This document shows positions 1-44,619 of a DNA stretch of 44,619 nt, piece by piece. The first letter of the stretch is position 1. The number at the start of each line of letters is the position of its first letter. Location of the stretch: assembly GCA_903857255.1 (NCBI GenBank), contig CAIODY010000025.1:1-44619 (forward strand), written 5' to 3'. The translations under genes were made by a program, and so were the position numbers. The DNA is from an uncultured bacterium. Its GTDB lineage: Bacteria > Bacteroidota > Bacteroidia > Chitinophagales > CAIODY01. The notes beneath the pieces are model-generated. The model saw only the letters and a program-made list of their open reading frames with translations, made no database searches and had not been told where the DNA came from.

Positions 1-116
1 CTTGCTTCATGCTAATAATTTTTGATTTTTTAAATGATTCAATAAATAAAAGTAGAAGAGCAACAATTACACTTTCAATGTACCATAAATCAAAGAGCTC
101 ACCAACGACTTTAAAA
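1..116. other. left-edge region, no assignable gene
   Basis: No gene can be named here. A minus-strand frame stays open from about position 137 to the left edge and would encode a hydrophobic stretch (a run rich in V, A and L followed by F-I-E-S-F), and a plus-strand frame is also open over the same bases. Neither has a convincing start codon or a recognisable domain. The minus-strand frame could be part of a membrane protein continuing outside the window, but this is a guess. Confidence 0.2.
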
Positions 117-146
117 AAACGCTCAACCGTTTCCGATTGAGCGTTT
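117..146 (-). terminator. intrinsic terminator of groEL
   Basis: A perfect 10-bp stem (AAACGCTCAA / TTGAGCGTTT) encloses a 10-nt loop. Read on the minus strand the stem is followed directly by a run of seven T, the classic rho-independent form. It lies 36 bases past the groEL stop codon and closes the chaperone unit. Confidence 0.85.
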
Positions 147-180
147 CATTATTAATTGATAATTCCTAATTGAAAATTAT
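145..180. repeat. AT-rich palindromic repeat-family member
   Basis: The stretch between the terminator and the groEL stop contains TTCATTATTAAT and AATTCCTAATT blocks. The same kind of string is found in the T9SS cargo gene near 44344-44373, and on the opposite strand in the 36-bp repeat at 25994-26029. It appears to be a diverged member of that short interspersed family, placed directly against the groEL stop codon. The relation is judged by eye and could partly reflect AT richness. Confidence 0.4.
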
Positions 181-181
181 C

Positions 182-1822
<1,641 letters not shown>

Positions 1823-1857
1823 TTATTGATTTTTTGTTTTTGAATTAAATTGAAAAA

Positions 1858-1939
1858 GTTATTGGGTTATTGGTTACTAAGTTATTGAGGAACACAAAAT
1901 TCTATTTGCTAATAACTCAATAACGAGTAACTTAATAAC
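1858..1939. repeat. imperfect inverted repeat in groES-groEL gap
   Basis: Two arms of about 31 bases (1858-1889 and 1909-1939) are imperfect inverted copies, each built from GTTATT/GTTACT-like units spaced about eight bases apart, with about 19 bases between them. In the groESL transcript they would form one long A/U-rich hairpin. It may be a short mobile palindrome or an mRNA processing or attenuation structure between the two cistrons. Confidence 0.6.
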
Positions 1940-1945
1940 TAAGGT

Positions 1946-2224
1946 TTAGATTACTGCGAAAATGTCGCTTTCTCTCATAATTAAATACTCAGTACCTTCA
2001 ATCGTGATTTCAGTACCAGCGTATTTGCCATAAAGAACTGTATCACCAGCTTTCACAGTCATTGGTTCGTCTTTTTTTCCAGTACCAACAGCTACTACTT
2101 CACCTCTCATTGGTTTTTCTTTAGCAGTGTCAGGAATGATAATGCCCGAAGCAGTTTTTTCTTCAGCAGCCGCAGGTTTTACTAAAACTCTGTCAGCAAT
2201 TGGGGTTACTTTTACTTTTGCCAT
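1946..2224 (-). CDS. groES: co-chaperonin GroES (Hsp10)
   Basis: GroES is the heptameric lid of the GroEL chamber. The 92-residue length is typical. The sequence shows the family beginning ([13 protein letters not shown]), the mobile-loop region with [15 protein letters not shown] at about residues 25-39, and the C-terminal half with [11 protein letters not shown] followed by [14 protein letters not shown]. It precedes groEL on the minus strand and has its own -7 element at 2332-2339, so groES-groEL can be transcribed separately from the upstream hsp20 gene, which is closed by the hairpin at 2402-2455. Confidence 0.98.
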
Positions 2225-2331
2225 GTTTGTTTGAATTTTATTTTCATTAGTTAATGATTAAAATTTGGTGAAACCTATTTGTCAGAAATGATGCCATGTG
2301 AAAATATCTGTCAAATCTTCCAAAAGGGCTG

Positions 2332-2339
2332 CAAAGGTA
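2332..2339 (-). promoter_or_regulatory. -7 box TACCTTTG of groES-groEL
   Basis: On the minus strand TACCTTTG matches the Bacteroidota -7 consensus TAnnTTTG, followed by GCAGCC. A T-rich TTTTTG at 2354-2359 sits upstream as a -33-like element, with a slightly short spacing. The predicted leader to the groES start is about 100 bases. Confidence 0.65.
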
Positions 2340-2401
2340 ATGCTTTGTTATGACAAAAACGGCTTGAGGCTACTTTTGGAGTGAATAATTGACAGAAAAA
2401 T

Positions 2402-2455
2402 AATGATGAGTTAAAACAGAGAACTTATAAAATTCACTATCATTAACTCATCATT
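2402..2455 (-). terminator. hairpin downstream of hsp20
   Basis: A perfect 13-bp inverted repeat (AATGATGAGTTAA / TTAACTCATCATT) with a 28-base loop lies 13 bases past the hsp20 stop. On the minus strand it is followed by ATTTTTC. The position fits a terminator, but the long AT-rich loop also resembles the small palindromic repeats found elsewhere in the window. Confidence 0.55.
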
Positions 2456-2468
2456 TCATAAATTGAAA

Positions 2469-2909
2469 TTAAGCAATTTCAATTTTTTTCACTTCAGCTT
2501 TCACTTCCGCTTTTTTCAATAATTCAACTTTCAAAATTCCATTTTCGTAAGCTGCTTTGATGTTGGATGCATCAATGGTTTCAGGCAAAGTAAAACTGCG
2601 TTTGAACGAAGAAAAATTAAATTCTTTACGAGTAAATTTTTCGCCTTCTTGTTTTTGTTCAGTTTGTTTCTCGGCACTGATGGTCAATAAATTTTTGTCC
2701 ATCGTGATGTCAAAATTTTCTTTGCTCAATCCTGGCGCAGCCACTTCTAAATGATAACCATCTTTAGTTTCTTTGATGTTCACCATTGGTGTGCTGTGTT
2801 TTTCATCAATTCCGAAATTGAAATTGTCGTTAAAAACTTCATTCAAAATTGAATTGAATGACAAAGGAGCATAGCTCATTCTTTTTGGAAATACAGTTAA
2901 TGTGTTCAT
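2469..2909 (-). CDS. small heat shock protein, Hsp20/alpha-crystallin family
   Basis: This is an ATP-independent holdase chaperone. The 146-residue protein has the alpha-crystallin domain at about 40-140, starting with P-M-V-N-I-K-E-T-K-D-G-Y and including V-A-A-P-G-L-S-K-E-N-F, the region T-R-K-E-F-N-F-S-S-F-K-R-S-F-T-L-P, and the signature A-x-Y-E-N-G-I-L-K-V near 125-134. The C-terminal tail carries a K-K-I-E-I-A end, which may serve as the I-x-I-type oligomerisation motif. It lies upstream of groES and groEL on the same strand, giving a chaperone cluster, but a hairpin and a separate promoter split the transcripts. No clear TAnnTTTG box was found directly upstream of it. Confidence 0.96.
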   Translation of the reverse strand: MNTLTVFPKRMSYAPLSFNSILNEVFNDNFNFGIDEKHSTPMVNIKETKDGYHLEVAAPGLSKENFDITMDKNLLTISAEKQTEQKQEGEKFTRKEFNFSSFKRSFTLPETIDASNIKAAYENGILKVELLKKAEVKAEVKKIEIA

Positions 2910-3216
2910 GATTATTTAATTTTTGTTTGTTTAAAAAATTTGTTTGATTGGCATGCAGCGAATAATATTCCAACCGAATTTTTACGCCAAAATTTCTTAA
3001 ATGAAAAATCAAACCTGCCTGAATGGCTTATTAGTAAAGGGTTGTATGACAAAATGTGATTCAACAAGAAACTAAAATCAAAGTAGTTGAGCTATTTTTT
3101 ATTTCAAAAAATATTTTTGATTCACTCAAAAACAAAATCTTTTATTGCTTAAAAAAATCTATTTTTGTTTAGTAGAAATATTTTGTTGATAGCATTTTTC
3201 GTACAATTCAAACAAT
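2910..3216. other. hsp20 / Tat-protein divergent intergenic region
   Basis: This 307-base region separates divergent genes. It holds two TATTTTTG elements on the plus strand (3112-3119 and 3160-3167). A plus-strand frame without an ATG runs from a TTG at 2940 to a stop at 3057-3059 and encodes a fairly protein-like 39 residues containing N-L-P-E-W-L-I-S-K-G-L-Y-D-K-M. It may be a relic or a chance frame. I see no RNA gene. Confidence 0.4.
3160..3167 (+). promoter_or_regulatory. -7 box TATTTTTG of the Tat-exported protein
   Basis: TATTTTTG matches TAnnTTTG; TTTATTG at 3141-3147 sits at about -33. The predicted leader is about 43 bases to the ATG at 3217. Confidence 0.5.
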
Positions 3217-4551
3217 ATGCAAAGAAGAAGTTTTATCAAACAAGCAGGCTTAGCAACAGCTGCAACAATTTTGTCGCCATACATTTTACCATCAGGCAGA
3301 TTGTTTGCCGCCACTGGTAGTCGCTTAGCAAATCATGTAGTATTTGTTTTGTTTGCAGGCGGCATTCGGAATCAAGAAAGTGTGCAACAGGCTTATGTTT
3401 CAGCACAAACAGGATTCAACACTTCGGGCAATATGATGAGCAACATGCTTACTGGTAATGTGCCTTCGAGCAATTTGTTGTTTAATTTATGGAATCCAAT
3501 TCAAACTAATTCTATTCAATCGCAAGGTGTTTTGTTCCCAAATATTCAATACACAACAGGTCCAACGGGTCATTTTAACGGACATACTGTTGCCATGACA
3601 GGCAATTATACCAACACAGGTTTGAATTTAAATATCAATCCTGATATGCCGACCTTGTTCGAATATTATCGCAAACATACCAATCCAGCAAAGAGTGCTA
3701 TCAATTGTTGGTGGATTAGCGAAGGCTTAGGACCTTATCCTGCATTGAATTACAGCAAACATCCGTTGTATGGCGCACAGTATGGTGCAAATTTTTTAAA
3801 TCCAGCTGCTGTGTTTCAGCAATATTCAAGCTACATTGCTAATGCAAAAGTTTATCAGCCGCAAGATGTAAACAGAATGGATGCCATGAAAACCTTTATG
3901 AACAATAGTTTTCATCAAACTGCATCAGCATTGCCTGGCATTCAAAATAATTCGGCTGATGACCAAGCTATCAAAGCTTTTATTTCAACTTTAATCACCA
4001 AAACACAAAATAATCAAATCGCTTTTCCGCTTCCAGCAGGCATTTCGAGCAGCGAACTCACGGGCGATTTAACTAATTTGGCTTATGGTTGGGAAGTGTT
4101 GAATAATTTTAAACCTGAATTAACAGTTATCAATACCTTCAATTTAGATATTTGTCATAGCGATTTCACTAACTATTTACATTATTTACATAAAGCAGAT
4201 TATGGTGTAGGTTGGTTGTGGAATCAAATTCAATCAACGCCAGGTTTGATGAATGACACCATAATGGTTTGTATGCCCGAACATGGCAGAAACCTTGCGC
4301 CTAACACAATTTACGATGCAAATGGTTTACGTGCATTCGACCACACTGGCGATACCAACAGCCGAAGTATGTTTGCTTTAATTGTTGGTCCAAGCGGTGT
4401 TGTAAAACAAAATTTAACTTTTGGAAGTAGTAGCAATGCTGTTGGCGAAAGTATTGATATTGTGCCAACCATCGCTCACATTCTTGGTTTCGACACACAA
4501 ATTCCAACTGGTTTATTGCCAGGCAATGTATTAAGTCAGGCGTTTGTTTAA
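3217..4551 (+). CDS. Tat-exported alkaline-phosphatase-superfamily (DUF1501-like) protein
   Basis: The 444-residue protein begins with a twin-arginine signal, M-Q-R-R-S-F-I-K-Q followed by a hydrophobic alanine-rich stretch to about residue 32, so it is likely exported folded, perhaps with metal. The C-terminal part resembles the metal-binding region of the alkaline phosphatase/sulfatase superfamily: D-I-C-H-S-D-F, then A-D-Y-G-V-G-W-L-W, M-P-E-H-G-R-N, and F-D-H-T-G-D with S-R-S-M-F-A-L-I-V-G-P. These Asp/His residues are where DUF1501-type proteins bind metal. The substrate is unknown. It stands 88 bases upstream of ftcD, which has its own promoter box. Sure about Tat export and superfamily, unsure about activity. 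Confidence 0.7.
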   Translation: MQRRSFIKQAGLATAATILSPYILPSGRLFAATGSRLANHVVFVLFAGGIRNQESVQQAYVSAQTGFNTSGNMMSNMLTGNVPSSNLLFNLWNPIQTNSIQSQGVLFPNIQYTTGPTGHFNGHTVAMTGNYTNTGLNLNINPDMPTLFEYYRKHTNPAKSAINCWWISEGLGPYPALNYSKHPLYGAQYGANFLNPAAVFQQYSSYIANAKVYQPQDVNRMDAMKTFMNNSFHQTASALPGIQNNSADDQAIKAFISTLITKTQNNQIAFPLPAGISSSELTGDLTNLAYGWEVLNNFKPELTVINTFNLDICHSDFTNYLHYLHKADYGVGWLWNQIQSTPGLMNDTIMVCMPEHGRNLAPNTIYDANGLRAFDHTGDTNSRSMFALIVGPSGVVKQNLTFGSSSNAVGESIDIVPTIAHILGFDTQIPTGLLPGNVLSQAFV

Positions 4552-4613
4552 GTGCAAATTAAAACTGTCGTAAAATATTTTTTGTTGATAGTTTTCATTC
4601 CTCTTTCAATGCT

Positions 4614-4621
4614 TACTTTTG
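4614..4621 (+). promoter_or_regulatory. -7 box TACTTTTG of ftcD
   Basis: TACTTTTG matches TAnnTTTG and is followed by CTGC. It overlaps the first possible in-frame start at 4619, which is the main reason for placing the ftcD start at 4640. Confidence 0.6.
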
Positions 4622-4639
4622 CTGCTCATTTTAATTTTC

Positions 4640-6328
4640 ATGAAAGATTTTTCAAAAGCAATTATAGAGTGTGTTCCTAATTTTAGTGAAGGTGTAAACA
4701 TGCACGTCATCAAACAAATTACGGATGAAATTGAAAAAATAGAAGGCGTAAGTTTGTTGGATGTTGACCCAGGTAAAGCGACAAATAGAACTGTGGTAAC
4801 TTTTGTGGGCAACCCCAATGCCGCTGTGGAAGCATGTTTTCAAGCCATTAAAAAAGCAAGTGAGTTAATTGATATGCGTCATCATAAGGGAGAACATCCA
4901 CGGATGGGAGCTACGGATGTTTGTCCGTTGATTCCTGTGAGTGGTATCACGATGGCTGAAACCGTTGAATTTGCTAAGATTTTAGCAAAACGTGTTGCTG
5001 ATGAATTACACATTCCAACCTATTTATATGAATATGCGCAAGAAAATTTTGCACGAAAAAATTTAGCAGAAATAAGAAGTGGTGAATATGAAGGCTTGGC
5101 TGCAAAGATGCAAAAGCCTGAATGGAAGCCCGATTACGGCGATACAACATTTAATGAACGCAGTGGTGCAACTGTGATTGGTGCAAGAGATTTTTTGATT
5201 GCGTACAATGTAAATTTGAACACAACTTCAACAAGAAGAGCAAATTCTATTGCATTTGATATTAGAGAAAAAGGTCGGCAGAAAAAAGATGAAAAAGGAA
5301 AAGCAATAAAAGATGCGGCTGGAAATCCTTTGTGGGAAGCAGGTTTGCTAAAATCAGTAAAAGCAATTGGTTGGTTTATTGAAGAATATGGTGTGGCACA
5401 AATTTCTATCAACTTAACAAATATGCACGATACACCGCTGCACCAATTGTTTGATACTTGTTGCGAACGAGCCACAGCACGTGGTTTGAGAGTAACAGGC
5501 AGTGAGTTGGTGGGATTAGTTCCACTCGAAGCAATGTTGGAAGCAGGAAAATATTTTTTAAGAAAACAACAACGCAGCGTAGGCGTTAGTGAAAGTGAAT
5601 TAATCAAAATAGCAGTAAAATCAATGGGTTTGGATGAGTTAGCACCATTTGACCCACAAAAGAAAATCATAGAATATCAGTTGCAAAAATCATCTGCAAA
5701 AAAATTGGTGAAGATGAATTTGCAACAATTTGCTGAAGAAACAGCTAGCGAATCACCAGCACCCGGAGGTGGCTCTATCGCTGCTTATTGCGGTGCAATG
5801 GGTGCAGCATTGGCAACAATGGTAGCCAATTTATCATCGCACAAAGCAGGCTGGGATGCACGTTGGGAAGAGTTTTCCAATCATGCTGAAAAAGGACAAG
5901 CGATTGTAAAACAATTGTTGAATTTGGTGGATGAAGACACGGATGCTTTCAATCAAATTATGGCTGCATTTGGTTTGCCAAAAAATAATGATGCTGAAAA
6001 AGCTGCACGAAAAAATGCGATAGAAGCCGCTACCATCAACGCTATTAAAGTTCCATTCAAAACTATGGAATTAGCTTTTGAAAGTTTTGAATTAGCAAAA
6101 GCAATGGCGGAAATCGGCAATCCAAATTCGGTGAGTGATGCTGGTGTTGGTGCATTGTGTGCAAGAGCTGCGGTGAAAGGCGCTTATTTAAACGTGAAAA
6201 TAAATGCACAAGATTTAACTGAAAATCCTTTAGTGAAGCCACTTTTAGAGCAAGCAGAAAAAATGAATTTGGCTGCTGATGAAAAAGAAAAAGAGGTTTG
6301 GAATGTGGTGTTGAGTAAAATAAAATAA
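4640..6328 (+). CDS. ftcD: bifunctional glutamate formimidoyltransferase / formimidotetrahydrofolate cyclodeaminase
   Basis: FTCD passes the formimino group of N-formimino-glutamate, from histidine breakdown, to tetrahydrofolate and then releases ammonia to give methenyl-THF. The 562-residue length fits the two-domain form. The transferase half begins I-I-E-C-V-P-N-F-S-E-G at about 8-18 and holds the active-site segment H-K-G-E-H-P-R-M-G-A-T-D at 82-93. The cyclodeaminase half starts near residue 345 and has S-P-A-P-G-G-G-S-I-A-A-Y at about 370-381 and a D-A-G-V-G-A-L-C-A-R-A-A stretch. The in-frame start at 4619 overlaps the promoter box, so M-K-D-F-S-K at 4640 is chosen. No other histidine-degradation gene is seen; the nearby arginase-fold protein at 14190-15350 lacks catalytic residues. 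Confidence 0.95.
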   Translation: MKDFSKAIIECVPNFSEGVNMHVIKQITDEIEKIEGVSLLDVDPGKATNRTVVTFVGNPNAAVEACFQAIKKASELIDMRHHKGEHPRMGATDVCPLIPVSGITMAETVEFAKILAKRVADELHIPTYLYEYAQENFARKNLAEIRSGEYEGLAAKMQKPEWKPDYGDTTFNERSGATVIGARDFLIAYNVNLNTTSTRRANSIAFDIREKGRQKKDEKGKAIKDAAGNPLWEAGLLKSVKAIGWFIEEYGVAQISINLTNMHDTPLHQLFDTCCERATARGLRVTGSELVGLVPLEAMLEAGKYFLRKQQRSVGVSESELIKIAVKSMGLDELAPFDPQKKIIEYQLQKSSAKKLVKMNLQQFAEETASESPAPGGGSIAAYCGAMGAALATMVANLSSHKAGWDARWEEFSNHAEKGQAIVKQLLNLVDEDTDAFNQIMAAFGLPKNNDAEKAARKNAIEAATINAIKVPFKTMELAFESFELAKAMAEIGNPNSVSDAGVGALCARAAVKGAYLNVKINAQDLTENPLVKPLLEQAEKMNLAADEKEKEVWNVVLSKIK

Positions 6329-6392
6329 TAGCGATTATAGATTTGTAAGATAAATCTTGTCTTATTCAATCGTAAAATTTAAAATTGGCTGT

Positions 6393-6400
6393 TATCTTTG
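6393..6400 (+). promoter_or_regulatory. -7 box TATCTTTG of nuoN
   Basis: TATCTTTG followed by GC is a full match to TAnnTTTG. It lies inside the longest open frame, which starts at 6357, and therefore argues for a start at 6426 or later. Confidence 0.6.
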
Positions 6401-6425
6401 GCAACTAAATTTTTTTCAAAATTTT

Positions 6426-7859
6426 ATGCTGCTTCAATCCTATTTATTTAAAGGTATTCTTTGGGAATTTCAAACCAATCCGATGGTTATTCTTACCATT
6501 TTCGGAATTGTAATGATGTTTTTAGGTGTTGTTTTAAAGGCAAAAGAATGGTTGCTTACTGTTGGATTATTAGGTTTGTTGGGTGGTTGGGCAGTAACTA
6601 TTTTAAATTGGGATACGCATATTCCACATTTCAAAATGCTCACCTTCGATAATATGTCATTAGCAATGTTAGCCACAGCATTGGCTTTTACCATTTTAAT
6701 ATTTTTAATTACCGACCATAAAGAATATGAAGAATGGAGCAACAGAGCCGAATTTTATGCGTTGTTCTTTTTCTCTTTAGCAGGTGTTGCATTGATGTTG
6801 AGCTTTAGCAATTTGCTGATATTATTTATTGGCATCGAAATTCTTTCTATCACGAGTTATGTGATGGCAGGTTTCAGGAAAAAAGATTTATTGAGCAACG
6901 AAGCATCGTTGAAATATTTTTTGATGGGTTCATTTGCAACAGGCTTTTTATTGATGGGTATTGCATTGATTTATGGCTCAACAGGTTCGTTTGATATTGT
7001 TGCTATTCATGCGGCTGGTAAGGGTTTGGGCAATAATATTAGTCCACTTTATTTAATCGGAATTATTTTATTAATTGTTGCAATGGGCTTCAAAACAAGC
7101 GTTGCGCCATTTCATTTTTGGGCACCTGATGTTTATCAAGGTGCACCAACTGCTTCCACTGCTTACATGAGTATAGTGGTGAAATTAGCAGGCTTCGGCG
7201 CATTTTATCGCCTGATGTATGGTGCATTTCAATACAGCGAATATTCATGGAGTACCACCATTGTAGCCATGATTGCATTAACTTTAATTCTTTCCAATTT
7301 AATTGCAACACGTCAGCACAATTTCAAACGCATGTTAGCCTATTCGTCCATTTCACATGCAGGATTTATGTTGATGGCTGTTTTGTATTCAGTACATTCT
7401 ATTGATGCTTCAGGTAATTTATTATTGTACATTGTTGGTTATGGCGCAGCTTCTATCATTGCTTTTGGAGCATTGCAATTAGTCCACTACCAAACTGGCA
7501 GCGATGAAATTGAAGCGTTCAATGGCTTAGCAAAACGCAATCCGTTTTTAGCCGCTTGTATCGTGTTGGCAATGTGTTCAATGGCTGGAATACCTCTTAC
7601 AGCAGGCTTTTTTGGCAAGTTTTATATGTTGCAAGGCATCATTGACCAAGGACATTTGTGGTTGGCAGTGGTGGCAGTTTTGTGTTCGGCAGTAAGTTTC
7701 TATTATTATTTTGCAGTGATAAAAGCGATGTATTTAACAGAGAATGACGAAGCAGAAACCATTGCTTTGAATCCTTATCAAATTTTTTTATTCAGCATAG
7801 CTGGCTTGGCAATTTTAGTATTTGGTGTGATGCCCATGTTGATTAAAGGATTGCTCTAA
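6426..7859 (+). CDS. nuoN: NADH-quinone oxidoreductase subunit N
   Basis: NuoN is one of the three antiporter-like membrane subunits of respiratory complex I that pump protons. The protein is hydrophobic throughout, with about 13-14 membrane spans, and shows the proton-antiporter family core: S-L-K-Y-F-L-M-G-S-F-A-T-G-F (lysine in a membrane helix), V-A-P-F-H-F-W-A-P-D-V-Y-Q-G-A-P-T near the middle, and K-R-M-L-A-Y-S-S-I-S-H-A-G. The frame is open from 6357, but a promoter box at 6393-6400 lies inside it; the start at 6426 (M-L-L-Q-S-Y) gives 477 residues, and M-V-I-L-T at 6483 is an alternative (458). No other nuo gene is in the window, although nuoN usually ends a nuoA-N operon. The next gene follows after 12 bases. 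Confidence 0.93.
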   Translation: MLLQSYLFKGILWEFQTNPMVILTIFGIVMMFLGVVLKAKEWLLTVGLLGLLGGWAVTILNWDTHIPHFKMLTFDNMSLAMLATALAFTILIFLITDHKEYEEWSNRAEFYALFFFSLAGVALMLSFSNLLILFIGIEILSITSYVMAGFRKKDLLSNEASLKYFLMGSFATGFLLMGIALIYGSTGSFDIVAIHAAGKGLGNNISPLYLIGIILLIVAMGFKTSVAPFHFWAPDVYQGAPTASTAYMSIVVKLAGFGAFYRLMYGAFQYSEYSWSTTIVAMIALTLILSNLIATRQHNFKRMLAYSSISHAGFMLMAVLYSVHSIDASGNLLLYIVGYGAASIIAFGALQLVHYQTGSDEIEAFNGLAKRNPFLAACIVLAMCSMAGIPLTAGFFGKFYMLQGIIDQGHLWLAVVAVLCSAVSFYYYFAVIKAMYLTENDEAETIALNPYQIFLFSIAGLAILVFGVMPMLIKGLL

Positions 7860-7871
7860 AATTAATTTTCG

Positions 7872-8477
7872 ATGAAAATATTTTGTGTAGGCAGAAACTA
7901 TGCAGCACATGCCAAAGAATTAGGCAACGCTGCACCCACAGCACCAGTTATTTTTATGAAGCCCGCCACGGCTTTACTAAAAGAAAAATATTTTTTCTTG
8001 CCTGAATTTAGCAACAACATTCATTACGAAACTGAAGTAGTTTTGAAAATTGGTAAAAACGGAAAAGCCATTCAACCTCAATTTGCATATCGCTATATCA
8101 GCGAAATATCGGTCGGTATTGATTTCACAGCTCGTGATTTGCAAGATGATTTAAAAGAAAAAGGCTTGCCATGGGAAATTGCCAAAGCTTTTGATAACTC
8201 GGCTGTGGTGGGTGAATTTTTAAATGCCAAAGAATATAATTTGCAAAATTTGAATTTTCATTTACTTATCAATGGTGAACAAAAACAAACTGGCAACACT
8301 GGAAATACTATTTTCGATTTCAATTTTATCATTCATTATATCTCACAATATTTCACTCTGCAACATGGCGATTTGATTTACACTGGCACGCCCGAAGGTG
8401 TTGGTAAAATAAATATGGGCGACCACCTCGAAGGTTTTTTGGAAAACAAAAAAATGTTTGACATTGAAATTAAATGA
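7872..8477 (+). CDS. fumarylacetoacetate hydrolase (FAH) family protein
   Basis: FAH-fold enzymes cleave or decarboxylate acylpyruvates and related diketo acids with a divalent metal. The 201-residue protein is the short single-domain form. It shows K-I-F-C-V-G-R-N-Y-A-A-H-A-K-E-L at the N-terminus, the metal ligands in N-I-H-Y-E-T-E-V-V-L (the E-x-E pair), the aspartate of G-I-D-F-T-A-R-D-L-Q, and the C-terminal T-G-T-P-E-G-V-G-K-I. Close homologues are annotated as acylpyruvase, oxaloacetate decarboxylase or 2-hydroxyhepta-diene-dioate isomerase; the substrate cannot be decided from sequence. It starts 12 bases after nuoN and is probably co-transcribed with it. Confidence 0.88.
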   Translation: MKIFCVGRNYAAHAKELGNAAPTAPVIFMKPATALLKEKYFFLPEFSNNIHYETEVVLKIGKNGKAIQPQFAYRYISEISVGIDFTARDLQDDLKEKGLPWEIAKAFDNSAVVGEFLNAKEYNLQNLNFHLLINGEQKQTGNTGNTIFDFNFIIHYISQYFTLQHGDLIYTGTPEGVGKINMGDHLEGFLENKKMFDIEIK

Positions 8478-8540
8478 TTTTTGCGAAAGCTGAATGATGA
8501 ACCAATAAGCAATTCGCTCCCACATTTCGTTAATAAAATC

Positions 8541-8548
8541 TATCTTTG
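8541..8548 (+). promoter_or_regulatory. -7 box TATCTTTG of lepA
   Basis: TATCTTTG followed by CCGCC. It ends only eight bases before the lepA ATG, so the mRNA should be leaderless or nearly so. Confidence 0.65.
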
Positions 8549-8556
8549 CCGCCCGA

Positions 8557-10344
8557 ATGAAAAACATAAGAAATTTTTGCATCATAGCGCATATTGACCA
8601 CGGCAAAAGCACATTGGCTGACAGATTGTTGGAAACCACAAAAACCGTTACCCAACGTGAAATGCAAGCCCAAGTATTAGATGATATGGACTTGGAAAAA
8701 GAACGTGGCATCACCATTAAAAGTCATGCTATCCAGATGGATTTAGTATTGAAAGGTGAAAAATATGTTTTGAACTTAATTGATACTCCTGGTCACGTTG
8801 ACTTCAGTTATGAAGTGAGCCGTGCCATTGCTGCCTGCGAAGGCGCATTGTTATTGGTAGATGCTACACAAGGCATTCAAGCGCAAACTATCAGTAACCT
8901 GTATCTGGCTATGGATAACGGTTTGGAGATTATTCCTGTTATCAATAAAATTGACATGGACGGTGCTATGATTGAAGAAGTGAAAGACCAAATTGTTGAT
9001 TTAATTGGTTGCGAACGTGATTCGATAATGACTGCCAGCGGTAAAACTGGTTTGGGTGTTCCTGAAATTTTGGAACAAATTGTTGCTCGTATTCCATCGC
9101 CAAAAGGCAATGTGGATGCACCTTTACAAGCTTTGATATTTGATTCGGTGTACAATTCTTTTCGTGGAATTATTGCTTATTTTAAAATCATGAATGGCAC
9201 TTTGAAAAAAGGCGATAAAGTGAAATTTGTAAATACCGACATGGAATATTTTTGCGATGAAGTGGGTGTTTTAAGAATGAAACTTTCGCCACAACCGCAA
9301 TTAAGCGCAGGCGATGTGGGCTACATTATTACAGGTATAAAAGATAGTCACGAAGTAAAAGTTGGCGATACGATTACGGTGGTAAATAATCCATGCGAAA
9401 AAGGAATTGATGGCTTTGAAAACGTGAAACCAATGGTGTTTGCAGGCGTTTACCCGATTGATACCGATGATTATCAAGAGCTTCGTGAAAGCATTGATAA
9501 ATTAAGATTGAACGATGCCTCATTAACTTACGAGCCGGAAAGTAGTGCTGCGCTTGGCTTCGGCTTCCGTTGCGGATTTTTAGGATTGCTGCACATGGAA
9601 ATTGTGCAAGAAAGATTGGAACGTGAATTTAATATGACGGTCATCACCACCATTCCAAACGTAAGCTACATCGCTTACACCAGCGATGGCAAAAAACATA
9701 CAGTCAATAATCCATCCGAATTTCCTGACCCCAGCAAATTAGATTATTGCGAAGAACCTTTTATCAAAGCATCCATTATTTCAAAGCCCGAATACATTGG
9801 TTCCATCATGAAATTGTGCATGGATAAACGGGGCATTTTGATGAATCAAACTTACTTAACTACCACAAGAATTGAAATGATTTTTGAATTGCCTTTGGCA
9901 GAAATCGTTTTTGATTTTTATGATAAATTAAAGTCTATAAGCCGCGGCTATGCTTCATTTGATTATCATCCCTTAGATTATAGAATGGCTGATATTGTAA
10001 GAATGGATTTGAAATTAAATGGCGAACCTGTTGACCCATTATCTGCCTTAATTCATGCAGGTAGAGCCCATGCTTTTGGCAAACAAATTTGCGAAAAGCT
10101 GAAAGAATTATTGCCTCGTCAGCAATTTCAAATTGCCATACAAGCCGCAATAGGAGCGAAGGTTATTGCTCGTGAAACGATTAGTGCTATGCGAAAAGAT
10201 GTAACTGCCAAATGTTATGGTGGCGATATCTCTCGTAAACGAAAATTGCTCGAAAAACAAAAAGAAGGCAAAAAGAAAATGAAACAAATTGGCTCGGTCG
10301 AAGTGCCACAATCGGCATTCATGGCGGTTTTGAAGCTCGATTAA
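8557..10344 (+). CDS. lepA: elongation factor 4 (LepA), ribosomal back-translocase GTPase
   Basis: EF4 is a translational GTPase that acts on stalled or assembling ribosomes. The 595 residues match the family length. The G domain shows G1 [12 protein letters not shown] at about 10-21, G3 D-T-P-G-H-V-D-F near 75, and G4 N-K-I-D-M near 128. [15 protein letters not shown] in the domain III region and the LepA-specific C-terminus with [19 protein letters not shown] confirm LepA rather than EF-G. Its stop codon shares the sequence TTAA with the stop of the convergent gene, giving a 4-bp overlap. The promoter box ends 8 bases before the ATG. Confidence 0.98.
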
Positions 10345-12257
10345 TTTTTTACGGTTTTATTTTTAAAAATATTTTTAGCGGCTAAATAACCATTGTTGGC
10401 ATCGCGATAGTTTGGATTTATTGCCACTACTTTTCCAAAAGCATCATAAGCCTTTTCATAATTTTTTGCTGTAAAGTAAGCTCCGCCCACGTTGTACCAG
10501 CATTCTAAATACAACGAATCTACTTGATGCAAATATTTTGTTGAGCGATTCAAATAAAAAATTGCTGAATCCAACGAATGACGACTACCACAATTCATTC
10601 CTTTTCTGTAAAATTGTTCAACCAAAACTTTATCATACTCTATTAATTTCGGATGGGCTGAATGCCCACGAACACTATTCCATAATTGTTCTGCTTTTTC
10701 AAAACTATCAATTCGAGTGTAAGCAGCTCCCATGTTTAAAACTGGGTCATCGTAAGTTGGATGAATTTGAATTGCTCGTTGATAATAATGAATTGACAAT
10801 CGAATTAAACTATCATGTTGTCTTTTCGTGATTTTTTTTTCATCGGTCAGCAACACATACGCAGAGCCAGTTCCGTTGTTTATTCTAGCACTATTAGTTG
10901 TTTTTTTTATATCGGCTATATTTAAAGTAGTATCATTTTTCCAATCTTTATTTCTTGCAAAAATTTCCATCGCCGAAACAAAAAATATTGGAATGAAAAG
11001 CAACGCAACAAAATATTTTTTTGGAATAGAAAATTTTGTTTCCATTTTTTCTGCTAAAAATTTTGCAATAAAAACAATAGCTATGCAGAAAAATATTGAT
11101 GGTAAAAACAATAATCTTTCGCCTAAAGTCATTCCAATTTCAATCACCAAGTTGGTGCTTATACTAAAAGTGATAACGAACATAATGATGCAAAAGGAAA
11201 AAATATTTTTCTTCTTAATGCCTGTGATTGCAGCAATAGCAAGTATTGTAAGAATTAGTAAAGAAATTATAGTTCTTGAATCTGTAAAATGATGTGGTGG
11301 AATTTGATTGAAAGAATAATCGTAACAAAGTGGATAAGGATAAACCAAAAATTTGAAATAGAGCAATAGAATGAAAAATTTTGTCGCCAATTTTTCAATA
11401 GGTTGCATATATAAAAATGGATTGTTCATCACTTCATTACTTTGCGCCGCTTCTTGAAAAGGCACAATGGCATTACGAATAAACAAGTACAAAGCTGTGG
11501 TAATTAAAAATGGAATCAGCAACAAGGAAATTTGTTTGATAGATTTATTGTTGAAAAAATAAAGCATCACGGGCACACCAGCTAAAAAAGTAATTGCATT
11601 TTCTTTCGCAGTCAGCGAAATAAAAAACAGCAACATCGAACTTAACATTGCCCAAACTTTTTGTTCTTCAACAAATTTCCAAAACAAATACAATGAACCC
11701 AATAGCAGCAACAAGCTTAGCAATTCATCTCTTCCTTTTATGTTGGCAACCACTTCAGTATGCACAGGATGAATGGCAAAAAGCAACGCAGTGAAAAATG
11801 CTAACCAATCGTTTTTCAAAATAAATTTTTGTAAAAAAAGAAACAGAAAAACAACTACCAATGCATATAGTAAAACATTCACTGCATGACTATAATGCGG
11901 TTTGTTTGCGCCCCACAAACCAATTTCAATGCTAAATGTAATTAATGAAAGCGGTCGCCAACGACTGCTGGCTGCGTCATGGCTTTCACTATTTCTAAAG
12001 CCAAATAAAAAATCGTTGTTGAGGTGTTCATTGATGCCTGCAAATCCTTTTTGTGTGATTGAATTTTGCGTAATCATCATCGCATCATCCAAACAATAAT
12101 CATTGAAAATAGAATTGAAATACAAACCAAAACTCACTATTGCTAAAATCAATAGCATCCAAACCTTATTATTCATCAAAGTTTCGGGCTTTGAAGTTGG
12201 AGTTACTAAAATAGGTTGTGGAATGCTTTCTTGTTTTGCTTTTTTATTTTTCGACAT
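10341..12257 (-). CDS. TMTC-like multi-pass membrane protein with C-terminal TPR repeats (putative GT-C glycosyltransferase)
   Basis: The 638-residue protein has a short cytosolic N-terminus, about 10-11 membrane spans from about residue 30 to 430, and a soluble C-terminal region with tetratricopeptide-type repeats (about 485-635, for example [19 protein letters not shown]). The first loop carries F-N-D-Y-C-L-D-D-A, the position of the acidic catalytic pair of GT-C enzymes, and [19 protein letters not shown] closely resembles the loop of eukaryotic TMTC O-mannosyltransferases. It may use a lipid-linked sugar to modify exported proteins; substrate and donor are unknown. It is convergent with lepA and overlaps it by four bases. 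Confidence 0.78.
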
Positions 12258-12351
12258 AAAATTTTATTCAAAAAGTTGCGCCACCAAATTAGTTTTATAA
12301 AATCACATTTGCAATGTGGATTTTAATTGGAGATTTTTCCTGAAATAAAAA

Positions 12352-12378
12352 AGCCGCAAAACATGGCTGTTTGCGGCT
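12352..12378 (-). terminator. intrinsic terminator of the outer-membrane-type gene
   Basis: A perfect 9-bp stem (AGCCGCAAA / TTTGCGGCT) with a 9-base loop, followed on the minus strand by a run of six T. It starts 21 bases after the stop codon at 12399. Confidence 0.9.
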
Positions 12379-12398
12379 CTAAAAGAATCATTGTAATT

Positions 12399-12977
12399 TT
12401 AAAATTTTACTGAAGCTCCAATTTTTAATGCACAAATATCATAACCCAATTCACCAAACAAAGCGATGTGCTTTGATAAATAATATCTGCCACCCACTAC
12501 CAAACCAAACCCCAAACCATTATTAAGTCCACTTGAGCCTCCTCGTTCGTAATACCCGCCTGTTCCTGAAACACTATAACCGTAATTTGTATAACCTAAA
12601 TCTAATGCACCGTACACATCATATTTATCAGCAACTAAAATATCAGGATGCCATGTGCCTCTCAATGCAATGTAAGTTGTAGTCCATTTTTCTTTCCATG
12701 TTCCAACCACATCAGAAATATTATAGGATGTTGCTTGATAACTAATAATTCCACCGATTCCTAAAGTACCAGGTCCTAATTTACTTACCCCATGTTCAAA
12801 GCTTCCTGAAATGACTGGCGAAGAAGAAACACCAACGCCGTAAGTAATTGTATTGCCGAAACCAATTCCTAAATTCAAAACATTAGCACCAACACCATAA
12901 CTGACTTGTGCAAAGGTTTGTTGAGTGCAAAAAAATGTTGCGATTAAAAACGAAAATTTGATTAGATTTTTTTTCAT
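12399..12977 (-). CDS. small outer-membrane beta-barrel-like protein with signal peptide
   Basis: The frame is open from 13070, but the part upstream of 12977 holds the near-consensus -7 box, and M-K-K-N-L-I-K-F-S-F-L-I-A begins a textbook signal peptide with likely cleavage after T-F-A before Q-V-S-Y-G. The mature 170 residues are rich in Gly, Tyr and Ser with alternating hydrophobic residues (for example Y-D-V-Y-G-A-L-D-L-G-Y-T-N-Y-G and a terminal A-S-V-K-F), typical of small OmpA/porin-fold barrels in Bacteroidota. The last residue is Phe, the usual signal for BAM-assembled barrels. The function is unknown. It lies downstream of fabD on the same strand, is probably a separate unit, and has its own strong terminator. 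Confidence 0.75.
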   Translation of the reverse strand: MKKNLIKFSFLIATFFCTQQTFAQVSYGVGANVLNLGIGFGNTITYGVGVSSSPVISGSFEHGVSKLGPGTLGIGGIISYQATSYNISDVVGTWKEKWTTTYIALRGTWHPDILVADKYDVYGALDLGYTNYGYSVSGTGGYYERGGSSGLNNGLGFGLVVGGRYYLSKHIALFGELGYDICALKIGASVKF

Positions 12978-13008
12978 GATTACAGTATTTGTTGTGATTA
13001 TTTTTTTG

Positions 13009-13016
13009 CAAAGATG
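13009..13016 (-). promoter_or_regulatory. near-consensus -7 box CATCTTTG
   Basis: On the minus strand CATCTTTG followed by GCA differs from TAnnTTTG only at the first base. It lies upstream of the chosen start at 12977 and inside the longer open frame, supporting the shorter coding region. Confidence 0.45.
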
Positions 13017-13075
13017 CAATACGGAATTCAATAGTGCATCACAAAAAAGTGTTAGCAATAAAAAAGCCACAAATG

Positions 13076-13951
13076 TTAATTCACTCCACTCACCATAGTT
13101 TCTTTATGAATTTTTTGAACCAATCCTTGTAAAACTTTTCCTGGTCCAATTTCTACATATTCAGTCATGTTATCAGACACCATATTTTGCACAGTTTGTG
13201 TCCAACGAACTGGCGCAGTGAGTTGTGCAATTAAATTTTGTTTTATTTCATCAATGCTCGAATGTGGCTTTGCATCTACATTTTGATAGATGGGGCAAAT
13301 CGGTGAATTAAAAATTGTATTTTCGATAGCAGCTTTTAATTCAACTCTTGCAGGCTCCATTAATGGGGAATGAAATGCACCACCAACAGGTAATACCAAT
13401 GCACGTTTTGCACCAGCAGCTTTCATTTTTTCGCAAGCTTCATTGATGCCATTAATTGTTCCTGAAATAACTAATTGACCCGGACAATTATAATTGGCTG
13501 GTACAACTGTTTCCGAAATTTCACTACAAATTTTTTCTACCACATCATCAGCCAAATTCAATACAGCAGCCATTGTGGAAGGATTTATTTCACATGCTTT
13601 TTGCATAGCGTTGGCACGAGCAGCAACTAATCTTAAACCATCTTCAAAACTCAAAGCACCTGCCGCAACCAAGGCAGAAAATTCACCTAATGAATGCCCA
13701 GCAACTGCATCAGGCTTGAAATCGTTCATTGTTTTTGCAAGAATAACTGAATGCAAAAAGATGGCAGGTTGTGTAACATTAGTTTGTTTCAATTGCTCAT
13801 CAGTGCCAGTAAACATGATGTCAGTAATTCTAAATCCTAAAATAGAATTTGCTTGTTCAAATAATTGTTTTGCTGCTTCATTGCTGTCGTACAATGACTT
13901 GCCCATGCCTATAAATTGTGAACCTTGACCAGGAAAAATAAATGCTTTCAT
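13076..13951 (-). CDS. fabD: malonyl-CoA:ACP transacylase
   Basis: FabD loads malonyl groups onto acyl carrier protein for fatty-acid synthesis. The 291-residue protein starts with the family signature F-I-F-P-G-Q-G-S-Q-F-I-G-M-G, contains the nucleophile Ser87 in A-G-H-S-L-G-E-F, and the catalytic His in G-G-A-F-H-S-P-L-M near residue 193. The conserved E-I-G-P-G-K-V-L-Q-G-L-V near the C-terminus is present. No other fab gene is adjacent, which is unusual but not rare in Bacteroidota. A weak promoter element (TACTTTCG on the minus strand, 14004-14011) directly abuts the tRNA-Leu promoter box on the other strand. Confidence 0.97.
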   Translation of the reverse strand: MKAFIFPGQGSQFIGMGKSLYDSNEAAKQLFEQANSILGFRITDIMFTGTDEQLKQTNVTQPAIFLHSVILAKTMNDFKPDAVAGHSLGEFSALVAAGALSFEDGLRLVAARANAMQKACEINPSTMAAVLNLADDVVEKICSEISETVVPANYNCPGQLVISGTINGINEACEKMKAAGAKRALVLPVGGAFHSPLMEPARVELKAAIENTIFNSPICPIYQNVDAKPHSSIDEIKQNLIAQLTAPVRWTQTVQNMVSDNMTEYVEIGPGKVLQGLVQKIHKETMVSGVN

Positions 13952-13995
13952 TTTTTATTTTATGATTTTTGATTGATGATTTGAGGTTTGATTTC

Positions 13996-14003
13996 TACCT
14001 TTG
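13996..14003 (+). promoter_or_regulatory. -7 box TACCTTTG, probably for tRNA-Leu
   Basis: TACCTTTG is an exact TAnnTTTG match on the plus strand, 74 bases before the mature tRNA start. It is immediately followed by CGAAAGTA, a one-mismatch box facing the other way that could serve fabD. Confidence 0.55.
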
Positions 14004-14077
14004 CGAAAGTAAAAAAGTTATTGAAAATTTTTGTTTTTACTCACAACTAATAACAAGAAACCAGCAACTTTTACCCT

Positions 14078-14161
14078 GCCCAGATGGCGAAATTGGCAGA
14101 CGCACTACCTTGAGGTGGTAGAGCCCGAAAGGGTGTGCAGGTTCAAATCCTGTTCTGGGCA
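14078..14161 (+). tRNA. tRNA-Leu (GAG anticodon)
   Basis: The 84-base gene folds into a class II tRNA. The acceptor stem pairs GCCCAGA with TCTGGGC, the discriminator base is A at 14161, and no CCA is encoded. The anticodon stem CTACC/GGTAG encloses the loop TTGAGGT, giving anticodon GAG, which reads CUC/CUU leucine codons. The variable arm is long, as expected for leucine, and the T arm contains GGTTCAAATCC. A run of nine T begins at 14166 and may end transcription. It stands alone between fabD and the arginase-fold gene, both on the other strand. Confidence 0.96.
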
Positions 14162-14189
14162 CAAATTTTTTTTTGATTTTGGTTGAATT

Positions 14190-15350
14190 TTATTCCGCCA
14201 CTTTCAACCACTTTTCAGGATATTGCTCAAAGTTGGCAGCAGCTTCATAATCAGAATAACTGCATGGCACCATTTGATGCATGCCTTTATTTCCTTTAGG
14301 CACTTTCATCCACCAACGGCTGCTTTTGCGGCTTTTATAAAATTCTAAATTTTGATTTTCACTTTGAAAATGAACGGTGTATTTTAAAAAATCTTTTTCG
14401 CTGATGATTGGATAATCACCCACTCTGCCCATTACGCCATCCATAAAATACCAAATAATTTGCGCAGCTAATTGTGTAGTTTGATTACGTAAATCTAAAT
14501 GCGGATTTACTTCATACAACCCGAAACTACTTACTTTATCGCTCATGCCAGCATAACGAGCTAAGGCACAAATTTCATTGCCAAACAAACCATTTGGCGA
14601 AGCATTACCATTGCCCGGTGCTTCGCTGCAACGAACAATACTCATATCCATCGAAAACAAATCAGCATCACGTACAAATGGTTCCATCTCTCTGTAGTCT
14701 TCTTGCAAAGCACCCAAGCGAACTTGGTCGAAATTCATTTGTCCTAAAATTTTCAGTAAATTAAAATCAATCAAATACGATTGATAACCGAGCAATGAAA
14801 AATTCTTTAAAAAATTAGGCGATTGCGTAAATACTTGCGACAAAAAATTATTCGATTTTATTTCTTCTTGCAAAAAACTTACATCCAATCTTGCATCAGC
14901 ATGCACCATGTTCACTTCCATTTCCATATCTTTATATCCCATGAATTGCCCATATAGCAAGTCATTCGAGCCACCAATGATAACAGGAATAATATCATTC
15001 CGCAATAAAAAAGCAACTACATTGCTCAATGCAAAATAAGTATCACGAGGCGATGAACCTTCTTTGATGTTGCCTAAATCTGCAATTTTCACTAAATAAT
15101 CAAATGATGATAAAGCATACAATTCGCTGCGAACCAAATCAGGTGCATCCATACAACCTATGTTGTTCACGGCATTGCGTTCTTCGCCCACACCAATGAT
15201 GGCAATACGCACATCTTCCAAATCGGGTAATTCCTGTTGATGAATCAACATCGTATTACCTAATTGATAAGGCGAAAAATTATCGTTCTTAGCCAGAATA
15301 GTGTCTTTCACAGGCACTAAAAATTCTTTTATTAAATCGAAATCGCTCAT
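14190..15350 (-). CDS. arginase/formimidoylglutamase-fold protein with degenerate metal site
   Basis: The 386-residue protein has the ureohydrolase fold, and relatives are annotated as formimidoylglutamase. The three metal-binding signatures are recognisable but altered. G-G-x-H is G-G-S-N-D at 126-130, so His becomes Asn129. D-A-H-x-D is D-A-R-L-D at 152-156, so the middle His becomes Arg154. S-x-D-x-D is S-M-D-M-S at 233-237, so the second Asp becomes Ser237. Three of six Mn ligands are missing, so normal binuclear hydrolysis is unlikely. The reading frame is intact with a conserved W-W-M-K-V-P-K-G segment and ordinary codon use, so this looks like a maintained pseudoenzyme rather than a decaying gene. 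It follows galE by 21 bases in a PIF1-galE-this gene operon. Confidence 0.85.
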   Translation of the reverse strand: MSDFDLIKEFLVPVKDTILAKNDNFSPYQLGNTMLIHQQELPDLEDVRIAIIGVGEERNAVNNIGCMDAPDLVRSELYALSSFDYLVKIADLGNIKEGSSPRDTYFALSNVVAFLLRNDIIPVIIGGSNDLLYGQFMGYKDMEMEVNMVHADARLDVSFLQEEIKSNNFLSQVFTQSPNFLKNFSLLGYQSYLIDFNLLKILGQMNFDQVRLGALQEDYREMEPFVRDADLFSMDMSIVRCSEAPGNGNASPNGLFGNEICALARYAGMSDKVSSFGLYEVNPHLDLRNQTTQLAAQIIWYFMDGVMGRVGDYPIISEKDFLKYTVHFQSENQNLEFYKSRKSSRWWMKVPKGNKGMHQMVPCSYSDYEAAANFEQYPEKWLKVAE

Positions 15351-15371
15351 TCGAAAAAAGTTAATTGTTGT

Positions 15372-16394
15372 TTATTTAGTAGCCATTTGTTTTTCCCAGT
15401 TCCAAGCTGAAAGCATCATCTGTTCAATGTTTCGCTGTGGTTGCCATTGCAAAATGCTTTTCACTTTATCAATGTTGGCATACACCGCAATCACATCACC
15501 ATCACGTCTTTCTCCCACTTTATAATTCAGTTTTGTGCCGCTCACTTTTTCAAAAGCGTTGATGGCTTCTAAAACTGTAACACCATTTCCACTGCCCAAA
15601 TTAAATACATCCACATTTTTTTTCGGTGCATCATTTAATAAATATTTCATCGCACAAGTGTGGGCATGTGCAACATCCGATACATGTATGTAATCGCGAA
15701 CGCAACTACCATCACGTGTATCATAATCACCACCAAACACAGTTAATTGCTGCATTTTTCCAATGGCACTTTGTGTAATAATCGGCACTAAATTATTTGG
15801 TCGGTCATAAGGCACTTCACCAATGATAGCTGATTCATGAGCTCCAACTGGATTGAAATAACGCAACAAAATGAAATTGATATCGGCATGAACGGCTGCG
15901 AAATCTTTAATCATTCGTTCGCCAATTTGTTTGCTAAAGCCATAAGGCGATTCAGCATATTTCAAAGGCGTAGCCTCGGTTACAGGCAATTCATCTGCAT
16001 TGCCATATACAGAACAACTGGATGAAAAAACAAATTCTTTTACACCAAATTGAGCAGTTGCTTTTAAAATATTTACCAGTGAAGCAATATTGTTATGATA
16101 ATACAACAATGGCTCTGCAACTGATTCGGGAACAGATTTCAAAGCAGCAAAATGAATGATGCCATCAATATTTTTTTCTTCTTTAAAAATATTTTCCACT
16201 GCATCCCAATTGCACAAATCAACCGCATAATTTTTTATTTTTTTGCCTGTGATTTTTTCAACACCATCCAATTGTTTGGCACGGCTTCGCAAATGATTGT
16301 CAACACTAATCACTTCAAAACCATGTTCGATTAAATCAACCAATGTATGACTACCAATGTATCCGCAGCCGCCAGTCACCAATATTTTTTGCAT
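15372..16394 (-). CDS. galE: UDP-glucose 4-epimerase
   Basis: GalE interconverts UDP-glucose and UDP-galactose for polysaccharide synthesis and galactose use. The 340-residue short-chain dehydrogenase-type protein has the NAD-binding G-G-C-G-Y-I-G at 8-14, the catalytic S-S-S-C-S-V-Y-G near 124-131, and Y-G-F-S-K with Tyr151 and Lys155. The substrate-side R-Y-F-N-P-V-G-A-H and C-V-R-D-Y-I-H-V-S-D segments are typical of GalE. It lies 33 bases after the helicase gene and 21 before the arginase-fold gene. A near-consensus -7 box, TATTTTCG at 16416-16423 on the minus strand, sits in the upstream gap, so it may also have its own start site. Confidence 0.96.
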   Translation of the reverse strand: MQKILVTGGCGYIGSHTLVDLIEHGFEVISVDNHLRSRAKQLDGVEKITGKKIKNYAVDLCNWDAVENIFKEEKNIDGIIHFAALKSVPESVAEPLLYYHNNIASLVNILKATAQFGVKEFVFSSSCSVYGNADELPVTEATPLKYAESPYGFSKQIGERMIKDFAAVHADINFILLRYFNPVGAHESAIIGEVPYDRPNNLVPIITQSAIGKMQQLTVFGGDYDTRDGSCVRDYIHVSDVAHAHTCAMKYLLNDAPKKNVDVFNLGSGNGVTVLEAINAFEKVSGTKLNYKVGERRDGDVIAVYANIDKVKSILQWQPQRNIEQMMLSAWNWEKQMATK

Positions 16395-16415
16395 CTGAAT
16401 TTTTAAATTGAACGA

Positions 16416-16423
16416 CGAAAATA
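16416..16423 (-). promoter_or_regulatory. near-consensus -7 box TATTTTCG before galE
   Basis: One mismatch to TAnnTTTG on the minus strand, in the 33-base gap between the helicase and galE. Its location fits an internal promoter. Confidence 0.35.
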
Positions 16424-16427
16424 ATAA

Positions 16428-18626
16428 TTAATCCACAACATATTTAGTGGCATTTTTCAAATGCGCCAAAGCCATTCTAATTTCACCAAAAGAAAAATCA
16501 TCGCCCAATTTTTCTTTTAAAGGTGTAATTCTTTCTTCCGTCATCTTTTTAAATTCTGTGTCAATTTTCTGCAATTTTTCTTTTGGGATTAATTCATAAA
16601 TATCAATCTTCCCATCTGCAACAAACACCGCCAAATGGCTTTCAATAGTAGTTTTGGAAAGATTTCGTTGTGCTGCAATGGCATCTAAACTCATCCCTTT
16701 TTTATACATTTCAAACGATTCGCGATGCGTATCTCCCCTTTGTGTTTTGCGCTGAATTTTTTCTTTCAGTTCGTTGGAGGTTTGCTTTCTTTCAAACGAA
16801 TCGCCTTTATAAAAAATAGTTTCGTTGTATTGCAATTTCTGCAATTGCTCAATTTTATTCCACCACAGGCTTTCAATTTCAACAGCTTCTTTTAAATATT
16901 GTTTCACTTTTGGTTTGCCATACAAATCAGCAATGTGTGCATTTAATGGCTTGATAAATTTGGTGTGCAACTCGTTGCAATAATAAGGAATGGCTCGTTG
17001 CAGCAAATCATTCAACTTCTCAAAATCATCTGCCAGGAAGGCTTTCTGCAACTGCGGCATAAATTTGTCAGAAGTGTCGGATAAATTTTTATTGCAATCA
17101 GCAATTAAATTTATCATCGTTTGTGCTTTTTCTTTTTCAGGAATTTGTTTGTTCTCCACCAGCATTTTCAATTCATCCACACTTTTGTTCATTCTGTTCC
17201 AGTCAAAAGTTTTTACCAAAACAGTTTTTTGATACACCTTCTTTTCGGCTTCCAGCAATGGTTTAAGCTCCTCTGTTTTATTTTGCAATTGGTCAAATGC
17301 AATGATACGTTCGTCAGTTGTTACAGCCGAAGCTGCAATATTCGAACTTAAAAACAAACCATCTAAATTGGTGCAACGACTCAAAGCTACATACACTTGA
17401 CCAGGCGCAAATGATTGCCCAGCATCAATCACAGCCTTTTCAAAAGTTAAACCCTGACTTTTATGAATAGTAATTACCCAAGCCAATTTGATAGGAAAAT
17501 GTTTGAAAGTACCAATCACATCTTCTTCAATTTTATTCGATTCACCATTCAATTTATACTTCACTTTTTTCCAAGTTTCAGTTCGCAATTCAAAATCCTG
17601 ATTGTTGTCTTTAAACCTTACAGTTATTTTATCATCGCTGATTCGCTTAATGGTGGCTAATTTGCCGTTGTAATATTTTTTTTCAATGTCGCTATCGTTT
17701 TTAATAAACATCACTTGTGCACCAACTTTCAAATGCAAATCATATTCCATCGGAAATTCACGTGCTTCAAAATCGCCTGTAATTTCACCTTCAAAAGTGT
17801 GCAGTTCAGCATCTAATCTTTGCAATTGTGTTTGATTGATTTTATCTGCTTTCCAATTGTGTGTGGTGAGTGTAATATGATTTTCCAATCCTTCCAAAGC
17901 CTCGGGCTGAAAGCGATTGTTGAGCATTTTATAATCCTCATCTTCCATTTTATTGTTTCTGATTTTATTCAGCAATGAAATAAAACGCTCTTCATTTTGA
18001 CGATAAATTTTCTTCAATTCAATATTGATTGGCATATTTTCTTGCAACACTTTTGCCGAAAAAAAGAAAGGTGTTTCGTAATAATTTTTTATTTCGTCCC
18101 ACTCTTTTACCACAGGTGGCAATTGAAACATATCACCAATAAACAACACTTGCACACCGCCAAATGGTTGATTATGCTGCTTTCTGTATCTTCTCAAAAT
18201 CATATCTACACAATCTAAATAGTCGCAACGCAACATACTTACTTCATCAATAATCAACAATTCCAGCTCACGATATAAATCAATTTTTGTTTGCCCAAAA
18301 TGTGTTCGCTGAAAAAAAGAATTCGCATCTACCGAATTATTTTCATCCCGAAATCCACGAGTATTTACTTCAGGAATAAATGGTTGAAATGGTAATTGAA
18401 AAAATGAATGCATCGTCATGCCGCCTGCATTAATAGCCGCAACACCAGTAGGCGCAAGCACTATGGTGTTTTTTTGCGAATGCGATTGAATGTATTTTAA
18501 GAAAGTAGTTTTACCTGTGCCTGCTTTACCTGTAAGAAAAATATTCTTGTTGGTATGCAAAACAAATTCGGCAGCCAGTTTAAACTCTTCGTTGAATTCA
18601 GTTGTTTCCATGTCTATTTGGGTCAA
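16428..18626 (-). CDS. PIF1-like SF1B DNA helicase with C-terminal helix-turn-helix domain
   Basis: The 732-residue protein has a PIF1/RecD-type helicase core: Walker A G-K-A-G-T-G-K-T-T at 33-41, A-P-T-G-V-A-A-I-N-A-G-G (motif Ia), Walker B L-I-I-D-E-V-S-M-L, and the C-terminal helicase motif H-K-S-Q-G-L-T-F with V-Y-V-A-L-S-R-C. A middle segment (about 470-620) is charged and helical. The last about 100 residues form a helix-turn-helix like that at the end of some RecQ proteins (S-L-D-A-I-A-A-Q-R-N-L-S-K-T-T-I-E-S-H-L). PIF1 helicases unwind G-quadruplexes and R-loops. M6 is an alternative start. It heads a minus-strand operon with galE and the arginase-fold gene. Confidence 0.9.
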   Translation of the reverse strand: MTQIDMETTEFNEEFKLAAEFVLHTNKNIFLTGKAGTGKTTFLKYIQSHSQKNTIVLAPTGVAAINAGGMTMHSFFQLPFQPFIPEVNTRGFRDENNSVDANSFFQRTHFGQTKIDLYRELELLIIDEVSMLRCDYLDCVDMILRRYRKQHNQPFGGVQVLFIGDMFQLPPVVKEWDEIKNYYETPFFFSAKVLQENMPINIELKKIYRQNEERFISLLNKIRNNKMEDEDYKMLNNRFQPEALEGLENHITLTTHNWKADKINQTQLQRLDAELHTFEGEITGDFEAREFPMEYDLHLKVGAQVMFIKNDSDIEKKYYNGKLATIKRISDDKITVRFKDNNQDFELRTETWKKVKYKLNGESNKIEEDVIGTFKHFPIKLAWVITIHKSQGLTFEKAVIDAGQSFAPGQVYVALSRCTNLDGLFLSSNIAASAVTTDERIIAFDQLQNKTEELKPLLEAEKKVYQKTVLVKTFDWNRMNKSVDELKMLVENKQIPEKEKAQTMINLIADCNKNLSDTSDKFMPQLQKAFLADDFEKLNDLLQRAIPYYCNELHTKFIKPLNAHIADLYGKPKVKQYLKEAVEIESLWWNKIEQLQKLQYNETIFYKGDSFERKQTSNELKEKIQRKTQRGDTHRESFEMYKKGMSLDAIAAQRNLSKTTIESHLAVFVADGKIDIYELIPKEKLQKIDTEFKKMTEERITPLKEKLGDDFSFGEIRMALAHLKNATKYVVD

Positions 18627-18695
18627 TTTAGATGCGGCAAAATAATTATTTTATTTCAATGGATTAAATTGCATTACAAACCAATTATTTTTACT

Positions 18696-18703
18696 GACCT
18701 TTG
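18696..18703 (+). promoter_or_regulatory. near-consensus -7 box GACCTTTG of lipB
   Basis: GACCTTTG differs from TAnnTTTG at the first base. It ends 12 bases before the ATG at 18716 and overlaps the alternative TTG start at 18701, arguing for the ATG. Confidence 0.45.
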
Positions 18704-18715
18704 TTTTATCAAACT

Positions 18716-19468
18716 ATGAATACACAGCTCAACAAAAAAATTGCTTTTCAAGATTTAGGATTGATTGATTACAGAACAGCTTGGGATTATCAAGAAAAAT
18801 TATTTCAAGAAACAATTGAAATAAAAACTGCCAATCGAAATTTAGAATTAAATGCTGATGCTGTTTCTGATAACCAGAAACAAGTAACCAGCAACCATCT
18901 TTTGTTCTGCGAACATTCGCCTGTGTTTACTTTAGGCAAAAGCGGCAAAATAAATCATTTGCTGGCAAGCACCGATATTTTAAATCAACGAAAAATTTCT
19001 TTTTTTCAAACCAATCGTGGTGGTGATATCACCTTTCATGGACCTGAACAAATAGTTGGTTATCCGATTTTAGATTTAGAAAATTATTTTACCGACATCG
19101 GAAAATACATGCGTTGCTTAGAAGAAGTAATTATTCAAACATTGGCTGAATATGGCTTGCAAGGCGTTAGAAGCAAAGGCGAAACTGGTGTTTGGTTAGA
19201 TGTAGATACACCACGAGCCAGAAAGATTTGTGCCATGGGTGTTCGTTGCAGTCGTTGGGTAACTATGCATGGCTGGGCTTTTAATATCAATACCGATTTA
19301 AGTTATTTTGATTTAATTGTGCCATGCGGCATCAGCAACAAAGGCGTAACTTCTTTAGAAAAAGAACTGGGACACAAAATTGATTTGCAGGAAGTGAAAG
19401 AAAAATTGTTATTTCACTTTGCAAAAATTTTTGAAGCCGAATTGATTTTTGAGAAAGAATTGTTGTGA
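18716..19468 (+). CDS. lipB: lipoyl(octanoyl) transferase
   Basis: LipB moves octanoyl groups from ACP to the lipoyl domains of 2-oxoacid dehydrogenases and the glycine-cleavage H protein. The 250-residue protein shows L-L-F-C-E-H-S-P-V-F-T-L-G-K-S-G, the signature R-G-G-D-I-T-F-H-G-P-E-Q-I-V-G-Y-P, K-I-C-A-M-G-V-R, and the catalytic Cys and Lys in P-C-G-I-S-N-K-G-V-T-S-L near residue 203. An in-frame TTG five codons upstream lies in the promoter box, so the ATG is used. No lipA is adjacent. It is divergent from the PIF1-like helicase. Confidence 0.96.
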   Translation: MNTQLNKKIAFQDLGLIDYRTAWDYQEKLFQETIEIKTANRNLELNADAVSDNQKQVTSNHLLFCEHSPVFTLGKSGKINHLLASTDILNQRKISFFQTNRGGDITFHGPEQIVGYPILDLENYFTDIGKYMRCLEEVIIQTLAEYGLQGVRSKGETGVWLDVDTPRARKICAMGVRCSRWVTMHGWAFNINTDLSYFDLIVPCGISNKGVTSLEKELGHKIDLQEVKEKLLFHFAKIFEAELIFEKELL

Positions 19469-19491
19469 ATGTTTAGCAACTTCAAATACAA

Positions 19492-19664
19492 TTTAAACAC
19501 ATAGAAACATAGGATTGAAAGGATTTGTTAGCGGCTTTTGGTTATTAGTAAATACAGCTAATGTGTAAAATTTATTTTCTAAGCAACCCTTGTAACAATA
19601 CCAGATTAACTTAGTAGCACCATAGTAAATGCTTCGCATTTTTCTATTGTGTCTATGTGGTAAA
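19492..19664. repeat. MITE-like element between lipB and rluD
   Basis: About 173 bases are bounded by imperfect terminal inverted repeats of about 21 bases: TTTAAACACATAGAAACATAG on the left (arm 19492-19512) and its inverted relative ending in CTATGTGGTAAA on the right (19644-19664). The inside is non-coding and contains a small hairpin, AAATGC-TTC-GCATTT, at 19627-19641. The size, terminal repeats and lack of coding suggest a miniature inverted-repeat element. It fills nearly the whole lipB-rluD gap; no clean TAnnTTTG box is left in front of rluD. Confidence 0.5.
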
Positions 19665-19674
19665 ATAAAACAAA

Positions 19675-20778
19675 ATGAACGAAGAAATAAAAAATATTGA
19701 ACAGGAACCCGACCCACGAGATGGCGATGAAATGTATGTGCATAAAGTGATTAAAGTGGATGCCGGACAAGAATTATTGCGCATTGATAAATTTTTAATG
19801 ATTCGATTGGGTGGTGCAAGCCGCAATAAAATTCAATTAGGAATTGATGCAGGCAATGTATTAGTGAATGATAAAATTGTGAAAGCAAATTATCGAGTTC
19901 GCCCCAATGATGTCATAACTATTGTGTTAGCAGAAGAACCTGTTGATTATTTTTTAGTACCCGAAAATATTCCTTTAAAGATTGTTTACGAAGATGATGA
20001 TGTGGCATTGATTAATAAACCTGCTGGCATGGTGGTGCATCCTGGCGTTGGCAATAGAAATGGTACTTTGGTGAATGCCTTACTCTATCATTTTGTGCAT
20101 GATAATGGTGAGAATGAATTAGCAATGAATGTGATTCATAAAAAAAGCAAACAAAATGCGATGGGCGATATTCGTCCGTTTTTAGTTCATCGAATTGATA
20201 AAAATACTTCAGGATTATTAGTGGTGGCTAAGAATGAGTTGGCGATGGAATATTTAGGAAAGCAATTTTTCTATCATTCTATCCAGCGAAAATATGTGGC
20301 TTTGGTGTGGGGCGATTTGAAAAATGAATCAGGAACTATCATTGGCAACATTATTCGCAACCCAAAAGACCGACAAAAATATTGTGTAACCGATGACGCC
20401 ACACAAGGCAAACATGCTGTTACACATTACAAAGTGATTGAACGATTTAATTTTGTAACCTTGGTTGAATGTCAGTTAGAAACTGGCAGAACGCATCAGA
20501 TAAGGGTTCACATGCAAAGCATTGGACATCCGATTTTTAGCGATGAAGTATATGGTGGCGATAAAATTGTGAAAGGAACTATCTATTCTAAATACAAACA
20601 GTTTGTTGAAAACTGTTTTGCGCTTTGCCCTCGGCAAGCCTTGCATGCACAATCATTAGGCTTTGCACACCCTACTACCCAAAAATTTATGTTGTTTGAA
20701 TCGCCCATTCCTGCTGATATGCAGCAAGTGATTGATAAATGGCGAAGGTATGTAGCGGCGATAAATACGGAAAGTTAA
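19675..20778 (+). CDS. rluD: large-subunit rRNA pseudouridine synthase, RluD/RluA family
   Basis: The enzyme converts specific uridines of 23S rRNA to pseudouridine. The 367-residue protein has an acidic N-terminal tail, an S4 RNA-binding domain (about 32-90, with L-R-I-D-K-F-L and V-L-V-N), and the RluA catalytic domain: I-N-K-P-A-G-M-V-V-H-P-G, the active-site Asp in H-R-I-D-K-N-T-S-G-L-L-V near residue 174, and G-R-T-H-Q-I-R-V-H-M. The S4 plus RluA arrangement is that of RluD. Its stop codon overlaps that of the convergent nucleoside phosphorylase through a shared TTAA. The region upstream is occupied by a MITE-like repeat. Confidence 0.95.
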   Translation: MNEEIKNIEQEPDPRDGDEMYVHKVIKVDAGQELLRIDKFLMIRLGGASRNKIQLGIDAGNVLVNDKIVKANYRVRPNDVITIVLAEEPVDYFLVPENIPLKIVYEDDDVALINKPAGMVVHPGVGNRNGTLVNALLYHFVHDNGENELAMNVIHKKSKQNAMGDIRPFLVHRIDKNTSGLLVVAKNELAMEYLGKQFFYHSIQRKYVALVWGDLKNESGTIIGNIIRNPKDRQKYCVTDDATQGKHAVTHYKVIERFNFVTLVECQLETGRTHQIRVHMQSIGHPIFSDEVYGGDKIVKGTIYSKYKQFVENCFALCPRQALHAQSLGFAHPTTQKFMLFESPIPADMQQVIDKWRRYVAAINTES

Positions 20779-21638
20779 TTGCAAATTTCATTCAACACAT
20801 TTCCAATCAATTCATCCATTTTCTTTGGATAATTTTTGCTGAATTGTTTAGCGGCTCGGTTGGCTACAATTAGATTCAACGATAAGCATTCATGTTTCAA
20901 TAATCTGCCTAAAAAATAAATTCCTGAAGTTTCCATTTCGAAGTTGGAAACAGGCGCAATTCCTTTTGTTTTAAAATTCTTTAAATCATCTACCCAATTC
21001 GGAAACCTAAGCTGATATCGCAATTGCCTGCCTTGTGGCGCATAAAACCCTGATGCTGTAATAGTAGTTCCTTTTATCGAAAACGATGAAAACTTTTCTA
21101 ATAATTTTGTTGAACCAGTCGCCACATAATTTTGCAAACCAAAATGTCTTTCAAAATTCTTTTGATTTTTTTTTTCGGTTTTTGAATAATCAAAAGCATA
21201 AAAATTAGCCATCGAATCTAATCCTATGGCGGCTTCGGAAGCAACAACTGAATCAACATCTAATTCTTTTCGCAAGCCCCCTGAAGTGCCGATGCGAATA
21301 ATGTTCAATGATTTTTGAGCAGGTTTTAAAATTCTTTTCTTCAAATCAATATTCGCCAAAGCATCCAATTCGTTCAGTACGATATCAATATTATCAGTGC
21401 CAATACCTGTTGAAATTACTGTGATTCTTTTTTTTCCAATGTTGCCCGTATGCGTTATAAATTCACGATTTTGTTTTTTTATTTCAATGTTATCAAAATA
21501 TTTACTCACTGCTTTCACACGGGCTGGGTCGCCAACAGTGATAATGGTTTCAGCAATATCTTCAGGTTGCAAATGCAAATGATAAATACTGTTATCTTTA
21601 TTTAAAATCAGTTCAGAATCAGGAAAAGTTGTTTTCAT
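20775..21638 (-). CDS. nucleoside phosphorylase, uridine-phosphorylase-like
   Basis: Members of the PNP/UDP family cleave nucleosides with phosphate. The 287-residue protein shows I-I-T-V-G-D-P-A-R-V near 34 (phosphate-binding), T-G-I-G-T-D-N-I-D-I-V-L-N-E-L near 77-91, I-R-I-G-T-S-G-G-L near 115, and F-E-M-E-T-S-G-I-Y near 230 (nucleoside-binding E-M-E). It is most like uridine phosphorylase, but the exact base preference is undecided. It is convergent with rluD (4-bp stop overlap) and divergent from the universal stress gene, sharing with it a compact face-to-face promoter pair. Confidence 0.88.
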   Translation of the reverse strand: MKTTFPDSELILNKDNSIYHLHLQPEDIAETIITVGDPARVKAVSKYFDNIEIKKQNREFITHTGNIGKKRITVISTGIGTDNIDIVLNELDALANIDLKKRILKPAQKSLNIIRIGTSGGLRKELDVDSVVASEAAIGLDSMANFYAFDYSKTEKKNQKNFERHFGLQNYVATGSTKLLEKFSSFSIKGTTITASGFYAPQGRQLRYQLRFPNWVDDLKNFKTKGIAPVSNFEMETSGIYFLGRLLKHECLSLNLIVANRAAKQFSKNYPKKMDELIGNVLNEICN

Positions 21639-21644
21639 TTTAAC

Positions 21645-21665
21645 TATTTTTGCGGCTCAAATTTA
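21645..21665. promoter_or_regulatory. face-to-face -7 boxes, TAnnTTTG-N5-CAAAnnTA
   Basis: TATTTTTG at 21645-21652 reads rightward for the universal stress gene, and CAAATTTA at 21658-21665 reads leftward as TAAATTTG for the nucleoside phosphorylase. Exactly five bases (CGGCT) separate them, so the two start sites interlock and only one polymerase could bind at a time. Two other gene pairs in this window have the same spacing. Confidence 0.6.
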
Positions 21666-21679
21666 TTAAATCAAATTGT

Positions 21680-22549
21680 ATGAAAATCAATATTAAGCGA
21701 ATTTTAGTTCCTACCGACTTCTCTGAAATTTCATTTGGCGCATTAGATTATGCAGCATTTATCGCAAAAAAATTCAACGCAAAAATAACACTCTTGCACG
21801 TGTATGAATTGTTCGACCAAGTGGGCAACCAACAAGTGATGAGCTATCGCGAATTGTTGGAAAAAGGAATTCATGATAAAATGCAACAATTGACTACCGC
21901 TAATTCAAATTTTTGGGGAGTAAAAATTGACACTAAAATTGTGGAGGGAAAATCATACAAAGAAATTGATAAAGCTGCACAAGAAGTAGGAGCAGATTTA
22001 GTAGTAATGGGTACTCACGGCTCAACTGGCTTAAAAAGTTTAGAGAAATATGTGTTGGGTACTAATGCTTTCAGAACAGTACATGAAAGCAGTTGCCCAG
22101 TGATTACCATTCGTAAAGGCATGAAAAAACCTGTGTGTTCAAATATTTTGTTACCCATGAGTGTTGATAAAGAAACAGGTCAGAAAGTTGATTATGCTAT
22201 TGAGTGGGCAAAAACATTTGGAGCAAAAGTGCATGTATTATCGGTTACTGAAATGATTGATGAGTTTGTTGCCGACATTCAAAAATTGAATGATTTAGTA
22301 ACAGAAACAGAAGCTAAATTGCGTAAAGAAAAAATTGATTTCACCAGCAAAACTTTTCGCAATAGCACTTTATCAAAAACAATTTTTAGCCATGCTAAAA
22401 AGATGCAGTGCGATTTAATTTTTATCATGAGCAAAAATGATAGCGGCATTGGCGAATTTTTAGTACCAGCGGCTGATAGAAAAATAATTGGCGAAAGTGA
22501 AGTACCTGTATTCAGTTTACGCCCTGACCGAAATACCAAAAAGAAATAA
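21680..22549 (+). CDS. universal stress protein with two UspA domains
   Basis: The 289-residue protein is a tandem UspA. Domain 1 (about 5-155) begins R-I-L-V-P-T-D-F-S-E and carries the nucleotide-loop region V-V-M-G-T-H-G-S-T-G-L. Domain 2 (about 160-285) begins N-I-L-L-P-M-S-V-D but has M-S-K-N-D-S-G-I-G-E-F in place of the glycine motif, so it probably does not bind ATP in the usual way. The open frame could start at a TTG at 21650, inside the promoter box, so the ATG at 21680 is used. It is a single gene, divergent from the nucleoside phosphorylase and convergent with the D-Ala-D-Ala ligase fusion. Confidence 0.92.
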   Translation: MKINIKRILVPTDFSEISFGALDYAAFIAKKFNAKITLLHVYELFDQVGNQQVMSYRELLEKGIHDKMQQLTTANSNFWGVKIDTKIVEGKSYKEIDKAAQEVGADLVVMGTHGSTGLKSLEKYVLGTNAFRTVHESSCPVITIRKGMKKPVCSNILLPMSVDKETGQKVDYAIEWAKTFGAKVHVLSVTEMIDEFVADIQKLNDLVTETEAKLRKEKIDFTSKTFRNSTLSKTIFSHAKKMQCDLIFIMSKNDSGIGEFLVPAADRKIIGESEVPVFSLRPDRNTKKK

Positions 22550-22627
22550 GCCGGAGTTCAAGAACTATACCCAAATTTATCTCTCACAACAAAATGGTGA
22601 ATGAGGCTCGAGGTATTTTTAAAAAAT

Positions 22628-25327
22628 TTATTTCTTCATCGCATACTCCAAAATCTTATCAATAAAATCGTAAGGTTTATAGCCTGCAATCGCTGCTTGA
22701 TGATAAATGCAAGTAGCAGGAGTCATGCCTGGCAAGGAGTTTGCTTCAATCACTAAAGTATCGGTTTTCAAATCATCATAAATTCTTACAAACGCATCCA
22801 ATCTTGCATAACCTTCAATTTTTAAAAGCTGTGCAGCATCTTCAATTGTTTTTTTCACTTGTTTTGAAATGAGTTTGAATTCTTTTGCATCCTTTGAAAA
22901 CCTTGCCGGTGTTATGTTTTGCCCTTGTCCTGCTAAAAATTTTTCTTCCAAACTCAACACATCACCATCAGCTAATGCTTCACTCGGTTCAAAAACTTCA
23001 TACATAATTTTTCCTTCTTCAGTGCGATGAGTGAGCAACCCAACGGTTACTTCCATGAATTTTGCACAATCTTTTTTATCAACCAATGCTTCTATCAATA
23101 CCACATCTTTATTCGGAAATTCTTCATTTTTCTTTAAATGTAAAATCTCAGCATCTTTCTCAATTAATGCTTCACTTTCTCTGAAAATTAGTTCCACAAA
23201 GGCTTTCAACTCATTGTCATTTTTTATTTTTTTCACTGCACTGCTGCAACCATCATCAACAGGTTTTGCAATTAATGGATAAGAAAATTTTTCTTTCACC
23301 ATTTTCAAACAAGCATTTTCATCTTTTAGCCAATCACTTTTTTGCAATAAATATTGTTCGGTAACTGGCAAATGATGTTGCTTTAATAATTGCAGCGTAT
23401 CAAATTTGTTGATTGTTAGCTGCGAACTTTCAACGCCACTTCCATTATAAGGCAAACCTATTTTGTTCAACTCATTTTGTACCGCTCCATCTTCACCAGG
23501 GCGACCATGCAAGGCTATGAAAACTACATCACACAAGCTTTTCAAGTCATTGTAAGAAATTTTCTTTGGAGCAAATTGAACATTTTCTCCTGCAAATTTT
23601 TGAGTAATACTTTTACATTCTTCTTTGATTTTGTTCAACATTGGATGGACTGAATAATGCAAAATTTTCTCTTTGATATCATCTGCATTATCCTTCAACA
23701 TCATGTTAATCGGCAACACATACAAATTATGTTCATCTTTATTGCCAAAAAGAAAAACAGGAATGGGTTCGTATTTAGTGCTGCTCGATAATTTTTCAAA
23801 AATGTTTCTACCACTTTCAACGCTGATATGTCGCTCCGAACTATAACCGCCCATGATAACTGCGACACGAATTTTATTAACGGTTTTAGATTTTTGATGA
23901 GCAATTTTTTCGTTCAACGAATTTAACAACGATGAAAATTTATTGGCTTCAAAGCCAAGCCCGATGCGTTGTTTGATAGAAGTTGCAATAATGTAAGTTA
24001 AAAATTGTGAAGGATTTAAACCAATTTCTGCTGCCTGATGAAAGAAGAATGAACTTGGCAACATTCCGCTTGTAGTATTTGGGTCATTTAAAAATATTTT
24101 CCCATCATCACTCAAAAACCCATCGATACGAGCATATACATTGAAATTGAAAAACTGAAAAAGTTTTTCGCATTCAATTCTGATAGCTTGAATTTGTTCA
24201 TCGCTTGCAGATATTGGTGTAACCTTACGACTCAATCCTGGCAAGTATTTCGAGCGATAATCAAATAAATCTTGTCCTTTAATAATTTCAGTTGGCGGCA
24301 ATGCAATTGGATTTCCATTTTCATCTTGCACTACGATGCAACTAAATTCTCTGCCTTTGATAAACGCTTCAACCAAAACTTCTTTTTCAGAATCTAATCC
24401 TGCTAACACAATAGCATCTGTATCATTGTTAGTGAAATGTTTTTCAAGTTGAGTGTATAACTCTTGTGGTTGGTAAACTGTAATGGGTTCTATCGTTAAA
24501 CGATTATTATAACTGAAAGGGTTAAAAGTCAATGGTAAACCCACTCCCTCTTTAATATCGGTTAACTCTTTTATTAAAACGACTTTCTCAACTTTAGTCT
24601 TATTTTTCCAATCTGCCGATTCTATTTTTTTTGAAAAAAAAGCTTTATGAATAGCAATACGCCACTTCAAATAATTATACTCATTAAAAATTGTTGCCCC
24701 TACTGAAGAACCTTGATTGGCTGGTTTTATAACTAATGGCAACCCCAATTCATCTATCAAGTCATGGAACTCTTTATTTCCGTATTGTTCAGACCAATCT
24801 TCTAATGTAATAGTTCTAAATTTTGGCGAATGAAATCCGCCAGCTACCATCAACTTTTTTTGCACTGCTTTATCCATACCGATTGCACTTGGTAAAATAC
24901 CCGAACCGCTGTAAGGAATTTTTAACCATTGCAGAAATCCTTGCACAGAGCCATCTTCACCATTGTTGCCATGCAAACACAAAAAGCCAAAATCAATTAG
25001 TTGAGGTAATTCTTCAAAAGAAATTTTCTTCCCAACTTGAGCAATCATTTTATTCAAATCTGCATCTGATAAACCATTCAGGCTTTCTACATACATTTGA
25101 AAACCAAATTTTGATTCGGGAATAAAATCTGTTGTTGGATAAAAATCGCGAATTGTTCCTTTATAAATAAACTGCCAATCCAATAGAATCAAGTTGTTCA
25201 GCGAATCTACAAAAATTGGAACAGGCTCAAACAACGATTTATCCAAATTATCATAAACAGTTCTGCCACCAGCAAACGATATTTCACGTTCACGAGATGA
25301 GCCACCAAAGAAGATTCCAACTTTCAT
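22628..25327 (-). CDS. tandem D-alanine--D-alanine ligase fusion (two Ddl modules)
   Basis: Ddl makes D-Ala-D-Ala for peptidoglycan; a normal enzyme has about 310-370 residues. This protein has 899 and contains two complete modules. Module 1 (about 1-450) has G-G-S-S-R-E-R-E-I-S-F, L-H-G-N-N-G-E-D-G-S-V-Q-G, V-I-K-P-A-N-Q-G-S-S-V-G, and a C-terminal N-D-P-N-T-T-S-G-M-L-P-S. Module 2 (about 470-899) has G-G-Y-S-S-E-R-H-I-S-V, L-H-G-R-P-G-E-D-G-A-V-Q, and E-A-N-S-L-P-G-M-T-P. In module 1 the metal-binding Glu of E-x-N is Asp and the following L-P-G is T-S-G, so the modules may differ in activity. It is a single gene convergent with the universal stress gene. Confidence 0.92.
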   Translation of the reverse strand: MKVGIFFGGSSREREISFAGGRTVYDNLDKSLFEPVPIFVDSLNNLILLDWQFIYKGTIRDFYPTTDFIPESKFGFQMYVESLNGLSDADLNKMIAQVGKKISFEELPQLIDFGFLCLHGNNGEDGSVQGFLQWLKIPYSGSGILPSAIGMDKAVQKKLMVAGGFHSPKFRTITLEDWSEQYGNKEFHDLIDELGLPLVIKPANQGSSVGATIFNEYNYLKWRIAIHKAFFSKKIESADWKNKTKVEKVVLIKELTDIKEGVGLPLTFNPFSYNNRLTIEPITVYQPQELYTQLEKHFTNNDTDAIVLAGLDSEKEVLVEAFIKGREFSCIVVQDENGNPIALPPTEIIKGQDLFDYRSKYLPGLSRKVTPISASDEQIQAIRIECEKLFQFFNFNVYARIDGFLSDDGKIFLNDPNTTSGMLPSSFFFHQAAEIGLNPSQFLTYIIATSIKQRIGLGFEANKFSSLLNSLNEKIAHQKSKTVNKIRVAVIMGGYSSERHISVESGRNIFEKLSSSTKYEPIPVFLFGNKDEHNLYVLPINMMLKDNADDIKEKILHYSVHPMLNKIKEECKSITQKFAGENVQFAPKKISYNDLKSLCDVVFIALHGRPGEDGAVQNELNKIGLPYNGSGVESSQLTINKFDTLQLLKQHHLPVTEQYLLQKSDWLKDENACLKMVKEKFSYPLIAKPVDDGCSSAVKKIKNDNELKAFVELIFRESEALIEKDAEILHLKKNEEFPNKDVVLIEALVDKKDCAKFMEVTVGLLTHRTEEGKIMYEVFEPSEALADGDVLSLEEKFLAGQGQNITPARFSKDAKEFKLISKQVKKTIEDAAQLLKIEGYARLDAFVRIYDDLKTDTLVIEANSLPGMTPATCIYHQAAIAGYKPYDFIDKILEYAMKK

Positions 25328-25341
25328 TTAATTTTTTTTGT

Positions 25342-25402
25342 CCCACAGATTACACTGATTTTCGCAGAAAATATAGCATCAAAAATCTACACAATCAGTG
25401 GG
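25342..25402. repeat. palindromic repeat upstream of the Ddl fusion
   Basis: CCCACAGATT (followed by ACACTGATT) at 25342-25360 and AATCAGTGGG at 25393-25402 are inverted, nearly matching arms. Strings of this kind recur in many genomes as short interspersed palindromes. It occupies the place where the ddl promoter would be expected, and I see no clean -7 box there. Confidence 0.45.
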
Positions 25403-25418
25403 ATGTTTCTCAAAATAA

Positions 25419-25463
25419 AAACGTCATGTAAAACTGCAAAAAGCTTTGTTCTACATGACGTTT
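25419..25463 (-). terminator. intrinsic terminator of the ferredoxin gene
   Basis: A perfect 12-bp stem (AAACGTCATGTA / TACATGACGTTT) with a 21-base loop, followed on the minus strand by GTTTTTATTTT. It begins 22 bases past the ferredoxin stop codon. Confidence 0.85.
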
Positions 25464-25485
25464 GCTTATAAAATTTATCACACAA

Positions 25486-25833
25486 TTAAATGTGCATTCT
25501 ATTCTTTTTGTCTAACAATTGTTCTGGTGTTTCTACTACCATTTCATCAGGTACACAACAATCAACAGGGCAAACGGCGGCACATTGCGGCTCGTCATGA
25601 AAGCCTTGACACTCTGTACATTTTTCAGCCGTGATGTAATAACGGTCATCAGCAACTGGAGCATTTTTTGCATTTGCTTCAATCGAAGAACCATCACGAA
25701 GTGTGAAACTTCCTTTCACAGTTGTTCCATCTGCCATTGCCCATTCTACGCCACCTTCGTAGATTGCGTTATTCGGACATTCAGGTTCGCAAGCACCACA
25801 GTTGATGCAATCGTCAGTAATTTTAATAGCCAT
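25486..25833 (-). CDS. 4Fe-4S dicluster ferredoxin
   Basis: The 115-residue electron carrier has a first cluster motif [12 protein letters not shown] near 10-21 and a second half with C-T-E-C then [11 protein letters not shown] in the region 72-90. The spacing between Cys groups in the second half is longer, as in the Allochromatium-type (Alvin) ferredoxins. It ends with a charged tail. It is divergent from the LuxC-type acyl-CoA reductase, with which it shares an interlocked promoter, suggesting that electron transfer and the aldehyde-forming reduction may be co-regulated; a direct partnership is inference. Confidence 0.94.
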
Positions 25834-25873
25834 AATTATTTGTGATTTTTGATTTAAAAGAATTTGATTGAAA

Positions 25874-25894
25874 TACCTTTGCGCTGCAAATGTA
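25874..25894. promoter_or_regulatory. face-to-face -7 boxes of ferredoxin and acyl-CoA reductase genes
   Basis: TACCTTTG at 25874-25881 points rightward to the acyl-CoA reductase, and CAAATGTA at 25887-25894 reads TACATTTG leftward to the ferredoxin. Five bases separate them. The whole element is a near-perfect palindrome (TACnTTTGC around a GCT centre), so a dimeric regulator or mutual exclusion of polymerase could couple the two genes. Confidence 0.65.
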
Positions 25895-25939
25895 AATACG
25901 GCTGCGAAATTAAACTAAAAATATTTTACGCAAAATAAA

Positions 25940-26968
25940 ATGATGACAATCGAACATAAAATTTCAACATTGGGTTTGTGGAGTGAACAAATTGAATTAA
26001 GAATTAGGAATTATGAATTAGGAATTGAAAAAGAAAACGATTTTTCTGATGCCATTTTAAGAACTTATCAATTCAACAAATGGTTCACTGAAGAAAATGT
26101 TTTGCTGGCTTTGAAAAATATTTGCGATGAATTTTTGGCAAAAGAAAAATTGGAAAAGTGGATACAAAAATATTCACCAGTCACTACCCAGCAATCGCAA
26201 ACGGTTGGCATAACCATGGCTGGAAACTTACCATTGGTGGGCTTTCACGATTTATTATGTGTATTAATGAGCAATCATAAAGCGTTGATAAAGCAATCAT
26301 CAAAAGACAATATTTTGTTGCCTTATTTGTTAGAAATTCTTTTTCAAATAGAACCACAATTTAAAAAGCAAGTTGCTTTTTCCGACATGCTAAAAGGCTG
26401 CGATGCATACATAGCAACGGGTTCAAACAATTCATCTCGATATTTTGAATATTATTTTGGGAAATATCCACACATCATTCGCAAAAACAGAACCTCGATT
26501 GCTTTGTTAAATGGAACAGAATCAGACGAAGATTTATTGAATTTGGGCAAAGATATTTTTACTTATTTCGGAATGGGCTGCCGCAATGTTGGAAAAATTC
26601 TCATCACGCCAAATGTAGATTTACAAAGGCTTTTGAAAGTATTTGAGCATTTTAATTATTTAGCCAATCACGATAAATACAAAAACAATTTTGATTATCA
26701 ACTCACCATTTTGTTGATGAATAAAACGCCATGTTTGGCAAATGATTGTTTGATTTTAACCGAAAATAAAAATCTGCATTCTCCACTTGCTGTTTTGTAT
26801 TATGAAGTTGTAGATAATTTGAAAGCCGCTATACAAGCCATTTCGCAAGATGATTTGCAATGTATTGTCGGGAAAGATTTTATTCCATTTGGTCAATCAC
26901 AAACACCATCATTGAGTGATTATGCTGATAATATAGATACCATGAAATGGTTGTTGGGGCTAGGTTAG
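25940..26968 (+). CDS. acyl-CoA reductase, LuxC family
   Basis: LuxC-type enzymes of the aldehyde-dehydrogenase superfamily reduce acyl groups to aldehydes with NADPH through a Cys thioester. The 342-residue protein has G-I-T-M-A-G-N-L-P-L-V-G-F-H-D near 91-105, A-Y-I-A-T-G-S-N-N-S-S-R-Y-F near 157, and the catalytic-Cys region F-G-M-G-C-R-N-V-G-K near 210-219. Residues 19-30, E-L-R-I-R-N-Y-E-L-G-I-E, are encoded by a 36-bp repeat that occurs identically in the T9SS cargo gene at the end of the window, so this part of the N-terminus is probably an insertion into a tolerant region. It is divergent from the ferredoxin gene. Confidence 0.88.
   Translation: MMTIEHKISTLGLWSEQIELRIRNYELGIEKENDFSDAILRTYQFNKWFTEENVLLALKNICDEFLAKEKLEKWIQKYSPVTTQQSQTVGITMAGNLPLVGFHDLLCVLMSNHKALIKQSSKDNILLPYLLEILFQIEPQFKKQVAFSDMLKGCDAYIATGSNNSSRYFEYYFGKYPHIIRKNRTSIALLNGTESDEDLLNLGKDIFTYFGMGCRNVGKILITPNVDLQRLLKVFEHFNYLANHDKYKNNFDYQLTILLMNKTPCLANDCLILTENKNLHSPLAVLYYEVVDNLKAAIQAISQDDLQCIVGKDFIPFGQSQTPSLSDYADNIDTMKWLLGLG
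25994..26029 (+). repeat. 36-bp interspersed repeat, copy A (inside the acyl-CoA reductase gene)
   Basis: This 36-base stretch is identical to 44266-44301. It is made of repeated GAATTAGGAATT/GAATTATGAATT units and is read in the same frame in both genes, giving E-L-R-I-R-N-Y-E-L-G-I-E. Confidence 0.85.
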
Positions 26969-27005
26969 ACAAATTGTTCGGATTTGCAATTGTAATTCGA
27001 AAGTG

Positions 27006-27048
27006 GTTCGACAAGCTCACCATGACCGTCATGATGAGCTTGTCGAAC
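27006..27048. terminator. long hairpin between convergent genes
   Basis: A perfect 14-bp stem (GTTCGACAAGCTCA / TGAGCTTGTCGAAC), one C-A mismatch, then five more pairs (CATGA/TCATG) around a CCG loop. It fills the 86-base gap between the stops of the acyl-CoA reductase and GSCFA genes. Its position suits a bidirectional terminator, but no long T run follows on either strand, and its GC content and symmetry differ from the surroundings, so it may be a REP-like repeat. Confidence 0.6.
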
Positions 27049-27054
27049 ATAAAT

Positions 27055-28044
27055 TTACTCAAGATTACTTACTACTTTAAGTTTTTTGATTTCCGTTTCC
27101 CAATTGGTGTTGGGTAATTTTGATTGCAGCAATTTTATTTTTTCGATGGTTGATTTTTTGAATTTTTCTTGTGCTAATGAATTTGGATTTCTTGGCTTGT
27201 GTGCCACCGCTGCTAATACTTTCGTGATTTCATCATTCTTTTTTTTTGTTTCCATATCCATCAAACTATCGCATAATTTTCCCCAAACAATTTGAGAAGC
27301 TAATCGAGTTGGGTGCAAGAAATCTTCGGTAAAAAAACGATAATCTCTTAATTCGTCCATCACAATTTCATAAGCAGGAAAATAAAAACAATCACTACGA
27401 GTTTTTAATAATTTTTCAATAGCCACAAACAAATTGGCTTTACTTAAATTATTTTCAAAAAAACCAAATGCCAAATAGCGCACTGGGCTTATGGTTAAAA
27501 AGATTTTAACGGATGGATTGATTTGTTTCAAAGCATCCAAACTGTGGTTTATTTTTTCAAAAATTTCATCAGGTGAAAGAAAGCGAAGATTAAATTCAGA
27601 ACCTGAAATTTTATGACAGTTAGAAACAATTCTTCCATCTTTTTTCCATTCGTAAATATGCGATGTGCCAAATGTTAATAGCAAATAATCTGCCTTTTTA
27701 AACCAATCAAAAGTTTCTTTTAATGTAGCATTGATGCTAGTTAGCAGCTCCTCTTTGGTTGGTTTTGAAAAATCAGAATGATGTTGCCAACTGTGAAATA
27801 ATTCATCCTGATAAATCACATCATCATCGCCAAACCATTGTTGCTGAATAATTCTGTTCATGCCATTGGCAATAGATGCAGGATTGTATTGTTGCCCAAA
27901 CGGGTTGACATAAGTGTTGAATTTTAATTCAGAAAATTTGTTGCCAATGTTTTCGGTAAAACATGAACCCATGGTAATCAATCGGTGTGAATGATTGATT
28001 TGAAAAGGATAAGAAGGCGATGGAACAATGGTTTGTAACTGCAT
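27055..28044 (-). CDS. GSCFA-domain protein (SGNH-hydrolase-like)
   Basis: The 329-residue protein belongs to the GSCFA family, a GDSL/SGNH-like group common in Bacteroidota. It shows the name-giving motif as I-T-M-G-S-C-F-T-E-N-I-G near 28-39, L-L-T-F-G-T-S-H-I-Y-E-W with N-C-H-K near 120-145, the I-S-P-V-R segment near 185, and a C-terminal D-F-L-H-P-T-R-L-A that supplies the Asp-His pair of SGNH esterases. No signal peptide is present, so it is probably cytosolic. The substrate is unknown. A near-consensus box, TATTTTCG on the minus strand at 28052-28059, lies just upstream. It is convergent with the acyl-CoA reductase and divergent from the bacilliredoxin gene. Confidence 0.88.
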   Translation of the reverse strand: MQLQTIVPSPSYPFQINHSHRLITMGSCFTENIGNKFSELKFNTYVNPFGQQYNPASIANGMNRIIQQQWFGDDDVIYQDELFHSWQHHSDFSKPTKEELLTSINATLKETFDWFKKADYLLLTFGTSHIYEWKKDGRIVSNCHKISGSEFNLRFLSPDEIFEKINHSLDALKQINPSVKIFLTISPVRYLAFGFFENNLSKANLFVAIEKLLKTRSDCFYFPAYEIVMDELRDYRFFTEDFLHPTRLASQIVWGKLCDSLMDMETKKKNDEITKVLAAVAHKPRNPNSLAQEKFKKSTIEKIKLLQSKLPNTNWETEIKKLKVVSNLE

Positions 28045-28116
28045 GATGCAGCGAAAATAAGCATTGTTGTGAACTAATTGTTGTGGTTATTGTTTTCAAA
28101 TTGATGTTACAAATCG

Positions 28117-28124
28117 TAACTTTG
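28117..28124 (+). promoter_or_regulatory. -7 box TAACTTTG of the bacilliredoxin gene
   Basis: Exact TAnnTTTG match 23 bases before the ATG at 28148. Confidence 0.6.
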
Positions 28125-28147
28125 CTAACTCAAAAAAATAAATAAAA

Positions 28148-28558
28148 ATGTATCCAGCAGAAATTGTAAACCCTATGAAAGCTGAACTGACAGCTGCAGG
28201 TTTTGAAGAATTATTAACGCCTGAAAAGGTGAATGAAACGATGAAACAACCCGGCACCACTTTATTGTTTTTCAATTCAGTGTGTGGTTGTTCGGCAGGC
28301 ACTGCCCGACCAGGTGTGAAAATGGCTATTCAACATCCAAAACGCCCAAACCACATCACTACTGTGTTTGCAGGTTTTGATGTAGATTCGGTGAAACAAG
28401 CCCGAACTTATACCTTGCCTTATCCACCATCATCGCCATCTATTGCATTGTTTAAAGATGGACAATTAGTTCATTTTATTGAGCGTCATCATATCGAAGG
28501 CAGAAGCCCCGAAATGATTGCTCAAAATTTGATTGGTGCTTTTGAGCAATATTGCTAA
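28148..28558 (+). CDS. bacilliredoxin (BrxA/BrxB, YphP/YqiW family)
   Basis: Bacilliredoxins remove bacillithiol from S-bacillithiolated proteins. The 136-residue protein starts M-Y-P-A-E-I-V-N-P-M and carries the family active site V-C-G-C-S-A-G-T-A-R-P with the C-G-C pair at residues 46 and 48. The later V-F-A-G-F-D-V-D-S-V-K-Q-A-R and P-P-S-S-P-S-I-A-L-F-K-D-G segments are also typical of the family and fit a thioredoxin-like fold. It implies that the organism makes bacillithiol; no bsh biosynthesis gene is in the window. It has its own promoter box and a terminator. Confidence 0.94.
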   Translation: MYPAEIVNPMKAELTAAGFEELLTPEKVNETMKQPGTTLLFFNSVCGCSAGTARPGVKMAIQHPKRPNHITTVFAGFDVDSVKQARTYTLPYPPSSPSIALFKDGQLVHFIERHHIEGRSPEMIAQNLIGAFEQYC

Positions 28559-28591
28559 GAATGATTGTAATTGTTTTGTGTTAAAAAAATT

Positions 28592-28616
28592 GCTTGTTGT
28601 GAAATTCGCAGCAAGC
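28592..28616. terminator. bidirectional terminator between bacilliredoxin and ccmE
   Basis: GCTTGTTG / CAGCAAGC forms an 8-bp stem with one G-T pair, followed by seven T on the plus strand and, read on the minus strand, again by seven T. It lies between the two convergent stops and can serve both genes. Confidence 0.8.
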
Positions 28617-28622
28617 ATTTTT

Positions 28623-29039
28623 TTAGGAAGGCATCTTGCCAGTAGCTCTGAATTCTTTTTGAGCATTTTTGGTATCGGTGTATTTACTTGGGCATTTTAA
28701 CACCATGGACGAAGCCTGAAAATCAACACCATTCATCTTTCCAACCACTACTATCTGGTCGCTGCGTTTAAAATCTTTGGGTTCTACATCAGGGTAAATC
28801 ACTTTTACACTTTCACCGTTTTTATCTTTCATATAAAAGCAAAACTGATTAGCATTTTGTAAAGCATTGTATTCGGTTTTGTGTAAAGTATCTAAAGTGC
28901 CCACAATGTGAAATTGGGTAGCAGGCATTTTTCGTGCTGAAGCAAATGTTTCATAACTGCTGAAATCGCCCACCAGTGTTACGATTACAGCTATGCAAAT
29001 TGCAATTAAAATCAATCCTATTAAGTATGTTTTTTTCAT
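28623..29039 (-). CDS. ccmE: CcmE-like cytochrome c maturation haem chaperone, CxxxY type
   Basis: CcmE carries haem through the periplasm for cytochrome c assembly. The 138-residue protein has one N-terminal membrane anchor (about 4-24) and an OB-fold-type domain with F-H-I-V-G-T-L, V-K-V-I-Y-P-D-V-E-P-K-D-F and I-V-V-V-G-K-M-N-G. In standard CcmE haem is bound covalently by His in H-x-x-x-Y. Here the corresponding segment is L-K-C-P-S-K-Y, with Cys116 and Tyr120, the CxxxY variant known from some archaea and bacteria. No other ccm gene is in the window. The promoter box on the minus strand ends only seven bases before the ATG. Confidence 0.85.
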   Translation of the reverse strand: MKKTYLIGLILIAICIAVIVTLVGDFSSYETFASARKMPATQFHIVGTLDTLHKTEYNALQNANQFCFYMKDKNGESVKVIYPDVEPKDFKRSDQIVVVGKMNGVDFQASSMVLKCPSKYTDTKNAQKEFRATGKMPS

Positions 29040-29046
29040 TAGGGTG

Positions 29047-29054
29047 CAAAGATA
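29047..29054 (-). promoter_or_regulatory. -7 box TATCTTTG of ccmE
   Basis: Exact match on the minus strand, followed by GCACCC; seven bases separate it from the start codon, which predicts a nearly leaderless mRNA. Confidence 0.65.
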
Positions 29055-29087
29055 ATTTTAAAACGAACAATCAGCAATGAAGTTTTT

Positions 29088-29285
29088 TTGAAAGCTTGCT
29101 TTATTAGGGTAAATTATTATAGGGATACAAAGTTTCAGGTAACTGATATTTTGGGTAAAACGGTGACTGTTCAATTCAATAAAACTGCCAATGGTTATGA
29201 AATTGTTTTTCCAACCAATGCTGATGGTGTATTTTTTGTCAGGAATTTAGAAACAGGCATGGTGAAGAAATTAATTAGAGAATAA
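29088..29285 (+). pseudogene. relic of a T9SS type A C-terminal sorting domain (1)
   Basis: The frame ends in V-T-D-I-L-G-K-T-V (from about 29139), A-D-G-V-F-F-V-R-N-L and M-V-K-K-L-I-R-E followed by a stop, which is the pattern of the last about 50 residues of Por/T9SS type A cargo (D-x-x-G-K-x-V, then G-x-Y-F-V-R-N, then K-K-L-I). There is no ATG, no signal peptide and no cargo domain; the homologous part starts at about 29130, only 90 bases from the ccmE start on the other strand. This is most likely the 3' remainder of a deleted secreted-protein gene. Confidence 0.6.
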
Positions 29286-29400
29286 CGGCTAATACTTTTA
29301 TCAGTTTTTACTTATTGCTTCGGTTAATGTCCTCACCAAACTGTTCAAAAGATGGACAATTAACAGTTTGGTAAGCGTGATAAAGTAATTGCCAGCTGTT
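29286..29400. repeat. repeat-containing spacer between two T9SS relics
   Basis: Bases 29321-29336 (CGGTTAATGTCCTCAC) match, with one difference, the left arm of the inverted repeat at 44484-44500. Next to it a perfect 10-bp inverted repeat (CCAAACTGTT / AACAGTTTGG, 29336-29371) encloses 16 bases. No gene is seen. Confidence 0.5.
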
Positions 29401-29579
29401 AAGATTGTGGATACGATAGCAGTGTATGATGTATTGAGGCATGTTGTTATTAATCAACCAATCATTAACTCAACTAATCATAAAATGCAACTTGATGTAA
29501 GTGGTTTATGAGTGGCATCTACTTCCTCAAAATCACTGATATCAACGGCAAAGTGAGTAATGGTAAATTTGTGAAGGAC
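29401..29579 (+). pseudogene. relic of a T9SS type A C-terminal sorting domain (2), frameshifted
   Basis: From 29401 the frame reads I-A-V-Y-D-V-L-R-H-V-V, then N-H-K-M-Q-L-D-V-S-G-L and a TGA stop at 29509-29511. From 29511 a second frame continues S-G-I-Y-F-L-K-I-T-D-I-N-G-K-V and N-G-K-F-V-K-D. Joined, these are a complete end of a T9SS type A sorting domain, very like the end of the intact cargo protein at 43060-44466 (S-G-I-Y-F-I-K, then G-K-F-V-K-E). The reading-frame change between the two parts and the absence of a terminal stop show decay. Confidence 0.7.
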
Positions 29580-29600
29580 TATAAAGAGCTATGGGAAATA

Positions 29601-31502
29601 TTATTTTACTTTCAAAAAACCATTTTCAACTTTTATTTTTTCTTCATTTTGCAGCCATTCTAAATTGAATAAAATAGTTTTGGCTGAATAGGCTTTTAAT
29701 AAATTTTGTGCATCGCTAATGGTGAAAGGTCGAATACTGAATTCGTTTTTTAAAGTGCCATAAATCTTCATCAAAGTGTCGACTGAATAGGTTTTCTTTT
29801 TTTGCTCTAAACAAATATCGCATTTGCCACATGGCAAAATATTTTCTTCGCCAAAATAGTGGAGTAAATAATTGCTTCGGCATTCGGTTTCATTTTTCAC
29901 ATAGCCAATCATTGCCTCTGTTCGTTGTGCAGCTTTGGTTTTGAGCATTTGCAAATAATTCAAATTGAGTTCCAGGTGTTCAACTTTAATTCTGTTTTGG
30001 TGTAAAATAATTTGCGGTTTATCTTTCGCCGGCGCATAATCAATCAAATTAAATTTCTTCAATTCCATCATTAACGCATGCAATTGTGAAGCATTGATTC
30101 GTAACTCACTTATCATTTTATTTTCGAGCAAAGGCACATACGCATCGCGAATGCCTGAATGAAAACGTAACAACATTTTCAACACGGGTTCTAACTTTTT
30201 ATTTTCTACTTCAAATCGGTAAATATCTTCTCTGCTGGCAATTACTTTGGCTCGTGAAGGCAGCACCACACCATCAGTTAAAGTGAGCAAATTGTGTTGT
30301 TGTAATAACTTTAAAGATTGAAAAACTGTGAAAGAATTGAGATTGAATTTTTCAGAAAAAACACTCAAATCAAAATCGAATGCCTGTTCTAATCCGCTGC
30401 CAATAGGTATTTGCAACGAATGCATCAAAGCTTCATACACTCTTTTTATTTCATCAACAGCAGGAAAATTATTGTCTAAAGCTGATTGCAAATTAATTAC
30501 ATCATCCTCATTCCAAATCAACACTACAAAAGCATTTTTGCCATCTCTGCCGCCTCTGCCAGCTTCCTGAAAATACGCTTCAGGGCTATCAGGCAAATCT
30601 AAATGCACCACACATCGTACATCAGGTTTATCAATTCCCATCCCAAATGCATTGGTGCAAACCATGCACTGCACTTGATTTTTCATCCATCGTTCTTGCT
30701 TTTTATCTCTTTCACGAGTAGTTAAACCAGCATGGTAAAAATCGGCACTTATTCTGTTTTGATTCAACCATTCGGCTGTAACCTTTGTCAGTCGCCTATT
30801 TCGAGCATACACGATACAAGTGCCATTTATTTTTTTTAAAACTTCAACCAATTTATTTTGCTTAGATTCATCTTTCCGAGCCACATAAATTAAATTGTGT
30901 CTCACAAAACTTTTGGCAAAAATCTGTTCATTTTTAAACAATAATTTTTCACAAATATCTTTTTGCACTTCGGGTGTTGCAGTTGCCGTGAGAGCTATGA
31001 TGGGTATAGTGTTGTGTATTTCACGAATGTTGGCAATTTGCAAATAAGGCGGACGAAAATCATAACCCCATTGCGAAATGCAATGCGCCTCATCCACCGC
31101 AATAAAACTAATGGCTAAATGTGTTAATTGCTCACGAAACAAAGGCTGTTGCAATCTTTCAGGCGAAATGTAGATAAATTTCAATCGCCCGTTGTGAGCA
31201 TTATCCATTACATTCTGAATCTCTTGTTGCGTCATTCCGCTGAAAATTGCAGCGCATGGAATATTTCTTTTTCGCAATTGCAACACTTGGTCTTTCATCA
31301 ATGCAATCAATGGTGAAATGACTACACAAACACCATCCATGGCTAAGGCTGGCACTTGATAACAAACTGATTTCCCACCACCAGTTGGCAACAATGCCAA
31401 GGTATCATTGCCTTGCAAAACGGATTCGATGATTTCCTGCTGACCTTCGCGGAAATTATCATAACCCCAATACTGCTTTAATATGTTTTGAATAGTTGAC
31501 AA
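29601..31502 (-). CDS. recQ: ATP-dependent DNA helicase RecQ
   Basis: RecQ is a 3'-5' helicase for recombination and fork repair. The 633-residue protein starts S-T-I-Q-N-I-L-K-Q-Y-W-G-Y-D-N-F-R-E-G-Q, and shows Walker A T-G-G-G-K-S at about 40-45, D-E-A-H-C-I-S-Q-W-G-Y-D-F-R at 137-150, A-F-G-M-G-I-D-K-P, and Q-E-A-G-R-G-G-R-D-G. The zinc site C-R-S-N-Y-L then C-G-K-C-D-I-C and an RQC-like winged-helix region follow; no HRDC domain is clear. The frame could start at a TTG at 31520, but that codon overlaps a -7 box (31518-31525), so the TTG at 31502 is preferred. There is no ATG near the N-terminus. Confidence 0.94.
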   Translation of the reverse strand: MSTIQNILKQYWGYDNFREGQQEIIESVLQGNDTLALLPTGGGKSVCYQVPALAMDGVCVVISPLIALMKDQVLQLRKRNIPCAAIFSGMTQQEIQNVMDNAHNGRLKFIYISPERLQQPLFREQLTHLAISFIAVDEAHCISQWGYDFRPPYLQIANIREIHNTIPIIALTATATPEVQKDICEKLLFKNEQIFAKSFVRHNLIYVARKDESKQNKLVEVLKKINGTCIVYARNRRLTKVTAEWLNQNRISADFYHAGLTTRERDKKQERWMKNQVQCMVCTNAFGMGIDKPDVRCVVHLDLPDSPEAYFQEAGRGGRDGKNAFVVLIWNEDDVINLQSALDNNFPAVDEIKRVYEALMHSLQIPIGSGLEQAFDFDLSVFSEKFNLNSFTVFQSLKLLQQHNLLTLTDGVVLPSRAKVIASREDIYRFEVENKKLEPVLKMLLRFHSGIRDAYVPLLENKMISELRINASQLHALMMELKKFNLIDYAPAKDKPQIILHQNRIKVEHLELNLNYLQMLKTKAAQRTEAMIGYVKNETECRSNYLLHYFGEENILPCGKCDICLEQKKKTYSVDTLMKIYGTLKNEFSIRPFTISDAQNLLKAYSAKTILFNLEWLQNEEKIKVENGFLKVK

Positions 31503-31517
31503 TGTAATCGTAATCCA

Positions 31518-31525
31518 CAAATATA
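31518..31525 (-). promoter_or_regulatory. -7 box TATATTTG, proximal recQ promoter
   Basis: Exact TAnnTTTG match on the minus strand, 15 bases from the chosen TTG start. A second, distal minus-strand box lies at 31600-31607. Confidence 0.5.
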
Positions 31526-31586
31526 GTAGGAATGCAGTGTTGAAAAAGTGGTAAGTAAAATTTTGATGGTAATAATTTTTATTGCT

Positions 31587-31607
31587 TACATTTGCACAAC
31601 AAAAATA
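31587..31607. promoter_or_regulatory. face-to-face -7 boxes between recQ and the small membrane protein gene
   Basis: TACATTTG at 31587-31594 reads rightward for the gene at 31620, and CAAAAATA at 31600-31607 reads TATTTTTG leftward toward recQ. Exactly five bases (CACAA) lie between, as in the pairs at 21645-21665 and 25874-25894. Confidence 0.55.
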
Positions 31608-31619
31608 CCATCAATTTTT

Positions 31620-31775
31620 ATGTCGGAACAAACAACTTCAAGAGGCAAATACTGGTTAGGTTCATTCGTATTCGTAGGCATCACAGTAGCTTTGTTATTT
31701 ATTGCGCCTCAATTTTTTTGGGTTACACTTCCATTTGCTGGTGCTTTTTCTGCAAAGGCTTTAGACGTAATTTAA
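31620..31775 (+). CDS. small membrane protein (51 residues)
   Basis: The protein begins M-S-E-Q-T-T-S-R-G-K-Y-W and then has two hydrophobic stretches (about 13-31 and 33-46, L-G-S-F-V-F-V-G-I-T-V-A-L-L-F-I-A-P and W-V-T-L-P-F-A-G-A-F), ending A-K-A-L-D-V-I. The frame is open further upstream to 31548, but the promoter box at 31587-31594 lies in that part, so the ATG at 31620 is used. The next gene starts six bases after the stop, so the two are co-transcribed. The function is unknown. Confidence 0.7.
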   Translation: MSEQTTSRGKYWLGSFVFVGITVALLFIAPQFFWVTLPFAGAFSAKALDVI

Positions 31776-31781
31776 TTTTTC

Positions 31782-32318
31782 ATGCTCACATCAATTGGCA
31801 TTGGCAGCCGTTTGCGCCATTCAGAATTTGGTGAAGGAATCTTGATGAAAATTTCATTGGATTATTTCACTATTTCCTTCTTTAATATTGGTGTAAAAGA
31901 AATTAGCAAAACATTTGAAGGCTTAGAATTAATTGAAGCCATCGAACCTGATAAAGATGCTGTTTCGTTTGAATCAGTAGAAATGATTTTAAGCACTTTG
32001 TTGATGAAATGGGCTGATGTGCAAGAGGTTGTAACCATTGCTCCTAAATACATTGGCGGTATGATGTATTTACAATCTGCCGATAAAACCATGAAGCCAA
32101 AGGATATTCCAATCGCCACTTTTTTTCACAAAATTGTGATGCTAAGAGATAGGCTAAGAGTATTGGAACAAAAAATAAATGCGCACACCAAATTGAGCGA
32201 TGAAGAAAAAGTGGAAATGCAACAGTATATCACCCGAATTTACGGTTCGCTAACAACATTTAATGTGTTGTTTAAAAATCCTGATGATAACTTTGTTGGC
32301 GAAAAAGGAAAAGAATAA
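31782..32318 (+). CDS. unknown protein with N-terminal Tudor/CarD-like segment
   Basis: The 178-residue protein opens with I-G-S-R-L-R-H-S-E-F-G-E-G-I-L, a pattern seen in the small Tudor-like barrels of CarD/UvrD-type C-termini, followed by I-S-K-T-F-E-G-L-E-L-I. The rest is helical with I-P-I-A-T-F-F-H-K-I-V-M-L-R-D-R-L-R-V-L-E-Q-K-I-N and an acidic, lysine-rich tail. No catalytic motif is visible. It is the second gene of an operon that begins with the small membrane protein; the DUF4834 gene follows after 17 bases. It is probably soluble and may bind nucleic acid or polymerase, but this rests only on the N-terminal pattern. Confidence 0.75.
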   Translation: MLTSIGIGSRLRHSEFGEGILMKISLDYFTISFFNIGVKEISKTFEGLELIEAIEPDKDAVSFESVEMILSTLLMKWADVQEVVTIAPKYIGGMMYLQSADKTMKPKDIPIATFFHKIVMLRDRLRVLEQKINAHTKLSDEEKVEMQQYITRIYGSLTTFNVLFKNPDDNFVGEKGKE

Positions 32319-32335
32319 AACAGAAATTTAGTGTC

Positions 32336-32566
32336 ATGGGAATTTTCAGATTTTTTGGTGAATTGTTGCTAATTTATTTAGCCTATAAAATCATTTTTGA
32401 ATTAATTATTCCGGCTGCAACCATTACCAAACGTGCCAAGCAAATGATGGATGATGTGAATCAGCAGCAACAAAAATATTCACAACAACAAAATACCACC
32501 ACATCCAACTCATCAAAAAAAACTAACCACGAAGATGAGTATATTGATTACGAAGAAGTGAAATAA
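32336..32566 (+). CDS. DUF4834-type small membrane protein
   Basis: The 76-residue protein has a single N-terminal membrane span (about 5-27, F-F-G-E-L-L-L-I-Y-L-A-Y-K-I-I-F-E-L-I-I-P), a K-R-A-K-Q-M motif, a Gln-rich coil and an acidic end (D-E-Y-I-D-Y-E-E-V-K). This layout and the terminal D-Y-E-E motif match the Bacteroidota DUF4834 family, whose function is unknown. It lies in a plus-strand run with the two genes before it. Confidence 0.75.
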   Translation: MGIFRFFGELLLIYLAYKIIFELIIPAATITKRAKQMMDDVNQQQQKYSQQQNTTTSNSSKKTNHEDEYIDYEEVK

Positions 32567-32580
32567 AACGCTTCGCTGCT

Positions 32581-32588
32581 TACCTTTG
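32581..32588 (+). promoter_or_regulatory. -7 box TACCTTTG of the NlpC/P60 gene
   Basis: Exact consensus followed by GC. The GTG start is only five bases further, so the transcript should be leaderless or nearly so. Confidence 0.6.
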
Positions 32589-32593
32589 CTTTT

Positions 32594-33232
32594 GTGAAAT
32601 TTAAAATTCTATCTTTATTTATTGTTACCATAATTTTTGTAGGATGCGCTACGCATAAGCCTTTGCAACAAACTACTGCCCATCCAAAAGAACATATCGA
32701 ATCGGCAAAAACGAACAATACCAAACCAATTCCAACAAAAAATAATAGTGTTACAAACCGTACACAAAAGCCTGTTTTTAAAACTGAAAAAGAATATGAT
32801 AAGTATTTGATTGATTACTATTCAGAAGTTTTGAAAACTCCAAAAAGCTATATCAGAAACAATATTGAGTTGTATAAATTTATTGACCAATGGACTGGAA
32901 CACCTTATAAATATGGAGGTTCAACGATGAATGGAATTGATTGCAGTGGTTTGGCAAAAACTTTATACGACCAAGTTTATCATCAACAAATTACACGAGA
33001 TGGCAATTCGCAATTCAAAGAATGTGACCCAATAAAAAAGGATGAATTGATGGAAGGTGATTTACTTTTTTTTAAAATTGGTTCACGATATATTACGCAT
33101 GTAGGCATTTATTTGGGAAATAATAAATTTTTTCATGCCAGCTCAAAAGGTGTGATGGTAAGCGATTTGAACGAAAATTATTACAAAAGATATTTTTTTA
33201 GTGGTGGAAGATTGAAAACGATGAACAAGTAA
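32594..33232 (+). CDS. NlpC/P60-family cell-wall peptidase, lipoprotein
   Basis: These enzymes cut peptidoglycan stem peptides. The 212-residue protein starts with GTG and has a lipoprotein signal (I-I-F-V-G-C at about 14-19, lipid on Cys19), a Thr/Lys-rich linker, and a C-terminal NlpC/P60 domain (about 95-210). The domain shows W-T-G-T-P-Y-K-Y-G-G, the catalytic Cys in G-I-D-C-S-G-L near 116, and the His in Y-I-T-H-V-G-I-Y-L-G near 168, with F-F-H-A-S-S for the third residue. It should sit on the periplasmic face of a membrane. The promoter box ends five bases before the GTG. It is last in a run of small envelope-type genes. Confidence 0.9.
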   Translation: MKFKILSLFIVTIIFVGCATHKPLQQTTAHPKEHIESAKTNNTKPIPTKNNSVTNRTQKPVFKTEKEYDKYLIDYYSEVLKTPKSYIRNNIELYKFIDQWTGTPYKYGGSTMNGIDCSGLAKTLYDQVYHQQITRDGNSQFKECDPIKKDELMEGDLLFFKIGSRYITHVGIYLGNNKFFHASSKGVMVSDLNENYYKRYFFSGGRLKTMNK

Positions 33233-33257
33233 ATTTCATTACTATTTCCTTAAATAG

Positions 33258-33265
33258 TACCTTCG
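33258..33265 (+). promoter_or_regulatory. near-consensus -7 box TACCTTCG of the phnA-like gene
   Basis: One mismatch to TAnnTTTG, eight bases before the ATG at 33274. Confidence 0.4.
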
Positions 33266-33273
33266 CCACCCTT

Positions 33274-33855
33274 ATGGCAATAACTAATCAACTTAAAGAA
33301 AGAAGCAACAATAGTTGTGAATTATGCAGCGAACAAGATGAAAATCTGATGGCGTATGCAGTTCCACCCCGAACAAATGATTCAACAGATAATGAAGTTG
33401 CTTTGTGCAACAATTGTTTTTCGCAAATTTCACAATCAAATTATTCGGATACCAATCATTGGAGATGTTTAACAGGCAGCATTTGGAGCGAAGCACCAGC
33501 TGTGCAAGCATTATCTTATAAAATCTTAAGCAAAATAAAAACAGAAGATTGGGCTGCTGAAGCTTTAGAATCAGTTGCGTTAGAGGAATCTGTTATCAAT
33601 TGGGCAAATGCAGAAGATGAAATAGCAGCAGCAAAAGTGGTTCATAAAGATGCTTATGGTATTGAGTTAGCCAGTGGTGATACCGTGATTTTGACACAAA
33701 ATTTAAATGTGAAAGGCGCTAATTTCATTGCCCCTAAAGGAACTATTGTTAGAAAAATAAAAGTAGTGCCTGATAATGCGGAACAAGTAGAAGGAAAAAT
33801 TGAAGGTGATACAATTGTTATTCTTACCAAATTTGTAAGAAAATCTACTGTTTAG
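33274..33855 (+). CDS. PhnA/YjdM-like zinc-ribbon protein
   Basis: The 193-residue protein has an N-terminal zinc ribbon (C-E-L-C near 15-18 and C-N-N-C near 45-48), a middle helical region, and the C-terminal PhnA domain with D-A-Y-G-I-E-L-A-S-G-D-T-V-I-L, L-N-V-K-G-A-N-F-I-A-P-K-G-T, and V-I-L-T-K-F-V-R-K. The PhnA/YjdM family was named for proximity to phosphonate genes but is not needed for phosphonate use; its role is unsettled. The protein is longer than the E. coli form (about 111 residues) because of the middle region. No phosphonate genes are nearby. Confidence 0.88.
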   Translation: MAITNQLKERSNNSCELCSEQDENLMAYAVPPRTNDSTDNEVALCNNCFSQISQSNYSDTNHWRCLTGSIWSEAPAVQALSYKILSKIKTEDWAAEALESVALEESVINWANAEDEIAAAKVVHKDAYGIELASGDTVILTQNLNVKGANFIAPKGTIVRKIKVVPDNAEQVEGKIEGDTIVILTKFVRKSTV

Positions 33856-33885
33856 TTTTGATGGCAATAATGGAATACACTGAAA

Positions 33886-34383
33886 TTAATTTTCAAAAAG
33901 CATTAGCTCTTCGTTTTCAAAAAAAATATTTCTTTGAAAATGTAAACCAATTTTTTGTAACAATTGAATGGAGCGAATATTATCAGCAGTGGTGATGGCG
34001 CAAATTTTATCTAAAAGCAAATTCATTTTAGCATAATTTAAAGTTGCCGAAGCTGCTTCCAACCCATATCCAAAGCCTTCGTGTGGCGGCAGAAATGCAA
34101 AACCAATATCAGGTAATGCTAAATTTTCTCTTTTAATTAATCCACACATACCAATTGGAATTTGATTAGATTTTAATTCAACCAAATAAAATCCGTAACC
34201 AAATTCATGGTAAGCGGCTCTTAATTTTTCGATGTATTGTTCGGCAGCTTGTTGCTGATAAATTTCTCTATCACCAATGAAACGCAGCCATGATGGGCTA
34301 TTCAGCAATTCTATCACAAATTGATAATCTGCCATTTCAAATTCTCGAATAATTAATCTTTTGGTTTCAAAAATCACTTTCAT
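33886..34383 (-). CDS. GNAT-family N-acetyltransferase, RimJ/RimL type
   Basis: The 165-residue protein has the beginning T-K-R-L-I-I-R-E-F (beta1), Y-G-F-Y-L-V-E-L and I-P-I-G-M-C-G-L-I-K-R (beta4 region), then G-F-A-F-L-P-P-H-E-G-F-G-Y-G-L-E-A for acetyl-CoA binding, and N-I-R-S-I-Q-L-L-Q-K-I-G-L-H-F near the end. The R-L-x-I-R-E start and N-x-x-S-x-x-L-L-x-K-x-G motif are those of the RimJ/RimL group, which acetylate protein N-termini or small molecules. The substrate is unknown. It stands alone, convergent with the phnA-like gene; 148 bases without clear signals separate it from the TonB receptor gene. Confidence 0.92.
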   Translation of the reverse strand: MKVIFETKRLIIREFEMADYQFVIELLNSPSWLRFIGDREIYQQQAAEQYIEKLRAAYHEFGYGFYLVELKSNQIPIGMCGLIKRENLALPDIGFAFLPPHEGFGYGLEAASATLNYAKMNLLLDKICAITTADNIRSIQLLQKIGLHFQRNIFFENEELMLFEN

Positions 34384-34531
34384 TTCTATTTCAATTACTG
34401 CAATAAAATTTCGCCGAACTAAAATAATAGCTTTCTGTTAAATCCGCTAATTTTCATTTAGGCTGAATCGAGTTGCCGAAAAACAAATTTTCAGAATGGC
34501 TCGAAATGAGTAATTGCATAAAAGCAATGAT

Positions 34532-36898
34532 TTAAAATTTGAAATTCCAAGTAACTGATGGCAATGGAAATGGGAAAATTGACATCTCTTTTGCAGCCAC
34601 AGAAGCTGTTCCATTCGTTACGCTGCCATTCGTATCTAAATAAACAAAGTAAGGATTAAAGCGGCTGTACACATTATAAATAGCAAAAGTCCAACTGGTT
34701 TCAAATCGTTGTTTATCTTTTTTCTTGGGTGTATAAGTGGCAGAAATATCACCACGATGATAAGCTGGTAAGCGGTAGCCATTTACTGTTGTAAAATGCT
34801 CATACAATGTTCCGCTGATTTGGTACAAGGCATCTGGCACTGTAATAGGATTGCCCGAAGCATACACCCACACGGCACTAAATTTCCATCGTTGATTGAA
34901 TTCATAACTGGCTACGAAACTCACATCATGCCGCCTATCGTATTTGGCTGGATACCAATTGTCATTATTTAATTGAGCAAATTTTCGGTTAGTGAATGCT
35001 AAAGTGTAGCCAATCCAACCCGTTAGTTTTCCTTCTTTTTTGTTGATGAAAATTTCAGCCCCATGCGATTCACCTTTACCAAAAATAAAATCCTTCTCAA
35101 CATTGCTTTCGCCACTTGGTACATAAAATTCGTGATATTCAATCTGGTTTTGCATGGCTTTGTAATAGAACTCCACCGATGTTTCAAACATATTGTGTTT
35201 GAAATTCCTAAAATAGCCAAGCGCATACTGGTCGCTAATTTGCGGCTTCACCGAAACCGTACTCGGCACCCAAATATCAGTGGGCAAAGTTGTTCCATTG
35301 CTACTTACTAAGTGTACATATTGATTGTTGTGTGAGTAAGCTGCTTTGATGGAAGAAACATCATTCAACTCGTAACGCAACGTTATTCGAGGCTCGAAGC
35401 CGCCTAAGCCTGCATAAGTTTTTACAATCTTGCCTTTGTTGTAATGAACTGTATCTGTTGGATGAAAATTACTGTCAGTTTTTACATAATCGTAAGGACC
35501 AATTTGCTGATAAGCCGAATAGCGCAAACCTACATTGGCTTTCAGTTTGGAAGATATTGTCCAATCATCTAACAAATACAAAGCACCTTCTTGCGCATGA
35601 CGTTTGTTTTCTTCGCTTGGTTGAATATCAACACCAGTTGTTTGAATGGTTACAGCATTGGGGTCGAAAATATGATAGATATAATTATAGCCAAATTTTA
35701 GTTGATGCTTGTTATTTAAAAAATAATCAAAATCAGATTTTGCATTCCAATCTTTTATGCTGCTTAATAATCCTAAATTGAAATTGTTTTGATTCAACCC
35801 AATGCTAATTTGATAAGCATTATAAATGATTGAAGTGTTGCAAAATAATTTATCATTAAATTCATGATTCCAACGCAAAGTGCCTGTATTATTGCCCCAC
35901 GGCATGGTGATGCCTAAAGTGCCTGAACTATTTTTAAATGCAAAAACATCTCTGCCAAAATAACCACTCAAATACACTCGGTCTTTTTTTCCTAAAATGT
36001 AATTAGCTTTTAAATTCAAATCGTAGAAATAATAGTTCGTGCCTTTTAATTGATTGGGCGCAATTAATTTCAATAAATCATAAAAATAAGTTCGGCGAGC
36101 CGATACAATAAATGAGCCTTTGTTTTTTCTGATGGGTCCTTCTAAAGTAAAACGCGATGCTACCCAACCAATGCCACCACTGCCGTGTAACTCTTTGTTG
36201 TTGCCTTCTTTCATCGTTACATCTACTACTGACGATAATCTGCCACCATAATTGGCTGGCATTCCGCCTTTAATCAAAGTGGTGTTTTTTATAGCATCAG
36301 CATTGAATACTGAAAAAAAACCAAACAAGTGCCCTGTGTTATAAACTGTTGCATCATCTAACAACACTAAATTTTGGTCAGGTCCACCACCACGAACATA
36401 AAAACCACTTTGCCCCTCTCCTACCGACTGCACACCAGGCAATAGTTGTAAGGCTTTCATCACATCTACTTCACCAAATAAAGCTGGAATAGATTTTATC
36501 TGTTCCGTGCTTAATTCAATTTGCCCCATTTGTGTATTTTTTACCGATTCATCTTTGCGTTTATCAGTAATGACAATAGTTTTGCTCATTACACTATTTT
36601 TTTTCAAATCAACATTGATGGATAAATTTTGATTGAGTTCTATTTTTCTTTCAATAGTTTGATAACCTAAATAAGAATAAAGCAGGGAGTAATTTCCTTT
36701 CGGAAGCGTAACGGAATAAAAACCATAATTGTTGGTATAAGCGCCTATGTTGGGCATTTCAGCTACACGAACCACAGCACTGATAAAGGTTTCGCCATTG
36801 GCTGTATCTTTTATATAACCACTTATGGTGAAATTTTGAGCAAATAAATCGGTACTAAAAAAACCAATAAATAATGAGAGTAAAAAATATTTTTTCAT
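34532..36898 (-). CDS. TonB-dependent outer-membrane receptor with N-terminal CarboxypepD_reg-like domain
   Basis: TonB receptors import large substrates across the outer membrane. The 788-residue protein has a signal peptide (1-20, ending L-F-A-Q), a carboxypeptidase-regulatory-like domain (about 23-105, S-G-Y-I-K-D-T-A-N-G-E-T-F), a plug (about 130-235, with L-L-P-G-V-Q-S-V-G-E-G, F-Y-V-R-G-G-G-P-D-Q-N and G-G-R-L-S-S-V-V-D-V) and a 22-strand-type barrel ending in Phe. No SusD partner gene is adjacent, and length and order fit the non-Sus receptor class, perhaps for metal chelates or peptides. A box TAGTTTTG on the minus strand at 36924-36931 lies upstream, with an inverted repeat (GGAAACT/AGTTTCC, 36933-36960) over its upstream side. 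Confidence 0.94.
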   Translation of the reverse strand: MKKYFLLSLFIGFFSTDLFAQNFTISGYIKDTANGETFISAVVRVAEMPNIGAYTNNYGFYSVTLPKGNYSLLYSYLGYQTIERKIELNQNLSINVDLKKNSVMSKTIVITDKRKDESVKNTQMGQIELSTEQIKSIPALFGEVDVMKALQLLPGVQSVGEGQSGFYVRGGGPDQNLVLLDDATVYNTGHLFGFFSVFNADAIKNTTLIKGGMPANYGGRLSSVVDVTMKEGNNKELHGSGGIGWVASRFTLEGPIRKNKGSFIVSARRTYFYDLLKLIAPNQLKGTNYYFYDLNLKANYILGKKDRVYLSGYFGRDVFAFKNSSGTLGITMPWGNNTGTLRWNHEFNDKLFCNTSIIYNAYQISIGLNQNNFNLGLLSSIKDWNAKSDFDYFLNNKHQLKFGYNYIYHIFDPNAVTIQTTGVDIQPSEENKRHAQEGALYLLDDWTISSKLKANVGLRYSAYQQIGPYDYVKTDSNFHPTDTVHYNKGKIVKTYAGLGGFEPRITLRYELNDVSSIKAAYSHNNQYVHLVSSNGTTLPTDIWVPSTVSVKPQISDQYALGYFRNFKHNMFETSVEFYYKAMQNQIEYHEFYVPSGESNVEKDFIFGKGESHGAEIFINKKEGKLTGWIGYTLAFTNRKFAQLNNDNWYPAKYDRRHDVSFVASYEFNQRWKFSAVWVYASGNPITVPDALYQISGTLYEHFTTVNGYRLPAYHRGDISATYTPKKKDKQRFETSWTFAIYNVYSRFNPYFVYLDTNGSVTNGTASVAAKEMSIFPFPLPSVTWNFKF

Positions 36899-36923
36899 GA
36901 AATAAATGTAGATGAACTAAACG

Positions 36924-36960
36924 CAAAACTATGGAAACTATTTTCTTTTCAAAAGTTTCC
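36924..36960 (-). promoter_or_regulatory. -7 box TAGTTTTG with upstream inverted repeat, TonB receptor
   Basis: TAGTTTTG (minus strand, 36924-36931) matches TAnnTTTG. Just upstream, GGAAACT at 36933-36939 and AGTTTCC at 36954-36960 form a 7-bp inverted repeat with a 14-base centre, over the -33 region. This is a reasonable place for a repressor or activator. Confidence 0.45.
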
Positions 36961-37025
36961 GAGCCGTTTCATCAACAACAAATACTTCATTTAAAATGTT
37001 TTAAGCAGAAAAGTGGAAGGAAAAA

Positions 37026-37160
37026 TTAACTTGAAATAAAAAACATGATTAAAACAAATATAGCGGCAATTAAAAGAACCAACAGCGATAAAACAGGGTA
37101 TTTTACAATAAGTGATTTGTCTTCATATTCTTCTTCAACAGGTTTGTTTTTGTTCGGCAT
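37026..37160 (-). CDS. 44-residue single-span membrane protein
   Basis: On the minus strand an ATG at 37160 opens a frame of 44 codons: M-P-N-K-N-K-P-V-E-E-E-Y-E-D-K-S, then a basic and hydrophobic stretch (about 20-42, Y-P-V-L-S-L-L-V-L-L-I-A-A-I-F-V-L-I) ending F-F-I-S-S. An acidic soluble head plus one membrane span is a coherent small-protein plan. A box TATTTTTG on the minus strand (37222-37229) lies upstream. The gene is in the 512-base gap between the TonB receptor and mrp and is easily missed by length cut-offs. The function is unknown. Confidence 0.65.
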   Translation of the reverse strand: MPNKNKPVEEEYEDKSLIVKYPVLSLLVLLIAAIFVLIMFFISS

Positions 37161-37221
37161 AAAAAATAGTTTTTAGTTATAATGGTATTGTATGCAGAAA
37201 AGGCATCAACCAATTCGAATG

Positions 37222-37229
37222 CAAAAATA
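37222..37229 (-). promoter_or_regulatory. -7 box TATTTTTG of the 44-residue membrane protein gene
   Basis: Exact TAnnTTTG match on the minus strand, 61 bases from the start codon at 37160. Confidence 0.4.
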
Positions 37230-37381
37230 AATAGCAGAAATAAATATGCAAATATTTTTGTAAAATTATTTTCATGAACAATTGTTAAAAAAACAGTAAT
37301 GAACTAAAAACTTTCAGTAATGTTAATTGCAACAACTTTTTATTTTTAACAATTCACAACAAGTATTTATGCTCAAATAAA

Positions 37382-37389
37382 TACCTTTG
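37382..37389 (+). promoter_or_regulatory. -7 box TACCTTTG of mrp
   Basis: Exact consensus, 21 bases before the mrp ATG. Confidence 0.6.
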
Positions 37390-37410
37390 AAAAAAAAATA
37401 GATTTAGCAA

Positions 37411-38514
37411 ATGAATTTCACAAAAGAACAAATACTCGAAGCATTAAGCCATGTTGATGACCCAGATTTACACAAAGATTTGGTAACGCTTGGCATGATT
37501 AAAAATTTGGAAATTGATGGCAATAAAATTGCTTTCACTGTCGAACTCACAACGCCTGCTTGTCCAATGAAAGAAGCCATCAAAGGGGCTTGTTTGAACG
37601 CTATCAAGCTGATGGTGAGCAAAGAAGCAGAAGTAAATATTACGATGAGCAGCAGCGTAACTTCAAAAAGAAAAGATGGTGAAAGTGTTTTGCCAGGGGT
37701 GAAAAATATTATTGTAGTAGTGAGTGGAAAAGGTGGTGTTGGAAAATCAACAGTAGCTACCAACTTGGCTTTGGGTTTATCAAAAATGAATGCAAAAGTT
37801 GGTTTGTTAGATGCTGATATTTATGGTCCTTCGATGCCGTTGATGTTGGGTTTGCAAGGTCAACGTCCACCAATGGTAAGCGTTGCAGGCAAACACATGA
37901 TTGCACCAATTGAAAAATTTGGTATCAAAAGTATGTCGATTGGTTTTTTGGTAGATGAAACACAAGCCGTAGTTTGGAGAGGTCCAATGGTGAGCAGTGC
38001 GTTGCGCCAATTCATAACAGATGTGTATTGGGGTGATTTAGATTACTTGATAATTGATATGCCGCCGGGCACTGGTGATGTGCATTTAACCTTGGTGCAA
38101 ACTGTGCCAGTTACAGGTGCGGTGGTGGTTACAACACCACAAGACATTGCTTTAGCAGATGCAAAAAAAGCGGTGAGCATGTTTAGCAGCGGACAAATCA
38201 ATGTGCCTGTGTTGGGTGTGGTGGAAAACATGGCTTATTTCACACCTAAAGAATTGCCCGACAATAAATATTTTATCTTCGGAAAAGATGGCGGACAAAA
38301 ATTGGCGGATGAATTTAATATTCAGTTATTGGGTCAAATCCCTTTGGTACAAGGCATTTGCGAAGGTGGTGATAATGGATTGCCTGCGGTAATTAATGAT
38401 GCAGAAAAAATTACGCAGCAAGCTTTTGTTGATTTAGCACAAACTGTGGCGCAACAAATTGCTATCAGAAATTCGCAATTTGCACCAACAAAAGTGGTGG
38501 AAATTGTGAAGTAG
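37411..38514 (+). CDS. mrp: Mrp/NBP35-family iron-sulfur cluster carrier ATPase
   Basis: Mrp (ApbC) is a P-loop ATPase that holds and delivers Fe-S clusters. The 367-residue protein has an N-terminal DUF59/MIP18 domain (about 1-85, with D-D-P-D-L-H-K-D-L-V-T-L-G-M and T-P-A-C-P-M), then the deviant Walker A G-K-G-G-V-G-K-S at 106-113, D-A-D-I-Y-G-P-S-M-P near 133, and D-M-P-P-G-T-G-D near 213. The C-x-x-C that binds the bridging cluster in many Mrp proteins is not seen: the region reads M-A-Y-F-T-P-K-E-L-P-D-N-K-Y-F-I-F-G. Cluster binding may differ here. Confidence 0.95.
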   Translation: MNFTKEQILEALSHVDDPDLHKDLVTLGMIKNLEIDGNKIAFTVELTTPACPMKEAIKGACLNAIKLMVSKEAEVNITMSSSVTSKRKDGESVLPGVKNIIVVVSGKGGVGKSTVATNLALGLSKMNAKVGLLDADIYGPSMPLMLGLQGQRPPMVSVAGKHMIAPIEKFGIKSMSIGFLVDETQAVVWRGPMVSSALRQFITDVYWGDLDYLIIDMPPGTGDVHLTLVQTVPVTGAVVVTTPQDIALADAKKAVSMFSSGQINVPVLGVVENMAYFTPKELPDNKYFIFGKDGGQKLADEFNIQLLGQIPLVQGICEGGDNGLPAVINDAEKITQQAFVDLAQTVAQQIAIRNSQFAPTKVVEIVK

Positions 38515-38596
38515 TTTTTGTGGATTTTTTTTAGTTGAATCAAAACATTGCAACCATTTTGCTGATTTATTCGACTATTATAGAAACAAACTTTTT

Positions 38597-39349
38597 ATGC
38601 AACCGGTTATCATTCATCCATGTTCTGAAAAAATTAGTGGCTCTGTAAACTTCAATGGTGATAGCTTTTGTGCCACTTGCAACAAAAAGATTTACAACTT
38701 TTCACAGCTTAATCCCGAACAATTATTGCAGATAATTTCCAACTCATCATCAACAGTTTGTGGTAAAGTAGATGCTTCGCAAGTGATGATAAGTGATGCA
38801 GTGGATGTTTCTAACTTTAAAAGACACATCACTTGGAAATCAATAGTAGCAACGCTTGCAGCCGCTATCATTAGCACAACAACATTTGCACAAAAAGGAA
38901 AAATATTGGCCAATGAAAATCCGAATTATAAAATCACCACAACAACAACCAGCGAAAAAGATTCTTTCATTACCATTTCGGGAATTGTGTTAGATTCGGC
39001 AACCAGCAAGCCTTTAGATTATGTTGCAGTAGTTTTAAAAAATAAAAATGAAGCGATAATTAATTCGGTTTACACATTTGAAGACGGAGGTTTCAATTTC
39101 AAAATCCCCAAAAAATTAGTGGGTGAAATTTCATTTTTAGAAATCAAAAATGTTGGTCGCAAATCAGTTACAGTAAACGATTTGTTTGGAAATGGCATTG
39201 CTAATTTATCGATTGAAATAAAATCACCAAAAAAACATAATAGACTTCAAGGAGTAATTGGAATAGTTCGACCTCCAATGATTGATATGAGCGAACCTTC
39301 AACCAGCCACAAACTTCATTCAGCTGAAATCAAAAACATGCCACGATAG
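38597..39349 (+). CDS. membrane protein with N-terminal Cys motif and CarboxypepD_reg-like domain
   Basis: The 250-residue protein starts with a small cysteine-containing segment (H-P-C-S-E, then S-F-C-A-T-C-N-K-K-I-Y-N-F-S-Q-L, residues about 7-37), a type seen at the N-termini of Chitinophagales regulatory-like membrane proteins, where F-C-x-x-C is followed by Y/V-D-F-S. A membrane span follows at about 80-98 (I-V-A-T-L-A-A-A-I-I-S-T-T-T-F-A). The exported part holds a carboxypeptidase-regulatory-like beta-sandwich (I-S-G-I-V-L-D-S-A-T-S-K-P-L-D-Y-V-A-V). The tail is Pro/Ser-rich and has no known motif. The function is unknown; it may be a sensor or anchor. It lies downstream of mrp. Confidence 0.7.
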   Translation: MQPVIIHPCSEKISGSVNFNGDSFCATCNKKIYNFSQLNPEQLLQIISNSSSTVCGKVDASQVMISDAVDVSNFKRHITWKSIVATLAAAIISTTTFAQKGKILANENPNYKITTTTTSEKDSFITISGIVLDSATSKPLDYVAVVLKNKNEAIINSVYTFEDGGFNFKIPKKLVGEISFLEIKNVGRKSVTVNDLFGNGIANLSIEIKSPKKHNRLQGVIGIVRPPMIDMSEPSTSHKLHSAEIKNMPR

Positions 39350-39392
39350 TTTTTCGAAAATCATTTCCTTCCATTCGCAAGCATAAATTCAA

Positions 39393-39400
39393 TAGCTTTG
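39393..39400 (+). promoter_or_regulatory. -7 box TAGCTTTG of the TPR lipoprotein gene
   Basis: Exact TAnnTTTG match. It overlaps the TTG at 39398 where the longest frame begins, and so supports the ATG at 39425. Confidence 0.55.
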
Positions 39401-39424
39401 CAGCGTTTTTATCAGAAAAATTTT

Positions 39425-40453
39425 ATGCAAAAAAGATTCAGTAAAGTAGTTGTATTGTTAGCTATTATTTTAGCGGCTTGCTCATCGTGTCAGCAAAAAC
39501 AAACGGATTACATTCGTCAATCGTTGTTAGATTCATTAACCAAAATGAATCCTGCGATTGGCAATATTTCTAAGCAGATTAAAAGCAATGGAAAAAATCC
39601 TGACCTGTATTTTTCAAGAGGTTCTATCTTTTTGCAAATGCATCAACTCACTTTAGCGGCTGCTGATTTACACAAAGCGATTGAGTTAGATTCAACCAAA
39701 GTGGCTTACTATCTTACGTTTGCCGATGTTAATATCGAAGCCAATTATGTACCATTAGCCATGCAATATTTGCGAAAAGCAAAAAAAATTGCACCAACTG
39801 ATAGAGAGTTGAGTTTGAAATTGGCGAAAACTTATTTGTATTTGAAAGAGTATGATGCGGTGATTGGTGAAACGAATCAGGTGTTAGGCGTTGATAATAA
39901 CAATGCAAAATGTTTTCTTTTGCAAGGTATAGTTTATAAAGAAAAAGGCGACACTATAAAAGCTTTGAGTTGCTTCAAACAAGCGGCTGATGCTGAACCC
40001 GACAATTATGATGTGTATATGCAATTAGGTTTGTTGAATAGTTTCAGAAATAAAAAATTAGCTGAAAAATATTTGTTGAATGCAGTAAGAATTGATAGCC
40101 AGCGATACGAAGGCAATTATGCTTTGGCGATGTATTATCAAAACAATAAGGATTTTAAAAAAGCCATCAAGCAATACAAAAAAATGATTGTGCTAAATCC
40201 TCAAGAGGCACAAACATTTTACAACTTAGGTTGTGTTTACTTTCACTTGGACTCATTAGAAAAAGCCTTTTCAAATTTTAATATTGCAGTGGCTGATGCA
40301 CCCACCAATGCTGATGCCCATTTCATGAGAGGTTTATGTTGGGAATTGAGAAAAAATAAAACTGAAGCAGCAAAAGATTTTCAGAACGCATTGAATTTGC
40401 GAAGCAATTTTGAAGATGCAACCAACGCATTGAAACGAGTAACTGAAAAATAA
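39425..40453 (+). CDS. TPR-repeat lipoprotein
   Basis: The 342-residue protein starts with a lipoprotein signal, M-Q-K-R-F-S-K-V-V-V-L-L-A-I-I-L-A-A-C-S-S-C (lipid Cys at 19 by I-L-A-A-C). The rest is built of about eight tetratricopeptide repeats (examples G-K-N-P-D-L-Y-F-S-R-G-S-I-F-L-Q-M-H, A-K-C-F-L-L-Q-G-I-V-Y-K-E-K-G-D, Q-T-F-Y-N-L-G-C-V-Y-F-H). It is likely a membrane-anchored scaffold facing the periplasm. The frame could extend to a TTG at 39398, but that overlaps the promoter box. It is followed after nine bases by the S4-domain gene. Confidence 0.9.
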   Translation: MQKRFSKVVVLLAIILAACSSCQQKQTDYIRQSLLDSLTKMNPAIGNISKQIKSNGKNPDLYFSRGSIFLQMHQLTLAAADLHKAIELDSTKVAYYLTFADVNIEANYVPLAMQYLRKAKKIAPTDRELSLKLAKTYLYLKEYDAVIGETNQVLGVDNNNAKCFLLQGIVYKEKGDTIKALSCFKQAADAEPDNYDVYMQLGLLNSFRNKKLAEKYLLNAVRIDSQRYEGNYALAMYYQNNKDFKKAIKQYKKMIVLNPQEAQTFYNLGCVYFHLDSLEKAFSNFNIAVADAPTNADAHFMRGLCWELRKNKTEAAKDFQNALNLRSNFEDATNALKRVTEK

Positions 40454-40462
40454 TTTTGCCTA

Positions 40463-40852
40463 ATGGAAGATGCAAAAGTGAGATTAGACAAGTATTTGTG
40501 GGCGATAAGAATTTTCAAAACTCGTTCGCAAGCGGCTGATGCCTGTGAAAAAGGAAAAGTAAAATTGAATGGCGATGCTTTGAAAGCCTCACGAATAGTG
40601 CGATTGAACGACCAATATGAAATAAAAACGGAAACTCGAAAATGGCTAATTGAAGTGACTGGAATTATTCAGCAACGTGTTGCTTATTCGGAAGCGATAA
40701 AAAATTATGCCGATTTAACACCTGAAGAAGATTTGGTTGCAGCGAAAATATCATCATCGGCATTTAGCTTCAACACTGGAAAAAGACAAAGTAAACAAGC
40801 TCGACCAACAAAAAAAGAAAGAAGAAATTTAGATGATTTTTTAGCCGAATAA
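40463..40852 (+). CDS. RNA-binding S4-domain protein, Hsp15-like
   Basis: Hsp15 binds stalled 50S subunits with attached nascent chains. The 129-residue protein begins V-R-L-D-K-Y-L-W-A-I-R-I-F-K-T-R-S-Q-A, the S4-domain start of the Hsp15 (HslR) group, then C-E-K-G-K-V-K-L-N-G and S-R-I-V-R-L-N-D. The C-terminus is basic (R-Q-S-K-Q-A-R-P-T-K-K-E-R-R) and ends D-D-F-L-A-E. It starts nine bases after the TPR lipoprotein gene and is probably co-transcribed. It may act in ribosome rescue. Confidence 0.9.
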   Translation: MEDAKVRLDKYLWAIRIFKTRSQAADACEKGKVKLNGDALKASRIVRLNDQYEIKTETRKWLIEVTGIIQQRVAYSEAIKNYADLTPEEDLVAAKISSSAFSFNTGKRQSKQARPTKKERRNLDDFLAE

Positions 40853-40902
40853 ACTTTATTTCCTAAAATTATTTCGAGAAATTAATTTTCTTTGAACCAA
40901 CA

Positions 40903-41892
40903 ATGAGTCATCACCATTCACATAAAATTTGCAGCAACTGCGGAACAGAAGTTAAACAAAACTTTTGTAGCAAGTGTGGTCAAAAATATCTTGACCACAA
41001 AGAAACATTGGGACATTTGTTTCTTCATTTTTTTGAAGATGTTACTCATTTTGATTCACGGTTTCATAAAAGTATTTCGCCTTTATTTTTCAAGCCAGGT
41101 TTTTTAACCAATGAATACAATGCTGGCAAACGTACGATGTACCTCAATCCGGTAAGGATGTACATTTTTGTGAGCTTGATTTATTTCTTAACTTTTTTGT
41201 TGCCGCAGCATCCGTTGTTTGGCGGCAGCGATGATGACACAGTTTCTTATTCCATCGAAAACGATGCATTAGTAAGAGTGACTCGAAAACAAAAAATGCA
41301 GATTGAAAATTCAGAAATGGATATGCATATTAATATAGCAGGATTAAACTTGAATGTTAAAACCGATTCTTCAAAAATTTATTCTAAACATCGCATTGAA
41401 GATTCAATAGCGAAAATTTATGCCGATGCTAATCTTTCATTTTTTAAAAAAATCTCAACAGCGCAAAGTTTTAAACTTTCACACATGGATAGAGATATTG
41501 TGAGGGAAGAAATAACACATGACTACACTAAGAACATTCCTAAAATGATGTTTTTTTTGCTGCCCATGTTTGCACTGTTACTCAAGTTGCTGTATTGGCG
41601 GCGCAAAGTATATTTTGTCGACCATGCCATTTTCAGCATTCATTTTCATTGCTTTGTTTTCTTGAATTTTTTATTGCAACACTTGATTGACTTTATTTAT
41701 CCGCCAGCTTTTTTTCTGAATATTTTTTTGTGGCTGGGTATTTTTGTTTATTTATTTATGTCGATGAAAAAAGTATATCATCAAAAATTTGGTAAAACTT
41801 TTATCAAATTTTTGATGCTCGTGTTTTCTTATTTTGTCTTTTTAATCATTGCATTTTTCATTAACGGAATCATCACTTTAATCCTTTTATAA
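40903..41892 (+). CDS. DUF3667-family membrane protein with N-terminal zinc ribbon
   Basis: The 329-residue protein has a zinc ribbon (C-S-N-C at 10-13 and C-S-K-C at 22-25, then G-Q-K-Y), a DUF3667 region (F-D-S-R-F-H-K-S-I-S-P-L-F-F-K-P-G-F-L-T-N-E-Y-N-A-G-K-R-T-M-Y-L-N-P-V-R in pieces), and several membrane spans: one near 85-100 and a C-terminal group at about 220-325. A soluble loop (about 105-205) lies between. The function of the family is unknown. A weak element, TTTCTTTG at 40887-40894, is nine bases before the start. The enoyl-CoA hydratase begins one base after its stop, so they are co-transcribed. Confidence 0.85.
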   Translation: MSHHHSHKICSNCGTEVKQNFCSKCGQKYLDHKETLGHLFLHFFEDVTHFDSRFHKSISPLFFKPGFLTNEYNAGKRTMYLNPVRMYIFVSLIYFLTFLLPQHPLFGGSDDDTVSYSIENDALVRVTRKQKMQIENSEMDMHINIAGLNLNVKTDSSKIYSKHRIEDSIAKIYADANLSFFKKISTAQSFKLSHMDRDIVREEITHDYTKNIPKMMFFLLPMFALLLKLLYWRRKVYFVDHAIFSIHFHCFVFLNFLLQHLIDFIYPPAFFLNIFLWLGIFVYLFMSMKKVYHQKFGKTFIKFLMLVFSYFVFLIIAFFINGIITLILL

Positions 41893-41893
41893 A

Positions 41894-42679
41894 ATGTCAT
41901 TTACACCTGAATTTATCATCGTTACACCACAATACGAACAACACATTGCACTCATTCAACTCAATCGCCCAAAAGAATTGAATGCGCTAAACCTGCAACT
42001 GATGGGCGAATTGAGAGATGCTTTGAAAATTTTAGACAATGATGATACTGTTCGTTGTATTATTATCACAGGCAATGAAAAAGCATTTGCGGCTGGTGCT
42101 GATATCAAACAAATGGCTGGAAAAACAGCGATTGACATGCTGAACATTGACCAATTCAGCACTTGGGATGGTATTAAAAAAACGAAGAAACCCATCATTG
42201 CTGCGGTGAGTGGTTTTGCATTGGGTGGTGGTTGCGAATTGTGTATGACTTGCGATATGATTGTAGCAAGCGAAACTGCAAAATTTGGTCAGCCCGAAAT
42301 CAAAATTGGTGTAATGCCCGGTGCTGGCGGAACCCAGCGTTTAACTAAAGCAGTTGGAAAAGCATTAGCCATGGAAATGGTGCTGACTGGAAAATTTATT
42401 TCAGCTGATGAAGCACTAAAAAATGGATTAGTAAACCGAGTTGTTCCTGTTGAATTATATTTGAATGAAGCCGTGAAATTGGCAAAAGAAATTGCCTTAC
42501 AATCGCCGATAGCAGTGCGTTTGGCAAAAGAAAGTGTACTCAATGCTTTCAATTCATCATTGGATGAAGGTTTGGTTTTTGAACGCAAAAATTTTTACTT
42601 GCTTTTTGCAAGTGATGACCAAAAAGAAGGTATGAATGCTTTTGTTGAAAAACGTAAGCCTGATTTTAAAGGCAGATAA
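41894..42679 (+). CDS. enoyl-CoA hydratase/isomerase family protein
   Basis: The 261-residue crotonase-fold enzyme hydrates 2-enoyl-CoA. It shows L-N-R-P-K-E-L-N-A-L near the N-terminus, the oxyanion-hole segment A-F-A-A-G-A-D-I-K-Q-M near 65-75, A-L-G-G-G-C-E-L near 110 (catalytic Glu), and Q-P-E-I-K-I-G-V-M-P-G-A-G-G-T-Q-R-L near 135-152 (second catalytic Glu). Both glutamates are present, so a genuine hydratase is likely. It is translated right after the DUF3667 gene with one base between. A short-chain role in fatty acid or amino acid breakdown is probable. Confidence 0.94.
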   Translation: MSFTPEFIIVTPQYEQHIALIQLNRPKELNALNLQLMGELRDALKILDNDDTVRCIIITGNEKAFAAGADIKQMAGKTAIDMLNIDQFSTWDGIKKTKKPIIAAVSGFALGGGCELCMTCDMIVASETAKFGQPEIKIGVMPGAGGTQRLTKAVGKALAMEMVLTGKFISADEALKNGLVNRVVPVELYLNEAVKLAKEIALQSPIAVRLAKESVLNAFNSSLDEGLVFERKNFYLLFASDDQKEGMNAFVEKRKPDFKGR

Positions 42680-43020
42680 GAACTGAAAAAAAAATTTTGT
42701 TGCTGGTTGCTGGTTTATCGAAACAATGTAACATTGCCTTGTGCATGAGTTTGCTTGCCATTGGTATGGGTAGCATCTGAATACCATAAATAAACATCTG
42801 GTTTCATAGGTTGCCCTTTATAAGTATCATCCCACAGATTTATCGCATCATTGCTGGTAAACAATAATTCCCTCAATAGTCAAAAATTTTAAAATCCACC
42901 TTAGCAATGCACAGCATAGCTTAGTTTAGCTGGCTTACTAATGTTTCTGCTTTTTTTTATTCCATTGAATAAGCAATAACATAAGATTCACTTAACCTAA
43001 ACATAATTTCGCAGCCTTTA
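42680..43020. other. gap between enoyl-CoA hydratase and T9SS cargo gene
   Basis: The 341-base gap contains a minus-strand pseudogene of a type B T9SS sorting domain (42715-42890) and nothing else recognisable on the plus strand apart from AT-rich sequence. Confidence 0.5.
42715..42890 (-). pseudogene. relic of a T9SS type B (gliding-motility-associated) C-terminal domain
   Basis: Read on the minus strand the last 53 codons give E-L-L-F-T-S-N-D-A, N-L-W-D-D-T-Y-K-G-Q-P, K-P-D-V-Y-L-W-Y, and G-N-V-T-L-F-R followed by a stop. This matches the terminal signature of gliding-motility-associated sorting domains (F-D-R-W-G-E-L-V-F, W-D-G-T-Y-K-G-x-P, P-D-V-Y-V-Y, G-N-V-T-L-I-R). Upstream, K-I-F-D-Y is followed by TGA and a one-base loss before E-L-L-F, where the intact family has F-D-R-W-G-E-L. 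Thus a Trp codon seems to have become a stop and the frame has shifted. The cargo part is gone. Confidence 0.75.
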
Positions 43021-43029
43021 GTGGTGGGT

Positions 43030-43037
43030 TACATTTG
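43030..43037 (+). promoter_or_regulatory. -7 box TACATTTG of the T9SS cargo gene
   Basis: Exact TAnnTTTG match, followed by CGGC. It lies inside the longest open frame, which begins at 43021, and supports the ATG at 43060 with a short leader. Confidence 0.55.
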
Positions 43038-43059
43038 CGGCTTAAAAAAAACAATCGCC

Positions 43060-44466
43060 ATGAAGAAGAACATTGCTTTGTTCACCACCCTATTAGTGAT
43101 AGCCTATCTTACTTTAACCAGCTATAAAAAAGGCGCAGCTACACATGGCTTCGATTGCACAGGTGCTGAAACAAGCAACAATGCAGGCTGCTATTCAGGC
43201 GGTAATGGTTGTCATTCTACATCAGCCCATGCTACTATTGCAGTAAGCATTGAATTAGATTCAGCAGGGATTGCTACTACCCGATATGTGCCAGGTATGG
43301 CTTATACGGTTACTATCAAAGGCATCAACAATGGTACTACCACCCAAAAAGCATTTGGTTTTCAGATGGGCTGCATACAAGATACCATATCCCAAGCTTC
43401 ACCAGTAAATGAGGGGACTTGGATAACCGCAAATTTGCCTGTCAGTACCCATTATATGGCTGCATCAACTAGTTATGCTGTTAATTTGGTAGAGCAAAGT
43501 GCTTCCACCTTTTCAACCACAGGAACTGGCGGCAATGGAACAACTTATGTAAAAACCTTTAGCTGGATAGCACCAGCAGCAGGCACAGGTTATATTTCAT
43601 TTTGGGGAGTGTTAAATGCTGTAAATGCTGATGGTAATGCCAGCAGTGCCGATTTGTGGAATACTACAAAATTAATAATCAGCGAAAGAGTTTGCAATCA
43701 GCCAACTACATCAAGCATCACCCAATCTGTTTGCAGTGGGTATAATTTTTTTGGTAATTATTATACGGCATCGGGTAACTATACGGTGCTCACCACTAAT
43801 CATTTTAATTGCGATTCTATCATTTCGTTGCAGTTAAATATTTTACAACCTTCCAATGCTGCTGTTTCGCAATCGGTATGTAAAAATGATAGCTTTAATT
43901 TCTATGGCACTTATCTGAAATCATCGGGCACTTATACTCATCACTTAACTAATTATTTAGGTTGCGATTCATTAATCACGATGCACTTCACTGTTAATCC
44001 GGTTAACAAATCGGTAAATGTATCAGGCGGCACATTAAGCGCAGCTACCAATACAACTTATCAATGGTTGGATTGCAACAATGGCAATGCTGCTATTGCT
44101 GGTGCAACCAATCAAACCTTTACCCCCACTGTATCGGGCAGTTATGCGGTGGCTTTAACTACTAATGGTTGTGCCGATACTTCGTTTTGTTATACCGTTA
44201 CCGTAACTGGTGTAGATAATATTACTGCATCAGCTTTGCAATTGTATCCTAATCCGGCGAGCACCGAATTAAGAATTAGGAATTATGAATTAGGAATTGA
44301 AGAAGTTGAAATTACCAATTTAGTAGGACAGCATTGTTTTCCGTTCATTATTAATAATTCATCATTCCTAACTATTGATTTACACACATTGCCTTCTGGA
44401 ATTTATTTCATCAAAACTATTGATAGCAATGGTAAAATGTTGATGGGTAAGTTTGTAAAAGAATGA
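43060..44466 (+). CDS. secreted T9SS type A cargo protein with Reeler-like N-terminal domain
   Basis: The 468-residue protein has a signal peptide (M-K-K-N-I-A-L-F-T-T-L-L-V). A region rich in Cys and His follows (A-G-C-Y-S-G-G-N-G-C-H-S-T-S-A-H, about 37-55), then a beta-sandwich resembling Reeler or choice-of-anchor domains (P-G-M-A-Y-T-V-T-I-K-G to about 210). Two tandem repeats of about 50 residues (S-V-C-S-G-Y-N-F-F and S-V-C-K-N-D-S-F-N-F-Y, each with C-D-S-I/L-I near its end) start at about 215 and 268. The T9SS sorting domain begins L-Q-L-Y-P-N-P-A-S near 393 and ends G-K-F-V-K-E. Residues E-L-R-I-R-N-Y-E-L-G-I-E in the sorting domain come from a 36-bp repeat. The cargo function is unknown. 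Confidence 0.88.
   Translation: MKKNIALFTTLLVIAYLTLTSYKKGAATHGFDCTGAETSNNAGCYSGGNGCHSTSAHATIAVSIELDSAGIATTRYVPGMAYTVTIKGINNGTTTQKAFGFQMGCIQDTISQASPVNEGTWITANLPVSTHYMAASTSYAVNLVEQSASTFSTTGTGGNGTTYVKTFSWIAPAAGTGYISFWGVLNAVNADGNASSADLWNTTKLIISERVCNQPTTSSITQSVCSGYNFFGNYYTASGNYTVLTTNHFNCDSIISLQLNILQPSNAAVSQSVCKNDSFNFYGTYLKSSGTYTHHLTNYLGCDSLITMHFTVNPVNKSVNVSGGTLSAATNTTYQWLDCNNGNAAIAGATNQTFTPTVSGSYAVALTTNGCADTSFCYTVTVTGVDNITASALQLYPNPASTELRIRNYELGIEEVEITNLVGQHCFPFIINNSSFLTIDLHTLPSGIYFIKTIDSNGKMLMGKFVKE
44266..44301 (+). repeat. 36-bp interspersed repeat, copy B (inside the T9SS sorting domain)
   Basis: Identical over 36 bases to 25994-26029 and read in the same frame. A partly inverted relative (TTCATTATTAATAATTC followed by ATTCCTAACT, 44344-44373) lies about 40 bases downstream, so the pair can form a palindromic unit within the gene. 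Confidence 0.85.
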
Positions 44467-44484
44467 TAAAGTAGCTGATGTCTC

Positions 44485-44539
44485 GGTTAGTGTCCTCACT
44501 TACCGTAATAAATGATTGATGTTAGTGGGGACACGAACC
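44485..44539. repeat. inverted repeat after the T9SS cargo gene
   Basis: Arms GGTTAGTGTCCTCACT (44485-44500) and AGTGGGGACACGAACC (44524-44539) match as inverted copies with two mismatches, 23 bases apart. The left arm matches 29322-29336 downstream of a T9SS relic. It could act as a terminator, but the duplication suggests a mobile palindrome. Confidence 0.7.
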
Positions 44540-44562
44540 TCCATAATTTTAAACTGTTTTAT

Positions 44563-44604
44563 GTTCTTTTTTGTCTTGAAACAAAAAGAACCAAAAAATT
44601 CAAG
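44563..44604. repeat. nested palindromes at the right edge
   Basis: GTTCTTTTT (44563-44571) pairs with AAAAAGAAC (44583-44591), and CTTGAA (44575-44580) pairs with TTCAAG (44599-44604). The two pairings exclude each other. Strings of this type are frequent Bacteroidota intergenic repeats. The element is close to the window edge and may extend beyond it. Confidence 0.5.
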
Positions 44605-44619
44605 GCTCGATAAAAATCA

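Follow-up and report, generated by a model that had tools for sequence, protein, structure and literature searches.

A fused double D-Ala:D-Ala ligase with two unequal modules, widespread in Bacteroidota

The only recognisable D-Ala:D-Ala ligase (Ddl) of an uncultured Chitinophagales bacterium is a double enzyme, encoded by one open reading frame (ORF) in the window (the whole 44,619-nucleotide stretch analysed, contig CAIODY010000025.1). Textbooks describe Ddl as a single-module enzyme, and D-cycloserine targets it. Comparison of sequences indicates that the gene is the sole PF01820 gene of its genome, that the double architecture is old, that the asymmetry between its two modules is fixed, that module 1 is enough in one family (f11), and that both modules decay together beside a standalone Ddl. 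On balance, we incline to the view that the protein is an ancient fused Ddl duplicate supplying D-Ala-D-Ala, in which module 1 would be the catalyst and module 2 a nucleotide-binding partner.

The product of 22628-25327 has 899 aa with an ATG start (ORF list and translation), and the plus-strand reading of the same interval was stop-rich. Pfam detected Dala_Dala_lig_N in two stretches (E 2.5e-46 for the whole protein) together with Dala_Dala_lig_C (E 1.2e-56), and NCBIfam likewise gave two Ddl modules. The AlphaFold model had a mean pLDDT of 84.5 and a pTM of 0.84, with pLDDT <50 at omega-loops, stretches 693-695 and 870-872. Solved Ddl structures were matched by residues 1-463 (best Z 35.5, 3q1k_A; 332 aligned, rmsd 3.3) and by residues 483-899 (best Z 33.0, 3tqt_A; 317 aligned, rmsd 2.7). 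Each module is thus predicted to be a Ddl by its fold and by most of the tabulated residues. The initial annotation had described an 899-residue protein with two complete Ddl modules; its coordinates were right, the Pfam and structure matches agree with it, and the motifs are as it quoted them (D415-P-N-T-T-S-G in module 1 and E861-A-N-S-L-P-G in module 2). The features are as follows (residue numbers with a DdlB equivalent refer to E. coli DdlB).

22628..25327, minus strand: double Ddl gene (ORF, translation, Pfam/NCBIfam, genome profile search)
23942..25327, minus strand: module 1, residues 1-462, proposed D-Ala:D-Ala ligase (alignment, structure match)
23882..23941, minus strand: linker, residues 463-482, predicted to be largely helical (AlphaFold secondary structure)
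22631..23881, minus strand: module 2, residues 483-899, putative partner with changed acceptor site (alignment, structure match)
24035..24091, minus strand: module 1 metal/acceptor loop, residues 413-431 (LNDPNTTSGMLPSSFFFHQ) (alignment, each change in 77/77 rows)
22697..22753, minus strand: module 2 metal/acceptor loop, residues 859-877, in which T872 is DdlB S281T (77/77 rows)
23246..23248, minus strand: C694 (DdlB S150), Cys in 77/77 doubles and Ser in 69/69 singles
22937..22939, minus strand: F797 (DdlB Y216), Phe in 77/77 doubles and Tyr in 69/69 singles
23588..23890, minus strand: part of module 2 matching the family f11 stub, residues 480-580 (alignment)

The module 2 loop retains E861 and N863. 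The sole tRNA detected in the window was tRNA-Leu(gag) at 14078-14162.

A profile search of the source genome (96.9% complete, with murF found) with PF01820 (Ddl N domain) gave two matches, both inside the 22628-25327 ORF. Since PF01820 matched nowhere else in the genome, no D-Ala:D-Ala ligase other than the double is recognisable in this cell, and the separate single-module ddl for which the initial annotation had proposed a search was absent by this profile. Eight further ORFs were above or near the cut-off of PF07478; however, this model also exceeded its cut-off in each of the 14 controls, which included archaea, and we therefore did not accept these ORFs as a hidden second Ddl.

Within the close family, five of the six genomes had the double, and the sixth, 83% complete, had no match. 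In the survey of the order, a PF01820 match was present in 186 of the 198 sampled genomes, 69 of which had two or more. For 64 of these 69, both matches were in one ORF and there was no other match; in one more (G310) the matches lay on two contigs and together made one double. Thus, 65 of the 186 Ddl-bearing genomes had a double and no further PF01820 gene (64 single-ORF cases and G310), and the remaining four multi-match genomes (G443, G461, G465 and G475) had a standalone Ddl besides a double. One PF01820 match was found in each of the other 117 genomes, a minority of which were inspected individually, and some of the 117 may hold doubles cut by contig ends. By family code, doubles were found in 12 of the 22 sampled families of the order, and other families (e.g. 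f2) had single matches only. Doubles also occurred outside the order (G077 and G171), that of G077 being identical to a protein of Hymenobacter jeongseonensis (L025). Among named genomes, 53 loci were matched (Hymenobacter, Pontibacter, Marivirga and many Bacteroidota MAGs); most aligned over the whole length, and the best segments were 50-86% identical. An assembly artefact or chance was ruled out because many independent genomes carry the double. The double architecture appears to be old and widespread, and many Bacteroidota apparently produce an essential building block of the cell wall with a double enzyme. A different arrangement was seen in L103 (G140), a 944-aa open frame with the Ddl part in its C-terminal half and an N-terminal part of ~500 aa.

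In the alignment, 81 rows were doubles (78 of them distinct) and 69 were single-module proteins, to which DdlA and DdlB of E. coli were added. Removal of three exact duplicates and four decayed doubles left 74 distinct intact proteins, where "intact" denotes any double but the four decayed; the 77 double rows compared below are the 81 minus these four. Twenty-nine loci (overlapping copies, partial genes, L103 and L126) were skipped. Of eight ORFs classed as "other", L132 and L133 were entered as the reduced form (see below) and L059, L061, L063, L064, L164 and L178 were left out. Note that this residue-by-residue alignment took in 25 of the 65 order genomes with the double.

Each module had its own fixed set of changes when the 77 double rows were compared with the 69 singles. 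Module 1 had E270D, P275S, Phe282 and His285, and module 2 had S150C, Y216F and S281T, each in 77/77 rows. In single-module rows, Ser150 and Tyr216 were found in 69/69, Glu270, Pro275 and Ser281 in 68/69 (one gap), Lys285 in 35/69, and Met, Ile or Leu at 282 in 62/69; S150C, Y216F and E270D occurred in none. Common to both modules in all 77 rows were E15, K97, E180, E187, K215, R255, D257, N272 and G276, and K144 was Arg in 20/77 module 1 rows and unchanged in 77/77 module 2 rows. In the window protein, module 1 retains E13, K153, K201, S207, E320 and E327 (DdlB E15, K97, K144, S150, E180 and E187) and K360, Y361, R400, D402, N417 and S426 (DdlB K215, Y216, R255, D257, N272 and S281), and module 2 retains the tabulated ATP, metal and catalytic residues, the R255 site included, with Glu270 unchanged in 77/77 rows. 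Module 1 thus appears to be changed at the metal site and acceptor loop, and module 2 at the triad and acceptor site; with Cys150, Phe216, Thr281 and the unchanged key residues in 77/77 rows, module 2 is apparently under constraint. The asymmetrical active sites of the initial annotation were real as to the metal site, but the larger change in module 2 (S150C, Y216F, S281T) had been missed.

Could this be simply a fused dimer, with D-Ala-D-Ala made by each module and with fixed differences that are either neutral or a means of adjusting the rate? A recurring dimer arrangement is common to Ddl enzymes according to an excerpt of PMC6899670, both modules have the Ddl fold and keep E15, K215, R255 and G276, and both decay when redundant (see below). 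However, different fixed changes in each module across 74 distinct proteins argue for a division of labour, as does the absence of S150C, Y216F and E270D from all 69 single-module rows, and we consider the simple dimer distinctly unlikely.

The changes in module 2 bear on another explanation, namely two ligases in one chain, with module 1 making D-Ala-D-Ala and module 2 joining D-Ala to D-lactate, D-serine or a similar acceptor. Phe at Y216 and Cys at S150 were found in 77/77 module 2 rows; in lactic acid bacteria, depsipeptide ligases are recognised by Phe at the Y216 position and dipeptide ligases by Tyr (excerpt of PMC5996685), and DdlB given the residues of LmDdl2 (Phe and Ala) at Y216 and S150 reportedly gained weak D-Ala-D-Lac activity (excerpt of PMC7691350). 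LmDdl2 (1EHI) was also among the best structural matches, though it was aligned to module 1. However, the likeness of module 2 to LmDdl2 amounts to two positions, one of them with a different residue, and with the distribution of module 2 described below, we regard this explanation as unlikely.

In the tree of 55 rows, module 1 formed a clade with support of 100/99 and module 2 one with 100/100, and both kinds of singles each fell on one side of a branch. The two modules joined each other at 96/88. In AU tests, two other pairings were not rejected (p 0.33 and 0.21), and long branches meet at this point. Nine columns are common to both modules and rare in singles (e.g. H430/H876 and P424/P870), which argues for a common duplication; modules 1 and 2 are therefore favoured as sisters. 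Each module being a deep clade, a recent duplication was ruled out, and both modules appear to be old whichever pairing holds. The unequal modules described by the initial annotation thus held up under separate-module phylogeny. As for its counter-case, in which both modules group together as a recent, fully active duplication and no separate ddl exists, the modules do join and no separate ddl was found, but the duplication seems to be ancient and both sites are altered.

In family f11, module 2 is reduced to a stub. Two genomes of this family had ORFs of 561 and 581 aa with this arrangement, and the family search covered 81 genomes of 36 genera. The reduced form, in which a complete module 1 is followed by the initial ~100 aa of module 2 (a stub matching window residues 478-580), was found as one ORF of 553-677 aa with a near-full-length match in 78 of the 81 genomes (reduced-form sequences L133 and L193-L222). 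The exceptions were G553 (gene split over two ORFs), G501 (partial match in a 265-aa ORF) and G486 (142-aa ORF, matched at the C-terminal end only). No double-length ORF was among the matches listed for the 81 genomes, and the further matches to the module 1-containing query were weak (314-337-aa ORFs in ten genomes). In G254 (one 7-Mb contig, 99% complete) and G195, the two f11 genomes of the 81 that were scanned, no other PF01820 gene was found. Two Ddl-like ATP-grasp proteins of 328 and 325 aa (L191 of G195 and L192 of G465) were not counted as Ddl because they had no GSS motif and a different N-terminal part (read by eye). In the stub, the GGxSxE motif was not conserved (Gly493 a gap in 24/30 and Glu498 Glu in 19/30); the stub may pack against module 1.

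All 30 aligned f11 sequences kept Asp270 and all other tabulated key residues. Since they include sole PF01820 genes, Asp270 appears compatible with the role of the only Ddl, and the metal Glu seems dispensable, given Asp in 77/77 doubles and 30/30 f11 sequences. Thus, we call module 1 Ddl-like in function and do not claim a textbook metal site for it. The reduced form also suggests that module 1 can work without the catalytic part of module 2, and that it can be sufficient in this one lineage. At the loop, f11 had Pro275 in 30/30, Lys285 in 30/30 and Leu282 in 26/30, whereas Ser, His and Phe were found at these positions in 77/77 doubles; the unusual module 1 loop therefore appears to go with the presence of module 2, in this one lineage. 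When the loop columns were excluded, f11 nested among cytophagalean module 1 rows (85/99.9), and with these columns it was sister to all module 1 rows (93/93). The former tree favours reversion as the origin of the canonical-looking f11 loop, but retention was not rejected by the AU test (p 0.36).

These results also concern which half would be the odd one. The initial annotation had suggested that one module may be regulatory or use another substrate; functional divergence is indeed likely, but a reading of module 1 as the impaired or odd half, for want of E-x-N-x-x-P-G, was not supported, since the Asp-bearing module 1 is the Ddl remaining in f11 and the changes at the dipeptide/depsipeptide positions Y216 and S150 fall in module 2, module 1 being unaltered there. 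The argument from the metal motif alone would point to module 1 as the impaired half. An inactive or regulatory module 1 beside a module 2 (E-A-N-S-L-P-G) acting as the Ddl would be in line with the 98-100% conservation of the metal Glu among Ddl sequences (excerpt of PMC6899670), module 1 having Asp. We nevertheless consider it highly improbable, because f11 keeps the Asp270 module 1 without the catalytic part of module 2 and because it is module 2, not module 1, that departs at the triad. Decayed doubles bear on the same question in both directions, as follows.

In the four genomes with a standalone Ddl (G443, G461, G465 and G475), key active-site residues were lost in both modules of the double, whereas in genomes lacking a standalone Ddl the double was intact in 27/27 aligned cases. 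This contrast of 27 versus 4 (Fisher 3e-5) is uncorrected for kinship, and by the tree about three acquisitions of a standalone Ddl stand behind it. G391 (intact) and G475 (decayed) have the same genus code. The decay of module 1 was mild in G475 (E68A, K215D, G276P, and Glu rather than Asp at 270), where module 2 has lost more residues, which speaks against module 2 as the Ddl. In G443 and G461, on the other side, module 1 has lost more key residues; module 2 retains more there, with the K215/Y216 loop, R255 and G276 gone. From the joint decay beside a standalone Ddl, the double seems to be retained for Ddl function, neither module showing a separate lasting job. For the explanation with two ligases in one chain, the lack of the module 2 catalytic part in f11 and this joint decay beside a plain Ddl suggest that module 2 adds no lasting essential product there. 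The four decayed doubles (L184, L185, L186 and L187) are still long proteins with PASTA tails recognisable by Pfam, and are perhaps pseudo-enzymes retained for the tail.

PASTA domains also occur beside intact doubles. Of the 53 named loci (L019-L071), 43 had a PASTA-like gene as the next gene downstream, in the same orientation as the double; some loci end too early to show a downstream gene, and the PASTA-like gene of L019, the one checked, was confirmed by Pfam. No PASTA gene adjoined the double in the window or in L054; elsewhere in the source genome there were PASTA matches, of which one fell in an ORF of 283 aa. Several f3 genomes have open frames of 1199-1344 aa in which a hydrophobic segment and PASTA are joined to the double. 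L134, L136 and L188 (1200-1270 aa) carry this segment and PASTA at the C-terminus, and L135 resembles them by eye; Pfam confirmed PASTA in these three f3 doubles, as in the four decayed ones. The f3 fusion protein is probably tied to the membrane, and its outer part could sense the cell wall. Upstream of the double in the window, on the same strand, is a gene for a YfhL-like 4Fe-4S ferredoxin (25486-25833), and a relative of it adjoins the double in L054 too.

We infer that module 1 would be the catalyst of the full double and module 2 its partner or regulator. In module 1, ATP would phosphorylate D-Ala1, which D-Ala2 would then attack; this would be the ordinary reaction, with one metal-binding Glu replaced by Asp. 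Module 2, with its ATP, metal, D-Ala1 and transition-state residues retained and its triad and acceptor pocket rebuilt (S150C, Y216F, S281T), most likely binds nucleotide and substrate, and may support or tune module 1 in the same chain, like the second subunit of a Ddl dimer. Against the partner role, the full catalytic set of module 2 exceeds the needs of a pure regulator. As a tentative alternative, the double may be a two-reaction machine like CarB, the large subunit of carbamoyl phosphate synthetase. Module 2 would then carry out an ATP-dependent step of its own on D-Ala with a different acceptor, yielding a depsipeptide or another D-Ala-D-X, or would alternate with module 1; the changed module 1 loop would then work well only beside module 2, and it looks canonical where module 2 is lost. 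We see some room for such a machine, and still prefer a catalytic module 1 with a nucleotide-binding module 2.

Many Bacteroidota appear to rely on a fused double whose sites differ at the metal positions (module 1) and the acceptor positions (module 2), a form hidden by the plain annotation "Ddl". The influence of one Ddl subunit on another and the evolution of acceptor choice become directly testable, since the reduced and decayed relatives serve as natural comparisons. A double Ddl, its fixed asymmetry, the reduced form and the PASTA fusions were absent from the literature matches listed.

Compared with known systems, E. coli DdlB and DdlA have the fold of module 1 and agree with it at every tabulated ATP, metal and catalytic position save E270D, but have one module (306 or 364 aa) with Ser150, Tyr216, Glu270 and Ser281; the best solved structure matches of the double in the fold search were Ddl chains. 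LmDdl2, the D-Ala:D-Lac ligase of Leuconostoc mesenteroides, is like module 2 in having Phe at Y216 and a residue other than Ser at S150, but it is single-module and has Ala at S150 (excerpt of PMC7691350), where module 2 has Cys. The window protein scored 134-242 bits against NCBIfam cut-offs of 495-775 for the Van and D-Lac/D-Ser families (among the 25 listed of 39 matches), and 185 bits against 1015 for the bifunctional MurC-Ddl (NF011171), and so reached none of them. In MurC-Ddl, too, a Ddl is part of a larger cell-wall enzyme, but its partner is MurC, not a second Ddl. CarB catalyses reactions that differ from those of Ddl. Its structure 1BXR, which is not a Ddl, ranked 48 in the fold search (1124 columns, TM-score 0.45, 10% identity). 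Like the double, CarB is a head-to-tail ATP-grasp duplication with two unequal active sites, its internal duplication being described in an excerpt of PMC11915815.
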